Source: Glycocaulis albus (GTDB lineage: Bacteria; Pseudomonadota; Alphaproteobacteria; Caulobacterales; Maricaulaceae). From it: 64,000 nt of DNA. The stretch lies in assembly GCF_014639075.1 (NCBI RefSeq), contig NZ_BMFS01000002.1, positions 186,001 to 250,000 on the forward strand. The letters are read 5' to 3'. Both the position numbers and the translations under genes were made by a program. Below are positions 1 through 64,000 of this stretch, in pieces (within the stretch, counting starts at the first letter, position 1; each line of letters begins with the position of its first letter). The notes under the pieces were generated by a model that saw only the letters and a list, made by a program, of their open reading frames with translations, was not told the origin of the DNA and did not search any database.

Positions 1-846
1 GTCTATGTTCAGGCTGCAAGTGACCCTGAGATACCTGATTTTGAATCGATGGCCGACGAGTTGCGCACCGAGCTTGCCGGTGAAGCCGCCGAGTATCGCG
101 TACTCGACGCGCTTGCGGAATTTGAAGATCAGCGTGGCCGGGGCGCAACTCTGGAAGAGGCTGCTGAAGCGGCGGGCATCCCGCTGGAGCGCTTCGACTT
201 CATGACGCCGGACGCGTTCGAGATTTCTTCCGGTTCGCCCCTGATGAGCATTATCCGGGAGGAAGCAATCCTGGAGGCCGCCACCACCACGCAGGAAGGC
301 TTTGAGTCCGACCTGACGCCCTACGGTGAGGGTGGCTATTTCATTCTGCGTGTCGACGCGGTGCGTCCAAGTGAACTGGCTCCGCTGGCAGAAGTGCGTG
401 AACAGGCCGAGGCATTCTGGCGGCTGCGTCAGATAGACGACCGCCTGCAGGATACTGTTACGGAAGCGCTGTCGCGCGCCGAAGCAGGTGAAAGCCTTGA
501 TGCCATAGCGGCCAGCATACCGGGTACCCGGGTCGAGGAGACCACATTGTCGCGCGGCCAGACCGCCGGGCCGTTCACCCAGGCGCTGGTGGGCTCAGCG
601 TTCCGCGCCCGCGAGAACACCCCGTTCGAAGCACGCGCAGGCGACCAGCGCACCCGTGCCGTTGGCGTTGTGACGGCCATCACCCCGGGTTCGGGCGAGC
701 CGGATAGCGCAACGCGCCAGGCCATCACCGAAGGCTATGAAAACGACATCGTGATCGCGCTGGAGCGGGCATTGCTGGACAACTACGAAGTACGGATCAA
801 CCCCGAGCTGCGTGACGCGGCCCTCGGCCGGACCGAGACCGAATAG
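1..846 (+). CDS. PpiD/SurA-type periplasmic peptidyl-prolyl isomerase, C-terminal part (5' truncated)
   Basis: The reading frame is open from the first base of the window, so the gene begins upstream; about 281 codons are visible. The visible part is acidic, without a membrane segment, and reads like the C-terminal half of PpiD-family folding chaperones, with charged helices followed by a stretch containing LSRGQTAGPFTQALVGSAF and ARENTPFEA. PpiD proteins are anchored in the inner membrane by an N-terminal helix and assist folding of exported proteins; that anchor would lie outside the window. It ends 9 bases before trpE on the same strand, so the trp genes may be co-transcribed with it. The family call is from overall pattern, since the parvulin core is not visible. 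Confidence 0.7.
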   Translation, partial: VYVQAASDPEIPDFESMADELRTELAGEAAEYRVLDALAEFEDQRGRGATLEEAAEAAGIPLERFDFMTPDAFEISSGSPLMSIIREEAILEAATTTQEGFESDLTPYGEGGYFILRVDAVRPSELAPLAEVREQAEAFWRLRQIDDRLQDTVTEALSRAEAGESLDAIAASIPGTRVEETTLSRGQTAGPFTQALVGSAFRARENTPFEARAGDQRTRAVGVVTAITPGSGEPDSATRQAITEGYENDIVIALERALLDNYEVRINPELRDAALGRTETE

Positions 847-855
847 GCACCCCGG

Positions 856-2358
856 ATGATGCTCAGCGCGCAGGATGTCGACGCAGCCATTGCCCGCTGC
901 GAGGCCGAGGGGCATGTACTACTGACCGCCCGGCGCGTGGACGATCTTGAAAACCCGGTCTCGGCCTATCTCAAGCTGTCGGGCACAGCCCGCCATTCCT
1001 GCCTTCTGGAAAGCGTCGAGGGCGGGACCTATCGCGGACGGTATTCGGCGATCGGCCTTGACCCGGATCTGATCTGGCAGAGCCGCAACGGGACGGCTTT
1101 TGTCGCAATGGCTGAAGGCTTTGCTGATGTGCCGGAAAATTTCGTCGAAGACGGACAAGCGCTCGTCTCGCTGAAACGCCTGATGGCGCAGTCCGCACTC
1201 GACGTGCCGCGCGAACTGGCGCCGATCGCGGCGGGCCTGTTTGGCTATCTCGGCTACGAGATGATCCGCGAAGTCGAAACGCTTCCCGAAAATGCGCCCG
1301 CCGATCCGCTGGGAACGCCTGACGGGTTTCTGATCCGGCCACGTGTTGTCGTCGTGTTTGACGCAGTACGTCAGGAAATACTGGCTGCGGCCCCTGCCCG
1401 CCTCTCGCCGGGCGTTTCCGCGCGCGAGGCCGTGGAGGCTGCGGCACGGCGAATCAGCGCGGTGTTCGACCGGCTGGACATTCCGGCACCCGTTCACCGC
1501 AACGATGCTGGCCAGACACCGCCTGAAGAGCCCCAGAGCAACATGGCGCCGGAAGACTTCCATGCGAATGTGCAGAAGGCCCGGAACTATATCCGCGCAG
1601 GCGATGCCTTCCAGATCGTTGCCAGCCAGCGCTTCTCTACGCCGTTCAGGGCTCCGCCGTTCGCGCTCTACCGCTCGCTGCGCAGGACCAATCCCTCCCC
1701 CTTCCTGTTCTTCTTCGATCTGGACGGGTTCGCGATTGCAGGCTCAAGCCCGGAAATACTGGTGCGGCTGCGCGATGGCGTGGTGACCGTGCGGCCGATT
1801 GCCGGTACGCGCCCGCGCGGCACGACACCCGACGAGGACAATGCCAACGAAACAGAGCTGCTCGCCGATCCGAAGGAGCGGGCAGAGCACCTCATGCTTC
1901 TGGACCTTGGCCGCAATGATGTCGGGCGCGTCGCAAAACCGGGAAGCGTGCGGGTCACCGAGCGCGAGATCGTCGAGCGTTACAGCCATGTCATGCATAT
2001 CGTTTCCAATGTGGAAGGCGAGTTGAACGACGGCGAGGATGCCATTTCCGCCCTGTTTGCCGGCTTCCCGGCGGGCACGGTCTCAGGCGCACCCAAAGTG
2101 CGCGCCATGGAGATCATTGACGAGCTCGAGCCTCACCGGCGGGGTATCTATGCGGGCGCTGTCGGCTATTTCGGTGCCGGAGGCGGCATGGATACCTGTA
2201 TCGCGCTGCGCACAGCCGTCATCAAGGACGGTGTGATGCACGTGCAGGCCGGAGCCGGCATCGTGCTGGACTCTGACCCGGAAGCAGAGCGCATGGAGAC
2301 CGTGAACAAGGCCAAGGCCCTGTTCCGGGCCGCTGAGGAAGCCTGGCGGTTCGCCTAG
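856..2358 (+). CDS. trpE: Anthranilate synthase component I
   Basis: This 500-residue protein converts chorismate to anthranilate, the first step of tryptophan synthesis, using ammonia delivered by TrpG. The N-terminal domain carries the LLES motif near residue 51, which in this family belongs to the tryptophan feedback site. The chorismate-binding domain (about 230-485) shows PIAGTRPRG, LLDLGRNDVGRV and AGTVSGAPKVRAMEIIDELE, all standard for TrpE. Length is normal. Two ATG codons are adjacent (856 and 859); the first is used here. The gap to the upstream gene is too short for a leader-peptide attenuator. Its stop codon overlaps the stop of the convergent gene on the other strand. Confidence 0.97.
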   Translation: MMLSAQDVDAAIARCEAEGHVLLTARRVDDLENPVSAYLKLSGTARHSCLLESVEGGTYRGRYSAIGLDPDLIWQSRNGTAFVAMAEGFADVPENFVEDGQALVSLKRLMAQSALDVPRELAPIAAGLFGYLGYEMIREVETLPENAPADPLGTPDGFLIRPRVVVVFDAVRQEILAAAPARLSPGVSAREAVEAAARRISAVFDRLDIPAPVHRNDAGQTPPEEPQSNMAPEDFHANVQKARNYIRAGDAFQIVASQRFSTPFRAPPFALYRSLRRTNPSPFLFFFDLDGFAIAGSSPEILVRLRDGVVTVRPIAGTRPRGTTPDEDNANETELLADPKERAEHLMLLDLGRNDVGRVAKPGSVRVTEREIVERYSHVMHIVSNVEGELNDGEDAISALFAGFPAGTVSGAPKVRAMEIIDELEPHRRGIYAGAVGYFGAGGGMDTCIALRTAVIKDGVMHVQAGAGIVLDSDPEAERMETVNKAKALFRAAEEAWRFA

Positions 2359-3263
2359 CTGGCCTGATGTCTGGCCTGCGCTTGGGCAAGGCGCGAAACC
2401 GTGACTAGCTCCACGCCCGCCGCCTCGGCGCGTTCTGCCAGCCCTTCCAGCGCCGTCAGCGTGGCGGCATGGGGATGTCCGATGGCAATAGCCGACCCGG
2501 TTGCGACGGCCCGGTCAAGCGCCTCGCCAATCGCCGCGTCAATCGCCTGGGGCGTGCGCACATGATCCAGGAACACATCCCGGCGCAAAGCCGTAAGTCC
2601 GGCCCGCGATGCGACCGCTGCAGCAACGCTGCGCTGATGGGTCAGCGAATCCACAAAGATCAGGCCCGACCCCTCCAGAACGGCGAAAACCCGCTCCATG
2701 GACGCGCGGTCGGTGGTCATCGCGCTGCCCATGTGATTATTGAAGCCGGCCGCACCGGGAACCCGTGACAAAGCCCAGCGCAGGCGCCGGGCAATCTCCG
2801 CCGCGTCATGCGCGCGGATCAAGGCGTTAGGCCCTGGATCGGCAAGCCCTACGGGCTCCATCGGCAGGTGCAGGAAGACATCGAGCCCGGCGCGCGATGC
2901 GGAGTATGCGATATCGGGGGCAGCCTCGGCGAATGGCAGAATGGAAAGGGTGAGCGGCAGGCCTGTCGCGATCAGCGTATCGGCCACTCTGCGGTCAGGT
3001 CCGACATCATCAATAATTACAGCCAGCATGGGCCGCACCACGCCCTGGATCGCTTCCTGAGGGGGCAGGACCGGCGCGCCGCTGTCTGACATTGCAGGCA
3101 GACTTTCCACCAGTTGCACGTACCCTTCATGTGGAGCGGCATGCACTCCGGCCTCCTGTGCCGCCTCGCGGCTGCCCAGCTGGAACGCCAGACCGGCAAG
3201 CAGCAGCATGGCCGCAGCGGCGGCGCTGGCGATCTGGATGACGCTGGTAGCGGGCGGGGACAT
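2355..3263 (-). CDS. Divergent polysaccharide deacetylase family protein (DUF610/YibQ-like)
   Basis: This is a protein of about 302 residues with an N-terminal membrane anchor (about residues 8-31) and a periplasmic domain of the divergent polysaccharide deacetylase family. Family blocks visible include LAVIIDDVG, HLPMEP, GFNNHMGS and IAIGHPHAAT. The family keeps the NodB-like fold but its substrate is generally unknown, so I do not assign a reaction. An ATG at 3263 is preferred; a TTG at 3308 would add 15 residues. The gene lies opposite to trpE and trpG, overlapping the trpE stop and diverging from trpG, so it interrupts the trp cluster. Confidence 0.85.
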   Translation of the reverse strand: MSPPATSVIQIASAAAAAMLLLAGLAFQLGSREAAQEAGVHAAPHEGYVQLVESLPAMSDSGAPVLPPQEAIQGVVRPMLAVIIDDVGPDRRVADTLIATGLPLTLSILPFAEAAPDIAYSASRAGLDVFLHLPMEPVGLADPGPNALIRAHDAAEIARRLRWALSRVPGAAGFNNHMGSAMTTDRASMERVFAVLEGSGLIFVDSLTHQRSVAAAVASRAGLTALRRDVFLDHVRTPQAIDAAIGEALDRAVATGSAIAIGHPHAATLTALEGLAERAEAAGVELVTVSRLAQAQARHQAS

Positions 3264-3293
3264 GAAAATGATGCATAAGGTGAGTCGCAAACG

Positions 3294-3322
3294 TTGGCGG
3301 CTCCCCAATGCCCGACTAGATT
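3294..3322 (+). promoter_or_regulatory. Putative sigma70-type promoter for trpGDC
   Basis: TTGGCG (3294-3299) and TAGATT (3317-3322) are separated by exactly 17 bases and lie about 30 bases upstream of the trpG start. A separate promoter makes sense because the gene between trpE and trpG runs the other way. This is a visual match only. Confidence 0.4.
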
Positions 3323-3355
3323 GCCCTGCCGCACCGCAATACGGACCGCCCGGAC

Positions 3356-3946
3356 ATGCTGCTCATCATCGATAATTACGACAGCTTCACCTTCAACCTG
3401 GTCCACTACTTCCAGGAGCTCGGCGCGCAGACACGCGTGATCCGCAATGACGCCATGAGCGCGGCTGAGGCGCTGGGTCTGGGTGCGCAGGCGATCGTCC
3501 TGTCACCGGGGCCCTGTGATCCGGACCGGGCCGGTATCTGCCTTGATGTGCTGCGCGAAGCGCCGGCCAATCTGCCCGTTCTGGGCGTCTGTCTTGGCCA
3601 TCAGGCGATGGGCCAGGTTTATGGCGGCAAGGTGGTTCAGGCCCGCGAGATCATGCATGGCAAGACCAGCCCCATCATACACGACGGCACGGGCGTTTTT
3701 GCCGGCCTGTCCTCGCCTTTCAACGCGACGCGCTATCACTCGCTCGCCGTCGAGCTTCCCGAAGGCAGCGAGCTGATCGTCAACGCGCGCACCGCCGATG
3801 GCGAAATCATGGGGCTGCGCCATCACTCCCGGCCCGTGCACGGCGTTCAGTTCCACCCCGAATCCATCGCTTCCGAGCACGGGCATTCCCTGTTGAAGAA
3901 TTTCCTGGCTGAAATTCCGCGCCAGCCCGGCAAGGCCGCCGCATGA
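3356..3946 (+). CDS. trpG: Anthranilate synthase component II (glutamine amidotransferase)
   Basis: This 196-residue class I glutamine amidotransferase hydrolyses glutamine and passes ammonia to TrpE. The nucleophile Cys79 lies in LGVCLGHQ, and the partner His167 and Glu169 lie in GVQFHPES, so the catalytic triad is complete. The N-terminus (LLIIDNYDSFTFN) is typical of TrpG/PabA; in many bacteria one such subunit also serves p-aminobenzoate synthesis, which sequence alone cannot decide. The stop overlaps the trpD start by four bases (ATGA), indicating translational coupling. Confidence 0.96.
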   Translation: MLLIIDNYDSFTFNLVHYFQELGAQTRVIRNDAMSAAEALGLGAQAIVLSPGPCDPDRAGICLDVLREAPANLPVLGVCLGHQAMGQVYGGKVVQAREIMHGKTSPIIHDGTGVFAGLSSPFNATRYHSLAVELPEGSELIVNARTADGEIMGLRHHSRPVHGVQFHPESIASEHGHSLLKNFLAEIPRQPGKAAA

Positions 3947-4959
3947 GCCTGATGCGCCCGGCCATCTCCGCTCTTGCCGGCGGCAAACTGCCTGCGCCCG
4001 AAGCGCTGGAGGCAGCCTTTGACGCGCTTATGGATGGCGAAGCGGACCTTGCCGAAATTGGCGGTTTCCTGATCGGGCTGGCGGCAATCGGGGAGAATCC
4101 GGGCGTTCTGGCAACGGGCGCCCGCGCCATGCGTGCGCGCATGCACACCGTGACCGCTCCGGCCGGCGCCATAGATACGTGCGGAACCGGCGGCGATGCG
4201 CGCGGCACCTGGAACATCTCAACCGCCGCGGCGCTGGTCGCAGCCGGCGCCGGCGCCAGCGTTGCCAAGCACGGCAACAAGGCTGCCTCGTCGAAATCCG
4301 GCTCTGCGGAAGTGCTGGAATCTGCGGGCGTCAACCTGATGGCCACGCCCGGGCAGATCGAACGCGCGCTGAGCGAGGCTGGTGCCGCCTTCCTGTTTGC
4401 CCAGGCCCATCACGGCGCGGTGCGCCATGTCGCCCCTGCCCGCAAGACGCTTGGCGTACGCACCGTGTTCAACCTGCTGGGCCCGTTGTCCAACCCGGCC
4501 GGAACACGCCGCCAGCTTCTGGGCGTCTTTGACCGGCGCTGGCTGGTGCCGATGGCGGAGGCCTTGCGCGATCTGGGCGCCGAGCGCGCCTGGATCGTCC
4601 ATGGAGAAGATGGCCTCGACGAGATCACGACGACCGGCGCCACACACATTGCAAGCCTGGAAACCGATGGCAGCGTGCACGAATTCACCGTCACCCCCGA
4701 GGATGCAGGCCTTCCCCGTGCGCGGCTTGATGATCTCAAGGGCGGAGAGCCGCAGGAAAATGCCGCTGCCCTGCACCGCCTGCTCGACGGCGAAAAGGGC
4801 GCGTATCGCGATATCGTCCTTTTCAATGCCAGCGCTGCGCTGGTACTGGCAGGCAAGGCGGAGGGGCTAAGAGATGGCGTAGCGCTGGCGGCTGCTGCCA
4901 TTGATGATGGCCGCGCGGCATCGACGCTGGCAAAGCTCGTAGACATCACAAACACCTGA
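3943..4959 (+). CDS. trpD: Anthranilate phosphoribosyltransferase
   Basis: This 338-residue enzyme transfers the phosphoribosyl group from PRPP to anthranilate. The glycine-rich PRPP motif GTGGD is at residues 81-85 and the KHGN motif at about 109-112, followed by SSKSGSAEVLE. The helical N-terminal domain and length match the family. It overlaps trpG by four bases and is followed by trpC after 12 bases, forming a trpGDC operon. TrpF, TrpB and TrpA are not in this window; in many alphaproteobacteria they form a separate locus. Confidence 0.96.
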   Translation: MSLMRPAISALAGGKLPAPEALEAAFDALMDGEADLAEIGGFLIGLAAIGENPGVLATGARAMRARMHTVTAPAGAIDTCGTGGDARGTWNISTAAALVAAGAGASVAKHGNKAASSKSGSAEVLESAGVNLMATPGQIERALSEAGAAFLFAQAHHGAVRHVAPARKTLGVRTVFNLLGPLSNPAGTRRQLLGVFDRRWLVPMAEALRDLGAERAWIVHGEDGLDEITTTGATHIASLETDGSVHEFTVTPEDAGLPRARLDDLKGGEPQENAAALHRLLDGEKGAYRDIVLFNASAALVLAGKAEGLRDGVALAAAAIDDGRAASTLAKLVDITNT

Positions 4960-4971
4960 GGAATCCGGGCC

Positions 4972-5766
4972 ATGAGCGATACGCTGGAGCGCATCGGCAC
5001 CTACAAGCGCGCAGACACCGCACGGCGCAAGGCCGCGCTCAGCTATGCCGATATCTCCGCCAAGGCACGCTCGGCCTCGCCGGTGCGCGGCTTTCTGGAC
5101 AGTCTGCGTGCCCGCCACGCCGCCGACGGGCTGGCCCTGATTGCTGAAATCAAGAAAGCGAGCCCTTCAAGGGGGCTGATCCGCGCCGATTTCGACCCGC
5201 CCGCCCTTGCCCGCGCATATGAGGCGGGCGGCGCGGCATGCCTGTCCATCCTTACCGATACCGAGAGCTTTCAGGGAGCCGACAGCCATCTTGTCGACGC
5301 GCGTGCGGCGGTGTCCCTGCCCGTACTGCGCAAGGACTTCCTCTATGACCCCTGGCAGGTAGCCGAGTCCCGGGCACTGGGTGCTGACTGCATTCTCGTC
5401 ATCATGGCCGCGGTAGACGACGCACTAGCCGCCGATCTGGTAGCGGAGGCCACACACTGGAACATGGACGCACTGATCGAAGTTCACGACCACGCCGAGC
5501 TGGACCGGGCCCTCGCCCTGCCCTCGCCGCTAATAGGCATCAACAATCGAAATCTGCGCACCTTTGATGTTACGCTCGACACATTCGACGCCTTGAGCAA
5601 GTCTGTTCCCGATGACCGGTTTCTGGTCGCTGAAAGCGGGATTTTCTCGCACGGCGATGCCCTGCGGGTGAAGCGTTCAGGCGCAAGGGCCCTGCTCGTC
5701 GGAGAAAGCCTGATGCGTCAGGCGGACATGTCGCAGGCGGTCAGGGCGCTGATGAACTTCGCCTGA
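4972..5766 (+). CDS. trpC: Indole-3-glycerol phosphate synthase
   Basis: This 264-residue TIM-barrel enzyme closes the ring of carboxyphenylamino-deoxyribulose phosphate to give indole-3-glycerol phosphate. Diagnostic blocks are [13 protein letters not shown] with the catalytic lysine, [20 protein letters not shown] and LVAESGIFS. It is monofunctional; no TrpF domain is fused. It is the last gene of the trp operon here, and lexA follows with its own promoter. Confidence 0.96.
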
Positions 5767-5782
5767 AACGGACGTGTTTCCC

Positions 5783-5811
5783 TTGACGCAATAGCGGAAC
5801 AGGCGTAGAAC
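5783..5811 (+). promoter_or_regulatory. Putative lexA promoter
   Basis: TTGACG (5783-5788) and TAGAAC (5806-5811) are separated by 17 bases, about 55 bases before the lexA ATG. The -10 element overlaps the LexA box at 5797-5811, which fits autorepression. Confidence 0.55.
5797..5811 (-). promoter_or_regulatory. LexA (SOS) box, direct-repeat type
   Basis: GAACAGGCGTAGAAC reads GTTC-N7-GTTC on the minus strand. This is the direct-repeat LexA site established for alphaproteobacteria, unlike the inverted repeat of E. coli. It overlaps the putative -10 of lexA. Confidence 0.8.
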
Positions 5812-5822
5812 AAAACAAGGCC

Positions 5823-5837
5823 CTTCCGGTTTTGTTC
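5823..5837 (+). promoter_or_regulatory. Second, imperfect LexA-like box (CTTC-N7-GTTC)
   Basis: CTTCCGGTTTTGTTC matches the direct-repeat box with one mismatch in the first half-site. It lies between the putative transcription start and the lexA ATG. The first and second sites are 26 bases apart, similar to the pair at 30057-30096. Confidence 0.45.
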
Positions 5838-5864
5838 CTTTATTGTCTGGAGTTCAGACCCCTC

Positions 5865-6536
5865 ATGCTGACCCGCAAACAACACGAGCTTTTACTCTTC
5901 ATCCACAAGCGCCTGTCCGAGGATGGCGTGTCTCCGTCCTTCGACGAGATGAAGGAAGCGCTTCAGCTCGCCTCGAAGTCCGGCGTGCACCGTCTGGTCA
6001 GTGCGCTGGAGGAGCGCGGCTTTATCAGGCGTCTGGCGCACCGCGCCCGCGCACTCGAAGTGCTCAAGCTGCCGGACGCCTCTGCACCCCGTGCCAGTTC
6101 CGCAGACAATGTGGTCAGCGGCAATTTCGCACGCCGCGAGGTCGAAACGGATTCGGTCGATGTGCCGCTGCTGGGCAAGATTGCAGCCGGTGTTCCGATC
6201 GAGGCGATTCAGCACGAGACCGAGCGCTTCGGCGTGCCCTCGCAGATGGTCTCCTCCGGCGAGCATTTCGCGCTGGAGGTCGAGGGTGATTCCATGATCG
6301 AAGCCGGCATTCTCGATGGCGATTATGTGATCATCCGCCGTGGCGATACGGCCAATAACGGCGAAATTGTTGTGGCGCTGGTCGATAATGAGGAAGCCAC
6401 GCTCAAGCGCATCCGCCGCAAGGGCGGATCGATTGCTCTGGAGGCCGCCAACCCGGCCTATGAGACCCGCATTTTCGGACCGGACCGCGTTCAGGTGCAG
6501 GGCCGCCTGGTAGGACTGATCCGCCGTTATCACTGA
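5865..6536 (+). CDS. lexA: LexA repressor, SOS regulator
   Basis: This 223-residue transcriptional repressor of the SOS regulon has an N-terminal winged helix (about 1-68) and a C-terminal peptidase S24 domain. The autocleavage site is Ala108-Gly109 in KIAAGVPI; the catalytic serine is Ser143 in EGDSMIEAG and the lysine is Lys181 in EATLKRI. The ATG at 5865 is chosen because translation from it starts with MLTRKQ, the usual LexA N-terminus; an in-frame TTG at 5832 is too far upstream and inside the regulatory region. It has its own promoter with LexA boxes, so it is autoregulated. Confidence 0.97.
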
Positions 6537-6576
6537 CGGGGCAAGCGGTTCGCGCTGATCTGGCAGACAGCCCTGT

Positions 6577-8727
6577 CTACCCGTCCCGCCCCCAGATCCG
6601 CGATGCGCTGGCGTCATTGGCGCCGCGCAGCCGGATGATACGTCCGTCGCGAACCCAGAACTCGGCACTGCCAAGTTCTGCCCGCGCCGCATCATCCAGA
6701 ACCGGAACCGCGCAGCGGCGTTTCTGCCAGGCGCTGACATGACCGCGCGCGACCACCAGATCGGCGCGGACGCAATCCTCTTCCAGAGAGGCCGGGTGTT
6801 CACTGATCGCCACGCGCAGCCCTTCTGCGGTTATTACCAGGCACCCCAGACGGTCACAGGCATAGTCGCCGCGCGGCGCCGCGTTCAGTCCTGTTCCGGC
6901 GCGCTGGAGAAGCACACCTGTCTCGAAGCGGCCACGGCGGCGGTCGCTGACCTGCCAGTCTCCGGGCTCACCGGACTCAGTTGAAAGGCTGCGCGAAACG
7001 AGCACGCCCGACGAGGTGACCATCATGTCGGGCGGCGATTGCAACGCCCACAAGCCAAGCGCCCCGGCAGCAAAAGGGACACCCGCCACCCGTACCAGCC
7101 CGCGCCCAAGCGTCGCCAGCGCAAACCCGGTCGCATACAGCCCCAGAACGATCCCGCCCGGCGCCAGCGCCGGCATGGCCGCGCCGGGAAGCGAGGACGT
7201 CCATGTGGCTATGGCGAGAACGATATCCATGCCCGCAGCGCTCACCAGGAGCGGAATCCTTTCCAGCCCGAAGGGAGCCAGCAATAGCCCCACGACACCG
7301 GCCGGCATGACCCAGAAGCTGAAGACCGGCATGGCCAGAAGGTTTGCGCCAAATCCGTAGGCCGCCATGCGCTGGAAGTGGAAGGCGGCGAACAACCCGG
7401 TCGCACTGCCCGCCACCAGGCTGGTCACGGCAAGGCCGGTAAACGCGGCCTGTACGCGCGCAAGCCATCCATAATCGGTCATGTCACGGGTCATCCGCCA
7501 TCTCTGCCAGGCCTCATAGACGGCAATCAGCGCCGCCGTCGCGGCAAAGCTCATCTGGAAGCCCGGCTCGATCACGCTTTGCGGGCTGAATGCGATGATG
7601 ATGAGAGCGGCCAAAGCAAGCGACTGAAACGACACCGCTCTTCGCCCTATCAGTATCGCTGTGAACATGACCGCAGCCATCACGAAGGCGCGCTGGGTGG
7701 AGATAGCCCCGCCAGACAATAGTAGATAGCCAAGGGCGGCGAGCAGTGCGATCAGCGCGGCAGGCTTTCGCGGATCATGGGCGCGGGCGAAGGGCTCGAT
7801 TGAAGCGATGAGCCAGCGCGCCGCGAAATAGATGCCGCCCGCCAGCAATGCCATGTGCATCCCCGATATGGCCAGCAAATGGCCGAGACCGGATAGCCTG
7901 AGCGCCTCAGCATGCTCTTCAGTGACGCCGGACCGCTCACCCGTCAGTAGCGCGGCGATTACCGGTCCTGAATTGGGTCCGGCTGCATCGGCGATGCGCT
8001 GCGCCAGCCGCCAGCGCCATCCCAGAAACGCGCGCAACTCCTCCTGTCCGTCAACCTCCTCTGGCTGAGGCTGGGAAATGGAAAAGCCCGCAAGTGCCAC
8101 CCGCTGATACCATGCGGCGCGCGCGCCATCATATCCGCCAGCGGCGGCGGGTCCGCGCGGATGGGACAGGACCGCGTTGACGCGTATGCCGTCGCCGGGG
8201 GTCAGGGTTTCGGTATTGATCCGCAGCCGCACCCGATAGGGCGCAATATCGGCGCGCTCCAGCGTCTGAACACGCAACAGCGCGCGGCCCGACCGGCCTC
8301 TGCGTTCGATGCGCTCCACCCAACCTGTAACGGTGCGGGCACGGTCACTGACCTCAATTGCGGGCGGTGCCAGCGACAGCGTGCGTCCCTGAATATGGGC
8401 ATGACCCGCCAGCGCACAGGCACCCAGCACCACCGCGGCCAGAAGCGCCGGCCGCGCCGTCAGCAGCGGAACAACCAGAAGGCCGGCGAGCGCGGCAAGC
8501 CAGAAAGCCGGGATCAGCGCGGTGGAAGGCTCGGCCGGCACTGACAGATAGACCGCCGATCCGAGCCCCGCAGCCAGCGGGGCCCACAGGATAAGATCAG
8601 CCGGCCGGACAGCCCTGGAAGGCAGAACCGGCTGCAGAAAGCGGCGAAATCCGGCGTGCCCGGCGCCCGTGAACGGGCTGCGCCGCCGCCTGATTGATGC
8701 CAGAACCGCGTGGACGTAGCGGCGCAT
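6577..8727 (-). CDS. comEC: ComEC/Rec2-family DNA uptake channel protein
   Basis: This is a polytopic membrane protein of 716 residues. It has an N-terminal pair of membrane helices with the DUF4131 region, a competence domain of many membrane segments containing LLTGERSGV and LAISGMHMALLAG, and a soluble C-terminal part rich in cysteine. ComEC forms the inner-membrane channel for single-stranded DNA in natural transformation. The C-terminal region is shorter than a full metallo-beta-lactamase domain, and I do not see its HxHxDH signature. The ATG at 8727 is chosen; a GTG at 8748 is possible. The gene diverges from gltX and converges on lexA. Confidence 0.88.
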   Translation of the reverse strand: MRRYVHAVLASIRRRRSPFTGAGHAGFRRFLQPVLPSRAVRPADLILWAPLAAGLGSAVYLSVPAEPSTALIPAFWLAALAGLLVVPLLTARPALLAAVVLGACALAGHAHIQGRTLSLAPPAIEVSDRARTVTGWVERIERRGRSGRALLRVQTLERADIAPYRVRLRINTETLTPGDGIRVNAVLSHPRGPAAAGGYDGARAAWYQRVALAGFSISQPQPEEVDGQEELRAFLGWRWRLAQRIADAAGPNSGPVIAALLTGERSGVTEEHAEALRLSGLGHLLAISGMHMALLAGGIYFAARWLIASIEPFARAHDPRKPAALIALLAALGYLLLSGGAISTQRAFVMAAVMFTAILIGRRAVSFQSLALAALIIIAFSPQSVIEPGFQMSFAATAALIAVYEAWQRWRMTRDMTDYGWLARVQAAFTGLAVTSLVAGSATGLFAAFHFQRMAAYGFGANLLAMPVFSFWVMPAGVVGLLLAPFGLERIPLLVSAAGMDIVLAIATWTSSLPGAAMPALAPGGIVLGLYATGFALATLGRGLVRVAGVPFAAGALGLWALQSPPDMMVTSSGVLVSRSLSTESGEPGDWQVSDRRRGRFETGVLLQRAGTGLNAAPRGDYACDRLGCLVITAEGLRVAISEHPASLEEDCVRADLVVARGHVSAWQKRRCAVPVLDDAARAELGSAEFWVRDGRIIRLRGANDASASRIWGRDG

Positions 8728-8782
8728 GCAGCCACCCCGTGTTGTCACTTCAGCGGTGAGACTATCTCTTTACCGCGCTAAC

Positions 8783-10231
8783 ATGCTAATCATCCCGACC
8801 CCTTCGCAGCGCAGCAACATCTCGCACGTGCAAAACCGACACCAGATCATCACGCGTTTCGCGCCGTCGCCGACCGGCTTCCTCCATATCGGAGGGGCGC
8901 GCACCGCCTTGTTCAACTACCTTTTCGCGCGCCAGGCAGGCGGCCAGTTCAAGCTGCGCATTGAGGACACTGACCGGGAACGCTCCACCAGCGAGGCTGT
9001 GGACGCGATTCTGGCCGGCCTGCGCTGGCTGGGTCTGGACTGGGACGGAGACGCCGTCTCGCAGCACGCCCGCGCTGACCGGCACCGCGAAGTGGCCGAA
9101 GAGCTGGTCACGCAAGGCAAGGCATTCCGGTGCTATTGCACGCCGGAGGAAGTGGAAAAGCTGCGCGAGGAAGCCTTCGCTGAGGGCCGCGCGCTGCGTT
9201 CACCCTGGCGCGATGGCGGCACGCCGCCCGATGACCGGCGCTTTACGGTACGCTTCCGCGCGCCCGACTCCGATATTGTGCTGGACGACGCTGTTCAGGG
9301 CGAAGTGCGCTGGGGTGCCAAGGAATTTGACGACCTCATCCTGCTGCGCGCGGACGGTAATCCGACCTATAATCTCGCCGTGGTCGTCGATGATCACGAC
9401 ATGGGCGTCACGCATATCATCCGCGGCGACGACCATCTGGTGAATGGCGGGCGTCAGGCCCAGCTTTATGACGCGCTGGGCTGGGACCGGCCTGTCTTCG
9501 CCCATATTCCGCTCATCCACGGGCCGGACGGCAAGAAGCTGTCCAAGCGTCATGGCGCACTCGGCGCTGATGCGTATCGCGAGATGGGTTATCTGCCTGA
9601 AGGGCTGCGTAATTATCTTGCTCGCCTCGGCTGGAGCCATGGCGACCAGGAATTGTTCAGCGATGCGGAACTTCTTGCAGCCTTCTCGCTCGAAGGTCTG
9701 AACAAGGCTCCTGCCCGGCTTGACTTCGACAAGATGGCCTTTGTGAACCATCATCATATCCGGCAGGCGGACAATACACGCCTACTGGCGCTGCTGACGG
9801 AGCGCCTTGAGGGCAGGAAGGGGCTTGTCGAAGGCGGGATCGCAAACGCGCGGTTAATCCCTGCCATGGACATGCTGAAAGAGCGTTCAAAAACACTCGC
9901 CGAAATGGAATCCCAGGCCTATTTTCTCCTGCGTGAGCGCCCCTTCGGCATTGACGATGCGGTGCGCAAGCATTTGTCTCCTGACGCACTCGCGCTGCTC
10001 TCCCGCCTGCGCGGCGTGCTCGCCGCACACAATGACTGGACCAGTGATGCTCTGGGCAATCTGCTCAAGGCGTTCGCACAAGATGAAAGCGTAGGCTTTG
10101 GCAAGATCGGCCAGCCCTTGCGCGCCGTACTGACCGGAGGCGCCCCCGCGCCCGACATGAGCCTGGTGCTGGCATTGCTGGGCCGGGAAGAAACCATTGC
10201 CAGGCTGGATGACCACGCCCGCCCGGCCTGA
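8783..10231 (+). CDS. gltX: Glutamyl-tRNA synthetase
   Basis: This class I synthetase of about 482 residues attaches glutamate to tRNA-Glu. The HIGH-type motif is in [16 protein letters not shown] (about residues 26-41) and the KMSKS-type motif is KKLSKRHGA near residue 252. Alphaproteobacteria often carry two GltX copies, one of which also charges tRNA-Gln for later amidation; sequence alone does not tell which this is. The start is uncertain: ATG at 8783 and GTG at 8828 both fit, while the frame remains open back to 8726. It is followed closely by gltA. Confidence 0.95.
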
Positions 10232-10263
10232 ACCGACCTGAATTATGTGAAGGGACTGGACCG

Positions 10264-11568
10264 ATGAAGAACAAGACCGAGAAAAAGGGCTCCGCCCAGC
10301 TGACCATTAACGGCAAGACGATCGACCTGCCGGTTCTGGGTGGCTCGGTAGGACCCGATGTCATCGATATCCGCACGCTCTATCGCGACGCCGGCGTGTT
10401 CACCTACGATCCCGGTTTCACGTCGACGGGCAGCTGTGAAAGCCAGATCACCTATATCGACGGTGATGAAGGCGTTCTTCTGTATCGCGGCTATCCCATT
10501 GACCAGCTCGCCGAGAACTCTTCCTTCATCGAGGTTTCCTACCTGCTGCTGCACGGCGAGCTGCCCTCAGCCAAAGAGCTGGAAGAGTTCGACTGGACGA
10601 TCCGCCGGCACACCATGCTGCACGACCAGTTCGACCAGTTCTTCCGTGGTTACCGGCGCGATGCGCACCCGATGGCGGTCATGGTGGGTACAGTCGGCGC
10701 GCTGGCTGCCTTCTATCACGACTCCACCGACATCAATGACCCCAAGGCCCGCACCATCGCCAGCCACCGCATGATCGCCAAGATGCCGACCATCGCGGCG
10801 CGCGCGTTCAAGTACTCGGTCGGCCAGCCCTTTATCAGCCCGCGCAACGAGCTGGACTACGCTTCCATCTTCCTGCGCATGTGTTTTGCCGTCCCGGCCG
10901 AGGACTATGTGGTCTCCCCGACACTCGCCCGCGCGATGGACCGCATCTTCATCCTGCATGCCGACCACGAACAGAACGCATCGACCTCGACGGTGCGCCT
11001 TGCCGGCTCGTCCGGTGCCAATCCGTTTGCCTGTATTGCGGCAGGCATCGCCTCGCTCTGGGGCCCGGCCCATGGCGGCGCGAACGAAGCTGCGCTCAAC
11101 ATGCTGGAGGAAATCGGCTCGGTTGACCGCATCCCCGAATACATCAAGCGCGCCAAGGACAAGGATGACCCCTTCCGCCTGATGGGCTTTGGTCACCGCG
11201 TCTACAAGAACTACGATCCGCGCGCGAAAGTGATGCGCACGACCTGCCACGAGGTGCTCGACGAGCTGGGCGTGAAAAATGACCCGCTCCTGCAGGTTGC
11301 CATGGAGCTGGAACGCATTGCGCTGGAAGACCCCTATTTCGTGGAGAAGAAGCTCTACCCGAATATCGACTTCTATTCGGGCATCACCCTCAGGGCCATG
11401 GGCTTCCCGACCGAGATGTTCACCGTTCTCTTCGCGCTGGCCCGTACCGTTGGCTGGATCGCGCAATGGTCTGAAATGATTGAAGACCCGACACAGAAAA
11501 TCGGCCGCCCGCGCCAGGTTTTCACCGGCGCCACAGAGCGTGCCTACCTGCCCGTAAGCAAGCGCTAA
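10264..11568 (+). CDS. gltA: Citrate synthase (type II)
   Basis: This 434-residue enzyme condenses acetyl-CoA with oxaloacetate at the entry of the TCA cycle. It contains the catalytic blocks [16 protein letters not shown] and [15 protein letters not shown] and the C-terminal GRPRQVFTG. Length and N-terminal domain correspond to the hexameric, NADH-sensitive type II class. It starts 32 bases after gltX and its stop codon overlaps that of the convergent lpxB. Confidence 0.97.
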
Positions 11569-12734
11569 AGCGGGCCAAGGTCAAAGAGGGCGCGGGCGGC
11601 ATTGACGCTCGCGCCCTCGCCTTGTCCGGCCATCAGCCCGGTCGTGGCAACAAGCGCGCCTGAGACCGTCTTTCGATGCTCGGCATCATCGAGCAGCCTT
11701 GCCATTTCCGGCACCAGATATTCCGGCACGGCGCGCGTCTGCAATCGCTCGGGCAGCAGTTCCTCGCCGGCAGCGATATTGACCAGGCTGACAAAAGGCG
11801 CCTTCAGCATGAAATTCCACGCAATCGTCCATGCAACCGGCCCGAGCCGGTAACCGACCACGCTGGGCACGCCCATGCGGGACAATTCCAGCGTCACCGT
11901 ACCTGAACAGGCAAGTGCCGCATCTGCGGCGGCAAATGCGTCCAGCCGCTCCTCAGGCCCCGTCACAATCATGCCCGACAGCGCGCTCCGGCTCGCCAGG
12001 CGGCTGCTGACGGCCTCAGTCACGGATGGCGCCACGACCGTCACCAGCCGCAGATCCGGCCGATCCCTTGCCAGCCATTCGGCCGTATCGGCAAAATCAT
12101 CAAAGAGACGCTCCACCTCCGCCTTGCGGCTGCCGAACAGGACCAGCATCAGGCGGGCATCAGGCGAAATGCCGTGCCGGCCGCGAAACGCCTCGCCGTC
12201 ACCTGTCAGGTCGCGTTCCAGCGCCGGGTTGCCCACAACAATCGTCGGTAGGCCGTAAGGCTCGAAATACTCCGGGTCGAACGGATGAATGGCGAGCAGA
12301 TTATCCACTGCCCGGGCGAGCGCCTTGGCCCTGCCGGGCCGGGTCGCAAAGGCCTGCGGGCCGATATACTTCACGATACGCGCGCGCGGGCACACCTTGC
12401 GCGCCTTCCACGCAACACGCAGCATGAATCCCCAGGAATCGATCAGCACGACCTGATCAGCGTCAAAGGCCGCGGCCGCCCGTGCGCACGCCTCGGCACG
12501 CTCATGGACCAGCCGCCACACCCGCAACCCATCGAAAAGCCCCAGCACCGACAGCGCGGAGAGGTCGATATCGCTCGTCACGCCTTCGGCGGCCATCGCC
12601 TCCCGGCCCACGCCGGCTATCTCGACAGGCGAGCCCGACGCACGCAGCGCCCGTACAAGCTCTGCCCCCACCATGTCGCCCGACGGTTCGGCAGCGACGA
12701 TAAACACGCGCAAGGGCCGGTTTTGCAAGGCCAT
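11565..12734 (-). CDS. lpxB: Lipid-A-disaccharide synthase
   Basis: This 389-residue glycosyltransferase (GT19) joins UDP-2,3-diacylglucosamine and lipid X to form the lipid A disaccharide at the inner membrane. It starts with the characteristic [15 protein letters not shown] and contains [21 protein letters not shown]-like sequence near residue 300. The ATG at 12734 gives the family length and follows the lpxI stop by 13 bases; a longer frame would run into lpxI. It is the last gene of the lpxD-fabZ-lpxA-lpxI-lpxB run and ends convergently with gltA. Confidence 0.96.
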
Positions 12735-12747
12735 CAGTTCTGCCCGT

Positions 12748-13593
12748 TCAGCTGTGCGCAGAAACGCCGACAACGAAAATGCCATGACGGCGTGCGGCCT
12801 CGTCGACCGCATCGCGTCCCAGGATCAGGGCCGCACCCGCCTCGACAGCAATACCGGCCAGTCCGGCTTCTGCCGCTCCCTCCACAGTGGCAACGCCCAC
12901 GACAGGAAGGTCGATCCGGCGCTCCTGCTGCGGCTTGGGCCGCTTGGCCAGAACGCCGCGCGGGCGCTGGCGGGTGCCACGGATATTTTCCGGCAGGCCG
13001 GCCACACGCTGCAGCATCGCATCCGTACCCTCCTGCGCCTCCAGCGCGAGCACCAGCCCGTCGCACACAACCGCGCCCTGACCGGCATCGAGCGTTCCTA
13101 TGGCAGCCGCCATATGCATCGCCTTGGCAATGTCGCCGCGGTGTGCGTCCAGATCCACTTCCCCGCCGATAAGCCCCTCAGGCGCCAGCAGAGAAGACGA
13201 TAGCTCATCTGCACCGACGACCTTCAGGCCCTGATCCTCGAATGCCTTCACCACCACACGCAGCAGCGCGTCATCGCCGCGCACCGCCGCACCCAGCAGC
13301 TTCGGCAGAAGTTTCGCGCCCTCCATGTCCGGCACGAAGCTGCGGAAATCGGGACGCGTCACAATCCCGGCAAAACAGACGGCATCGCACCCGGCAGCGC
13401 GCAGATCTTTCACCACATGGCCAAACTGGCCAATGGTTCTGACGACCGGATCGATGTAATCGGCAGGGTTGGCGAAGCCCTGAAGAGCGATCACGCACCC
13501 CAGCCGGCCATCTGCCGCACAGGCCTCGGCCACCAGGCGCGGCAGCGCGCCGCCGCCTGCAATGAGGCCCAGGCGTGTCCAGCCCTCGTTCAT
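12748..13593 (-). CDS. lpxI: UDP-2,3-diacylglucosamine diphosphatase LpxI
   Basis: This 281-residue protein of the DUF1009/LpxI family hydrolyses UDP-2,3-diacylglucosamine to lipid X, the step done by LpxH in E. coli. The N-terminus LGLIAGGGALPRL and the C-terminal GAALILGRDAVDEA block are typical. The ATG at 13593 is 5 bases after the lpxA stop. Position between lpxA and lpxB supports the role. Confidence 0.93.
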   Translation of the reverse strand: MNEGWTRLGLIAGGGALPRLVAEACAADGRLGCVIALQGFANPADYIDPVVRTIGQFGHVVKDLRAAGCDAVCFAGIVTRPDFRSFVPDMEGAKLLPKLLGAAVRGDDALLRVVVKAFEDQGLKVVGADELSSSLLAPEGLIGGEVDLDAHRGDIAKAMHMAAAIGTLDAGQGAVVCDGLVLALEAQEGTDAMLQRVAGLPENIRGTRQRPRGVLAKRPKPQQERRIDLPVVGVATVEGAAEAGLAGIAVEAGAALILGRDAVDEAARRHGIFVVGVSAHS

Positions 13594-13598
13594 GACTG

Positions 13599-14390
13599 TC
13601 AGCCCTGTTCCGGCCCGCAAAGCGGACGGGCGGCGGGTGCCTTCACGAAGTTGATCACTTCCATCACCTCGGGACGCGCTTCAAACAACCGCCCGGCATC
13701 CTCGATACGCTCCGAAAATGCGCCTTCAGCGGAAAAGATCAGCCGATAGGCGGCCCGCAGGTCATGGATCAGGTCGCGGGAGAAACCGCGGCGCTTCAGC
13801 CCCACCAGGTTCAGCCCGGCCAGATAGCCGTGATTGTCCACCATACCGTAGGGGATGACATCGCCCGTCACCGGTGCACCGCCGCCGACGAAGGCATAGC
13901 GCCCGACCCGGCATTTCTGATGAATGGCCGACAGGCCGCCCATGATGACATAATCACCGATAACCACCTCGCCGCCGAGCGTGGCATTGTTCGCAAACAC
14001 CACATTGTCACCGACAATGCAGTCATGGCCGACATGGGCACCGACCATGAAATAGCCGCCAGAGCCGACACGCGTCGTTGTGCGCGCTGTTTCGGTTCCC
14101 AGATGCATGGTCACATGTTCGCGCAGCGTATTGCGCTCGCCGATGATCAGGCTGACATCACCGCCCTTGTACTTGAAGTCCTGCGGCGGCGAGCCGAGCG
14201 CCGCGAAGGGATGGATCACGCAGTCAGCGCCGATCTCGGTCTGGTTCCTCACACTGACATGGGAGACCAGCCGGGTGCGGTCTCCAATCTTCACCTTGGC
14301 CCCCACCTGGCAGAACGGACCGATCTCCACGTCCGCGCCCAGTTCTGCGCCCGGCTCAATTATCGCCGAAGGGTGAATTTGCGTGCTCAT
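13599..14390 (-). CDS. lpxA: UDP-N-acetylglucosamine O-acyltransferase
   Basis: This 263-residue left-handed beta-helix acyltransferase performs the first committed step of lipid A synthesis, using hydroxyacyl-ACP. Hexapeptide repeats run through the first about 180 residues, and a C-terminal helical domain follows. His119 and His122 in GAHVGHDCIVGD correspond to the conserved catalytic-site histidines. The start overlaps the fabZ stop by one base. Confidence 0.96.
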   Translation of the reverse strand: MSTQIHPSAIIEPGAELGADVEIGPFCQVGAKVKIGDRTRLVSHVSVRNQTEIGADCVIHPFAALGSPPQDFKYKGGDVSLIIGERNTLREHVTMHLGTETARTTTRVGSGGYFMVGAHVGHDCIVGDNVVFANNATLGGEVVIGDYVIMGGLSAIHQKCRVGRYAFVGGGAPVTGDVIPYGMVDNHGYLAGLNLVGLKRRGFSRDLIHDLRAAYRLIFSAEGAFSERIEDAGRLFEARPEVMEVINFVKAPAARPLCGPEQG

Positions 14391-14860
14391 TATGCCTCTT
14401 GCCCGTTCTGTCTTTGCGCCGACGTGGCCGAAAACTCCGCCTCGGCCACCTTTGCGCCGTTCACCCGGGCCTCTCCCTCGAAACGAAACAGTCCGCGGCG
14501 ATTGGCAACCACCCGCACCGGCATTTCCAGAACATCTCCCGGCCGGACAGGTTTACGGAAGCGCGCGCGGTCAACCCCGATAAAGAGGATCACCGTATTG
14601 CCGATATCGGCGTCCAGTGTCTTGGACATCAGCAATGCGCCGGTCTGCGCCAGCGCCTCGATCATCAACACGCCCGGCATGACGGGATTTTCCGGGAAAT
14701 GGCCCTGGAAATAAGGCTCGCCGGCAGACACGCATTTGATACCGACGATGGATTCGCCTTCTACGTAGCTGTGAGCCCGGTCGACCAGCAGAAAGGGAAA
14801 GCGGTGCGGCAGGCGGGCGAGTATCTCGTCCGGGCCGATCATGTTGCCTGTGTCACTCAT
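14390..14860 (-). CDS. fabZ: 3-hydroxyacyl-ACP dehydratase FabZ
   Basis: This 156-residue hot-dog fold enzyme dehydrates 3-hydroxyacyl-ACP in fatty acid elongation, and so competes with LpxA and LpxD for the same hydroxyacyl-ACP pool. Catalytic His54 and Glu68 lie in YFQGHFPENPVMPGVLMIEA. It sits between lpxD and lpxA, the classic arrangement. The short C-terminal tail beyond the fold is acidic and glutamine-rich. Confidence 0.96.
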   Translation of the reverse strand: MSDTGNMIGPDEILARLPHRFPFLLVDRAHSYVEGESIVGIKCVSAGEPYFQGHFPENPVMPGVLMIEALAQTGALLMSKTLDADIGNTVILFIGVDRARFRKPVRPGDVLEMPVRVVANRRGLFRFEGEARVNGAKVAEAEFSATSAQRQNGQEA

Positions 14861-14872
14861 GGAGCCCTCATG

Positions 14873-15940
14873 TCACCCGCCGGGCTGTCTGCCCGGCTTT
14901 TCGCCTTTTCCGTTCCTGTCCCGCACGGCGGATTGCCCCTTGGGTGCAGCCAGACGTTTCAGGATGGCAAGCTCCCTCAGCCAGCCGCGTATGGGCTGCG
15001 CCGGTTGACCTGCCCAGGTCTCTCCCGGCGGCACATCGCCGGCGGGTGAAGCATTGGCAGCCAGCCGCACACCATCGCCGATAGTAACATGATCGACAAT
15101 GCCCACACGGCCACCGAACTGGGCGCCCCGCCCGATCTTCACACTGCCGGAAACGCCGGCAAAAGCGGCCATCAGGGTATGATCGCCTACATCCACATTG
15201 TGCGCGATATGGCAAAGATTATCGAGCTTCACACCGTTGCCGAGGCGCGTGTCGCCAAACATGCCCCGATCGATAGTGCAGTTCGCGCCGACACGGACAT
15301 CATCACCCAGCACCACCCGGCCAAAATGGGGCAGTTCCACCAGACCGGCCGGACCGGGCGCAAGGCCGAAACCCGCCTCGCCCAGTACGCTGCCAGGCCC
15401 GATACGGCAATTGCGTCCGACAACCGCAAATCCGATGACAGCGCAGGCCGACACCCGTGTGCCATCGCCGATATCCACACCCGCGCCGATAACAGCATTG
15501 GGGCCGATATGACAGTTCTCGCCAATTCGCGCACCCTCACCGATATGGGCGCCTGCACTGATGCTGGCGCTTGGCGCGATAACTGCGGACGGGTGAATGG
15601 CCTGGCCGGCCGCGCTTTGACGCGGCGCAATGATCCGTTGCGCGATCAGGGCGAAGGCGGCCTTGGGGTGACGCACCGCAACCAGGGCTGCCTGGGGGTG
15701 AAAAATTGCGCCGCTCAGCGCTTCTGCGGTGCCGATTATGACCCCGGCGTGCGCGCCAAGTTCCTCAGGCAGTGTCCCGGATTCAACAAACACCAGCGCT
15801 CCGGGAGATGGCGCATTGGCCGATGCCACATCGGTGGCCTTGCAAACAGTATTGCCGGTGAGCTCACCATTGAGCTCACCGGCAATGTCCTTCGCGTCCA
15901 GCGTTCCGGCACGGCGGTAGAACCGGAGGTCGACAGCCAC
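14873..15940 (-). CDS. lpxD: UDP-3-O-(3-hydroxyacyl)glucosamine N-acyltransferase
   Basis: This 355-residue enzyme adds the second hydroxyacyl chain in lipid A synthesis. It has an N-terminal uridine-binding domain (about 1-105), a long series of hexapeptide repeats, and the block LCHIAHNVDVGDHTLMAAFAG near residue 240 holding the catalytic histidine. The start is GTG at 15940, giving V-A-V-D-L-R-F; no better ATG is near. The C-terminus is basic and hydrophilic. Confidence 0.95.
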   Translation of the reverse strand: MAVDLRFYRRAGTLDAKDIAGELNGELTGNTVCKATDVASANAPSPGALVFVESGTLPEELGAHAGVIIGTAEALSGAIFHPQAALVAVRHPKAAFALIAQRIIAPRQSAAGQAIHPSAVIAPSASISAGAHIGEGARIGENCHIGPNAVIGAGVDIGDGTRVSACAVIGFAVVGRNCRIGPGSVLGEAGFGLAPGPAGLVELPHFGRVVLGDDVRVGANCTIDRGMFGDTRLGNGVKLDNLCHIAHNVDVGDHTLMAAFAGVSGSVKIGRGAQFGGRVGIVDHVTIGDGVRLAANASPAGDVPPGETWAGQPAQPIRGWLRELAILKRLAAPKGQSAVRDRNGKGEKPGRQPGG

Positions 15941-15951
15941 CGGACTAACGT

Positions 15952-16560
15952 CTACTGACCGTTACCGGAGCCGCCTTCAGGCGCGCGTACACGCGTTACG
16001 GGCGTCGTCTGGATACGCTGGTTGAGACGCTCGATCACAGCAGCAGTTACATCGACGCTCTCCGCCGCATAAACCACTTGCGAACGGTCCAGCAAAATCG
16101 TGGCACCGCGCTCGTTGACCAGCTCCTGCAGAACCGTCTGCAGCGTTTGCAGAACCGGCTGGAGTGCCTGACGCTCGGTCAGCACCAGCTCCTGCTGGCG
16201 CACGCGGCGCAGACGCTCAAGCTGCTGGGCGTTCTGTTGTAATTGCTGAATGCGCTGCATCAGGTCCGGACGCTGCTGAATGGCCTCCTGGCTCAGCGCC
16301 GAGGTCTCGGCCTGCAGTGCTTCGTTCTCCTGCGTCAGAGGCTGGGCCGCCGCTTCCAACTCGGTCTGGATTTCGCGCCCGATAACTTCAAGCTGGCTGG
16401 CGATATGCTGCCCGACCTGGCTTTCGGTAAGGATGGTCTCTTCGTTGATGACCAGAATGTTCTGCGCATGGGCAGCGCTGAGCGTGCCAATGGCGAGAAC
16501 TATACCGGCAAAAAACGCACGGAGACGTTTGCTGGCGATCTGGCTGGGTTGGAAAGTCAT
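15952..16560 (-). CDS. OmpH/Skp-family periplasmic chaperone
   Basis: This 202-residue protein begins with a signal peptide (about residues 1-33, ending AHAQ) and continues as a glutamine- and glutamate-rich coiled coil, the hallmark of Skp/OmpH chaperones that carry unfolded outer membrane proteins to BamA. It follows bamA by four bases, as in many Gram-negative bacteria. The ATG at 16560 is chosen because it opens the signal peptide; the longer open frame is shadow from bamA. Confidence 0.93.
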   Translation of the reverse strand: MTFQPSQIASKRLRAFFAGIVLAIGTLSAAHAQNILVINEETILTESQVGQHIASQLEVIGREIQTELEAAAQPLTQENEALQAETSALSQEAIQQRPDLMQRIQQLQQNAQQLERLRRVRQQELVLTERQALQPVLQTLQTVLQELVNERGATILLDRSQVVYAAESVDVTAAVIERLNQRIQTTPVTRVRAPEGGSGNGQ

Positions 16561-16564
16561 GATT

Positions 16565-18937
16565 TTAGAACCCTGTACTTGTGCTGAAACGGAAGAACTC
16601 GCGGCGGTCATACTCCTGATGGACCACAGCCTCGGCAAAGTCGAAACGAACCGGCCCGAAGGGCGAGTCCCAGAAAATACTGACGCCAACCGACACGCGC
16701 GGTGCCAGCTCGTCAATGGTGAAGGGCGATGTTGTCCCGCCTACGTCAGCAATCTGGTCAACTGAAGGCAGAATACCCATGGTGCCAAATTCGGTGAACA
16801 CGCTGCCGCGCACGCCATATTGCTCGGGCAGGCCGAGCGGGAAGCCGAGCTCGACCGCGCCAATGGCGTAAAAATTGCCGCCCAGCGAGTCACCACGGAT
16901 CAGCTCGCCTTGTGCATTTCGCTGCACAACACGCGGACCGATACCGGCTGTCTCAAAGCCGCGGAAGGAGTTGCCGCCTTTGAAGAAGCGGTCGTTGATG
17001 CGCACATCATCGCCGCCCCAGGCCAGTATCAGCCCGGACTCACCTGTAATGCTCAAAACGACGTCCGGACGGAATACGTTACGGTAAATGGCGCCCCGGC
17101 CCTCGGTGCGGATATAGCGCACATCTCCTCCAAACCCGGCCACCTCCTGGTTCAGGCTGAGCTGAAAGCCGTTCGAGGGTTGTTGGAAATTATCGATACG
17201 GTTCCAGGCCACCGAGTAACCGACCAGCGACGTAAGCCGGGAGCCTGACGCCCGCGCAATCGCACTCGACACGCCGGAAAAGGTGCGTACCTCGTCGTTA
17301 CGCAAGGTGAAATTCAACCCGGCCTCGACCGACGCGGTAAGCGGAAATCCGGTGCGAAGACTGAAACCGGTAGACTCTGTTTCGAACGACGCCTCTTGCG
17401 CGAAGTTGGAGCGCACCTGGAACAGGTCGAAGCCGGCGGCCAGGTTCCGGTCAAGGAAGCGCGGCTCGGTAAAACGTATATCAATCTGCCGGCGGCGCGA
17501 GCTTTCCGAGACACGCAAGCGCAGGAACTGCCCCCGGCCGCGCAGATTGCGTTCAGACACCGAGAAATCGACGAGGAAAGAGTCTGTCGACGAGTAGCCG
17601 ACACCAAATGCCAGCTCCCCTGTGGGCTGCTCCGTCACGTTCACCTGAAGCCTGGCACGATCTTCAGCACTGCCCTGTACCGGCGTGATTTCGACGTTTT
17701 CGAAGAATCCGAGGCGGCGCACTCGTTGACTCGACAGATTCACCAGTACCTGGTTGAACGCATCACCTTCAACAAGCTCGAGCTCACGCCGGATCACACG
17801 ATCAAGTGTCCGCGAATTACCAGCAATATCAATACGTTCGATATAGACGCGCGGCGCCGGGTTGATGATATACTCGATATCAACGGTCTGTGTTTCCCGG
17901 TTGGTACGCACACGCGGACGGACATCCACAAACGCATAACCTGCCGCACCAGCGGCGAAAGTCAGCGTATCGACCGATTCCTCGATGCGGCTGCCGACAT
18001 AGAGACTGCCCGGGCGTGTAGCGACGATCGCTTCAAGATACTCCGAACTGAGATCTTCTATCTCTGTGGTGACCGTGATCTCACCGAAGTTATAAACCTG
18101 ACCTTCATCAACGGTATAGGTGATGTAAAAGCCAGATTGGTCCGGCACCAGCTCGGCGATGGCCGAGCTGACACGGAAATCGGCATAGCCCCGGTCCGCG
18201 TAAAATTTGCGCAACTGCTCGCGGTCGAACTCGAGCCGGTCCGGATCGTAATTGTCGTTTGAGTCGAAGAAACGCCACCAGCGGGCCTCGCTGGTCACCA
18301 CTTCACCGCGCAGCCGCCGGTCCGAGAACGCGCGGTTACCCACGAAATTGATCCGCCGCACGTTCGTCGTCGGCCCTTCTGAAATCTCGAACACCAGATC
18401 GACGCGGTTTTGCGGCAGCTCGACAATCTGCGGGTTCACCTGAACGGCAAAGCGGCCCGACCGGCGGTAGACCTCCAGAATGCGCTGGACGTCTGCCTGG
18501 ACACGCGCGCGCGTGAACAGCGCGCGTGGCTGGAGCTGGATTTCATCGGTAATCCGGTCATCACTGATCGCCCGGTTGCCCTCGAGTACAACCCGGTTGA
18601 TGACGGGATTCTCACGCACAAAGATAACCAGCGTGGAGCCTTCGATCGCCACGCGGACATCGGCAAACAGGTTGGTGGCAAACAGGGTCTGGATCGACAG
18701 GTTGATCAGCCGCGGATCTGCAACGTCACCGGGGCGGACCAGCATGTAGGACAGGATCGTGTCCGCCTCGACGCGCTGATTACCTTCAACAAGAATCTGC
18801 AGGACACGGGCTGGCCCCTGCTCTTCCTGAACGCGCTGATCGTCCAGTTCCGGCGCATCGGCCTGAGCCGGCTGGGCATGGGCCACCGATGAGCACAGAA
18901 GCGCCAGGGCCGCTATCGTCCAGACGAAAACTTTCAT
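16565..18937 (-). CDS. bamA: Outer membrane protein assembly factor BamA
   Basis: This 790-residue outer membrane protein inserts beta-barrels into the outer membrane. It has a signal peptide (about 1-21), five POTRA domains to about residue 420, and a C-terminal Omp85 barrel. The barrel shows FKGGNSFRGFE-type sequence (the conserved VRGF/RGF region), and the chain ends in aromatic Phe. The ATG at 18937 is preceded by an AGGGTGG-like ribosome binding site; a GTG at 18949 is possible. It lies between rseP and skp. Confidence 0.97.
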   Translation of the reverse strand: MKVFVWTIAALALLCSSVAHAQPAQADAPELDDQRVQEEQGPARVLQILVEGNQRVEADTILSYMLVRPGDVADPRLINLSIQTLFATNLFADVRVAIEGSTLVIFVRENPVINRVVLEGNRAISDDRITDEIQLQPRALFTRARVQADVQRILEVYRRSGRFAVQVNPQIVELPQNRVDLVFEISEGPTTNVRRINFVGNRAFSDRRLRGEVVTSEARWWRFFDSNDNYDPDRLEFDREQLRKFYADRGYADFRVSSAIAELVPDQSGFYITYTVDEGQVYNFGEITVTTEIEDLSSEYLEAIVATRPGSLYVGSRIEESVDTLTFAAGAAGYAFVDVRPRVRTNRETQTVDIEYIINPAPRVYIERIDIAGNSRTLDRVIRRELELVEGDAFNQVLVNLSSQRVRRLGFFENVEITPVQGSAEDRARLQVNVTEQPTGELAFGVGYSSTDSFLVDFSVSERNLRGRGQFLRLRVSESSRRRQIDIRFTEPRFLDRNLAAGFDLFQVRSNFAQEASFETESTGFSLRTGFPLTASVEAGLNFTLRNDEVRTFSGVSSAIARASGSRLTSLVGYSVAWNRIDNFQQPSNGFQLSLNQEVAGFGGDVRYIRTEGRGAIYRNVFRPDVVLSITGESGLILAWGGDDVRINDRFFKGGNSFRGFETAGIGPRVVQRNAQGELIRGDSLGGNFYAIGAVELGFPLGLPEQYGVRGSVFTEFGTMGILPSVDQIADVGGTTSPFTIDELAPRVSVGVSIFWDSPFGPVRFDFAEAVVHQEYDRREFFRFSTSTGF

Positions 18938-18971
18938 TGACTGCACCACCCTGGTCCCGTTCTGCCAGCCG

Positions 18972-20171
18972 TCATGAGAAGAGGCCGACGAGATAACTCA
19001 AATCATTCCATGTGGCGACAACCATCAGCCCGAGTATCAGCGCCAGGCCGGCCTTCAGGCCAAGCGACTGAACCGACGGGCTGGGTGGATGTTTCGCCAC
19101 GGCTTCGTAGGCGTAATACACAAGGTGGCCACCGTCTAGAACCGGGATAGGCAGGAGGTTCATCAATCCGATGGCGACCGACAGGAGGCCGGCGAGCAAA
19201 ACAAGGCTGGTCGCTAGGCGCACCAGCGCAGCACCCACATCGTAGCTGTCGCCAGCTTCTGTGCCGGTATCGCTGACCGCAGTATTGGCGATCTGTCCTG
19301 CAGTGGTGGCGATGCCCAGCGGGCCGTTAATGTGCTCGAACGACGCCCGGAACGTCACCAGGCGGGCCATGTAGTCAACAATTGTTACCGAAATGTCGGC
19401 TGTACGCGTCACGCCGTGCCCCAGCGCCTCAAACGGTCCGAACCGGCGCTGCACGATCTCGGCTTCAGGTGACAGGCCCACCCCCAGAAAACCGAACGCC
19501 CGCGTACCGCCAAGCCCGTCATCGCGCATTTCCCGCCGCGGGGTGGCCTGCAGCGTCAGCTCCGCGCCATCGCGCTCCACCGTGAAACGCATCGGTTGCC
19601 CCGCGCGGGTCATTACCGCCTGCGAAAGATCGGTGAAGGTGCGCGCGCGCTGACCATCAATGGACACCAGCAGATCACCGCTCTGAAAGCCGGCTGCATC
19701 GGCGGGGCTGCCGGCGACAATCTCGCCAATGCGCGGCTCGATAGTGACATCCCCGCGCACCATGCCCAGGGCGGCAAACAAGGCGATGGCCAGAATGAAA
19801 TTCGCTGCCGGTCCGGCCAGCACGATGATCGCGCGCTGCCATACCGGCTTGAAATGAAAGACCTTGCCGGCATCGCTGCGCGCATCGCGCAGGCGCTCCA
19901 GCGTTTCATGATCGCGGGCGCTGGCTGCATCAGCATCGCCTAGAAAGCGCACATACCCGCCAAGCGGCAACCCGGCTATGCGCCAGAGTGTGCCCCGGCG
20001 GTCATGCCAGCTGAAAAGTGTGGGGCCAAAACCGATGGAAAACGCTTCTGCATGCACGCCGAAAAGCCGGCCTGCCAGATAGTGACCGAGCTCGTGAATC
20101 ACGACGACAAAGGAAATCACGGCCACGAAGGCCGCGACGCTGAGCAGTCCCGATCCAAGCAAGTCCGTCAC
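18972..20171 (-). CDS. rseP: Site-2 intramembrane metalloprotease RseP/MmpA
   Basis: This 399-residue M50 peptidase cleaves membrane-embedded regulators; the Caulobacter homologue MmpA cleaves PodJ. The zinc motif HELGH is at residues 26-30 in the first membrane helix, a periplasmic PDZ domain spans about 130-215, and the third ligand motif NLLPIPVLDGGHL is in the C-terminal helices. The start is GTG at 20171. It follows dxr by six bases. Confidence 0.95.
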   Translation of the reverse strand: MTDLLGSGLLSVAAFVAVISFVVVIHELGHYLAGRLFGVHAEAFSIGFGPTLFSWHDRRGTLWRIAGLPLGGYVRFLGDADAASARDHETLERLRDARSDAGKVFHFKPVWQRAIIVLAGPAANFILAIALFAALGMVRGDVTIEPRIGEIVAGSPADAAGFQSGDLLVSIDGQRARTFTDLSQAVMTRAGQPMRFTVERDGAELTLQATPRREMRDDGLGGTRAFGFLGVGLSPEAEIVQRRFGPFEALGHGVTRTADISVTIVDYMARLVTFRASFEHINGPLGIATTAGQIANTAVSDTGTEAGDSYDVGAALVRLATSLVLLAGLLSVAIGLMNLLPIPVLDGGHLVYYAYEAVAKHPPSPSVQSLGLKAGLALILGLMVVATWNDLSYLVGLFS

Positions 20172-20177
20172 GCTGAA

Positions 20178-21377
20178 TTAAGCTCCCTGTGCGAGGCTGG
20201 CGCTACGCTGCGCACGCGCCTTTACCAGCGATACTGCCAGCTCGCGCGCCGCCGCATCCGCTGCGTATACCGTTTCGAAATCGGTCAAAATACCTCTGGC
20301 TACCCCCTCACCCCGCTCGAGAGAGTCCGCAACGATGGCGGCGATGTCAAGGAAGCCGACATGACCATTCAGAAAGGCATCAACGGCAACCTCGTTAGCC
20401 GCATTCAAAATGACGGGACTCGCCCCACCCTCGCGGAAAGCGGCGCGGGCCAGATCAAGCGCGGGAAAGCGGTCCGGATCCGGCGCCTCGAACGTCAGCC
20501 GGCCGAGCGCAGGCAGATCAAGGCGCGACACGCGGGTTTCCATGCGCTCCGGCCAGCCCAGGGCATGTGCAATCGGCGTGCGCATATCGGGCGTTCCCAT
20601 CTGGGCCAGCAAGCCGCCATCATTGTGCTCGACCAGCCCGTGCACGATCGATTCCGGGTGAACGATGACATCGACCTTTTCCGGCGGCAGGCCGAAAAGG
20701 TGGCAGGCCTCGATAACCTCCAGCCCCTTGTTCATCATGGTGGCTGAATCCACGGAGATTTTTGCGCCCATGGACCAGACCGGATGGGCGACCGCGTCGC
20801 GGACGCTCGCGCGCGCCATGACGTCCCGGCTGGCATTGCGGAACGGTCCGCCTGAGGCGGTCAGGATAATCCGGCGCACCTTCGCCGGATCGCTGCCGCC
20901 CAGCGCCTGAAAGATCGCATTATGCTCGGAATCGACCGGCAGGATGATGGCTCCGGACCGGGCAGCACTCTCCATAAAGAGCGCGCCTGCACATACAAGC
21001 GCCTCCTTATTGGCCAGGGCGACAATCCGGCCGCGCTTCACGGCTGCCAGCGTGGGGGCAAGACCGGCAGCGCCGACGATGGCCGCCATTGTCCAGTCGG
21101 CATCCATCGAAGCTGCTTCGGCAACGGCAGAGGGGCCGGCGCCCCATTTCAGACCCGACCCGGCAAGAGCCGATTCCAGCACATGTGCCTGGCGCGGATC
21201 GGCAAGGGCGGTGAAGCGCGGACGGAAGCGCAAGGCGAGCTCGGCCAGCTCTGCCGCGCGGGTATTGGCCGTCAGGGCCGTAACGGCATATTCCCCGTTA
21301 TCGGCCGCATCGATCAGATCAAGCGTCGCCAGCCCGACCGAGCCGGTTGCCCCCAGAATGGATACGCTGCGCGTCAT
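20178..21377 (-). CDS. dxr: 1-deoxy-D-xylulose 5-phosphate reductoisomerase
   Basis: This 399-residue NADPH enzyme makes 2-C-methyl-D-erythritol 4-phosphate, committing carbon to the MEP isoprenoid pathway. NADPH-binding SILGATGSVGLATL is at the N-terminus, and the metal and substrate motifs VALANKEALVCAG, VDSEHNAIFQAL and HPESIVHGLVEH are present. Products feed UppS encoded just upstream. Its start abuts the cdsA stop. Confidence 0.97.
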   Translation of the reverse strand: MTRSVSILGATGSVGLATLDLIDAADNGEYAVTALTANTRAAELAELALRFRPRFTALADPRQAHVLESALAGSGLKWGAGPSAVAEAASMDADWTMAAIVGAAGLAPTLAAVKRGRIVALANKEALVCAGALFMESAARSGAIILPVDSEHNAIFQALGGSDPAKVRRIILTASGGPFRNASRDVMARASVRDAVAHPVWSMGAKISVDSATMMNKGLEVIEACHLFGLPPEKVDVIVHPESIVHGLVEHNDGGLLAQMGTPDMRTPIAHALGWPERMETRVSRLDLPALGRLTFEAPDPDRFPALDLARAAFREGGASPVILNAANEVAVDAFLNGHVGFLDIAAIVADSLERGEGVARGILTDFETVYAADAAARELAVSLVKARAQRSASLAQGA

Positions 21378-22205
21378 CTACATACTCCCGCCCGGCCAGC
21401 CGGCAGGTGCCAGAAGCGAAAAAAGGCCGGCAAAAACCGTTGCGAGCATCAAGGCGTCCACCCTGTCGAGAACCCCGCCATGACCGGGTATGAGCGTGCC
21501 TGCATCCTTCACGCCAAACCGGCGCTTGGCGAGTGACATTACCAGATCCCCTGCGACCGCCATGACCGCTGCAGGCAAAGCGGCCGCAAGCGCGTAGGCC
21601 GGGTCCAGCCCCCACCCACCTGCCACCAGAACACCGGCAGCGGCTCCGCACCCCACCCCGGCGAAAAAGCCGGTCCAGGTCTTGTTGGGGCTGGCCGCCG
21701 GCAGGAGCTTTGGCCCGCCAAGCCAGGTGCCGGCCAGATAGGCGAACGTATCGGCGGCCCACACCACGGCCAGCAGGAACAGCAATGCGCCGAGCCCGCC
21801 ATCAGCGCTACGCAATCCGACCAGAATGCTCGCTGCGCAGGCCACGTATATCACGCCTAGCGGCGCTTCCCACGCCCTGCCCCGCCTGCGCCGGTCCAGA
21901 TAGGCACCCCCCGCACCGGCCAGAATCCATGCCCCGCACCACGCCCACTCGCCATTGGCCGCCAGCAGCACCGCGCCGACAGCAGTGCCCGTCGCAATGG
22001 AAAAGGCACGCGGCGGCGCATCCCGGTCCGACATGCGCACCCATTCCCATGCCATCGCGGCAGCGAACGCAGCGACAAAGATCGCAAACGGATACCCCCC
22101 GAGCCAGACCAGGCCCAGAGCCAGTGGCGCGAGAATGAGAGCCGATGCCAGACGGCGCAGGAAAACCGGGTCTCTGGGTCCGGGAAGGCGGGCCAGCAGA
22201 CTCAC
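21378..22205 (-). CDS. cdsA: Phosphatidate cytidylyltransferase
   Basis: This 275-residue integral membrane enzyme makes CDP-diacylglycerol for phospholipid synthesis. The C-terminal CDP signature is readable as VKDAGTLIPGHGGVLDRVDA, following several alanine- and leucine-rich membrane segments. The start is GTG at 22205, overlapping the uppS stop by four bases (GTGA), so the two are translationally coupled. Confidence 0.96.
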   Translation of the reverse strand: MSLLARLPGPRDPVFLRRLASALILAPLALGLVWLGGYPFAIFVAAFAAAMAWEWVRMSDRDAPPRAFSIATGTAVGAVLLAANGEWAWCGAWILAGAGGAYLDRRRRGRAWEAPLGVIYVACAASILVGLRSADGGLGALLFLLAVVWAADTFAYLAGTWLGGPKLLPAASPNKTWTGFFAGVGCGAAAGVLVAGGWGLDPAYALAAALPAAVMAVAGDLVMSLAKRRFGVKDAGTLIPGHGGVLDRVDALMLATVFAGLFSLLAPAGWPGGSM

Positions 22206-22924
22206 GGGCGCCCGCCAAAACGCCGGTTTCGCGACTGGTAGATGGCTATGGCCTCCTTCATGTGCTCAACCGAAAAGTCCGGCCAGAGCACATCCATGAA
22301 GACCAGCTCCGAATACGCGCCCTGCCAGAGCAGAAAGTTGGAGATCCGCATTTCACCGCTGGTGCGGATAATCATGTCCGGATCAGGCAGCCCGCTCGTG
22401 TCGAGGCGCGCGGCAAATGCCTTTTCGTCGATATCACCGGCCAGGGCGCCAGCCTGAGCCTCAGCCAGCAACGCCCTGGCTGCACGGACGATTTCATCGC
22501 GCCCGCCATAATTGAAGGCAACGTTGAGGTTGAACCGCGAATTGGACGCCGTGCAGGACTCCGCCCGGTCAACAATGTCCAGTATGTCGCGGGACAGGCC
22601 CTGCCGGCTGCCCAGAATCCGTACCCGCACACCGTTGCGCGTCAGGTCGTCCAGATCGGCATCCACAAACTGCTTGAGCAGATCAAACAGCGTGCTCACC
22701 TCTTCGGTTGAACGCCGCCAGTTCTCCGTGGAGAACCCAAACAGGGTCAGATGGGTCACGCCCAGATCGGCCGAGCCGCGCACAAGCGCGCGCACCGCCT
22801 CTACGCCCTGCCGGTGGCCCATGGCTCTCGGCAGGCCGCGCAACGCCGCCCAGCGCCCGTTTCCGTCCATGATGACGGCAACATGGCGCGGCACCGGATT
22901 TTGGCCGCCGGGATCAGCTGACAT
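22202..22924 (-). CDS. uppS: Isoprenyl transferase (undecaprenyl diphosphate synthase)
   Basis: This 240-residue cis-prenyltransferase makes the C55 carrier for peptidoglycan and surface polysaccharides. The catalytic block HVAVIMDGNGRWA is near residue 15, followed by GHRQG, and the C-terminal RTSGEMRISNFLLWQ is diagnostic. A GGGGAGGA ribosome binding site precedes the ATG at 22924. Confidence 0.96.
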   Translation of the reverse strand: MSADPGGQNPVPRHVAVIMDGNGRWAALRGLPRAMGHRQGVEAVRALVRGSADLGVTHLTLFGFSTENWRRSTEEVSTLFDLLKQFVDADLDDLTRNGVRVRILGSRQGLSRDILDIVDRAESCTASNSRFNLNVAFNYGGRDEIVRAARALLAEAQAGALAGDIDEKAFAARLDTSGLPDPDMIIRTSGEMRISNFLLWQGAYSELVFMDVLWPDFSVEHMKEAIAIYQSRNRRFGGRP

Positions 22925-22967
22925 CGCAAACAGTCCTCCCCGGACCTGTCAGACAGCAAACAGGCAA

Positions 22968-23534
22968 TCAGACCTGTGTGATTTCGTCCTGCTTGGACTT
23001 AAGCAGCTCGTCGATCGAGGCGATATTATGGTCTGTGGCCTTCTGGACCTGATCGGAGAAGCGCTTGTGTTCATCTTCGCTGATCAGATTGTCTTTTTCG
23101 GCGCGCTTGAGCGCTTCCATGCCGTCGCGGCGCACATTGCGCACCGCTACACGCGCCTGCTCGGCATACGTGCCCGCCGTCTTGGCCAGCTCGGCCCGGC
23201 GCTCCTCGTTGAGCGGCGGGATCGGGATACGGATCAGCGTGCCTTCAACGACCGGATTGAGGCCCAGCGAGGAGTTGCGGATCGCCTTGTCTACGGCAGG
23301 AGCCAGATTCTTGTCCCAGACCTGCACCGACAGCATGCGCGGCTCGGGTACCGAAACTGTACCAACCTGGTTGATGGGCGTCGGGCTGCCATAAGCGTCA
23401 ATCTTGATCGGATCGAGCAGCGCTATGCTGGCGCGGCCGGTGCGCAGCCCGGCAAATTCCTTCTTCAGTGCCTCGACGGCGCCGTCCATCCGGCGCTCTA
23501 TGTCTTTCAGGCTAAAATCACCAGCCTTGCTCAT
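22968..23534 (-). CDS. frr: Ribosome recycling factor
   Basis: This 188-residue protein splits post-termination ribosomes together with EF-G. It shows the family blocks [20 protein letters not shown] and [19 protein letters not shown] and the long alpha-helical C-terminus. The ATG at 23534 gives the family length and lies seven bases after the pyrH stop; the longer open frame upstream would overlap pyrH. Confidence 0.97.
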
Positions 23535-23541
23535 ATTGTCC

Positions 23542-24306
23542 TCACTTCTTTTGTGCCGGTTTCGGCCCGACGACAGTGCACACGCCCCGCCCGTCGAGCA
23601 CATCGGCCAGACCATTGGTCCGGTGAATATCGAACACGACTATGGGAATCTGATTGTCACGCATCAGCGTGACCGCCGATGCGTCCATCACCTTCAGATC
23701 GCGGGCAATCACATCAAGATAGTCCAGCTGGTCATAGCGCTCGGCATTGGGGTCTTTCTTGGGATCCGCCGAATAGACACCGTCTACCTGCGTACCCTTG
23801 AACAAGGCATCGCAGCCCATCTCCGCGGCGCGCAGCGCGGCAGCCGTGTCGGTTGTAAAGAACGGATTGCCGGTACCGGCCGCGAAAATGACCACCCGGC
23901 CCTTTTCCATATGGCGAACGGCCCGGCGCCGGATATAGGGCTCACATACCGTTGTCATCGGAATGGCCGACTGGACACGCGTCTGCACACCACGGCGTTC
24001 CAGCGCGGTCTGCATGGCCAGCGCATTCATGACAGTCGCCAGCATGCCCATATAGTCGGCAGCAGCCCGGTCCATGCCCTTGGCCGCCGCTTGCAGGCCG
24101 CGGAAAATATTCCCGCCGCCAATCACCAGGCACATCTCGTAACCGGCCTTGACCGCAGCGCCGACCTCTTCGGCTATGCGTTCGGCGGTATTCATGTCGA
24201 TCCCGTAGGACTGATCCCCCATCAGTGCCTCACCGGAAACCTTCAGCAGAACCCTGCGATAGGGTCCCTCAGGGATCGGGCGGGCGTCAGCGGCAGTATC
24301 ACTCAC
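23542..24306 (-). CDS. pyrH: UMP kinase (uridylate kinase)
   Basis: This protein of 254 residues phosphorylates UMP to UDP and belongs to the amino acid kinase fold. Blocks include [46 protein letters not shown] and [13 protein letters not shown]. The GTG at 24306 is chosen; the extension upstream runs through a strong hairpin and into tsf in another frame. It sits between tsf and frr, as in most proteobacteria. Confidence 0.95.
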
Positions 24307-24336
24307 GGGTATCGTTGCTCCGTCCTGGAAAGCGGT

Positions 24337-24363
24337 CCGGCGGCTGGATGATCCAGCCGCCGG
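24337..24363 (-). terminator. Perfect 12-bp stem-loop between tsf and pyrH (terminator-like, no U-tract)
   Basis: CCGGCGGCTGGA (24337-24348) and its exact complement (24352-24363) enclose a 3-base loop, immediately after the tsf stop. There is no run of U after the stem, so it may protect the rpsB-tsf mRNA 3' end or reduce read-through, and is not a clear intrinsic terminator. Confidence 0.5.
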
Positions 24364-24373
24364 AATATTCAGA

Positions 24374-25315
24374 TCACGATTTGCCGAGCGCGGCCACTTC
24401 GGCAGCGAAATCTTCTTCTTTCTTCTCCACGCCTTCACCGAGCACCATGCGGACAAAGCCCGTCAGCTTGATGGGGGCACCGGCATCCTTGGCCGCGGCC
24501 GCGATGGCGCCCTCAACCGTAAGGTCCGGATCAAACACGAAGACCTGCTTGAGCAGCACAACTTCCTCGTAGAACTTGCGCAGCCGGCCTTCGACCATCT
24601 TCTCGATAATAGCCTCCGGCTTGCCCGACTGGCGCGCCTGGTCGGCAAAGACGGCCTTTTCACGCTCGATCACATCGGCAGACAGCTCGTTGACATCGAC
24701 CGCCAGCGCGACCGCCGGAGAACCGGCAGCAACGTGCATGGCCACCTTGCGGCCAAGTTCAGCGAGCACGGCCTTGTCGCCGGTGGATTCCAGCGCAACG
24801 AGCACACCGATCTTGCCAAGCCCGTCAGCCGCCGCGTTGTGAACATAGCTGGCCACGACGCCGTTCTCGACCGACAGGGTCGATACGCGGCGCAGGGACA
24901 TGTTTTCGCCGATCTTGGCGATAAGATTGGTGAGCTTGTCCTCTACCGTCTCGCCAGACTTCGTCTTGGCCTGACGCAGGGCATCGACAGAGTCCGCATC
25001 GACACCCAGCGCGGTGATTTCCGCAACGGCAGCCTGGAACAGCTCGTTACGCGCCACGAAGTCAGTCTCGGCATTCACCTCGACTGCGGCAGCAGCCATG
25101 CCATTGCCACGTTCCAGCGAGGCAACGCCGACAAGGCCGTCTGCCGCGACGCGGTCAGCCTTCTTGGCGGCCTTGGACAGACCCTTCTTGCGAAGCCAGT
25201 CAATCGCGGCCTCGACATCACCATTGGTTTCGGCGAGCGCCTTCTTGCAGTCCATCATGCCCGCGCCGGTGCGTTCGCGCAGGTCCTTGACGAGAGCGGC
25301 TGTGATCTCGGCCAT
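24374..25315 (-). CDS. tsf: Translation elongation factor Ts
   Basis: This 313-residue protein exchanges GDP for GTP on EF-Tu. The N-terminal UBA-like domain ([21 protein letters not shown], split by two glycines) and the core block [10 protein letters not shown] are diagnostic. It follows rpsB by 33 bases in the usual rpsB-tsf operon, and an AGGAG site precedes the ATG. Confidence 0.97.
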
Positions 25316-25348
25316 GGGGAGTCTCCTGTTATTTTTGTGTCGGTCGAA

Positions 25349-26188
<840 letters not shown>

Positions 26189-26209
26189 ATCGATTTTCCT
26201 TTTCCGGTT

Positions 26210-26229
26210 GGCCTCCGCAGGGCGGAGCC
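26210..26229 (-). promoter_or_regulatory. Stem-loop in the rpsB leader
   Basis: The minus strand reads GGCTCCGCCCTGCGGAGGCC, with six perfect pairs (CTCCGC/GCGGAG), a 3-base loop and two further pairs across a bulge. It ends 22 bases upstream of the rpsB start. S2 autoregulates through its leader in other bacteria; whether this hairpin takes part is inference. Confidence 0.3.
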
Positions 26230-26321
26230 GGTCTTCCCGATAAACAGGAAAGGCCAGGCACCGGATCGACCGGTTCGAACACCGAACCTGCCGTTGCCCC
26301 ACGTGCGGGATTGCGGGCGCG

Positions 26322-26350
26322 CTTATAGGCGTGCTTTGCCGTGCAGACAA
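26322..26350 (-). promoter_or_regulatory. Putative promoter of rpsB-tsf
   Basis: On the minus strand TTGTCT (26350-26345) and TATAAG (26327-26322) are separated by exactly 17 bases. The transcript would have a leader of about 130 bases before the rpsB ATG. The elements lie just beyond the dnaE stop codon. Confidence 0.55.
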
Positions 26351-26395
26351 GCGCCCGTGTGCGGTGACCGGCAACAATCACGCCGGGTGGGCCGC

Positions 26396-29300
26396 TCAGA
26401 CGGCCAGGGCCTCGACCGCGCTGACGCCCGGCACTTCTTTCAGCGCGCTGCGCAAGGCCGGATCAAGCCGGTATCCGCCGGGCAGGCGCACCCGGGCGCG
26501 CGAACGCCCCTCGACCGGCAGGTCGAGCACAACGACGCCGCGCGCTTCCCCCCCCGATGAGCCCAGGCGTGACAGCCGGGCATGAATGCCGTCGAGCGCC
26601 TGCACATCGTCCACTTCCACACACAGGCCAGGCAATTGCGCCTCGCGCAGCAGCCCCTCCAGCGGTTCACAGCCATCCATGATGAGCCGGATCTGCTCGT
26701 CCTGGTCTTCAACCCTGAACGTGGCCAGAATGCCCTGCCCCGCCTCCAGAAGATCCCGGACCTCACTGAACACCCTTGGCGGCACCAGCGCCTCGAACTC
26801 GCCGCTGGGATCAGACAGGGTAAGGAAAGCGAAACGCTCGTTTGACCGGCGCGATATCTTTTCCTGGCGGCGGCGGACAATGCCCGCCATGCGCACCGCC
26901 TTCACCGCGCCCTCCTGCACACGCTGAACCAGCTCCGACCAGCCCACTGCGCCGCGCCGCGCCAGCACCTCGCTGAAGGCATCAAGCGGGTGACCGGACA
27001 GATAGAAGCCGATAGCGGCCAGTTCCTCGTCCAGCCGGCGCGACGGCTCCCAGGGCTCGGCCGCCGGCAGAGGCGGCCGCTCGAGTGCCACCGGGTCATT
27101 GCCGCCGGCACCGAAAAGCGAGACCTGGGCGGAATCCCGCTCGGCCTGCGCGGCCTGCGCTATTGCGCATAATGTTTCGGCGGCCGCCATTACCCGCGCC
27201 CGGTCAGGCTCCACACTGTCAAATGCACCGGCCCGTGCCAGCGTCTCCAGCAGGCGCTTGTTGACATTGCGCGCATCCACGCGGGCGGCAAAGTCATAGA
27301 GATCAGCAAACGGGCCGCTATCGCGGCGCGCGCGCACCACCTCTTCCATGGCGCCCATGCCCGCACTGCGCACCGCGCCCAGCCCGTAGCGTACCGCGCC
27401 ATCTTCCACCGAAAAGTCAGCAAGGGAGCGATTGATATCCGGGCCCAGCACGGTCACGCCCATATGGCGGCATTCCTGGAAGAACACCGCCAGCTTGTCG
27501 GTATTGGCCGCATCAAGGCTCATCAGCGCGGCCATGAAAGCCACCGGGTGATGAGCCTTGAGCCAGGCCGTGCGGTAGGCGATGAGTGCATAGGCGGCTG
27601 CGTGCGACTTGTTGAAGCCGTAGCCGGCAAACTCCGCGACGAGATCAAAGATGTAGGACGCCTTCTGCTCGCCAACCCCGCGTTCGGCGGCACCCTTGAG
27701 GAAGCGCTCGCGCTGCTTGTCCATCTCCTCCTTTTTCTTCTTGCCCATGGCCCGGCGCAAGAGATCAGCTTCGCCGAGCGAGTAGCCGGACAGGATCTGG
27801 GCGATCTGCATCACCTGTTCCTGATAGATGATGACCCCGTGGGTCTCCTTCAGGACCGGCTCCAGATCGGGGTGGAGATAATCAGGCTCTGACCGGCCGA
27901 ACTTGCGTTCGACATAAATGTCGATGTTCTTCATCGGACCGGGCCGGTAGAGCGAGATCAGCGCGATAATGTCTTCAAATGTGTCCGGCTTCACCTTTTT
28001 GAGCGTGTCGCGCATGCCAGAGCTTTCCAGCTGGAACACGCCGATCGTGCTGCCCGCCGCCATCAGCGCATAGGCCTTGGGGTCATCGAGAGGCACCGCA
28101 TCAAGATCGATATCTTCGCCAGTGGAGGCCTTGATGTATGCCACCGCACGCGCCATCACGGTCAGGGTTTTCAGGCCCAGAAAGTCGAATTTGACGAGGC
28201 CCGCCGGCTCCACCCATTTCATGTTGAACTGGGTCGCGGGGATATCCGAGCGGGGGTCGCGATAGAGCGGCACGAACTCGGTCAGCGGCCGGTCACCGAT
28301 GACGATGCCCGCTGCGTGCGTGGACGCGTTCCGGTAAAGCCCTTCCAGCTGCAAGGCCACCGTCATCAGACGGTCAACGGCGGCATCTTCCCGGCGCATC
28401 ACCTGCAGTTTCGGTTCGCTCTCCACAGCCTCCGCCAGCGTCACCGGCTGGGCGGGATTGTTGGGCACGAGCTTGGCGATCCGGTCCACCACCGGGAAGG
28501 GTATCTGCAATACGCGGCCGACATCGCGCACGACAGCGCGGGCCTGCAGCGTGCCGAACGTGATGATCTGGGCCACCCGGTCAGAGCCATAGCGCTCCTG
28601 CACATAGCGGATGACCTCACCGCGGCGCTCCTGACAGAAATCGATATCGAAGTCCGGCATGGAGACGCGTTCGGGGTTGAGGAAACGCTCGAAAAGCAGC
28701 CCGAAACGCAGCGGATCAAGATCGGTAATGGTCAGCGCCCACGCCACCACCGAACCGGCGCCCGAGCCCCGGCCCGGACCCACCGGAATACCTTGCGCCT
28801 TGGACCACTGGATGAAGTCGGCGACGATCAGGAAATAGCCGGGAAACCCCATCCGCTCGATGACACCCAGCTCGAAGGCCAGCCGGTCCTCATATTCCTT
28901 CACCGATGCAGCCGGCTCCACGGCGGCAAGACGCGCCTTGAGCCCTTCCTGCGCCCGCCCAGCCAGCTCCTCGGCCTCGGTGCGCCCTTCAAGCCTCGGA
29001 AAACGCGGCAGGACCGGATCACCGGTCCGCGGACGGTAAGCGCAGCGCCGGGCGATATCGACGGTGTTGCTGATGGCTTCCGGCAGGTCGGCAAACACCG
29101 CCGCCATTTCCTCGCCGCTCTTGAAATAATGCTCCGGCGTGACCTTGCGCCGGTCATCGACAATCACGTAGGTCGATTGCGCGATGCACATCAGCGCATC
29201 GTGCGCTTCATGGCGCTCCGCTGTCGCGAAGTACGGCTCATTGGTCGCCACCAGCGGCAGATTGCGCGCATAGGCCTGCGGAACCAGCCAGTCCTCCGCT

Positions 29301-29860
29301 GTCACATCATCAGGCCGCCCATGGCGCTGTAATTCAATGTAGAGCCTGCCCGCGAACGCCTCGCACAACCGCTCCAGAACGGTCTCTGCCCTGGGCGCCT
29401 TTCCACCTGCGACAAGCCGGTTGAGCACCCCGTCATATCCGCCCGTAAGGCAGATCAGGCCTTCACTTTGTTCCAGTATCGAACTGAGTGGCACTGAAGG
29501 CTCATCGGCCGGTCCGACATCGAGATAGGCCGAGGACGACAGCGAAACGAGATTGCGGTAGCCAGCCTCGTTCTGGACGAGCAGAACCAGGGTGCCAGTG
29601 GGGACAATTCTTTCCCCGGGCCGCTCCGATTCCAGCTTCACAGACAATGTGCACCCGATGATCGGCTGCACGCCTGCGCCGGACAGGTACTCGGAAAATT
29701 CCAAGGCGCCGAACAGGTTATTGCTGTCGGTCAGCGCCAGGGCCGGCATGCTCATCTCGCCGCAGAGCTTTGCCAGCTCGGGTATCCGGGTCGCACCCTC
29801 CAGCAATGAGTAGGGCGACCGGCTTCGCAGATGAACAAATCCGTCCGGGTTCACGGTCAT
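26396..29860 (-). CDS. dnaE: DNA polymerase III subunit alpha
   Basis: This 1154-residue replicative polymerase has an N-terminal PHP domain (about 1-280, starting FVHLRSRSPYSLLEGATRI), the C-family polymerase core with the catalytic aspartates in MPDFDIDFCQERR near residue 400 and RAMGKKKKEEMDKQRERF, a helix-hairpin-helix region, and a C-terminal OB fold. Length is normal for the main DnaE, not the shorter mutagenic DnaE2/ImuC. It may be co-transcribed with the SOS-box-controlled small gene just upstream (29937-30029). Confidence 0.97.
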   Translation of the reverse strand: MTVNPDGFVHLRSRSPYSLLEGATRIPELAKLCGEMSMPALALTDSNNLFGALEFSEYLSGAGVQPIIGCTLSVKLESERPGERIVPTGTLVLLVQNEAGYRNLVSLSSSAYLDVGPADEPSVPLSSILEQSEGLICLTGGYDGVLNRLVAGGKAPRAETVLERLCEAFAGRLYIELQRHGRPDDVTAEDWLVPQAYARNLPLVATNEPYFATAERHEAHDALMCIAQSTYVIVDDRRKVTPEHYFKSGEEMAAVFADLPEAISNTVDIARRCAYRPRTGDPVLPRFPRLEGRTEAEELAGRAQEGLKARLAAVEPAASVKEYEDRLAFELGVIERMGFPGYFLIVADFIQWSKAQGIPVGPGRGSGAGSVVAWALTITDLDPLRFGLLFERFLNPERVSMPDFDIDFCQERRGEVIRYVQERYGSDRVAQIITFGTLQARAVVRDVGRVLQIPFPVVDRIAKLVPNNPAQPVTLAEAVESEPKLQVMRREDAAVDRLMTVALQLEGLYRNASTHAAGIVIGDRPLTEFVPLYRDPRSDIPATQFNMKWVEPAGLVKFDFLGLKTLTVMARAVAYIKASTGEDIDLDAVPLDDPKAYALMAAGSTIGVFQLESSGMRDTLKKVKPDTFEDIIALISLYRPGPMKNIDIYVERKFGRSEPDYLHPDLEPVLKETHGVIIYQEQVMQIAQILSGYSLGEADLLRRAMGKKKKEEMDKQRERFLKGAAERGVGEQKASYIFDLVAEFAGYGFNKSHAAAYALIAYRTAWLKAHHPVAFMAALMSLDAANTDKLAVFFQECRHMGVTVLGPDINRSLADFSVEDGAVRYGLGAVRSAGMGAMEEVVRARRDSGPFADLYDFAARVDARNVNKRLLETLARAGAFDSVEPDRARVMAAAETLCAIAQAAQAERDSAQVSLFGAGGNDPVALERPPLPAAEPWEPSRRLDEELAAIGFYLSGHPLDAFSEVLARRGAVGWSELVQRVQEGAVKAVRMAGIVRRRQEKISRRSNERFAFLTLSDPSGEFEALVPPRVFSEVRDLLEAGQGILATFRVEDQDEQIRLIMDGCEPLEGLLREAQLPGLCVEVDDVQALDGIHARLSRLGSSGGEARGVVVLDLPVEGRSRARVRLPGGYRLDPALRSALKEVPGVSAVEALAV

Positions 29861-29936
29861 CTCCTGCTACTCCACCGGTCAACCGACGCGGGGCAGCCTT
29901 ACCGGATTCGCTTCTATCGGCGACGCGCGAACGCCC

Positions 29937-30029
29937 CTAGCCGACGAGCGCGGTGCTCCATGTCAGCACAACGGCCACGAACCCTAGCGTAACAAAGGCG
30001 GTGCTGGCCTCTTCGATCAAGCGCTTCAT
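29937..30029 (-). CDS. Small single-pass membrane peptide, SidA-like candidate SOS division inhibitor
   Basis: A 30-codon frame on the minus strand starts at ATG 30029 and stops with TAG at 29937. The peptide begins MKRLIEEAST, followed by a continuous hydrophobic segment (about residues 11-28, including FVTLGFVAVVLTW) with no charge, so it should be a single transmembrane helix with a basic N-terminus. An AGGAG ribosome binding site is seven bases before the ATG, and a promoter with two LexA-like boxes lies upstream. In Caulobacter crescentus SidA is a 29-residue inner membrane protein induced by SOS that blocks division through FtsW/FtsN. Size, topology and control match; I cannot align the sequences, so orthology is inferred. 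Downstream dnaE is on the same strand. Confidence 0.65.
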   Translation of the reverse strand: MKRLIEEASTAFVTLGFVAVVLTWSTALVG

Positions 30030-30056
30030 GTGAGAACTCCTGTTGATATCGATGAT

Positions 30057-30071
30057 ATTCGCTGTTTGTTC
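30057..30071 (+). promoter_or_regulatory. LexA-like box 1 upstream of the small membrane peptide gene
   Basis: ATTCGCTGTTTGTTC fits the direct-repeat LexA site with one mismatch in the first half (ATTC-N7-GTTC). It would lie just downstream of the putative -10, around the transcription start. Confidence 0.55.
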
Positions 30072-30076
30072 CACTT

Positions 30077-30105
30077 GAAATATTCGCCTTATGTTCCGCC
30101 GTCAA
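30077..30105 (-). promoter_or_regulatory. Putative promoter of the small membrane peptide gene
   Basis: On the minus strand TTGACG (30105-30100) and TATTTC (30082-30077) are 17 bases apart. LexA-like box 2 fills most of the spacer and box 1 lies just downstream, so bound LexA would block RNA polymerase. Confidence 0.5.
30082..30096 (+). promoter_or_regulatory. LexA-like box 2 upstream of the small membrane peptide gene
   Basis: ATTCGCCTTATGTTC is a second ATTC-N7-GTTC site, 25 bases from the first. Both share the wider context ATATTCGC-N5-TGTTCC, so the pair is a repeated sequence and not a chance half-site. Confidence 0.55.
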
Positions 30106-30171
30106 GCAGAATCGTCCCGATGCGCGCCAAGCCCCGCCAGCACGCCTCAGCTCTGCAGGATGAGGATGATG

Positions 30172-30852
30172 TCAGGCTGCGACGACGCGGCCATTCTCCA
30201 GCGTGACGACCCTGTCCATCCGCCCGGCGAGCGCGAGATTGTGGGTCGCCACCAGAGCCGCCGCGCCCGCCTCACGGCACGCCGCCGCCAGCGCATCAAA
30301 CACCTGATCGGATGTGGCCGGATCGAGATTGCCGGTCGGTTCATCGGCCAGCACCACGCGCGGCTCGCCCACCAGTGCACGCGCGATGGCGACGCGCTGC
30401 TGCTCCCCGCCGGAAAGCTGGGCCGGCAAGTGCGTCAGGCGCCCGCCTAGCCCCAGCCTTGTCAGCCAGTCATGCGCTTTCGCACGGGCCTTCGCCTTGC
30501 TCTCGCCTGCGATCAGGCGCGGCAGGGCAACATTATCCAACGCATCAAGTTCGGGAAGCAAATGATGGAATTGATAGACAAATCCAATTTCCCGGCGGCG
30601 CAGCGCCGTGCGCCCGCGCTCATTCAGTGCAAGCCCGTCAATCCCACCCACATGCACCGAACCGGCATTGGGCTTTTCCAGCAGCGCGGCAGCATGGAGA
30701 AGCGAGGACTTGCCCGATCCCGACGGGCCAACAAGACCCACCAGCTCACCGGGCATCAGATCGAGATCAGCCCCGCTGAGCACCTCAATCAGCTCGGCAT
30801 CGGTCTGGTACTGGCGCACCAGGCCGCGAATGGAAACGGCCGGATCACTCAT
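30172..30852 (-). CDS. lolD: Lipoprotein-releasing ABC transporter ATP-binding protein
   Basis: This 226-residue ATPase powers extraction of outer-membrane lipoproteins from the inner membrane. It shows Walker [10 protein letters not shown], the LolD-typical signature [15 protein letters not shown] and Walker [13 protein letters not shown]. It overlaps the permease gene by eight bases. Confidence 0.95.
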
Positions 30853-32170
30853 AGCGCAGCGCCTCCACCGGATCGATCCGCCCTGCCCGCCACGATGGCG
30901 GCAAAGTGGCTATGAGGGCCGTCGCGAAGCCCCATACGGCGACAAACGCCACCTCCGCCCAGTCCAGCCGTGCGGGCAGGCGGTAGAGCAGATAGACCGA
31001 CGGATCGAACACATCGACGCCCGTCACAAAGGCCAGGAAATCCTGGATCGGCCCGATGAAAACCGCGATCAGCACGCCCAGAATGATGCCAGCAATCGTT
31101 CCCAGCACGCCGATGGCAGCACCGGAGATGAGAAACACGCGCATCACGGCGCCTTGCGTTGCGCCCATCGTACGCAGGATGGCGATGTCGCGGCTCTTGT
31201 TCTTCACCAGCATCACGAGCCCGGAAATGATGTTCATCGCAGCGATCAGCACGATGATGGACAGGATCATGCGCATCGCCATGCGCTCCACCTGCAGGGC
31301 CGTCCAGAAGGACTGGTTCTGCCGGCGCCAGTCGAACACGGCAGAGCCCGCCGGCACAAGCTGGCGTACAGCCTCGACCACCGCCTCCGGCGCATCGGGA
31401 TTGGTCACGCGGATATCGATATAGTCAGCGCCGCCCGACCGGCCGAAGAATAGCGCAGCCTGCTCCAGCGGCATGAAGACATAGATCCGGTCGAGATCCA
31501 GAACACCCATGGAAACAACACCTTCCACGACATAATTCTTGCGCCGTGGCACCGTGCCCATAGGCGTGGATGCGCCCTGTGGTGCCAGCAGTGTCACCGT
31601 GTCACCGGCGCTGACACCCAGCTGGGCAGCGATACCCGAACCGATGAGGATACCGTCGCCCCCATTATGGCCGACACCGAAATTATCCGCCGAGCCTTGC
31701 ACAATGCCGCCGCCCGCCTCGGCAGCATCGCCCTCACCGGCGATCAGATCAAACTGGCCGAGGTCAGAGGGGCGCACGCCGATCACCTGCGCGCCGGAGG
31801 CGGCACGCTCCGAGCTGATCAGGGCCTGCGCCGCGATGATCGGTCCGGCCTGGCGGACACCGGGCACCTGATTGATCCGGTCAACGAGATCACCGGTAAG
31901 CGCCGCGCTTTCGGCCGTGTAGACATAGACATGCGGCTGCACGCCCAACAGGCGTGACAGCAATTCATGCCGGAACCCGTTCATGATCGACATGACGGCG
32001 ATCAGGGCTGTCACGGCCAGCGTGATGCCGATGAAGGAAATCACGGAAATCAGCGTGACCCCGCCATGCTTGCGCCGGGTTCTCAGATACCGGAATGCCA
32101 GCAGGAACTCCCAGGCGCTGAACGCGCCTGCGCCCTTGCTGTTTCCGGTTCCGGCTCTCGCAGCGCTCAT
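30845..32170 (-). CDS. lolC: Lipoprotein-releasing ABC transporter permease (LolC/E family)
   Basis: This 441-residue permease has one N-terminal membrane helix in a stretch containing [20 protein letters not shown], a large periplasmic domain (about 70-280), and three C-terminal helices with the FtsX domain. It works with LolD. Only one permease gene is present here, so the complex may be a homodimer of this LolC/E-type subunit, as in species with the LolF arrangement; the E. coli symbol is therefore approximate. It overlaps proS by four bases. Confidence 0.92.
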
Positions 32171-33501
32171 TGACCTGTCTGCTCCGCCGTGAGCTGTGAA
32201 AGCACGCTTTCAAGACTGGCCTCGAAGCGCTCGCCCGTCGCCCGCCGCTTGATCTCCACCTTGCCCTCTTTCAGCCCGCGCGGACCGATGATGAGCTGCC
32301 AGGGCACGCCGATCAGGTCCATGGTGGCAAACTTGCCGCCAGGGCGCTCATTCGTATCGTCCAGCAGCGGGTCCTTGCCGGCCTTCACCAGCGCCTCATA
32401 GGCGCTCTGGCAGGCCGCGTCGGTGTCTGCATCACCGGGCTTCAGATTGATGATACCGATACCGAACGGGGCGACGCTTTCAGGCCAGATGCAGCCAGCC
32501 TCGTCGTGATGCGCCTCGATGATCGCGCCCAGCAGGCGCGAGACGCCTACCCCGTAAGAGCCCATATGCACCGGCCGGTCCTTGCCATCGGGATGGGTGA
32601 CGTTCGCGCCCAGCGGCGCCGAATACTTGGTGCCGAAATAGAAGATATGGCCCACTTCAATGCCGCGCGCGGACAGGCGCCGCTCTTCGGGCACCTCGGA
32701 CACAAAGCGGTCTGCCTCGTGCATTTCCTCGGTCGCGGCGTAGAGAGAGGTGCGTGCATCTACGAGCGGTTGCAGATCGCCGTCAAAATCGACGTCGAGG
32801 CCCGGCGCGCCCATATCGACAAGCCTGGAATCGCAGAACACCTCGCTTTCGCCGGTCTCGGCGAGGATGATGAATTCATGGCTGAGATCGCCGCCGATCG
32901 GGCCGGTGTCAGCGCGCATCGGCACAGCCTTCAGGCCAAGGCGGGCAAACGTGTTCAGATAGGCCACGAACATGCGGTTATAGGCGCGCCGGGCCGATGC
33001 TTCGTCCAGATCGAACGAATAGCTGTCCTTCATCAGGAATTCGCGCCCGCGCATCACGCCAAAGCGCGGACGGATCTCGTCGCGGAATTTCCACTGGATG
33101 TGATAGAGGGTTTTCGGCAAGTCCTTGTAGGACCGGCAGTATGAGCGGAAGATCGCGGTGATCATCTCCTCATTGGTCGGCCCGTAGAGCAGATCGCGCT
33201 CATGGCGGTCGACGATGCGCAGCATCTCCTTGCCGTAATCCTCATAGCGCCCGCTCTCGCGCCAGAGATCGGCCGGCTGGAGCGTCGGCATCAAGAGCTC
33301 CACGGCCCCCGCCCGGTCCTGCTCCTCGCGCACGATCTGTTCGATCTTCTTCAAGACCCGGAAGCCCAGCGGCAGCCAGGAATAAATGCCGGCTGCCTCC
33401 TGCCGGATCATCCCGGCGCGCAGCATAAGCCGGTGCGAGACAATCTGCGCATCGGCAGGCGTTTCCTTCAGGACGGGCAGGAAAAAGCGGCTAAGGCGCA
33501 T
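32167..33501 (-). CDS. proS: Prolyl-tRNA synthetase, short alphaproteobacterial form
   Basis: This 444-residue class II synthetase charges tRNA-Pro. Motifs include [20 protein letters not shown] at the N-terminus, [21 protein letters not shown] (motif 2, overlapping) and [16 protein letters not shown] (motif 3). It is about 125 residues shorter than E. coli ProRS because the inserted editing domain is absent, a known trait of alphaproteobacteria, which then depend on trans-editing for Ala-tRNA-Pro. It overlaps the lol permease gene. Confidence 0.96.
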
Positions 33502-33543
33502 GGAAACGGTCTCGCGTCAGGGCGGGTTGAAATACGGATTCAA

Positions 33544-33572
33544 CGATTAGACCGCACCGGCACGCCCCGCAA
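33544..33572 (-). promoter_or_regulatory. Putative promoter upstream of proS-lolC-lolD
   Basis: On the minus strand TTGCGG (33572-33567) and TAATCG (33549-33544) are 17 bases apart, about 45 bases before the proS start, in the 91-base gap after the DUF1467 gene. Confidence 0.4.
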
Positions 33573-33592
33573 GGCGCCGCAACCATTTGTAC

Positions 33593-33970
33593 TTACCGGA
33601 ACTCAGGCCCCCAGAGCGCATTCAGGTCCACAAGGCCCAGCTCCATCACCGCAAAGAAGATCAGCCAGAGCACGCTGGTGATGAACGTGGTCAGCAGCGC
33701 CTTCTCCTTCAGGCGCGGATTGACCGGCGCGCCGGGTTCGGAGCCTTCCACAATGTCGCCTGCCTCGTACTGACCCTGAATGCGCAAGGGCAGCACGGTG
33801 AAGATCACGATCCACCACGTGATGAGATAGACCACCAGACCTTCAACGAAGCCAACCTCGCCGGAGGGGATGAAGAGCTGGGCAAAGATGATCACCAGCG
33901 CCAGAGTGCTGAGGAAAAGCCCCAGATAGCGAAAGGCCGGATGAATCTGAACACACGGACGTTCCGCCAT
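33593..33970 (-). CDS. DUF1467 family membrane protein
   Basis: This 125-residue protein has three hydrophobic segments (about 15-35, 41-66 and 92-113). The central TWWIVIFTVLPL motif, followed by IQGQYEAGDIVEGSEPGAP, is characteristic of the DUF1467 family of alphaproteobacteria. Its function is unknown. It starts within one base of the methylmalonyl-CoA epimerase stop, in the order rnj, mce, DUF1467, proS that is common in this class. Confidence 0.88.
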   Translation of the reverse strand: MAERPCVQIHPAFRYLGLFLSTLALVIIFAQLFIPSGEVGFVEGLVVYLITWWIVIFTVLPLRIQGQYEAGDIVEGSEPGAPVNPRLKEKALLTTFITSVLWLIFFAVMELGLVDLNALWGPEFR

Positions 33971-34398
33971 CAGTGCGCCCCTTCGCCCGGAGCCTGCATC
34001 AGCTCCACCAGCACGCCGCCCGTATCCTTCGGATGCACGAAGATCACCGGCACGCCATGCGCCCCGATATAGGGCTCGCCGGTGCCGAGCACTGTCGCGC
34101 CGCGTTCACGCATCGCATCACGCGCTGCAATTATATCGCTGACTTCAAAGCACATATGGTGCTGACCGCCCTTCGGGTTTTTCTCCAGGAATTTGTGGAT
34201 CGGGCTGTCCGCGCCGAGCGGCTCGATCAGCTCGATCTGCATGTTGGGCACCGACACGAAGACCACGCGCACACCCAGATGCGGAAAATCCTTCGCGTCG
34301 GTCGCGTCGGTCGCGCCATAAAGGTCAGCATAGACTTTCGCCGCCGCTTTCACGTCCGGCGTGGCTACACCGACATGATTGAGCCGTCCGATTTTCAT
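33970..34398 (-). CDS. mce: Methylmalonyl-CoA epimerase
   Basis: This 142-residue glyoxalase/VOC-fold protein interconverts the methylmalonyl-CoA epimers in propionyl-CoA catabolism. Metal-ligand regions are LNHVGVATPD near residue 6, MQIELIEPLG, GGQHHMCFEV and the C-terminal GGVLVELMQ. The ATG at 34398 gives the family length. It follows rnj by 14 bases. Confidence 0.92.
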   Translation of the reverse strand: MKIGRLNHVGVATPDVKAAAKVYADLYGATDATDAKDFPHLGVRVVFVSVPNMQIELIEPLGADSPIHKFLEKNPKGGQHHMCFEVSDIIAARDAMRERGATVLGTGEPYIGAHGVPVIFVHPKDTGGVLVELMQAPGEGAH

Positions 34399-34412
34399 GG
34401 GAACGCCCTCTC

Positions 34413-36086
34413 CTAGACCATCAACACCATGGCTTCGACGACAGGCTTCTTGCCCCAAAGCCGGTTTGCCTCGCGCCGGACGGCCTGCCGCACCGTTTCC
34501 TCCACCTCGTCCTCGTCCCGGCGGGCCTTGTTGCCCATCTTGGCAAATGCGCGTTCGGCAGCATCGGCCAGCGCGTCAAGAAATTCCTCGATATCATTGT
34601 CGCCGGAGTCTGGTACGCCGAGCGCCCGCAGGTCCGGGCCGGAGACGATCTCGCCCTTGCCGGAAACGGCCATCGCCAGGCTGATTGCTCCGGCATAGGC
34701 CATCTTGCGCCGCTCACGCATGGAGTTGGCTTCTGCATCGACGATGAAATTGCCGTCAAGATGCAGCCGGCCAGCCGGCGCCTCGTCGATAATGCGCGCG
34801 CCGTCAGCATTAATGGCAATCAGACTGCCATTCTTCGGAATGACGGCCGAGGGCACACCCAGCTTCCGGGCGTAGTCCGCATGCTCGATCAGGTGGCGCG
34901 CTTCGCCATGCACCGGAATGGCGACTTTTGGCTTCGCCCATTCATACATCTGCTTCAGCTCGTCCCGGCAGGGATGGCCGGACACGTGAACATGACGGTC
35001 GCGCTCGGTGATGATCTTCACACCGCGCAAGGCCAGCCGGTTCATCAGGTCGAAAATGCTACGCTCATTGCCGGGGATGACGCGTGAGGAGAAGATGACG
35101 GTATCGCCATCGCCCAGGCTGACATTGCGGTGCTCGCGGTCGGCAATGCGCGACAGCGCCGCGCGCGGCTCGCCTTGCGAGCCTGTGCAGACAAAGGCGA
35201 TCTTGTCATTGGGGAAATAGCCCGCCTCTTCCTCCTCCACGAACGGCGCACATGATTGCAGGAGCCCCACAGATTTCGCGGCCCCGGCCATGCGGTGCAT
35301 CGAGCGGCCAACAAGGCACACCCGCCGTCCATTGGCCTCTGCGGCGAGGATGGCGGTCTCCAGGCGCGCAACGTTGGAGGCAAAGGCGGCAATGGCGACC
35401 TTGCCCTTCTGTTCGGCGATCACCTTGGTCAGATTCTCGCGTACGCCGCCCTCCGACCCGGCTTCACCCGGCGTGAACACATTGGTGCTGTCACACACCA
35501 TGGCCAGGATGCCCTCCCGGCCCAGCGCCTTGATGGCTTCGGGGTCGGTGGGCGCGCCAATCAGCGGTTCAGGATCAATCTTCCAGTCACCGGTGTGCAG
35601 GATAAGGCCCGCAGGCGTACGGATGGCAAGCCCGTTCGGCTCAGGGATGGAGTGGGTCAGCGTGATAAGTTCAAGGTCGAACGGGCCGATATCGAACCGG
35701 CCGGTCAGCGAAATCTCGCGCACCTTGGCTTCGTTCGACAGGCCGCGTTCGGCCAGCCGGTCACGCATCAGATAGGCGGTGAAGGGCGTTGCCCAGATCG
35801 GGCAGCGCAGGCGCTCCCAGAGATAGGCGACCGCGCCCATATGGTCTTCGTGCGCATGGGTCAGCACAATGCCCAGAAGCTGGTGCTTGCGCTCCTCGAT
35901 AAAGCGCGGATCGGGCATGATCACGTCAATGCCCGGTGTCGACAGATCCCCGAATGTCACCCCGCAATCAACGATGATCCATTTGCGGTCCTCTTCCGGC
36001 CCGAAGCCGTAGAGGTTCAGATTCATGCCGATCTCGCCCGAACCGCCCAGCGGCAGGAAATAGACCGTGTTTTCACTCTCACTCAC
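34413..36086 (-). CDS. rnj: Ribonuclease J
   Basis: This 557-residue metallo-beta-lactamase/beta-CASP ribonuclease is active in RNA maturation and decay. The HxHxDH zinc motif is at residues 77-82 (THAHEDHMGA), a beta-CASP domain with CTGSQGEPRAALSRIA follows near residue 300, and a HVSGHPCRDELKQM block lies near residue 365. The start is GTG at 36086, three bases after coaX. Confidence 0.95.
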   Translation of the reverse strand: MSESENTVYFLPLGGSGEIGMNLNLYGFGPEEDRKWIIVDCGVTFGDLSTPGIDVIMPDPRFIEERKHQLLGIVLTHAHEDHMGAVAYLWERLRCPIWATPFTAYLMRDRLAERGLSNEAKVREISLTGRFDIGPFDLELITLTHSIPEPNGLAIRTPAGLILHTGDWKIDPEPLIGAPTDPEAIKALGREGILAMVCDSTNVFTPGEAGSEGGVRENLTKVIAEQKGKVAIAAFASNVARLETAILAAEANGRRVCLVGRSMHRMAGAAKSVGLLQSCAPFVEEEEAGYFPNDKIAFVCTGSQGEPRAALSRIADREHRNVSLGDGDTVIFSSRVIPGNERSIFDLMNRLALRGVKIITERDRHVHVSGHPCRDELKQMYEWAKPKVAIPVHGEARHLIEHADYARKLGVPSAVIPKNGSLIAINADGARIIDEAPAGRLHLDGNFIVDAEANSMRERRKMAYAGAISLAMAVSGKGEIVSGPDLRALGVPDSGDNDIEEFLDALADAAERAFAKMGNKARRDEDEVEETVRQAVRREANRLWGKKPVVEAMVLMV

Positions 36087-36089
36087 GCC

Positions 36090-36872
36090 TCAGACTCCTT
36101 TGCGGACGCTATTGAGGCGCCAGACTTCCAACAGGCCGCGAATGGTCACATCCGCGTCAAAATGATCGATTGCGCCAGACGCGCCTTCAAACAGGGAGGC
36201 CACACCACCGGTCGCGATGACCGTCATGGGCTGGCCATACTCTGCCCTGATCCGCCTGATCAGCCCGTCAATCAGGTCGATATAGCCCCAGAACACGCCC
36301 GACTGCATGGCGCCGACCGTGTTCTTGCCGATGACCCGGTCGGGCTTTTCGATGGCAATGCGCGGCAGTTGCGCCGCGGCGTTGTGAAGGGCCTGCATGG
36401 ACAGGTTGATACCGGGCGCGATGATCCCGCCCTCGAACACGCCGTCGGCAGAGACCACGTCAAACGTCGTCGCCGTACCCGAATCCACAATGACCAGATG
36501 GCCGGGATACTTAACCCGGCAGCCCAGCGCGTTGACCAGCCGGTCCGCGCCCGCCTCGCCCGGCCGGTCGATATTGACCGAAATGCCGAGATTGACACCG
36601 GCATCGCCGATAACCAGCGGCTCGGTCTTCAGATAGCGCCGCGACAGGTTGCGCAGATTGAACAGCGATTGCGGCACCACCGAGGAAATCACACAGGCCG
36701 ACAAATCGTCAAAGCTCAGCCCCTGAAGCCCCATGAGCTGGGCCAGCCAGACGGCATACTCGTCTGCGGTGCGCGGGCTGTAGGTGGCCGTGCGCCATTG
36801 CGCGCGCCAGTCCTGGCCGTCATGAACGGCAAATAGCGTATTGGTATTGCCGCAATCAATCGCCAGCAGCAT
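36090..36872 (-). CDS. coaX: Type III pantothenate kinase
   Basis: This 260-residue kinase phosphorylates pantothenate, the first step of coenzyme A synthesis. The N-terminal phosphate loop [31 protein letters not shown] and [11 protein letters not shown] are diagnostic of CoaX. It lies five bases downstream of birA, a linkage seen widely in bacteria. Confidence 0.96.
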
Positions 36873-36877
36873 CGCAT

Positions 36878-37615
36878 TCAGCCTTGTGGGTTAGCGGGAA
36901 AGAAGACGTCGCCTGCGGAGATAAGCCGTCTCGTGCCATCTGCCAAATCCAGCCGCAGCGCACCATCCGGCATCAGATCGGCAAAAATGCCTTCGACGGT
37001 CTCGTTTTCCAGCCGCGCGGCGACCCTCTCGCCCAGACCGTGCGCGCGGGCGAGCCAGGCATCACGTATCGGCGCGAACCCGGCAGCCTGCCAGCGCTGA
37101 AGCCAGGTGTCGAAATGATGGGCCAGCCGCTCTCCGGCATGCGCCGGATCAGCTGCCGCGCCATGGGCGGCAAGGCTGGTCGCAGGACGCTCGGAATCTT
37201 CCGGGTGATGGGCGAGGTTCACGCCAATACCGGCGGCGAGCCACAGACCGCCGCCGGGCGCTGCGCCCGATTCCAGCAATATGCCGCACACCTTGCTGCC
37301 CTCGATCAGTACGTCATTGGGCCATTTCAGGCGCGGATTGAGACCGGGCACGAGTTCCTCGACGAGATCGGCGACGGCCAGGGCTGCCGCAAAGGAGAGG
37401 CGCGCCGCATCTCCGGCGCTGGTGTCGAGCACATAAAGTCCGGTGATGAAGAGATTACCCGGCTTGCTGACCCATTCCCGTCCACGCCGCCCGCGCCCCG
37501 CGCCCTGACGGTCTGCGCGGATCCAGACCGGCCCGCGCTCACCGGCGAGCGCCCGGCGCCGGGCCTCTTCATTGGTGGAGTCTATCTCGGCATAGTGATC
37601 GATGCGGACGGGCAT
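36878..37615 (-). CDS. birA: Biotin--[acetyl-CoA-carboxylase] ligase
   Basis: This 245-residue enzyme activates biotin and attaches it to carboxylases. The biotin-binding [17 protein letters not shown] and the [20 protein letters not shown] block are present. There is no N-terminal helix-turn-helix, so it is a ligase only, not a repressor. It begins next to the nuoN stop, at the end of the complex I operon. Confidence 0.95.
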
Positions 37616-39073
37616 CTAGCCGCCGATTGCCGAGCCCGCCTCGATGACACGGGTAAGCATGAAGGGCACGAGCAGGAGCAGGCCCACCGTGGCGATACCC
37701 GTCACGCGCGTGATGATGGCGACGCTGGCGGGCGGATTGATGAACTCGCCGCCCGTCGGCTCGTCGAACCAGACACGTTTCAGGATCATCAGATAGTAGG
37801 CAATCGAGATCGCGGAGAAGAGGCCGCCAATGACCGCGAGCCACACCAGCCCTGCCTGAACGGCGGCATAGAACACGAACAGTTTGCCGAAGAAGCCGAC
37901 AAGGAAAGGCATGCCGCCAATCGAGAGAAGCAGGCCGGTGAAGGCGAGCGCAAGCCCGGGGCGCGATTTGGAAAGCCCGGCCAGATCCTCGATCCGCTCC
38001 ACCATGCCTTCAGCGCGGCGCATGGACAGGATCACGCCGAACGCGCCCGCCACGCCGATGACGTAGAGCGTCATGTAGAGCAGCACGGCCCACACGGCCG
38101 CTTCGCTGGCCGCAGACAGGCCAACCAGCGCGTAGCCCATATTGCCGATGGAGGAATAGGCCATCAGGCGCTTGATGTTGGTCTGCAAGAGCGCGCCCAG
38201 AGCGCCGATACCCATGGAGAGGATCGCCAGAATGATGGTGATCTGCTGCCACTGGTCGGCCATGGCGCCAAACGGCTCCATCAGCACGCGGATGAGCAGC
38301 ACCATGGCGGCAAGCTTCGGTGCGGTGGCAAAGAAGGCGGCAACCGGCGTCGGCGCGCCCTCATAGACGTCCGGCGTCCACATATGGAAGGGCGCAGCGG
38401 AGATCTTGAACGCCAGCCCGGAAACCACGAACACGAGGCCGAAGACAAGGCCCACAGACGGGTTCTCGGCCGCCAGCGCAATCGCGCCAAACTCGGTTGA
38501 TCCGGCAAAGCCGTAGACCAGCGATGCGCCATAGAGCAGCAGGCCGGAGGAGAGCGCGCCCAGCACGAAATATTTCAGGCCCGCTTCCGAAGCGCGAAGG
38601 CTGTCACGGTTGAAGGCGGCAAGAATGTAGAGCGCGAGCGATTGCAGCTCGAGCCCCAGATAGAGCGCGATGAGATCGCCGGCCGACACCATGACCGACA
38701 TGCCAAGCGTCGCCAGCAGGATCAGCACGGGGAACTCGAAACGCGCGAGGCGCTCAGTGCGCAGATAATGCCCGGCCAGCACCAGAGCGATGGCGGCAGC
38801 CAGATACACCACCGCCTTGGCATAGAGCGAGAAGCTGTCGAGCACGAAGGCGCCAAAGAAGGCCGTCCCACCCCCTTGCGGCGCCAGAAACACCGCCACG
38901 CCGGCCGCGAGGATCAGCAGCGCCATCGCCGCCAGCGAGACCAGACGCGCCGCCGTTTCCTCACCCTTGATGAAAACTCCGGCCAGCAACAGGCCCATCG
39001 CACCGACCGCCAGGATCAGTTCGGGAATGATGAGGCTCAGATCAGCCAGAAGCGCAGGTCCGGTCATGGGCAT
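37616..39073 (-). CDS. nuoN: NADH-quinone oxidoreductase subunit N
   Basis: This antiporter-like membrane subunit of complex I has about 485 residues and some 14 helices. Charged in-membrane residues expected for proton translocation lie in blocks such as LELQSLALYIL, FKISAAPFHMWTPDVYEGAP and IKRLMAYSSIGNMGY. ATG codons at 39073 and 39067 both fit; the first has an AAGG four bases upstream. It is the last nuo gene. Confidence 0.95.
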   Translation of the reverse strand: MPMTGPALLADLSLIIPELILAVGAMGLLLAGVFIKGEETAARLVSLAAMALLILAAGVAVFLAPQGGGTAFFGAFVLDSFSLYAKAVVYLAAAIALVLAGHYLRTERLARFEFPVLILLATLGMSVMVSAGDLIALYLGLELQSLALYILAAFNRDSLRASEAGLKYFVLGALSSGLLLYGASLVYGFAGSTEFGAIALAAENPSVGLVFGLVFVVSGLAFKISAAPFHMWTPDVYEGAPTPVAAFFATAPKLAAMVLLIRVLMEPFGAMADQWQQITIILAILSMGIGALGALLQTNIKRLMAYSSIGNMGYALVGLSAASEAAVWAVLLYMTLYVIGVAGAFGVILSMRRAEGMVERIEDLAGLSKSRPGLALAFTGLLLSIGGMPFLVGFFGKLFVFYAAVQAGLVWLAVIGGLFSAISIAYYLMILKRVWFDEPTGGEFINPPASVAIITRVTGIATVGLLLLVPFMLTRVIEAGSAIGG

Positions 39074-39086
39074 CAAGCCTTGAAGT

Positions 39087-40601
39087 TTACGGGTTGGCGG
39101 AGGCGGCCAGCGCCCCCTGATATTGCGAGATCAGCGCTTCAACCGAAGCGGTGGTGATATCGGTGATCGGGGTGGTGAAGAAGCCGAGCCAGATGGCAAG
39201 GAAAGCCAGCACGCCGAGGTTTATCCACTCACGCCAGTCCAGATCCGTCGCCGTTTCCAGCTTCGGGTTGGTCAGCTCGCCAAACACGACCTTCTTGTAG
39301 AGGGTCAGCATGTAGACGGCCGAGACGATCACGCCGAAGGCGGCGCCAAAGGCGACGCGCGGATCATACTCGAACGCACCCATCATGGTCATGATCTCGC
39401 CGACAAAGCCGGACGTACCCGGCAGGCCGACATTGGCCATGGTGAACAGGGCGAAGAAGGCGGCATAGACCGGCATCTTGTGCACAAGCCCGCCATAGAA
39501 GGCGATATCACGCGTGTGGAAGCGGTCATAGATCACGCCCACGCACAGGAAGAGCGCGCCGGAGATCACCCCGTGCGAGATCATCTGGAAGATCGCCCCC
39601 TGCACGCCGAGCGCATTCATGGTGAAGATACCCATCGTCACAAAGCCCATGTGAGCGACGGACGAATAGGCGATCAGCTTCTTGATATCGGTCTGCCGGA
39701 AGGCGACCAGCGAGGTGTAGATGATCGCGATCACCGAGAGCACCATCACCATCGGCGCGAAGAAGGCGCTGGCGTCGGGGAACATCGGGATCGAGAATCG
39801 CAGGAAGCCATAGCCGCCAAGCTTCAACAGGATACCCGCCAGGATCACCGAGCCGGCCGTGGGGGCCTCAACGTGCGCATCGGGCAGCCAGGTATGGACA
39901 GGCCACATCGGCATCTTCACCGCGAACGAGGCGAAGAAGGCGAGCCACAGCCATGTCTGCGCATCGCGCAGGAATTCATGTTCCAGCAGAACCGTGATGT
40001 CGGTCGTGCCGGACACCACGAACATGTAGATCATCGCCACCAGCATCAGCACCGAGCCGAGGAAGGTGTAGAGGAAGAATTTGAAGGCCGCATAGATGCG
40101 GTTGGCCCCGCCCCAGACCCCGATGATGAGGAACATCGGGATCAGCGAGCCCTCAAAGAAGATGTAGAAAAGTACCAGGTCCAGCGCGCAGAAAATGCCG
40201 ATGACCAGCGCTTCGAGCAGCAAGAAGGCGGCCATGTAGTCGGCCACGCGCTTTTCCAGCTTCCAGCTGGCCAGAATGCAGATCGGCATCAGGAACGCCG
40301 TCAGCAGCACGAACAGCACCGACAGGCCATCAACGCCCATGCGGTAATTGATGCCAAGCGCTGTGAGCCAGTCGGCCTGCTCCACGAACTGGAAGCCGGG
40401 CTGGGCGGTATCAAACTCGACGACCAGCAGGATCGACAGAGCGAATACGAACAGCGTCACGAACAGGGCCACGCCGCGCGCATTGCGGTCCAGCGCCGGG
40501 CGGTCTTCGGCGCGCATCATGGCACGCAGCACAAGGATCGCTATCGCGCCAAGCGCCGGCAGGAAGGTCAGCGCAGAAAGGATGGGCAGTTGTCCCAGCA
40601 T
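39087..40601 (-). CDS. nuoM: NADH-quinone oxidoreductase subunit M
   Basis: This 504-residue antiporter-like membrane subunit shows the conserved [21 protein letters not shown] with its in-membrane glutamate, [20 protein letters not shown] and [16 protein letters not shown]. It follows nuoL by two bases. Confidence 0.96.
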
Positions 40602-40603
40602 GC

Positions 40604-42577
40604 CTATTGTCCCCCGGCCCGAGCGACCAGCCAGACGGCAAGGCCCAGAACGCCGATCAGCATCACGAATGCGTAGTGATAGAGATAACCCGACTGAAGG
40701 CGCACGATCCGGCGGCCAGCCTGCATCACCGTGCCGGCGACGCCGTCCGGCCCAAACCCGTCAATGATACGCCGGTCTCCCACCTTCCAGAACAGATCGC
40801 CAAGCCCGCGCGCGCCGCGCACAAAGATGAAGTCGTAGATCTCGTCGAAATACCATTTGTTGGCGAGGAAGCTGTGGAGCGGACCCCCGCGTGCGGCGAT
40901 CTTCGCGGGCAGGCCTTCCTTGACCACATAGAACCAGTAGGCGAGCACAAAGCCGAGCACGGTGACGGCAATCGGGCTGAACAGCACCCAGGTGGGCGGA
41001 TGGTGGCCATGGGCCCCTTCCCCGTAATTGCCCTCCGCATACGGTCCGGGCGGCAGGCTGCCACCCCAGAATTCCAGCGCGCCGCGCGCCACGAAATCGC
41101 TGCGGAACAGGCCACCGGCAAAGATAGCGCCAATCGCCAGCAGAAGCAGCGGCACGATCATCACCCACGGGCTCTCATGGGCGTGGTCAAGCGTGTGCTT
41201 GTCGCCGCGGAACTTGCCGTGGAAGGTCATGAAGATGAGACGCCACGAGTAGAAGGAGGTCAGGCCCGCCGCGATGATCGCCACGACAAAGGCGAAATAG
41301 CCGAACGTCACGCCGTCCGCGCCCGCCATGAAGGCTTCCTCGATGATCATGTCTTTCGAGAAGAAGCCGGCAAAACCCAGATTGAGCAGCGGAATGCCCA
41401 CACCCGTCAGCGCCAGCGTGCCGATAATCATCATCAGCCACGTCACGGGCAGCAGCTTGTAGATGCCGCCCATATTGCGCATGTCCTGCTCGTGATGGAG
41501 GCCGTGAATGACCGAACCGGCACCCAGGAACAGGAGCGCCTTGAAGAAGGCATGCGTGAACAGGTGGAACATGGCTGCCGAGTAGAGGCCAAGCCCCGCC
41601 GCGAAGAACATGTAGCCCAGCTGCGAGCAGGTCGAGTACGCGATCACGCGCTTGATATCGTTCTGCGCAAGGCCGACAGTGGCCGCAAACAGGGCCGTGG
41701 TGGCACCGATAAAGGTGATGATGGCCGAGGTGTTCGGCGCCAGCTCGTAGATAGGATAGCAGCGGCAGACCAGGAACACGCCCGCCGTCACCATGGTAGC
41801 GGCGTGGATGAGGGCGGAGACCGGCGTCGGGCCTTCCATCGCGTCCGGCAGCCAGACATGCAGAAAGAACTGCGCCGATTTGCCCATCGCCCCGATGAAG
41901 AGCAGGAAGGCGATCAGCTCCAGCGCCATGAACTCAAGGCCGAACAGGGTCAGCGTCTGCACGGTGCCGTCATCGACCTGACCAAAGACGGTATCGAAAT
42001 CCAGCGTGCCGAATACGGCAAACACCGCCATCACGCCGAGCGCGAGGCCGAAATCGCCCACCCGGTTCGTCACGAAGGCCTTGATCGCCGCGTCATTGGC
42101 CGACTTCTTCTTGTACCAGAAGCCGATCAGCAGGTAGGAGGCGAGACCCACGCCTTCCCAGCCGAAGAACATTTGCAGGAAGTTGTCCGCCGTCACCAGC
42201 GACAGCATGGCGAAAGTGAAGAGCGACAGATAGGCAAAGAAGCGCGACCGGTGCGGGTCGTCGGCCATATAGCCCCAGGAATAGACGTGAACGAGCGCCG
42301 ACACGCTCGTCACCACGACCAGCATCACGGCAGAAAGCGAATCCAGCCTGATATCCCAGCTGATGTCGAAATTGCCTACGGCCATCCACTGCGCCAGCTC
42401 GTAGGTGCGCGCATTGCCGAGGATTGCGACGTCAACAAACAGCCAGGCAGACGCCAGCGCGGCTGCAATGGTGGCCCCGGTCGTGATGAGCTGGCTGGCG
42501 CGCGTGCCGATCTGCTTGTGGAACAGGCCGGCAATGATGGCTGCCAGAAGGGGTCCGAAAACGACGATAAAAGCCAT
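40604..42577 (-). CDS. nuoL: NADH-quinone oxidoreductase subunit L
   Basis: This 657-residue subunit is the largest membrane component of complex I, with the distal proton channel and the long lateral helix. Recognisable blocks are [39 protein letters not shown] and [17 protein letters not shown]. The C-terminal lateral helix region and a final hydrophobic segment (ending [20 protein letters not shown]) are present. Confidence 0.97.
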
Positions 42578-42587
42578 GATAGCCGCT

Positions 42588-42899
42588 CTAGCCCTTCATC
42601 AGGTTGACGCCCTCAACCGCGATATCACCGCGGTTGCGGAAGAAGACGACGAGGATGGCGAGGCCCACCGCGGCTTCAGCCGCCGCGACCGTGAGGATCA
42701 GCATCGCGAAGACCTGCCCGGTCATGTCGCCCAGATGGGAGGAGAACGCCACCATGTTCACGTTCACCGCCAGCAGGATCAGCTCGATCGACATCAAAAG
42801 GATGATGACGTTCTTGCGGTTCACGAAAATGCCGAACACGCCGATCGTGAACAGGATCGCGGCCAGCGTCAGATAGTGCCCCAGACCAATCTCGAACAT
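42588..42899 (-). CDS. nuoK: NADH-quinone oxidoreductase subunit K
   Basis: This 103-residue membrane subunit of complex I has three helices. The motif [15 protein letters not shown] holds the conserved in-membrane glutamate of helix 2. Its ATG overlaps the nuoJ stop by one base. Confidence 0.96.
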
Positions 42900-43507
42900 T
42901 AGCCGATCCCCTCGCCCGATTTGACTTCGACCAGCTCGACGCCTTCCTCGCGGCGGCGCTGCACCTGGCGCGCGATATTCTGGCGGCGTACGCCCTCGCG
43001 ATGGCGCAGGGTGAGCACGATGGCCCCGATCATCGCCACCAGCAGCACCAGGCCCGCCAGCTGGAAGAAGAAGACGTAGCGGTCATAGAGGATGGAGCCC
43101 AGCGCCTCGGCATTGCTCATATCCGGCGGCACCGGCGTCTGCAGCGCTGCGCCGGCCGTGTCCGACACCACCCAGCTGATGCCCGTGAGGGAGAGAATGC
43201 CCACGAGTGCAAGCGCAACCGCGCCGCCAAGCGGCAGATAGCTTAAAAAGCCCTCTTTCAGCGCGGCAAAGTCCACATCCAGCATCATCACGACGAAGAG
43301 GAAGAGCACCGCCACCGCGCCCACATAGACAATGACCAGCAGCATGGCGAGGAACTCGGCCCCCAGCATCACAAACAGGCCAGCTGCGGAGAAGAAGGTC
43401 AGGATCAGGAACAACACGGCACGCACCGGGTTGCGTGCGGCCACCACCATGAAGGCGGAGATCACCGCCGTCCCTGCCAGAATGTAAAACGCCGCTGCCT
43501 GCAGCAT
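42899..43507 (-). CDS. nuoJ: NADH-quinone oxidoreductase subunit J
   Basis: This 202-residue membrane subunit has about five helices. The block [27 protein letters not shown], which contains the pi-bulge helix of this subunit, is well conserved; a hydrophilic C-terminal tail of about 35 residues follows. It is separated from nuoI by 102 bases holding two hairpins. Confidence 0.95.
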
Positions 43508-43519
43508 GGTCCCCCCTTG

Positions 43520-43575
43520 GGCCGGAACCGGCCGTGGGCTGTCTGGTCAATTACAGCGCCGGAAAGGCTTTCCGG
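43520..43575 (-). repeat. Two perfect hairpins in the nuoI-nuoJ gap
   Basis: GGCCGGAACCGGCC (43520-43533) is a perfect 14-base palindrome, and CCGGAAAGGCTTTCCGG (43559-43575) has eight complementary bases on each side of a single base. They lie in the only gap of about 100 bases inside the membrane-arm half of the operon, with no U-tract. Roles in mRNA processing or in tuning expression are possible but inferred. Confidence 0.45.
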
Positions 43576-43609
43576 GCCGGGTTAATATGAGTCGGGCGCC
43601 CTTCTAGCG

Positions 43610-44098
43610 TTACCGGTAGCGGGCGTCGAGTTCGAGGTTCCGGGCAATCTCACGTTCCCAGCGGTCCCCGTTCTCGAGAAGTTTTTCCTTGTCGTAGTAG
43701 AGCTCTTCGCGCGTCTCGGTCGCGTACTCGAAATTCGGGCCTTCCACGATGGCATCAACCGGGCAGGCTTCCTGGCAGAAGCCGCAATAGATGCATTTGA
43801 CCATGTCGATATCGTAGCGCGTCGTCCGGCGTGAGCCGTCCTCGCGCGGTTCGGCCTCGATGGTGATGGCCTGGGCCGGGCACACCGCCTCGCACAGCTT
43901 GCAGGCGATGCAGCGCTCCTCGCCATTGGCGTAGCGGCGCAGGGCATGCTGGCCGCGGAAGCGGGGGCTCAGACGCCCCTTCTCGAACGGATAGTTCACA
44001 GTCGGCTTGGGCCGGAAAAGCTGGCGCATGCCGAGGCCGAAAGCGCCCCAGAAATCCATCAGGGCGGCTCCGCGCAGGGTTTGGGCGATACGGCTCAT
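43610..44098 (-). CDS. nuoI: NADH-quinone oxidoreductase subunit I
   Basis: This 162-residue ferredoxin-like subunit binds two [4Fe-4S] clusters. The two motifs read [12 protein letters not shown] and [12 protein letters not shown], both complete. The N-terminal amphipathic part with [13 protein letters not shown] is typical. It follows nuoH by nine bases. Confidence 0.97.
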
Positions 44099-44107
44099 GA
44101 GGAGGTC

Positions 44108-45160
44108 CTAGCTTGCATTCGAGTAGACAACGACAGCGCCCATCACCGCGACCGCGACAAGCGAGGTCGGCAGGAAGATTTTCCAGCCAAGGCGCATCAG
44201 CTGGTCATAGCGGTAGCGGGGCACGAGCGCCTTCACCATGGCGAACATGAAGAACAGGAACAGCACTTTCAGCGCGAACCAGAAGACCGGCGGTATCCAG
44301 GTAAACGGCGCGACATCAAAGGGCGCGTGCCAGCCGCCCAGGAACAGCACCGTCATCAGCGAGCACATCAGCACGATGTTCAGATACTCGCCGATCATGA
44401 AGAGCAAATAGGGTGTGGAGGAGTATTCCACCTGATAGCCCGCCACCAGTTCGGATTCCGCTTCCGGCAGGTCAAACGGGGGGCGGTTGGTCTCTGCCAG
44501 CGCCGAGATGAAGAAGATCACGAACATCGGAATGGTGATCGCGAACACCGGCCAGGGCAGAAGGTCGAACGACAGAACATGCCAGTTCCAGAAGCCGCCA
44601 CCCTGCGCCATCACGATCTCGGAAAGGTTCATCGTGCCGGCCATCAAAAGAATGGTGACAATCACGAAACCGATGGAAACCTCATAGGAGACCATCTGCG
44701 CAGCAGAGCGCAGCGCGCCCAGAAACGGATATTTCGAGTTCGAGGCCCAGCCGCCAATGATGATGCCGTAGACACCCAGCGAAGAAATCGCGAACAGGAA
44801 GAGAATGCCGACATTGATGTCGGAAATCACCCAGCCCGGCGCGACCGGGATCACCGCCCAGGCGATGAAGGCGAGCGTGAAGGTGATCAGCGGAGCGAGG
44901 ATGAAGAGCGGGCGGTCCGCCCCTGCCGGAATGACGATTTCCTTCAGCACGAATTTCAGGAAGTCAGCGAAGGACTGCAACAGGCCGAACGCGCCGACCA
45001 CGTTGGGGCCCTTGCGCATCTGCACCGCCGCCCAGACCTTGCGGTCCATCAGCAAGAGGAAGGCCAGTGACAGCAGCAGCACAACCATGAAGGCGAGGAT
45101 CTGGCCCACCGCCAGCGCCGTGCCCCAGACCGGACCGAATTCGGTGACGAAATCGTTCAT
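44108..45160 (-). CDS. nuoH: NADH-quinone oxidoreductase subunit H
   Basis: This 350-residue membrane subunit forms the quinone entry site with NuoB and NuoD. It has about eight helices and conserved blocks [20 protein letters not shown] and [20 protein letters not shown]. It follows nuoG by six bases. Confidence 0.97.
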
Positions 45161-45166
45161 CAGCCC

Positions 45167-47278
45167 CTACTCCGCTGCCTGCAGCGTGGCGCGCGCGGCC
45201 TTCGCCGCAGCCGAGCACTCCGCCATCGTTTTCGACGCCCGCGCGATGGCGTTCGTCAGGTAGAAATCCTTCACCGGGCTGACGAAGGGCTCAGAGGAAA
45301 CCTCGCCTGCCTCGCCCAGCGTGGACGGATCAAAACTGCCCGTGCCTTCTGCGCCCGGCGCGTGATCGATCTGGCCGAAGCTCTCGATCTCCTCGATGAG
45401 CTTTGCCCGCAGCGCGTTCAGGCTGTCATAGGGCAGCGTCCTGTTCAGACGCGCCGACAGCGCCCGGAAGATCGCCCAGTCTTCTTTGGCTTCGCCTTTC
45501 GGGAACACGGCCCGGTCGGCGAGTTGCGCGCGGCCTTCGGTGTTCACGTAAAGCCCCGGCTTTTCGGTGTAAGCCGCTGATGGCAATATCAGATCAGCGC
45601 GCATGGCGCCGGCATCACCGTGATGACCGGCATAAATGACGAAGGCCTTGCCGAGCTTGGCCGTGTCGATCTCGTCAGCGCCCAGCAGCACGACCGTATC
45701 CACTTCGCCCTTTCCCGCACCATCCAGGATAGCCTGGGTATCACGCCCGCCCTCACCGGGCAGGAAGCCGAGATCGAGAGCGCCTACGCGGCTGGCAGCC
45801 GTGTGCAGGACGCTGAATCCGTTCCAGCCCTCGCGCACCACGCCGGCGGCCTTGGCCAGCTCTCCGGCGGCGCGCAGCACCTGCGCACCATCGGCGCGCG
45901 CAGTGGCGCCGCTGCCCAGAATGATGATCGGATTTTTCGCGTCTTTGAGCGTCTTGATGAAGCCGGAACGCTTCTTGGCAAGCGCGCCGATCGCGTCGGG
46001 TCCGCTGCCCAGATGTTCATAGGGATAGGTAAGGTCTACCGCCTCGCCGATCATCGCCACGTCCAGCTTGCCATTCAGCCAGCGCTGGCGGATGCGGGCA
46101 TTGAGCACCGGTGCGTCGACGCGCGGATTGGTGCCGATGAGCAGGATCGCGTCGGCCTTGTCGATACCGGCAATCGTCGTGTTGAAGAGATAGCCTTCAC
46201 GCGGGCCGCCGCCGAGTTTCGAGCCATCCTGACGGCAATCGAGCGATTTCACGCCCAGCGCGTCGAACAGGTCCTTGGCGGCTTTCAGGCCCTCGGTGTC
46301 GTTGAGGTCACCGGCGATCACGCCGATTTTCGATGCGTCGCCGGAGAGTTTCTCCGCCGCAACAGTCAGCGCTTCATCCCAGCCAATGGCGGTGAGTTTG
46401 CCGCCCTTGCGCACATAGGGCTTGTCGAGGCGCTGACGGCCGAGGCCGTCCCACACAAAGCGGGTCTTGTCGGAAATCCACTCCTCGTTCACGCCCTCAT
46501 GGATGCGCGGCAGGATGCGCAGCACAGCGCCAGAACGGCTGTCCACGCGGATATTGGAGCCAATCGCGTCCATCACGTCGATGGTCTCTGTCTTGGTCAG
46601 CTCCCAGGGGCGGGCGTTAAAGGCATAGGGACGCGAGGTGAGCGCGCCGACGGGGCACAGATCGATGACATTGCCGGAGAGCTCCGACGTCATGGACTGT
46701 TCCAGATAGGTCGTGATCTCCATGTCCTCGCCGCGCCCGATGGCGCCAACTTCCGGCACACCGGCAATCTCGGTGGCAAAGCGCACGCAGCGGGTACACT
46801 GGATGCAGCGCGTCATCACGGTCTTGATGAGCGGCCCCATATACTTGTCTTCGACCGCGCGCTTGTTCTCGCCATAGCGCGAGCCTGCGCGGCCATACAT
46901 GAGCGACTGGTCCTGCAGATCGCACTCGCCGCCCTGGTCGCAGATCGGGCAGTCGAGCGGGTGGTTGATGAGGAGGAACTCCATCACCCCTTCGCGCGCT
47001 TTCTTCACCAGCGGAGAGAGCGTGCGCATGGCAGGCGGTTCGCCATTGGGCCCGCCGCGCATGTCACGCACGAGGAAGGCGCACGACGCCACGGGCTTGG
47101 GCGCACCCACCAGCTCCACAAGGCACATCCGGCAATTACCGGCCACCGACAGGCGCTCATGATAGCAGAAGCGCGGAATCTCGCGGCCCGCCGCCTCGGC
47201 AGCCTGCAGCAGGTTATAATCCTGCGGGACGGTGATCTCTTCGCCGTCAATGATGATGGTGCGCGTATTCTCGCTCAT
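45167..47278 (-). CDS. nuoG: NADH-quinone oxidoreductase subunit G
   Basis: This 703-residue iron-sulfur subunit of the peripheral arm has an N-terminal [2Fe-2S] region with CYHERLSVAGNCRMC, a HPLDCPICDQGGECDLQDQ block with histidine-liganded cluster residues, and CIQCTRC, followed by a molybdopterin-oxidoreductase-like C-terminal domain. The ATG at 47278 is preferred over a TTG one codon upstream. A YciI gene and a membrane protein gene separate it from nuoF. Confidence 0.96.
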   Translation of the reverse strand: MSENTRTIIIDGEEITVPQDYNLLQAAEAAGREIPRFCYHERLSVAGNCRMCLVELVGAPKPVASCAFLVRDMRGGPNGEPPAMRTLSPLVKKAREGVMEFLLINHPLDCPICDQGGECDLQDQSLMYGRAGSRYGENKRAVEDKYMGPLIKTVMTRCIQCTRCVRFATEIAGVPEVGAIGRGEDMEITTYLEQSMTSELSGNVIDLCPVGALTSRPYAFNARPWELTKTETIDVMDAIGSNIRVDSRSGAVLRILPRIHEGVNEEWISDKTRFVWDGLGRQRLDKPYVRKGGKLTAIGWDEALTVAAEKLSGDASKIGVIAGDLNDTEGLKAAKDLFDALGVKSLDCRQDGSKLGGGPREGYLFNTTIAGIDKADAILLIGTNPRVDAPVLNARIRQRWLNGKLDVAMIGEAVDLTYPYEHLGSGPDAIGALAKKRSGFIKTLKDAKNPIIILGSGATARADGAQVLRAAGELAKAAGVVREGWNGFSVLHTAASRVGALDLGFLPGEGGRDTQAILDGAGKGEVDTVVLLGADEIDTAKLGKAFVIYAGHHGDAGAMRADLILPSAAYTEKPGLYVNTEGRAQLADRAVFPKGEAKEDWAIFRALSARLNRTLPYDSLNALRAKLIEEIESFGQIDHAPGAEGTGSFDPSTLGEAGEVSSEPFVSPVKDFYLTNAIARASKTMAECSAAAKAARATLQAAE

Positions 47279-47306
47279 CAAACCTGCTCCACGGCCCCTT
47301 CGGGCT

Positions 47307-47609
47307 TCAAACCTTTGTCAGGGCGCCTTCGCCCACTACAGTCGTCCACTCGCGCACGTGCCAGTTCGCGATCAGCCCGTTCTTCACATACGGGTCTTCG
47401 TTCGCAAACCGCTCGGCGACGCTCTTGTCTTCACCCTTGAATACCAGAACCGCGCCATCGGCGGGGTCGGCCAGCGCACCGGCCAGCACCAGCTCGCCGC
47501 GCGCCTGAAACTCGCGCGCGAGACCCAGGTGCGCGGAGCGAAACTCGCCCCGGCGCTCCATGTAGTCAGAAGCGGTCTCGTAGAAGAGGATGAAGTGTTT
47601 CTCGGTCAT
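47307..47609 (-). CDS. YciI family protein
   Basis: This 100-residue protein has the dimeric alpha/beta-barrel fold of the YciI family, visible in FILFYETASDYMERRGEFRSAH, split over two strands, and GALADPADGAVLVF. The family is linked to dehalogenase-like or degradative chemistry in a few cases, but no substrate can be assigned. It overlaps the stop of the upstream membrane protein gene (ATGA) and sits inside the nuo operon. Confidence 0.8.
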   Translation of the reverse strand: MTEKHFILFYETASDYMERRGEFRSAHLGLAREFQARGELVLAGALADPADGAVLVFKGEDKSVAERFANEDPYVKNGLIANWHVREWTTVVGEGALTKV

Positions 47610-48094
47610 GCCGGTTTGACCTCCCCTTCCGAAGTGCCGACAAGAATGCCGAAAAGCGCGCCCGCTACGGCTGCCGGTACACCAAGCTGGACCAGAACGT
47701 CCAACGCAAGCCACGCCGTCTCCATCGAGACTGCCGCAGCATCAAACCTGATAGCGTTATCCAGAACGAACAGCACGAATACGCAGCACGGAAGAACCAG
47801 AAACGTCACAGCGCCTCGGACAGCGCGCCGCGACAAAGCCGCCGAAGGCCAGAAATTTCGCACTACGGTCCATACCGGAACGCAAATCGCCGCGATGAGC
47901 GCCAAATAGACCACGGCTGACAAGGCGAAGAAAAAACCAGTCCGGTGAAAGTGGGGATCATCAAACCAATGCCCGCCAACCGCAGGCTCTGAATGGCCCA
48001 CGTTCAAAGATACCTCAAGAACCAACGCGCTCACCACGCTCATTGCGAGCGCGGCGGCGAAGATGGCCAGAGCATATCTACCGAACAGCGACAT
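47606..48094 (-). CDS. Uncharacterised four-helix membrane protein in the nuo operon
   Basis: I do not recognise this 162-residue protein. It has four hydrophobic segments (about residues 4-28, 55-79, 92-114 and 126-153). Between the first two lies a histidine-rich loop with GGHWFDDPHFHRTG. The ATG at 48094 starts MSLFGRYALAIF; a longer frame would overlap nuoF. It overlaps the YciI gene by four bases and follows nuoF by seven, so it must be expressed with complex I. Confidence 0.65.
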   Translation of the reverse strand: MSLFGRYALAIFAAALAMSVVSALVLEVSLNVGHSEPAVGGHWFDDPHFHRTGFFFALSAVVYLALIAAICVPVWTVVRNFWPSAALSRRAVRGAVTFLVLPCCVFVLFVLDNAIRFDAAAVSMETAWLALDVLVQLGVPAAVAGALFGILVGTSEGEVKPA

Positions 48095-48101
48095 AAATCC
48101 C

Positions 48102-49403
48102 CTACTCCGCTGCGACCGGGACAAACACCGGCTTGCCGGCGCGGTAATTATTGATCCGGTCCTCGATCTCGTGGCGGAAATGGCGGATCAGGCCCTGCAC
48201 CGGCCAGGCCGCCGCATCGCCGAGCGCGCAGATCGTGTGGCCTTCCACCTGGCCCGCCACGTCGAGCAGATCATCAATCTCGCCGATCTCCGCTTCGCCG
48301 CGCGCCATGCGCTCCAGCACACGCCACATCCAGCCCGTACCCTCACGGCACGGCGTGCACTGGCCACAGCTTTCGTGCTTGTAGAAATAGCTGATGCGGG
48401 CAATCGCCTTCACCACGTCTGTGGAGTTGTCCATCACAATTACGGCAGCGGTGCCAAGGCCCGATTTCACATCGCGCAGCGCATCGAAATCCATCAGCAC
48501 GTCATCGCAGATGTCTTTGGGGATTAGCGGGACGGAAGACCCGCCCGGAATGACGGCTTTGAGATTGTCCCAGCCGCCGCGCACGCCGCCGGCATAGGTC
48601 TCGATCAGCTTTTTGAGCGGGATCGACATCGCCTCTTCCACATTGCACGGCGCGTTCACATGGCCGGAAATGGAGAAAATCTTGGTGCCGGAATTGTTCG
48701 GACGGCCAAACTGGAGGAACCACTCCTTGCCCCGGCGCAAAATGGTCGGCGCAACGGCGATCGATTCCACATTGTTCACGGTCGTCGGGCAGCCATAAAG
48801 GCCCGCACCGGCCGGGAATGGCGGCTTCATGCGCGGCTGGCCCTTCTTGCCCTCCAGACTTTCCAGCAGCGCCGTTTCCTCGCCGCAGATATAGGCCCCT
48901 GCGCCATGATGGATGTAGAGGTCGAAATCCCAGCCGTTCACATTGTCCTTGCCGATCAGCTTGGCCTCATAGGCCTCGGCAATGGCCGCTTCCAGGCGCT
49001 CGCGCTCATGCACGTATTCGCCGCGGATATAGATGTAGCAGGCATGAGCCTGCATCGCGAAGCTGGCGACAAGGCAGCCTTCAATGAGGTGGTGGGGATC
49101 ATTGCGCATGATCTCCCGGTCCTTGCAGGTGCCCGGCTCGGATTCATCCGCATTGACCACCAGATAATGCGGGCGCGCGCCCACTTCCTTGGGCATGAAC
49201 GACCATTTGAGACCCGTCGGGAAGCCTGCCCCGCCGCGTCCGCGCAGGCCGGAACCCTTCATCTCGTCGATGATCCAGTCACGGCCCTGCTGCAGGATTT
49301 CGGCCGTGCCGTTCCAGCACCCACGCTTCTTCGCGCCCTCAAGGCGCCAGTCATGGCGGCCATAGAGATTGGTGAAAATCCGGTCTTTATCGTGAAGAAG
49401 CAT
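48102..49403 (-). CDS. nuoF: NADH-quinone oxidoreductase subunit F
   Basis: This 433-residue subunit carries the FMN, the NADH site and one [4Fe-4S] cluster. It shows [18 protein letters not shown] for flavin and NADH binding, [17 protein letters not shown], and the cluster motif [12 protein letters not shown] near residue 345. Its start overlaps the nuoE stop by one base. Confidence 0.97.
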
Positions 49404-50371
49404 TATTCAGCATCCTTCTTCGGAGCAGGTTTCTTCGCCGCAGGCTTTTTGGCCACGGGCTTTTTCGCGGCAGTCTTGGCGGCCGGCGCCTTTTTCGCCC
49501 CGGTCTTTTTCTCAACCGCTTTGGCGGTCACCTTCTTCGGACCGGACGTTCCAATTTTGGCGGCGTCGGCGGCCTTTGCCGCCTTGCGCGGCGCGCTTTT
49601 TACCGCGCCGCCAGCCTCGTCCGCGTCGGCCGCTTTGCGGGCCGGACGCCCCTTCTTGACGGGCGCCGGGTCTTCAGACTGCTCGGCCGCCTTGGCCTCC
49701 GGCGTGTTGGGCAGGTAGGGCAAGGGCCGCGCACGGCTGCCATCATAAAGTTCGGCCGCGGCCAGAACGGCCACGTCAGCCTCCGTCGGTTCGGAGCATT
49801 TACGCCCCGTAACCGGACCCATCTCCACCGGCTTGCCGGCGGCCAGGTCATCGAGAATCCGTTCCAGCGCCTCAGCCGTCAGATCCTCGTAATAGAAATC
49901 GCCGTCCTTGTTGGCGATCTGCACCATGGGCGCGTTCGAGCACGCGCCAAGGCACTCCACCTCTTCCCAGGAGAACTTGCCATCGGCGCTCACACTGCCG
50001 CGCCCTTTCTTGCCGATGCGCTTCTCGCACACCGCTTTGAGATCATCGGCCCCGCGCAGCCAGCAAGGCGTAGTGCCGCACACCTGGATCAGGTGCTGGC
50101 CCACCGGCTCCAGATTGAACATCGTGTAGAAAGTCGCGACTTCGTAGACGCGGATATAGGGCATCTCGCAACGCGCCGCGATCTCACGCAGGGCCGGCTC
50201 GGACACCCACCCCTCCTGCTTCTGGGCCAGCCAGAGCAGCGGAATGACGGCGGACGCCTTCCGGTCTTCCGGATATTTGTTCATCCAGAACGCAATCTTC
50301 TTCTCGCTTTCCTTTGAAAACGTGAAGCTTTCCGGTTGCACTTCGGCGGCGGCAAGACGGCGGACGCTCAT
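49403..50371 (-). CDS. nuoE: NADH-quinone oxidoreductase subunit E with histone-like Lys/Ala/Pro tail
   Basis: The first about 190 residues of this 322-residue protein are a normal thioredoxin-like NuoE. The [2Fe-2S] ligands are Cys98 and Cys103 (VCGTTPC) and Cys140 and Cys144 (CLGAC). The remaining 130 residues are an extension. It is at first acidic and mixed, then from about 238 to the end almost wholly lysine, alanine and proline, with AKKP repeated near the C-terminus, like histone H1 tails. Extended NuoE proteins occur in alphaproteobacteria; the role of the tail is unknown. Confidence 0.95.
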
Positions 50372-50376
50372 CCCGG

Positions 50377-50751
50377 CTACCCTTCCCTTATAAAGTCGAC
50401 GCGCGCGATCACATCATCGCGCACGGTGTAAATGACAACGAGATCGACTGGCGCGGATTTGCCCCGGCCTTCCAGCCAGACCCGCTCATGATCGATCACG
50501 CGAGACCCGATGACCGCGCGGTGCACGGCGATGGCCTCTAGCCCTTCGCTCCTGAACCGCTCGGCATAGCGCGCCCGAAATGCCTCCTGCCCCTTGAGGC
50601 TCAAGACGCCCGGAAAATCATAGACTTCCACATCATCGGCAAAGCAGGCACAGAAGGCGTCCAGATCGCGCGCATTGTACGCAGCGAGCTGGGCCTGCGC
50701 GACCAGCGCCGGACCTTTCGCAGCTTCAGCGATGGCGTGGGCGGCGAGCAT
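50377..50751 (-). CDS. NTF2/SnoaL-like protein
   Basis: This 124-residue protein has the cone-shaped NTF2-like pattern: AQLAAYNARDLDAFCACFAD at the N-terminus, then a DVEVYDFPG strand and a C-terminal VIYTVRDDVIARVDF strand pair. Such proteins may be isomerases, hydrolases or ligand-binding proteins, and no active site can be assigned. It overlaps the nuoD stop by one base and precedes nuoE by five, so it is a passenger in the nuo operon. Confidence 0.75.
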   Translation of the reverse strand: MLAAHAIAEAAKGPALVAQAQLAAYNARDLDAFCACFADDVEVYDFPGVLSLKGQEAFRARYAERFRSEGLEAIAVHRAVIGSRVIDHERVWLEGRGKSAPVDLVVIYTVRDDVIARVDFIREG

Positions 50752-51953
50752 TACCGGTCCACCTCACCGAACACGATGTCGAGCGAGCCGAGAATGGCCG
50801 AGACATCAGCCAGCATGTGGCCCTTGTTGAGATGGTCCATGGCAGCAAGGTGGGCAAAGCCCGGCGCGCGGATTTTCACACGGTAGGGCTTGTTGGAACC
50901 ATCAGCGACCAGATAGACACCAAACTCACCCTTGGGCGCTTCCACAGCGGCATAGCAATGGCCTTCGGGCACATGGACGCCCTCGGTGTAGAGCTTGAAG
51001 TGGTGAATGAGCGCTTCCATGGAGCGCTTCATCTCGGCGCGGCGCGGCGGTGCGAACTTGGTGTCGGTCGGCAGAACCTCGCCCTGATTTTCAGGCTTGG
51101 AAAGCCATTCACAGCATTGCTGCATGATCTTGCAGGACTCGCGCATCTCCTCCATGCGGACGAGATAGCGGTCATAGCAATCGCCGTTCTTGCCAATCGC
51201 GACCTTGAAATCGAGCTCGTCATAGACCTCGTAGGGCTGCGCGCGGCGCAAATCCCAGGCCATGCCCGAGCCGCGCACCATCACGCCGGAAAAGCCCCAG
51301 GCCAGCGCATCTTCCTTTGAAACGACGCCGATATCGGCATTGCGCTGCTTGAAGATGCGGTTATCGGTCAGAAGCGCGTCAATATCGTCGAGCGCCTTGG
51401 GGAATTCCTCACACCATTTCGCGATATCGTCGATCAGCGTCTGCGGCAGGTCCTGATGGACGCCACCGGGACGGAAATAGTGCGCGTGCAGGCGCGCGCC
51501 CGACGCACGCTCGTAAAAGATCATCAGCTTTTCGCGCTCTTCAAAGCCCCAGAGCGGAGGGGTCAGCGCGCCAACGTCCATCGCCTGCGTGGTGACATTC
51601 AGCAGGTGATTGAGGATACGGCCGATCTCACAATAGAGCACGCGCACATACTGGCCGCGCTTCGGGACAGGAATGCCGGCGAGCCGCTCCACCGCCAGAC
51701 AAAAGGCATGCTCCTGGTTCATCGGCGCGACATAATCCAGCCGGTCGAAATAACCGATGCCCTGCAGATAGGTCTTGTGCTCCAGCAGCTTCTCGGTGCC
51801 GCGGTGCAACAGGCCGATATGCGGATCAACGCGTTCGACCACCTCGCCATCCAGCTCCAGCACCATGCGCAGCACGCCGTGCGCGGCCGGGTGCACCGGG
51901 CCGAAATTGATCGTGAAATTGCGGACTTCCTGTTCGGCGGGCGTATCGGTCAC
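50751..51953 (-). CDS. nuoD: NADH-quinone oxidoreductase subunit D
   Basis: This 49-kDa-type subunit of about 400 residues forms the quinone site with NuoB. It contains [38 protein letters not shown] and the C-terminal [20 protein letters not shown]. The GTG at 51953 is chosen because a GGAGG lies ten bases upstream and it gives [13 protein letters not shown]; the longer open frame passes through a heptamer repeat. Confidence 0.95.
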
Positions 51954-51980
51954 AGCGGCGCACCTCCGTGCAAGAGCGGG

Positions 51981-52008
51981 TAGCGAGTAGTGAGTAGCGA
52001 ATAACGGG
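51981..52008 (-). repeat. Tandem heptamer array between nuoC and nuoD
   Basis: Four 7-base units follow one another: TAGCGAG, TAGTGAG, TAGCGAA and a degenerate TAACGGG. It is read as CTCGCTA/CTCACTA/TTCGCTA on the transcribed strand and lies in the 119-base nuoC-nuoD gap, just upstream of the nuoD ribosome binding site. Confidence 0.6.
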
Positions 52009-52072
52009 CGCACTCTGACGTCCGGTCTTCAAGGTGGCGTGCGGCGGCGATGCTCATGTCTTTTCTACCCAC

Positions 52073-52678
52073 TCACTGCGCTTTCTCATCACCGGGAATG
52101 ACGAGCCTGGCGCCTTCCCACGGCGAGAGGAAATCGAAGTCGCGGTATTCCTGGACGAGATTCACCGGCTCATAGACAACGCGCTTTTGCGACTCGTCAT
52201 AGCGAACCTCGACAAAGCCGGTCAGCGGGAAATCCTTGCGCAGCGGGAAACCCTCAAAACCGTAATCGGTGAGGATGCGGCGCAGATCCGGGTGGCCATC
52301 AAACACTACGCCATACATGTCGAACGCTTCACGTTCGAACCAGTTGGCTGCCGGATAAATGTCCACCACGCTGTCGACGTTCGCGTCCTCCGCCACCGTC
52401 AGCAGCACCCGGATCCGCGTATTATTGTGCATGGACAGGAGGTGGTAGACGACATCGAAACGGTCAGACCGCGAGGGCCAGTCGACACCGCAAATATCGA
52501 TAAGCGTGGTGAAACGGCAGGCCGGGTCATCACGCAGGAAGCGCAGCACCTTCTTCACCCGGTCCCGGTGAATGGTCAGCGTCAGCTCGCCATGGGCAAT
52601 GGCGTGCTCGCGCACATCCTCGTTCAGCGCATCATCGAGATGGGCTGCCAGTTCTGAGAGGGTATCGGGCTTGCTCAA
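52073..52678 (-). CDS. nuoC: NADH-quinone oxidoreductase subunit C
   Basis: This 201-residue 30-kDa-type subunit shows [19 protein letters not shown] followed by [19 protein letters not shown], the family signature. The start appears to be TTG at 52678, giving a typical N-terminus; no convincing ATG is near. It is separate from NuoD, not fused as in E. coli. Confidence 0.94.
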
Positions 52679-52709
52679 CGGAGGGGCTCGCTTGCTCTGA
52701 CGGTTTCAA

Positions 52710-53273
52710 CTAGCGCTCGATCGTGCCTTCACGGCGGATTTTCTTCTGCAGCTGGAGAATGCCATAGACCAGCGCCTCGGCGGTCGGCGGACAGCCCGGA
52801 ACGTAGATATCGACCGGCACGATCCGGTCACAGCCACGCACCACCGAATAGGAATAGTGGTAATAGCCTCCGCCATTGGCGCAGCTGCCCATGGAAATCA
52901 CGTAGCGGGGCTCGGGCATCTGGTCATAGACCTTGCGCAGGGCCGGAGCCATCTTGTTGGTCAGCGTGCCGGCCACGATCATCACGTCGGACTGGCGGGG
53001 TGAACCGCGCGGCGCGGCTCCGAAGCGTTCGAGATCGTAGCGCGGCATGGCCGCCTGCATCATCTCGACCGCGCAGCACGCCAGACCAAACGTCATCCAC
53101 ATCAGCGAGCCGGTGCGCGCCCAGGTGATGAGATCGTCGGCACGCGCCACCAGAAAGCCCTTGTCAGCCAGCTGGTCTGACAGGCCGTCGAAGAACGGGT
53201 CATGTTTTTTCGGGTCATAGGCGGGAACGCCGGTGCGCGCCGCGCCGAGTGCCGGAACAGTGGGATTTGCCAT
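52710..53273 (-). CDS. nuoB: NADH-quinone oxidoreductase subunit B
   Basis: This 187-residue subunit holds the terminal N2 [4Fe-4S] cluster that donates electrons to quinone. The ligand cysteines are in [10 protein letters not shown] (adjacent cysteines), [15 protein letters not shown] and [11 protein letters not shown]. It follows nuoA by six bases. Confidence 0.97.
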
Positions 53274-53279
53274 GATCGC

Positions 53280-53645
53280 TTACTCCCAGTCCAGGGCGCC
53301 CTTGCGCCACTCATAGAGGAACCCGACGGTCAGCACGCCGAGAAATACCATCATCGACCAGAAGGCGAAGATATTGCCTTCGAACATCGGGAATATCCAA
53401 GGGAAGAGGAACGCCACTTCCAGGTCGAAAATGATGAAGAGGATCGCCACCAGATAGAAGCGCACATCGAACTTCATGCGCGCGTCCTCGAAGGCGTTGA
53501 AGCCACACTCGTAGGTCGAGACCTTCTCCGGATCAGGATCGGACGGCGCCAGCACCGCCGCTGCCACGATGAAGCCGATCCCCATTGCCAGTGCGATGGC
53601 AAAGAAGATCAGAACGGGAAGGTATTCCAGAAGTACCGCGTCCAT
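53280..53645 (-). CDS. nuoA: NADH-quinone oxidoreductase subunit A
   Basis: This 121-residue membrane subunit has three helices, with the conserved [20 protein letters not shown] loop containing the quinone-site cysteine, and FLLVAILF-type second helix sequence followed by [10 protein letters not shown]. It is the first gene of the nuo operon; a 333-base gap separates it from the divergent efflux operon. Confidence 0.96.
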
Positions 53646-53721
53646 GGTCCGCCCTGGCGTAGCTGATCAGCCCCGGAAGCCGCAACGCAGCCCTGCCGCG
53701 CCCGACCGTTACAAAAGCCCC

Positions 53722-53746
53722 TGACAGAAGAACGGGCCTTCTGTCA
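53722..53746. promoter_or_regulatory. Perfect inverted repeat upstream of nuoA
   Basis: TGACAGAAG (53722-53730) and CTTCTGTCA (53738-53746) flank seven bases. The centre is about 90 bases upstream of the nuoA ATG. The minus-strand arm forms part of TTGACA, a -35-like element, so it could be an operator; a hairpin role is also possible. Confidence 0.5.
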
Positions 53747-53874
53747 ATTTGGGCGGAAGCTAGTGCGCACCGCCCGCGCCCGCAAGCCGTATGAGACATC
53801 AATTGAAGCGCATATTGCCGCTGCAAGCACCTGTTTTTGCGAGCCATTCTCATCTAGCTGGGCCAAACTCAGTT

Positions 53875-53931
53875 CCGGTTCATCTAAGCGACGGAAAATA
53901 GGCCTTCATCGCGTTGGACGTGATGAACCGG
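53875..53931. promoter_or_regulatory. 10-bp inverted repeat upstream of the efflux operon
   Basis: CCGGTTCATC (53875-53884) is repeated exactly in inverted form as GATGAACCGG (53922-53931), with 37 bases between. The right arm also contains the palindrome AACCGGTT (53926-53933) and overlaps the spacer of the putative promoter. It could be a looping or paired operator. Confidence 0.4.
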
Positions 53932-53978
53932 TTCCGGCTAAAGCGGACCCTTCAACATTCTTGCGAGCAGAAGCAGAT

Positions 53979-55457
53979 ATGAAAAAATTCCTCCTCCCCG
54001 CCCTGGCCATCGTCCTTGTTGCATTGGCCGGGTTCTGGGCGTGGCAGTCATTTGCGCCGTCCGGCGAAGGCAGGCTTCAGGTCGAGACCGGCAGGATCGA
54101 AGCGCGCGACCTGTCGCGTCAGGTTGCCTCGACCGGCTCGATAGCGCCCCTCATCACCGTGGAGGTGGGCTCGCAGCTTTCCGGCCAGATACTGGAGCTG
54201 ATGGCAGACTTCAACGACGAGGTGGAAGCCGGACAGGTGATTGCCCGGCTGGACCCGCAGACCTTCGAGACCCGCGTCCGCGAGGCCCAGGCGAGCCTGG
54301 AGGTGGCGCAGTCCCAGGTTTCGGTCAGCCAGGCCAATCTGACCCGGGCGCGCGCCGAGGCGCGCGAAGCGCAGCGCGCATTCGAACGTGCTCGCGAGCT
54401 GACCGAGCGCGGCACCTATTCACAGGTGCAGTTCGACGCCGCCGAGACGGCGCGTGACACCGCACAGGCCTCTGTCCAGGTGGCCGAAGCCAATCTGCGA
54501 AATGCCCGCGCCACGCTCGACCAGCGCCAGGCCAGCCTGGAAAGCGCGCAGGTTGATCTGGAGCGCGCCACCATCCGCTCCCCCATTGACGGGGTTGTAA
54601 TCGACCGGCAGGTCGATGTTGGCCAGACGGTGGCCGCCAGCCTCAACGCGCCGGTTCTCTTCATCATCGCGCGCGACCTTTCGCGCATCCAGATCGAGGC
54701 CCGGGTAGACGAATCCGATATCGGCCAGATCGCGGTAGGCCAGCTTGTCACTTTCGAAGTTGATGCTTTCCGGGAACGTGAATTCTCCGGTGAAGTGCGT
54801 CAGGTCCGCCTTGCCGCGATCGCCGAACAGAATGTTGTCACCTACACGGTCGTAATCGAGGCGGACAATCCCGGTCAGCGCCTGCTGCCGGGCATGACGG
54901 CCAATGTGAACATCATTACCGGCGATGTTGAGGGCGCACTGACCGTTCCGGCCACGGCTCTGCGTTTCCAGCCGCGCGGAGCCGCAGAAAGCCTGGTTGC
55001 CCCCGGCAGCGCGGGCAATAGCGGCGGGCAGAGCGAGCGCGGCAATGCAATGATGGCCCGCCTGCTGGATCCGCTGGAGCTGCCCGCCGACCGGCGCGCA
55101 CAAGCCGAACAGGCCCTCCGGTCGGCTTTTGAGACCATGCGCCGCAGCGGCCCGCCAGGCGCGGGCGGCGGCGGGAACATGCAGGCCATGTTGCAACGCG
55201 CGCTTGGCGATGTACTGACCCTTGAAGAGATGAACCGCCTGACGGCGATGATGGCGGAGGCCCGCAGCGGCCAGGGCCGCCGCGGCACTGCAGGCGCCGA
55301 AATCCAGCGGGGTACCATCTGGGTCCAGCGCGCCGACGGGCGGCTGGAATCGCGCCCTGTGCGCGTCGGGCTGTCGGACGGTCAATATACCGAGGTCATG
55401 GGCGAAAGCATAAGCGAAGGGGAGAACGTTGTGGTGCGCGTGCGTGAGGTGCGCTGA
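53979..55457 (+). CDS. MacA-type efflux periplasmic adaptor (HlyD family)
   Basis: This 492-residue adaptor has an N-terminal membrane anchor (about residues 3-22), a lipoyl-like half-motif with VEVGSQLSGQILELMADFND, a long coiled-coil hairpin (about 105-185) and IRSPIDGVVIDRQVDVGQTV closing the lipoyl domain, then beta-barrel domains. Between about residues 333 and 437 a glycine-, methionine- and arginine-rich helical insertion interrupts the membrane-proximal domain. It should link the ABC permease encoded downstream to an outer membrane TolC-like channel, which is not in the window. The ATG at 53979 is chosen by the anchor position. Confidence 0.88.
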   Translation: MKKFLLPALAIVLVALAGFWAWQSFAPSGEGRLQVETGRIEARDLSRQVASTGSIAPLITVEVGSQLSGQILELMADFNDEVEAGQVIARLDPQTFETRVREAQASLEVAQSQVSVSQANLTRARAEAREAQRAFERARELTERGTYSQVQFDAAETARDTAQASVQVAEANLRNARATLDQRQASLESAQVDLERATIRSPIDGVVIDRQVDVGQTVAASLNAPVLFIIARDLSRIQIEARVDESDIGQIAVGQLVTFEVDAFREREFSGEVRQVRLAAIAEQNVVTYTVVIEADNPGQRLLPGMTANVNIITGDVEGALTVPATALRFQPRGAAESLVAPGSAGNSGGQSERGNAMMARLLDPLELPADRRAQAEQALRSAFETMRRSGPPGAGGGGNMQAMLQRALGDVLTLEEMNRLTAMMAEARSGQGRRGTAGAEIQRGTIWVQRADGRLESRPVRVGLSDGQYTEVMGESISEGENVVVRVREVR

Positions 55458-56146
55458 TGGCTGCCCCTGCAACACTGATTAGGGCGCGCCAGCTCTCGCG
55501 CGTTTACAAGCTGGGCGGAGGCGATGTTCATGCCCTGCGCGGTATCGATTGCGATATTGCCGAGGGCGGTTATGTCGCCGTGATGGGCGCGTCCGGCTCG
55601 GGCAAGTCGACCTTCATGAACATGCTCGGCGCACTCGATACGCCCAGCGGCGGGGAACTGACCATTGCCGGACAGTCGCTGCTGAACCGCACACCCGATG
55701 AGCTGGCAGCGTTCCGCAACCAGACTGTCGGCTTCGTCTTCCAGCAATTCAACCTGCTGCCGCGCACCCCTGCAATCGACAATGTCGCCCTGCCCCTGCT
55801 CTATCGCGGCATGCCGGCCGCTCAGAGGCGCGAACGGGCAGCAGCCTGTCTGGAGATGGTAGGCCTGGGCGACCGTATGGATCACCACCCCTCGCAGCTT
55901 TCGGGCGGCCAGCAGCAGCGCGTCGCGATCGCCCGCGCCCTCTCCAATGAGCCGCGTATCCTGCTGGCCGACGAGCCCACGGGCGCCCTCGACTCACGCA
56001 CGTCTGAAGATGTGATGGACATTTTTGACCAGCTGAACGCATCCGGCATCACGCTCATACTCGTCACGCACGAGGCTGAGGTGGGCGCACGGGCCAGACG
56101 GCGCATCGTGTTCCGGGACGGCCGGATCGTGGAGGACATCCAATGA
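55457..56146 (+). CDS. MacB-type ABC transporter ATP-binding protein
   Basis: This 229-residue ATPase shows Walker A MGASGSGKST, signature [15 protein letters not shown] and Walker B ILLADEPTGALD. It belongs to the MacB/LolD/FtsE subfamily. Its ATG overlaps the adaptor stop by one base and its stop overlaps the permease start by four, so the three genes are one transcription unit. The substrate may be an antibiotic, peptide or lipid; it cannot be read from sequence. Confidence 0.9.
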   Translation: MAAPATLIRARQLSRVYKLGGGDVHALRGIDCDIAEGGYVAVMGASGSGKSTFMNMLGALDTPSGGELTIAGQSLLNRTPDELAAFRNQTVGFVFQQFNLLPRTPAIDNVALPLLYRGMPAAQRRERAAACLEMVGLGDRMDHHPSQLSGGQQQRVAIARALSNEPRILLADEPTGALDSRTSEDVMDIFDQLNASGITLILVTHEAEVGARARRRIVFRDGRIVEDIQ

Positions 56147-57381
56147 ATTTTGCTGCTGCTGTCAGCGTCGCCCTCAACGCGCTGCGCGTGAACGCGCTGC
56201 GCAGCTTTCTGGCCATGCTGGGCGTGATTATCGGCGTCGGCTCGGTGATCGTGATGATCTCGATATCCCAGGGCGCCAAAGCCGCCGTAGACGCACAGAT
56301 CAGCGCCCTGGGTGCAAACTCGCTGCAATTGCGTCCCGGCTCATCTTTCCGGGGCGGGGTGCGCGGCGGCTCCGGTTCGGCAACACCGCTGAGCGATGAG
56401 GATGTCGAGGCGCTGCGTGAAACTGTGCCCTACGTTATCGCGGCAGCCGGCATCATCCAGCAACGCGGACTGACGGCCGTGGTCGATGGCGTCAACTGGT
56501 CCACCGAAGTGGCCGGCACACATCCGGACTATTTCATCGTCCGGGACTGGGACATTGTTGAAGGACGGGCTTTCACCGTGCCCGAGCTCGACGGCGCCGC
56601 GCGGGTTGCCGTGATTGGCCGGACCGTCGCCAACGAACTGTTTCCCGCGGGCGGCGCAATCGGGGCAAGCTTGCGCATAAGCGGGGTTCCGCTTGAAGTA
56701 GCCGGCATACTGGCCGAGCGCGGGCAGTCCAGCTGGGGCCAGGACCAGGACGATGTGATTTTCGTGCCCGCAACAACCATGCGCAACCGTCTGGGCGGGC
56801 TTTCCACGGCTGGGGTCCGCAACCCGGTCCAGTCGATATGGCTGGGCATCGACCGTGCCCGCAACATGGAGGCCGCCACAGAGGAGATTACCGATCTGAT
56901 GCGCGTGCGGCGGAACATACGCATTGGCGGCACGGACGATTTTGCCGTCGTCAATTTTGCCGAATTCCTGCGCGCCCGCAACGAGACGGAGAGCCAGCTG
57001 GGGCTGCTGCTGGCCGCCACAGCGGTGATCTCGCTCGTCGTTGGCGGGATTGGCATCATGAACATCATGCTGGTGTCGGTGACCGAACGCACACGAGAGA
57101 TCGGCCTGCGCCTGGCCATCGGGGCAAAGCAGGCCGATATTCGAAACCAGTTCCTGATCGAGGCGGTGGTGTTGTGCGTGGCGGGCGGGCTCGTCGGCAT
57201 GGCGTGCGGCGCCATTGGTGCCCTGGTCGTGGAATCGATGGGGCAGTTTCCCGTTTCGATCGAGCCCATGATCGCTTTTGTCGCCATCGGCGCAGCAGCC
57301 GGCGTCGGCATATTGTTCGGCTTCTATCCCGCGCATCGTGCCAGCCGGCTGAACCCGATCGACGCGCTGCGCTACGAGTAG
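56143..57381 (+). CDS. MacB-type ABC transporter permease
   Basis: This 412-residue permease has one N-terminal helix (about 15-42, in RSFLAMLGVIIGVGSVIVMI), a large periplasmic MacB-PCD domain (about 45-280), and three C-terminal helices with the FtsX motif SLVVGGIGIMNIMLVSVTER and the final RASRLNPIDALRYE. The ATPase is on a separate chain, unlike E. coli MacB. The operon ends at the terminator at 57401-57439. Confidence 0.9.
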   Translation: MNFAAAVSVALNALRVNALRSFLAMLGVIIGVGSVIVMISISQGAKAAVDAQISALGANSLQLRPGSSFRGGVRGGSGSATPLSDEDVEALRETVPYVIAAAGIIQQRGLTAVVDGVNWSTEVAGTHPDYFIVRDWDIVEGRAFTVPELDGAARVAVIGRTVANELFPAGGAIGASLRISGVPLEVAGILAERGQSSWGQDQDDVIFVPATTMRNRLGGLSTAGVRNPVQSIWLGIDRARNMEAATEEITDLMRVRRNIRIGGTDDFAVVNFAEFLRARNETESQLGLLLAATAVISLVVGGIGIMNIMLVSVTERTREIGLRLAIGAKQADIRNQFLIEAVVLCVAGGLVGMACGAIGALVVESMGQFPVSIEPMIAFVAIGAAAGVGILFGFYPAHRASRLNPIDALRYE

Positions 57382-57400
57382 GCGCCTGCCGCTTCACCAA

Positions 57401-57439
57401 ACGAAAAAGGCCGCTCCGGACAGGAGCGGCCTTTTTCGT
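57401..57439. terminator. Bidirectional intrinsic terminator after the efflux operon
   Basis: The sequence ACGAAAAAGGCCGCTCC pairs with GGAGCGGCCTTTTTCGT across a short GGACA loop. The GC-rich core is flanked by A5 and T5 runs, so it can stop the efflux operon on the plus strand and the tRNA-Asp transcript on the minus strand. Confidence 0.85.
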
Positions 57440-57455
57440 TTTTCTCTGGAAGAAG

Positions 57456-57532
57456 TGGCGCGAGTGACGGGGCTCGAACCCGCGACCTCCGGCGTGACAG
57501 GCCGGCACTCTAACCAACTGAGCTACACCCGC
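57456..57532 (-). tRNA. tRNA-Asp (GTC anticodon)
   Basis: This 77-base gene reads GCGGGTGTAGCTCAGTTGGT from its 5' end. The anticodon loop in CCGGCCTGTCACGCCGG gives GTC, and the T-arm contains GGTTCGAGCCC. The acceptor stem GCGGGTG/CACTCGC pairs fully with one G-U, and CCA is encoded. The terminator at 57401-57439 follows. Confidence 0.96.
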
Positions 57533-57573
57533 TTGGCACTTCTTCATCGGGGCTGGCCCCGAACGAGACGCGT

Positions 57574-57602
57574 TACTTAATCGGCGTGTTCTGGCCGGTC
57601 AA
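57574..57602 (-). promoter_or_regulatory. Putative tRNA-Asp promoter
   Basis: On the minus strand TTGACC (57602-57597) and TAAGTA (57579-57574) are 17 bases apart, about 42 bases before the tRNA 5' end. A perfect 7-bp hairpin (57547-57562) would lie in the precursor leader. Confidence 0.5.
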
Positions 57603-57648
57603 GCCGGTTCGGTCAGACCGCTGCGACGAAATACACAGCCTCCTGACC

Positions 57649-59889
57649 CTACCCCGAATAATAGCTGCGATAGTTCTTGTAATAATAGGACGAGCCCTCA
57701 TACCCGTAGCGGGCCTGCGCGTTCATATCGACCTGCGCAAGGGCAACGCCGAGCACATTCGCCCTCACATCGTGCAAGGTTTCCAGTGCGCTGGCAGCGG
57801 CCTCGCGCGGCGTCGTCTTCCATTTCACATTCATCACCACCGCATCGGCCCTCGCGGCGATAACCCGTGTATCGGTCACGGCCAGAACGGGCGCTGTATC
57901 AATCAACACCAGATCATAACGCTGGCGCAGAACGGCCATGAGGGATTTGAAGGCGTCGGAATTGAACACGTCACGCGGGGTAAACTGGGATTCGACAACA
58001 GGCAGGATGTGAAGCCCCTGCTCGGCATCCGCCACCAGCACCTCATCCAGCGTGCAGTCGCCAGACAGCACTTCCAGCAAGCCCTTCGCCGCCTGCGGAG
58101 CGGCAGCCTTGGTCAGCAGGCGGCGGCGCAGATCACAATCCATGATCAGCGTGCGCGACCCCGACATCGCGGATATGCGCCCGAGCGAATAGGTCGTGGT
58201 TGTCTTGCCCTCGCCCGGCAGCGCAGACGTTATCGCCACCGTCTTGTGTGCGGCATCAATGTTGGAAAGCAGGATCGCCGAACGGATCACGCGGAAGGCT
58301 TCTGCAATGCCGGAAAGCGGGTTCTCGCGGATATAGTCGTAAGGCTGATCGCTTTTGCCGGATCTCTTCCGGCCGAACCGCCCCTGCCCCAGCAGCGGCA
58401 CGGATGCGATATGCGCCACGCCCAGCTCGCGCTCGACATCGGCTTCGGTGCGCACCCCGTTATCAAATACCTCCAGCAGAACGATGGTACCCGCCCCCGC
58501 CATGCCGGCCAGAATAAGGCCCATGGCCAGATTGAGCATCCAGTTGGGCGCGCTGGGTTCCAGCGGCACCGGCGCGCGCGCAACGATACGCGCATCAGCC
58601 GTCGTTAGGTCGTCCTGTTCGCTCGTCTGACGGAAGCGGTTCAGGAAGGATTCGAACAGTGTGCGCGAGGCCTCCGCCTCCCGCTCGAGTTCACGCAGAC
58701 GCACCAGCGCCCGGTTATTCGTGACCAGCTCGTCGCGGAAACCCGCCAGCGTGTTTTGCAATGATGCCACCCGCTGACGGGCGACATTCACCTCGGTCTC
58801 CAGCCCGGCGACAATGCGTTGTATTTCACGGCTGATCTGCTCTTCCAGATCGGCCACCTCGCGTTCAACGGCCAGAAACTCCGGGTGACGCGGGCCATAG
58901 CGCGATGCCAGATCACTGCGGCGGCGGCTGGTCTCGGTCTGCTGGGCTCGCAAGGCCCGGATGGTTTCCGAGCGCAGCACCTCGCCGATCGTGTCGAGCG
59001 ACGCACCGCGATCCAGCTGCGTCTGAACGCTGCGCAGGGACGATTCGGCAGCCGACAGTTCGGCCCGCTGAATGGCAAGCTGTGCATTGAGATCCGAAAT
59101 CTGCTGTTCGGTCAGGCTGCTGCCGCCCGCATCCAGCAGGCCGTTCTCTGCCCGGTAAAGCTCTACAGCTTGCTCTGCCGTGCGCACTTCCTCGCGCAGC
59201 ACATCCAGACGCTGATTCAGCCAGGTATTGGCACGCTCGGTCGCGTCGAATTTCGCTTCCAGCTGGGACAGCAGATAGAGATCGGCGAAGGCATTGGCGA
59301 TACGCGCGGCCTTGGCGGGATCTTCCGAGCGAAATGCGATCGATATGACATAGGTCATCCCCGAACGGCGCGCAGAAAGCCGGTCCAGCACCGCCGAGGT
59401 TACCGACTCCAGCGTACGCTGGCCGTCATCGACGCCCGGACTGGCGGCCTGGGAGGGCACGAGTGCGGACAGAAAGTTGCGCACGGCGCTCGTAATAGCC
59501 CCAAGGCCCGATGGCTCGCGCAGCTGGCTGTTGAATTCCGGGTCGGCCGTCAGATCCAGCCTCTCGATCACGGCGAGCGCCAGCGAGCGGCTCTGGATAA
59601 GCTGCACCTCGGTGTCCAGCGCCTGTGCATCGGAGCCCACGCCGGTCAGCACGGCCTCGATATCGACAACCTGGGACTGGCGGGAATCGATGATGACACT
59701 GGCTGTCGCCGTGTATTGCGGCGTCATTTGCATGGTCACGATGACCGTCAGCGCGAACACCGCGAAGGCCACTGCGGCGAAAACCGGCAGACGCCGGCGG
59801 AATATCCGCCACAACTGACGCAGATCGACCAGCTCGTCCCCGGCGGCCTGATCGGCATGCAGCGGCTGCTCGCCTCGATTATACGCCAT
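57649..59889 (-). CDS. Wzc-like polysaccharide co-polymerase with tyrosine autokinase domain
   Basis: This 746-residue inner membrane protein has an N-terminal Wzz domain with a first helix at about 38-60, a long periplasmic coiled coil (about 200-420), a second helix near 445-468, and a cytoplasmic BY-kinase domain. The kinase has Walker A ALPGEGKTTT, Walker A' RTLIMDCDLRRR and Walker B DLVLIDTAPVLAVTD. The C-terminal 21 residues contain eight tyrosines, the autophosphorylation cluster. It should control chain length and export of a surface polysaccharide. The ATG at 59889 opens MAYNRGEQPL. No glycosyltransferases lie beside it. Confidence 0.92.
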   Translation of the reverse strand: MAYNRGEQPLHADQAAGDELVDLRQLWRIFRRRLPVFAAVAFAVFALTVIVTMQMTPQYTATASVIIDSRQSQVVDIEAVLTGVGSDAQALDTEVQLIQSRSLALAVIERLDLTADPEFNSQLREPSGLGAITSAVRNFLSALVPSQAASPGVDDGQRTLESVTSAVLDRLSARRSGMTYVISIAFRSEDPAKAARIANAFADLYLLSQLEAKFDATERANTWLNQRLDVLREEVRTAEQAVELYRAENGLLDAGGSSLTEQQISDLNAQLAIQRAELSAAESSLRSVQTQLDRGASLDTIGEVLRSETIRALRAQQTETSRRRSDLASRYGPRHPEFLAVEREVADLEEQISREIQRIVAGLETEVNVARQRVASLQNTLAGFRDELVTNNRALVRLRELEREAEASRTLFESFLNRFRQTSEQDDLTTADARIVARAPVPLEPSAPNWMLNLAMGLILAGMAGAGTIVLLEVFDNGVRTEADVERELGVAHIASVPLLGQGRFGRKRSGKSDQPYDYIRENPLSGIAEAFRVIRSAILLSNIDAAHKTVAITSALPGEGKTTTTYSLGRISAMSGSRTLIMDCDLRRRLLTKAAAPQAAKGLLEVLSGDCTLDEVLVADAEQGLHILPVVESQFTPRDVFNSDAFKSLMAVLRQRYDLVLIDTAPVLAVTDTRVIAARADAVVMNVKWKTTPREAAASALETLHDVRANVLGVALAQVDMNAQARYGYEGSSYYYKNYRSYYSG

Positions 59890-60018
59890 GACTACCCCGG
59901 ATATTCGACTAGGCGGCCTCGCAGGCACTCACGCGTTAGCGCGAGTGTCATCAGCCGCCAGAACTGTAAACAGGAAAGCAATTTCGGGGCCAGTGCTGGC
60001 CGCATTGCGGTGCTTGCC

Positions 60019-61317
60019 TCAGTATTGCAGCACGACACCGAGCATGAAGCGATTGGTGCTGAAATCGCGCGGCCCAGCAGTGCCGGACGAACTCTGGTCG
60101 AGATGGCTGTAGCTCGCCGTCAGGCCCACATTGCGGTTCATCAGATAGGTCGCCTGGACGGTTGCGCCCCAGCGCTCATCCTCTCGGTCAATGCCCTGAT
60201 ACTCGTCATTGGCGTAATCGACCCGCGCCGTCAGAATGACATTGCGCAGCAGCTCATGGTCGGCCTGGGCCGACACCGAGGTGCCAATATAGCCGGCCGA
60301 GGCGGCAATGCCGGAATCCTCGATGCCGCGGCGGGCGGTGAACGTGAAGGTGGTCAGCTGGGTCGGGAACCATTCGAGCAGGCCGTCAACACTCACACCG
60401 TCCACCGAACCGAAAACGGGGCTGTCATATTCCTGCTTCATGTAACCGACGCCGATCTCCCCGCGCGCCAGCCCGCCAAGATCGAACTCGACACCCACAT
60501 CAAACGTGTAGCCGTCAGAATCGCGGTTGGTGGCCACGGCCGGAGGCGACAGGCGGAAATCGCGCTGATTGTGCCGGTAGCGCGCGAAGACAGCCGTGTC
60601 CGGGCTGATTGCCAGATCACCGCGCAGGGTGAAACGGTGCATGTCCTGATCGCGGAAATCCTGGCTCGCGACACCGCCGCCGATCAGCAGCGCATCGTCA
60701 TAGTCCGATTTCGCGAAATCATATCCGCCCCGGAGGCGCAGCCGGTTGAAGGTATGCTCGGCACCGATGGCAAAAGTGGTCGTGTCAAAGCGTATCGGCT
60801 CGGCGGCGAACCCGGCAGCACCGGCAGAGGTGCGCGGCTCCGTGCCACGGCTGTGAGACGCCGAGGCACCCACCGAGCTGCCACGATAGATATCCAGCCG
60901 GCCACCCGCACCCAGCGAGTAATCGGTGGTGCTCTCGGAGCCGAAATCGGCGTACTCGTTGTGGCGGACATCGGCGAACGCATTGAAGGCGTGACGTGAC
61001 CAGGTCGTATCAACCGTCACCGACGGGTTGATCACGAAAATGGTATCGGACTCTTCGTTCGTCGCTGTCGCGAAGATATTGTCGTTGAACTCGACACCCA
61101 GCTCCAGCTGGGGGCGCCAGATGAAGGCGCCGGACCGAATGCCGAGGGCGTCATACTCAGGGCGGGGACGCTGCGTGACACTGACATTGCGGTCACGATC
61201 CCAGAGCCATTGCGCGTCGGCGGTGCCGACAGCTCCAACGCCAGCTGCCCCGCTGGCGGTCAGCGTCAATGCTACCGTGCCTGCACCCGAAAACAGCTTG
61301 TTCTTAAGGCCAACCAT
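60019..61317 (-). CDS. Outer membrane beta-barrel protein (BBP2-like)
   Basis: This 432-residue protein has a signal peptide (about 1-36, ending TADAQ), then alternating beta strands rich in aromatic and arginine residues, with FIWRPQLELGVEFNDNIFAT typical of the putative beta-barrel porin 2 family, and a C-terminal strand ending GVVLQY. Members are common beside polysaccharide export genes. It lies between a secreted protein gene and the Wzc-like kinase gene on the same strand, so a role in exporting or holding the polysaccharide is likely but inferred. Confidence 0.8.
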   Translation of the reverse strand: MVGLKNKLFSGAGTVALTLTASGAAGVGAVGTADAQWLWDRDRNVSVTQRPRPEYDALGIRSGAFIWRPQLELGVEFNDNIFATATNEESDTIFVINPSVTVDTTWSRHAFNAFADVRHNEYADFGSESTTDYSLGAGGRLDIYRGSSVGASASHSRGTEPRTSAGAAGFAAEPIRFDTTTFAIGAEHTFNRLRLRGGYDFAKSDYDDALLIGGGVASQDFRDQDMHRFTLRGDLAISPDTAVFARYRHNQRDFRLSPPAVATNRDSDGYTFDVGVEFDLGGLARGEIGVGYMKQEYDSPVFGSVDGVSVDGLLEWFPTQLTTFTFTARRGIEDSGIAASAGYIGTSVSAQADHELLRNVILTARVDYANDEYQGIDREDERWGATVQATYLMNRNVGLTASYSHLDQSSSGTAGPRDFSTNRFMLGVVLQY

Positions 61318-61409
61318 CTCGTCCCCACCTTCAATGCGTCACGCACCCGATGCCCGGTTCTGACGGCGGATGGCCATATCAGCCGATCCGCCGCAGGGTC
61401 TGTTCAGTC

Positions 61410-61844
61410 TTAGTAGTCAGAGCCACCACGGCCGCCAGGAGGCGGAGGCGGGGGCGGCGTGGGTGTGCTGCCGGCGGGGCCACCAGGCACACCCGCAACA
61501 CCGGAGCTGGACAGCTGGGCCGAAACGCTTTGCGTTGCGGACTGGGCTGCTGCGGTCTGCATGACCGGGTTGGCAGAAGCGACTGTGAGGGCCGCGGCCG
61601 CAGTCTGGCTGTCCGCGCCAGATGCCAGAATGGCGGCAACGATGGCCGCCTCGACTTCTTCCGCAGATGCATCCGGACCGAGCGCCGCAACGGCGGCGAC
61701 AATTGCGTCGGCGACTTCCTGAACGGTCGGGGCTTCCTGAACAGCGGCGATCGCATGCGCCGGCATGCTCACGGCTCCGGCCGGAACAAGACCAAATATC
61801 GCGGCGCCCAAAACAGCTTTTGAAAACTTGATAGCGGATTTCAT
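61410..61844 (-). CDS. Small secreted Ala-rich protein with polyproline tail
   Basis: I do not recognise this 144-residue protein. A signal peptide (about 1-31, ending PAHAIA) is followed by an alanine-rich acidic helical region (about 35-105) and a serine/glycine/proline tail holding seven consecutive prolines and the end GGRGGSDY. A GGAGGGG ribosome binding site precedes the ATG at 61844. It is the first gene of the operon with the beta-barrel and Wzc-like genes, which suggests a structural or surface role. Confidence 0.7.
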   Translation of the reverse strand: MKSAIKFSKAVLGAAIFGLVPAGAVSMPAHAIAAVQEAPTVQEVADAIVAAVAALGPDASAEEVEAAIVAAILASGADSQTAAAALTVASANPVMQTAAAQSATQSVSAQLSSSGVAGVPGGPAGSTPTPPPPPPPGGRGGSDY

Positions 61845-62100
61845 TATGAACCCCTCCGAATTTACTTTCGGTTTACCACTATCAAAACCCTGCTTGCCGC
61901 GCCAGCCAAATCACATGCGAACCGGGTGTTCGCGCTACTGGCGCAGCAATATTCGCTTCTAGATGCAAAAATGACACGCTGCCATCCACCTGCACCCTTC
62001 CAGCCGCCGAGCAGCGTGCCGTGTACAGACCGATTATACATTCTTTAAGTGCTGGAATCGCATTACTTGCTGAACTGTCAAATATCCGGGGGCCAGTCTG
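61845..62100. other. Divergent intergenic region upstream of the surface operon
   Basis: This 256-base, relatively AT-rich stretch separates the secreted-protein gene (-) from the small tail-anchored protein gene (+). It holds the inverted repeat GCGAAC-N5-GTTCGC (61917-61933) and several A/T-rich hexamers, but no promoter match I would trust. No small gene with a good ribosome binding site was found. Confidence 0.4.
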
Positions 62101-62427
62101 ATGGCTGTCAATGCACGGTCTGAAAACGCCGACAGCACAGTTTCCGGCACATTGTCCGATGACATTGCCATACCCGCAATGAGCAACCCGCCGGCTCGCT
62201 TTCTGGATACGCCGACATGTCCGGTCAGCCCCGCCCTCTCACCGGCGCGCTCGCTCCAGCATCATCTTGACGCGCAGCTAGCCGGGTTCAATGTCCAGAT
62301 CACCGACACCGGCCTGCCCGGTGAAAAGCCCAAATGGTCAACCCGGCGCACGCTCGCACTGGTCGTCGCCATCAATGGCGTCGCCTGGACCGCTCTGGTC
62401 TGGGCGGTTGCCGCGCTGATACGCTGA
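62101..62427 (+). CDS. Hypothetical small protein with C-terminal membrane helix
   Basis: I do not recognise this 108-residue protein. The first about 80 residues are polar, rich in Ser, Pro and Ala. The C-terminus is a single hydrophobic helix (about 84-105, TLALVVAINGVAWTALVWAV) preceded by basic residues KWSTRR and followed by only a few residues, so it looks tail-anchored with the polar part in the cytoplasm. A GGGGG run lies about ten bases before the ATG. It faces away from the surface operon and converges on tRNA-Glu. Confidence 0.6.
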   Translation: MAVNARSENADSTVSGTLSDDIAIPAMSNPPARFLDTPTCPVSPALSPARSLQHHLDAQLAGFNVQITDTGLPGEKPKWSTRRTLALVVAINGVAWTALVWAVAALIR

Positions 62428-62484
62428 CCTGGCCAGCCGCGAGTAGCCCCACGCGCAACCATGATTGCTGGAATAGTCTCGCGG

Positions 62485-62559
62485 TGGCAGGCCCTAGGGG
62501 AATCGAACCCCTCTTTCCAGGTTGAAAACCTGGCGTCCTAACCGATAGACGAAGGGCCC
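62485..62559 (-). tRNA. tRNA-Glu (TTC anticodon)
   Basis: This 75-base gene reads GGGCCCTTCGTCTATCGGTT from the 5' end. The anticodon arm CCAGGTTTTCAACCTGG gives TTC, and the T-arm is AGGGGTTCGATTCCCCT. The acceptor stem pairs GGGCCCT with AGGGCCT, leaving a terminal G1-U72 wobble, and CCA is encoded. It lies downstream of recJ on the same strand and is a substrate of the GltX in this window. Confidence 0.95.
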
Positions 62560-62578
62560 GCATCAACGCGAGAGCGGT

Positions 62579-62607
62579 TCTATATCCAAGCGGAATCCCT
62601 CACGCAA
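62579..62607 (-). promoter_or_regulatory. Putative tRNA-Glu promoter
   Basis: On the minus strand TTGCGT (62607-62602) and TATAGA (62584-62579) are 17 bases apart, about 20 bases upstream of the tRNA 5' end, in the gap after recJ. Confidence 0.5.
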
Positions 62608-62653
62608 GCCCTGCAGGTAGCTTCTTGTACAAGATTGCGCAGTGCGGCCGCGT

Positions 62654-64000
62654 TCAACCTGCTGCTGCCATGTCTTCCAGATGCAGCTCGGCCTTGCGTC
62701 CGAAGCGATTATCTTCGGCCTTGATCCGCCCGGCCACATGCCATTTGCGGTCCCGCCCGGCCATGAGGGCATCGCCGAGCGGCTTTCCCAGCGCCCGGAA
62801 GGCGATCCCGGAGAGCTGCGCGCCCGTACCGGCTTCGAACGTGAAGCGCAGATGGCCTGTGCCGACCTCTTTGACGAAGCGTATGTGCAGGTCAGACAGG
62901 GCAAAGCGCGGCTCGGGGTTACCCATGCCAAATGGAGCGGCCTGCTTCAGGGATTCCCCGAAATCGAAATCCACCGCTGCCGGATGAACAATCCCGTCCA
63001 GCCGCAAGGTCCGGGCCTCATCGGCGGCGGCCCATTCCGGCGCGAGGCGTTCGGTGAGGAATTGCCGCAAGGCGTCAATCCGGTCTGCATCCACGGTCAG
63101 CCCCGCCGCCATGGCGTGCCCGCCGCCCTTCTCCAGCAGGCCTGATTCGCGCGCGGCGAGTATCGCATTGCCCAGATGGACGCCCGGGCATGACCGGCCC
63201 GATCCCTTGCCCACGCCGTTCTCCACGCCGATCACGATAGTGGGCCGGTTGAACTGGTCCTTGATGCGCCCGGCCGCAATACCGATGACGCCGGGATGCC
63301 AGCCTTCGCCCGCCAGCACGATAACAGGCCCGCTGACATCGATGCGGCCCGACTCAATATCCTCGAGCGCGGCTGTCAGAACCGCGTCCTCTATCGCCTT
63401 GCGTTCGGCATTCAGCCGGTCAAGCTCAAGCGCGATCTCGCGGACGCGCACCGGATCATCGCTGCTCAGCAATTCCAGCCCGAGGCCCGCCACGCCGACG
63501 CGCCCGCCGGCATTTATACGCGGCCCCAGAAGGAAGCCGGCATGATAGGGGCTTGCCGGTCCCGACAGGCCGGAGACCTCCGCCAGCGCCGCCAGACCGG
63601 CCTTCTGCCAGCCACTCATCACTTTGAGGCCTTGTGTGACAATCGCCCGATTAGGCCCGGTCAGCGGCACCACGTCGCAGACCGTGCCAAGCGCCGCCAG
63701 ATCGGTCATGGCGAGGATATCCGGCTCCCCGGACTTGAAAGCGCCCCGCGCCCTGCCCTCGCGGTTCAGCGCAGCCAGAAACACCAGCGTAACGCCTGCC
63801 GCCGCCATATGCCCGCAGCCCGATGTGTCGCCCGGCTGGTTGGGGTTGACCAGCGCCAGCGCAGGCGGTGGAGCGCCGTCCATGAGATGGTGATCGATCA
63901 CCACGACCGGCAGGCCCATGCCCGCCGCGCTTTCCAGCGCGCTGTGTGCCGCCGCACCGCAATCCACCGTCACGACCAGTCCGGCGCCGGCCGCCTGAAG
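62654..64000 (-). CDS. recJ: Single-stranded-DNA-specific exonuclease RecJ, C-terminal part (5' truncated)
   Basis: The frame is open to the last base of the window, so the start is outside; about 448 codons are visible. The visible part starts within the DHH domain (VVTVDCGAAAH, VVVIDHHL, GDTSGCGHMAAAG) and continues to the DHHA1 domain with GINAGGRVGVAGLGLEL, GEGWHPGVIGIAAGRI, KGSGRSCPGVHLG and GGGHAMAAGLTVD, then the C-terminal OB fold. RecJ degrades single strands 5' to 3' in recombination and mismatch repair. tRNA-Glu follows it. Confidence 0.96.
   Translation of the reverse strand, partial: LQAAGAGLVVTVDCGAAAHSALESAAGMGLPVVVIDHHLMDGAPPPALALVNPNQPGDTSGCGHMAAAGVTLVFLAALNREGRARGAFKSGEPDILAMTDLAALGTVCDVVPLTGPNRAIVTQGLKVMSGWQKAGLAALAEVSGLSGPASPYHAGFLLGPRINAGGRVGVAGLGLELLSSDDPVRVREIALELDRLNAERKAIEDAVLTAALEDIESGRIDVSGPVIVLAGEGWHPGVIGIAAGRIKDQFNRPTIVIGVENGVGKGSGRSCPGVHLGNAILAARESGLLEKGGGHAMAAGLTVDADRIDALRQFLTERLAPEWAAADEARTLRLDGIVHPAAVDFDFGESLKQAAPFGMGNPEPRFALSDLHIRFVKEVGTGHLRFTFEAGTGAQLSGIAFRALGKPLGDALMAGRDRKWHVAGRIKAEDNRFGRKAELHLEDMAAAG

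Follow-up and report, generated by a model that had tools for sequence, protein, structure and literature searches.

A probable divergent orthologue of the division-inhibitor gene sidA, with LexA-like boxes, lies directly upstream of dnaE in Glycocaulis albus

The cell division inhibitor SidA of Caulobacter crescentus is described as a 29-amino-acid protein of the inner membrane whose partners are FtsW and, by two-hybrid analysis, FtsN (PMC4211646). The same source reports that its overproduction is suppressed by the FtsW substitutions F145L and A246T, which were read as favouring the active state, that changes at F145 and A246 best suppress both SidA and DidA in C. crescentus, and that the binding of SidA to FtsW is unaffected by A246T (PMC4211646). 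Deletion of sidA is reported to abolish the filamentation of lexA mutants (PMC12700426). DidA, also from C. crescentus, resembles SidA as a small single-helix inhibitor of the FtsW/I/N complex, but has 71 amino acids, is induced by DriD without LexA and binds FtsN (PMC4211646). The Gram-positive proteins YneA, SosA and ChiZ are likewise small membrane proteins that inhibit division and are induced by SOS or damage, and YneA also acts on FtsW; in a 2026 study, however, SidA was placed by modelling, though not with high confidence, on the other side of FtsW TM7 (PMC13396833). For SidA itself a curated NCBI model, NF033228, already exists. TisB and DinQ of Escherichia coli are also SOS-induced single-helix peptides, but they act on the membrane (its potential) and are under antisense RNA control. 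Our literature search returned no report of SidA outside Caulobacter, and the founding paper (Modell 2011) may mention homologues.

In the present study we examined a 64,000-nucleotide stretch of the G. albus genome (the window), in which a first-pass annotation had proposed, without alignment, a SidA-like gene consisting of a 30-codon ORF preceded by AGGAG and encoding a single membrane helix. These features were borne out. The ORF lies on the minus strand at 29937..30029 (ATG at 30029, stop at 29937; 30 codons plus stop) and encodes the 30-residue peptide MKRLIEEASTAFVTLGFVAVVLTWSTALVG; the Shine-Dalgarno sequence AGGAG is found at 30037..30041 (minus strand), 7 nt from the ATG. The 19-residue mean Kyte-Doolittle hydropathy reaches a maximum of 2.06 at residues 11-29, which indicates one probable membrane helix, with no charged residue beyond E7, and in size and topology the peptide agrees with SidA (about 29 amino acids, one membrane helix). 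Pfam and NCBIfam scans of the window peptide returned no family, the latter including no score with NF033228. A 45-codon version beginning at an upstream GTG was also considered and rejected, as it lacks a Shine-Dalgarno sequence and its GTG is GGA in a close relative (L010).

Comparison with congeners indicates that the ORF is conserved as coding sequence. Base differences at codon positions 1, 2 and 3 between the window ORF and two congeners (L010 and L011) were 1, 0, 3 and 0, 1, 7 respectively, so that changes fall mostly at third positions, which argues that the amino acids, and not translation alone, are conserved. Identity to the window in these two congeners was 0.96 and 0.86 in the promoter and 0.96 and 0.91 in the ORF, and dropped at the stop codon to 0.64 in both for the stretch between the stop and dnaE. 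A third congener (L012) is farther off, with ORF differences of 9, 5 and 16 and a peptide identity of 60%.

The two LexA-like direct repeats that had been noted in the promoter were confirmed, each being one base off the perfect GAACN7GAAC motif. Box 1, GAACATAAGGCGAAT (30082..30096, minus strand), lies in the spacer between a probable -35 element, TTGACG (30100..30105, minus strand), and a probable -10 element, TATTTC (30077..30082, minus strand), which follows TTGACG after 17 nt and matches the consensus weakly; box 2, GAACAAACAGCGAAT (30057..30071, minus strand), is directly downstream of the probable -10, and the two boxes are 25 bp apart. A generic promoter scan at the sidA-like gene found no site. 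In the window as a whole GAACN7GAAY occurs six times against 2.36 expected, a number reached by one of 100 shuffles, and two of the six sites are the sidA-like boxes while one lies 5' of lexA. The layout recurs in the own family (f1) of G. albus, where a box with at most one mismatch was found within 110 bp before the ORF in 37/37 loci (a perfect box in 27/37) and TTGAC followed by a LexA box within the next 22 nt in 33/37. The two one-mismatch boxes and this family-wide layout agree, at the sequence level, with the LexA-controlled promoter of SidA, and LexA binding and RecA-dependent induction by DNA damage are candidate features of the promoter.

The presumed repressor is encoded in the window itself, by a lexA gene on the plus strand at 5865..6536 (start read off the DNA) whose product matches TIGR00498 with 183.8 bits, above the cut-off, and which is shortly preceded by a perfect LexA box, GAACAGGCGTAGAAC (5797..5811, plus strand). 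In the same genome the perfect motif (GTTCN7GTTC) also stands 5' of recA, uvrA, a yifB/comM-like gene and an imuA-like gene, the last scoring 36 bits, below the cut-off of its model. These assignments come from 20 regions chosen by eye from the 51 matches to the motif, with nine neighbouring proteins from eight regions scanned; in the remaining regions of the 20 no SOS gene was noted and the motif was often within an ORF. Genome-wide, the 51 matches are barely more than the 44 in the control, so that context matters for the argument for LexA control. About 24 kb separate the window's lexA and its perfect box from the sidA-like gene, and the gene numbers in C. crescentus are also close (lexA = CC1902, dnaE = CC1926; PMC1839093).

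The sidA-like ORF is flanked downstream by dnaE, encoding the alpha subunit of DNA polymerase III (26396..29860, minus strand), which begins 76 bp beyond its stop codon, and upstream by a lolD-type ABC ATPase gene (30172..30852, minus strand; Pfam ABC_tran, the lolD name not being assigned by a tool). A scan of the window for terminator-like sites gave none in the gap before dnaE, so transcripts started at the SOS promoter may extend into dnaE, and such read-through could explain the fixed synteny. Among 60 own-family genomes the peptide was matched in 55 at E<=0.1 and in 51 at E<=1e-3, five giving no match. In keeping with the initial proposal, ORF and ribosome-binding site are conserved in relatives, the ORF adjoining dnaE in 37/37 own-family loci examined, with an SD-like stretch in 36/37; lolD was recognized in 28/37. 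When the single window peptide was searched against 200 genomes of the order, 43 gave a match at E<=10. Thirty loci were kept, and DnaE adjoined the match in 22 of them, all from the own family; the others, with no DnaE beside them, were judged to be chance matches. Peptide and box were also present in named records of Oceanicaulis sp. (L071) and Maricaulis sp. (L072).

Placement beside dnaE proved to be a property of SidA in Caulobacteraceae as well, a criterion that was found here and that we have not seen published. NF033228 (cell division inhibitor SidA) matches 44/60 Caulobacteraceae genomes, 37 of them over the cut-off, and among 14 control genomes it matched Caulobacter vibrioides alone; within the genomes searched here, recognition by the curated model was limited to Caulobacteraceae. 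In 44/44 SidA genomes the match is on the dnaE strand and ends 34-284 bp before the DnaE match; this count excludes a second copy in G017, there being 45 matches in the 44 genomes. A box followed by a helix ORF of 28-31 amino acids stands at the corresponding spot in 26/30 Caulobacteraceae loci, the four without both together being L046, L056, L060 and L063. The peptide of one of these genomes, G161, scores 72.3 bits with NF033228 (cut-off 35). The family label Caulobacteraceae rests on the NF033228 matches and on the DnaE of G161, which is 93% to that of an uncultured Caulobacter sp., the nearest named among the matches listed; a scan of named genomes with a Caulobacter-like DnaE gave no C. 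crescentus record among the at least 80 loci listed. Separately, the Caulobacteraceae genome G017 carries a second SidA-like ORF of 37 codons (L247; G017:C3:313500-316700), which is not near dnaE and has no LexA box. A phage collection queried with a Caulobacteraceae SidA gave no match.

Alignment with Caulobacter SidA had been suggested as a check in the first-pass annotation, and it held for the families but not for the single peptide, which misses NF033228 and has 17-28% pairwise identity to the Caulobacteraceae rows. When a profile of 11 own-family peptides, including the two from the Oceanicaulis and Maricaulis records, was compared with a profile of 18 peptides from Caulobacteraceae, the score was 30.8, collinear from Met1; none of 400 column shuffles (200 plain and 200 keeping the N-terminal and helix blocks separate) reached this score, the largest being 20.1. 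The SidA side of this alignment consists of Caulobacteraceae peptides, those scored matching the SidA model, and not of the C. crescentus sequence itself. The Caulobacteraceae genome G007 encodes an intermediate peptide with 23.5 bits against NF033228, below the cut-off. Like SidA of C. crescentus (NF033228; about 29 amino acids), the own-family peptides have one helix, a basic N-terminus followed by an acidic residue, an [AGS]-F core in the helix, LexA boxes and a place directly 5' of dnaE; they differ in a tryptophan near position 24 (10/11 own-family rows) and in lacking a cysteine that most Caulobacteraceae rows have after the core. Judged from family profiles, synteny and control layout, which support the SidA-like identity first offered without alignment, the window ORF is a divergent sidA orthologue outside the curated model, divergent because the families match by profile although the window peptide does not match NF033228.

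We also examined how far the arrangement extends within the order and the class. Within the order, family f4 has peptide and box beside dnaE in 4/6 loci read, and family f5, for which the DnaE place was obtained from 13/15 genomes, has a more diverged peptide, often with RDxxGLxVLL, in 13/13 regions (L407-L419), with a perfect box in 11/13; 11/13 lie above the best antisense score of the class-wide set and 2/13 below it. In family f2 (15 genomes searched), by contrast, the peptide was found in 0/14 regions and a perfect LexA box in 1/14 (L393-L406), which represents either loss or replacement of the peptide. In the named records of Hyphomonas and Ponticaulis (L081, L090), the stretches read (524 and 900 bp) contained no box and no helix ORF. 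For the class, the DnaE place was located in 139/144 genomes (140 places), and the set taken comprised 129 upstream regions, each at most 900 bp long and three of them much shorter (L301, L349, L368); it does not include the Caulobacteraceae locus L054, a second G345 place, or nine places that belong to genomes of <=1.6 Mb.

A perfect LexA box occurs in 24/129 of these dnaE-upstream regions, whereas 20 shuffled sets average 2.5. In 17/129 the perfect box is followed by a helix ORF of 25-50 amino acids, an arrangement seen in 1/129 antisense and, on average, 0.05 times (at most once) in shuffles; the other seven of the 24 have no helix ORF after the box by the same criteria. Allowing boxes with at most one mismatch and adding a Shine-Dalgarno sequence gave 18 regions, the window's own among them, and 0 antisense. 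As an independent test, the peptides of all 17 box-plus-helix regions were aligned from rule-chosen starts; against the SidA profile they scored 29.7, where no shuffle of 200 exceeded 14.2, and against the own-family profile 32.6, where no shuffle of 200 exceeded 16.0. A hand-picked set of 15 peptides, which omits L351 and near-copies, gave 26.4 and 35.8 respectively, above all 200 shuffles in each case, so that the 17-region rerun is higher with the SidA profile and lower with the own-family profile. With a joint profile, 18/129 regions from 14 families including f1 exceed the best antisense score, a count that is not independent because 17/18 are training peptides or near-copies, and the remaining 111/129 show no such peptide over that score.

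A profile search across the class matched 26/385 at E<=0.1, and 21 of these matches lay beyond the order. Four of these 21 loci (L206, L207, L212 and L214) are genuine by place and box; the other 17 are not. Families f8, f14 and f95 of the 17-region set also turned up in this search. Taken together, a SidA-type micropeptide appears to adjoin dnaE in four families of the order and in at least 14 beyond it (13, one of them weak, plus f174), and SidA looks, from these comparisons, like an old and widespread but patchy alphaproteobacterial gene. Tepidicaulis marinus (L070) has a 46-codon version, and in L253, L257 and L070 an N-terminal extension of about 15 residues precedes the helix (46-47 amino acids), a possible cytoplasmic addition. 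We would go further only tentatively, with a proposal that is somewhat doubtful as it stands: that much of the Alphaproteobacteria inherited SidA from a common ancestor, and that the gene became fixed 5' of dnaE, was repeatedly lost, as in f2, and has been overlooked elsewhere, the linkage lasting because a single SOS promoter would halt division and lift the supply of replicative polymerase.

Given this relationship to SidA, we consider it very likely that the window ORF is a divergent sidA orthologue encoding a LexA-repressed, damage-induced inner-membrane peptide that holds back FtsW/FtsI/FtsN. Support from the DNA covers the gene, its coding conservation, its family's homology with SidA, the layout of operator and promoter, the presence of lexA and of its motif, and an FtsW orthologue; membrane insertion, FtsW binding and division arrest are attributed to the window peptide by analogy. 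LexA bound to the two boxes, one within the promoter and the other directly downstream, would keep the gene off until DNA damage, through RecA, triggered LexA self-cleavage and the promoter opened. The 30-residue peptide would then be made and inserted into the inner membrane, its basic N-terminus probably cytoplasmic, and, by analogy with SidA, may keep the FtsW/FtsI/FtsN complex inactive and so delay septation until repair. An FtsW orthologue is present in the same genome, and F145 and A246 are conserved in 9/9 aligned FtsW proteins, its own included (numbering transferred from the FtsW of G161, where residues 31, 145 and 246 fit). This conservation says little about the binding site, since it possibly reflects a need of FtsW itself and A246T leaves SidA binding intact. 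At position 31, a site changed in another suppressor, the organism's own FtsW has T and not A.

The fixed position could also mean that the ORF is an SOS leader peptide, or the mere 5' end of an SOS-inducible dnaE transcript, with DNA polymerase III alpha being raised and the peptide incidental. The place directly 5' of dnaE in every own-family locus (37/37) and every SidA genome (44/44) is as this would predict, and read-through is possible across the 76 bp gap, which lacks a terminator-like site; yet it is the amino acid sequence that is conserved, with mostly third-position changes, conservation falls at the stop codon, and the family is homologous by profile to SidA, a known effector. We regard this explanation as unlikely.

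Two further explanations concern the peptide itself. An SOS peptide of the TisB/DinQ type, perturbing the membrane itself and not FtsW, would share the size class, single helix and SOS control (for DinQ, PMC3567139), but the family matches SidA by profile and the helix has no charged residue after E7, and we consider this highly improbable. Still less probable is convergence, in which a membrane peptide unrelated to SidA arrived at the same size, control and place: the low identity to Caulobacteraceae rows and the missing NF033228 match are what this would give, but it is opposed by the failure of any of the 400 shuffles to reach the profile score, by the intermediate sequence in G007, and by a promoter layout and synteny held in common.

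A gene of the SidA type is easily missed at 26-47 codons, and the start of sidA in the C. crescentus annotation was itself corrected by ribosome profiling (PMC4117421), which fits the ease with which such genes are misannotated. A LexA box, a short helix ORF and then dnaE provide a rule by which further members could be sought. The classical SOS division inhibitor, SulA, is reported not to be widely conserved outside the gamma-proteobacteria (PMC4211646), and other bacterial groups use unrelated SOS division inhibitors. If the SidA-type peptides beside dnaE are real across families, the alphaproteobacterial checkpoint would have one old core part, and the natural variation among these peptides could be used to map how FtsW is stopped by a helix of 30 residues.
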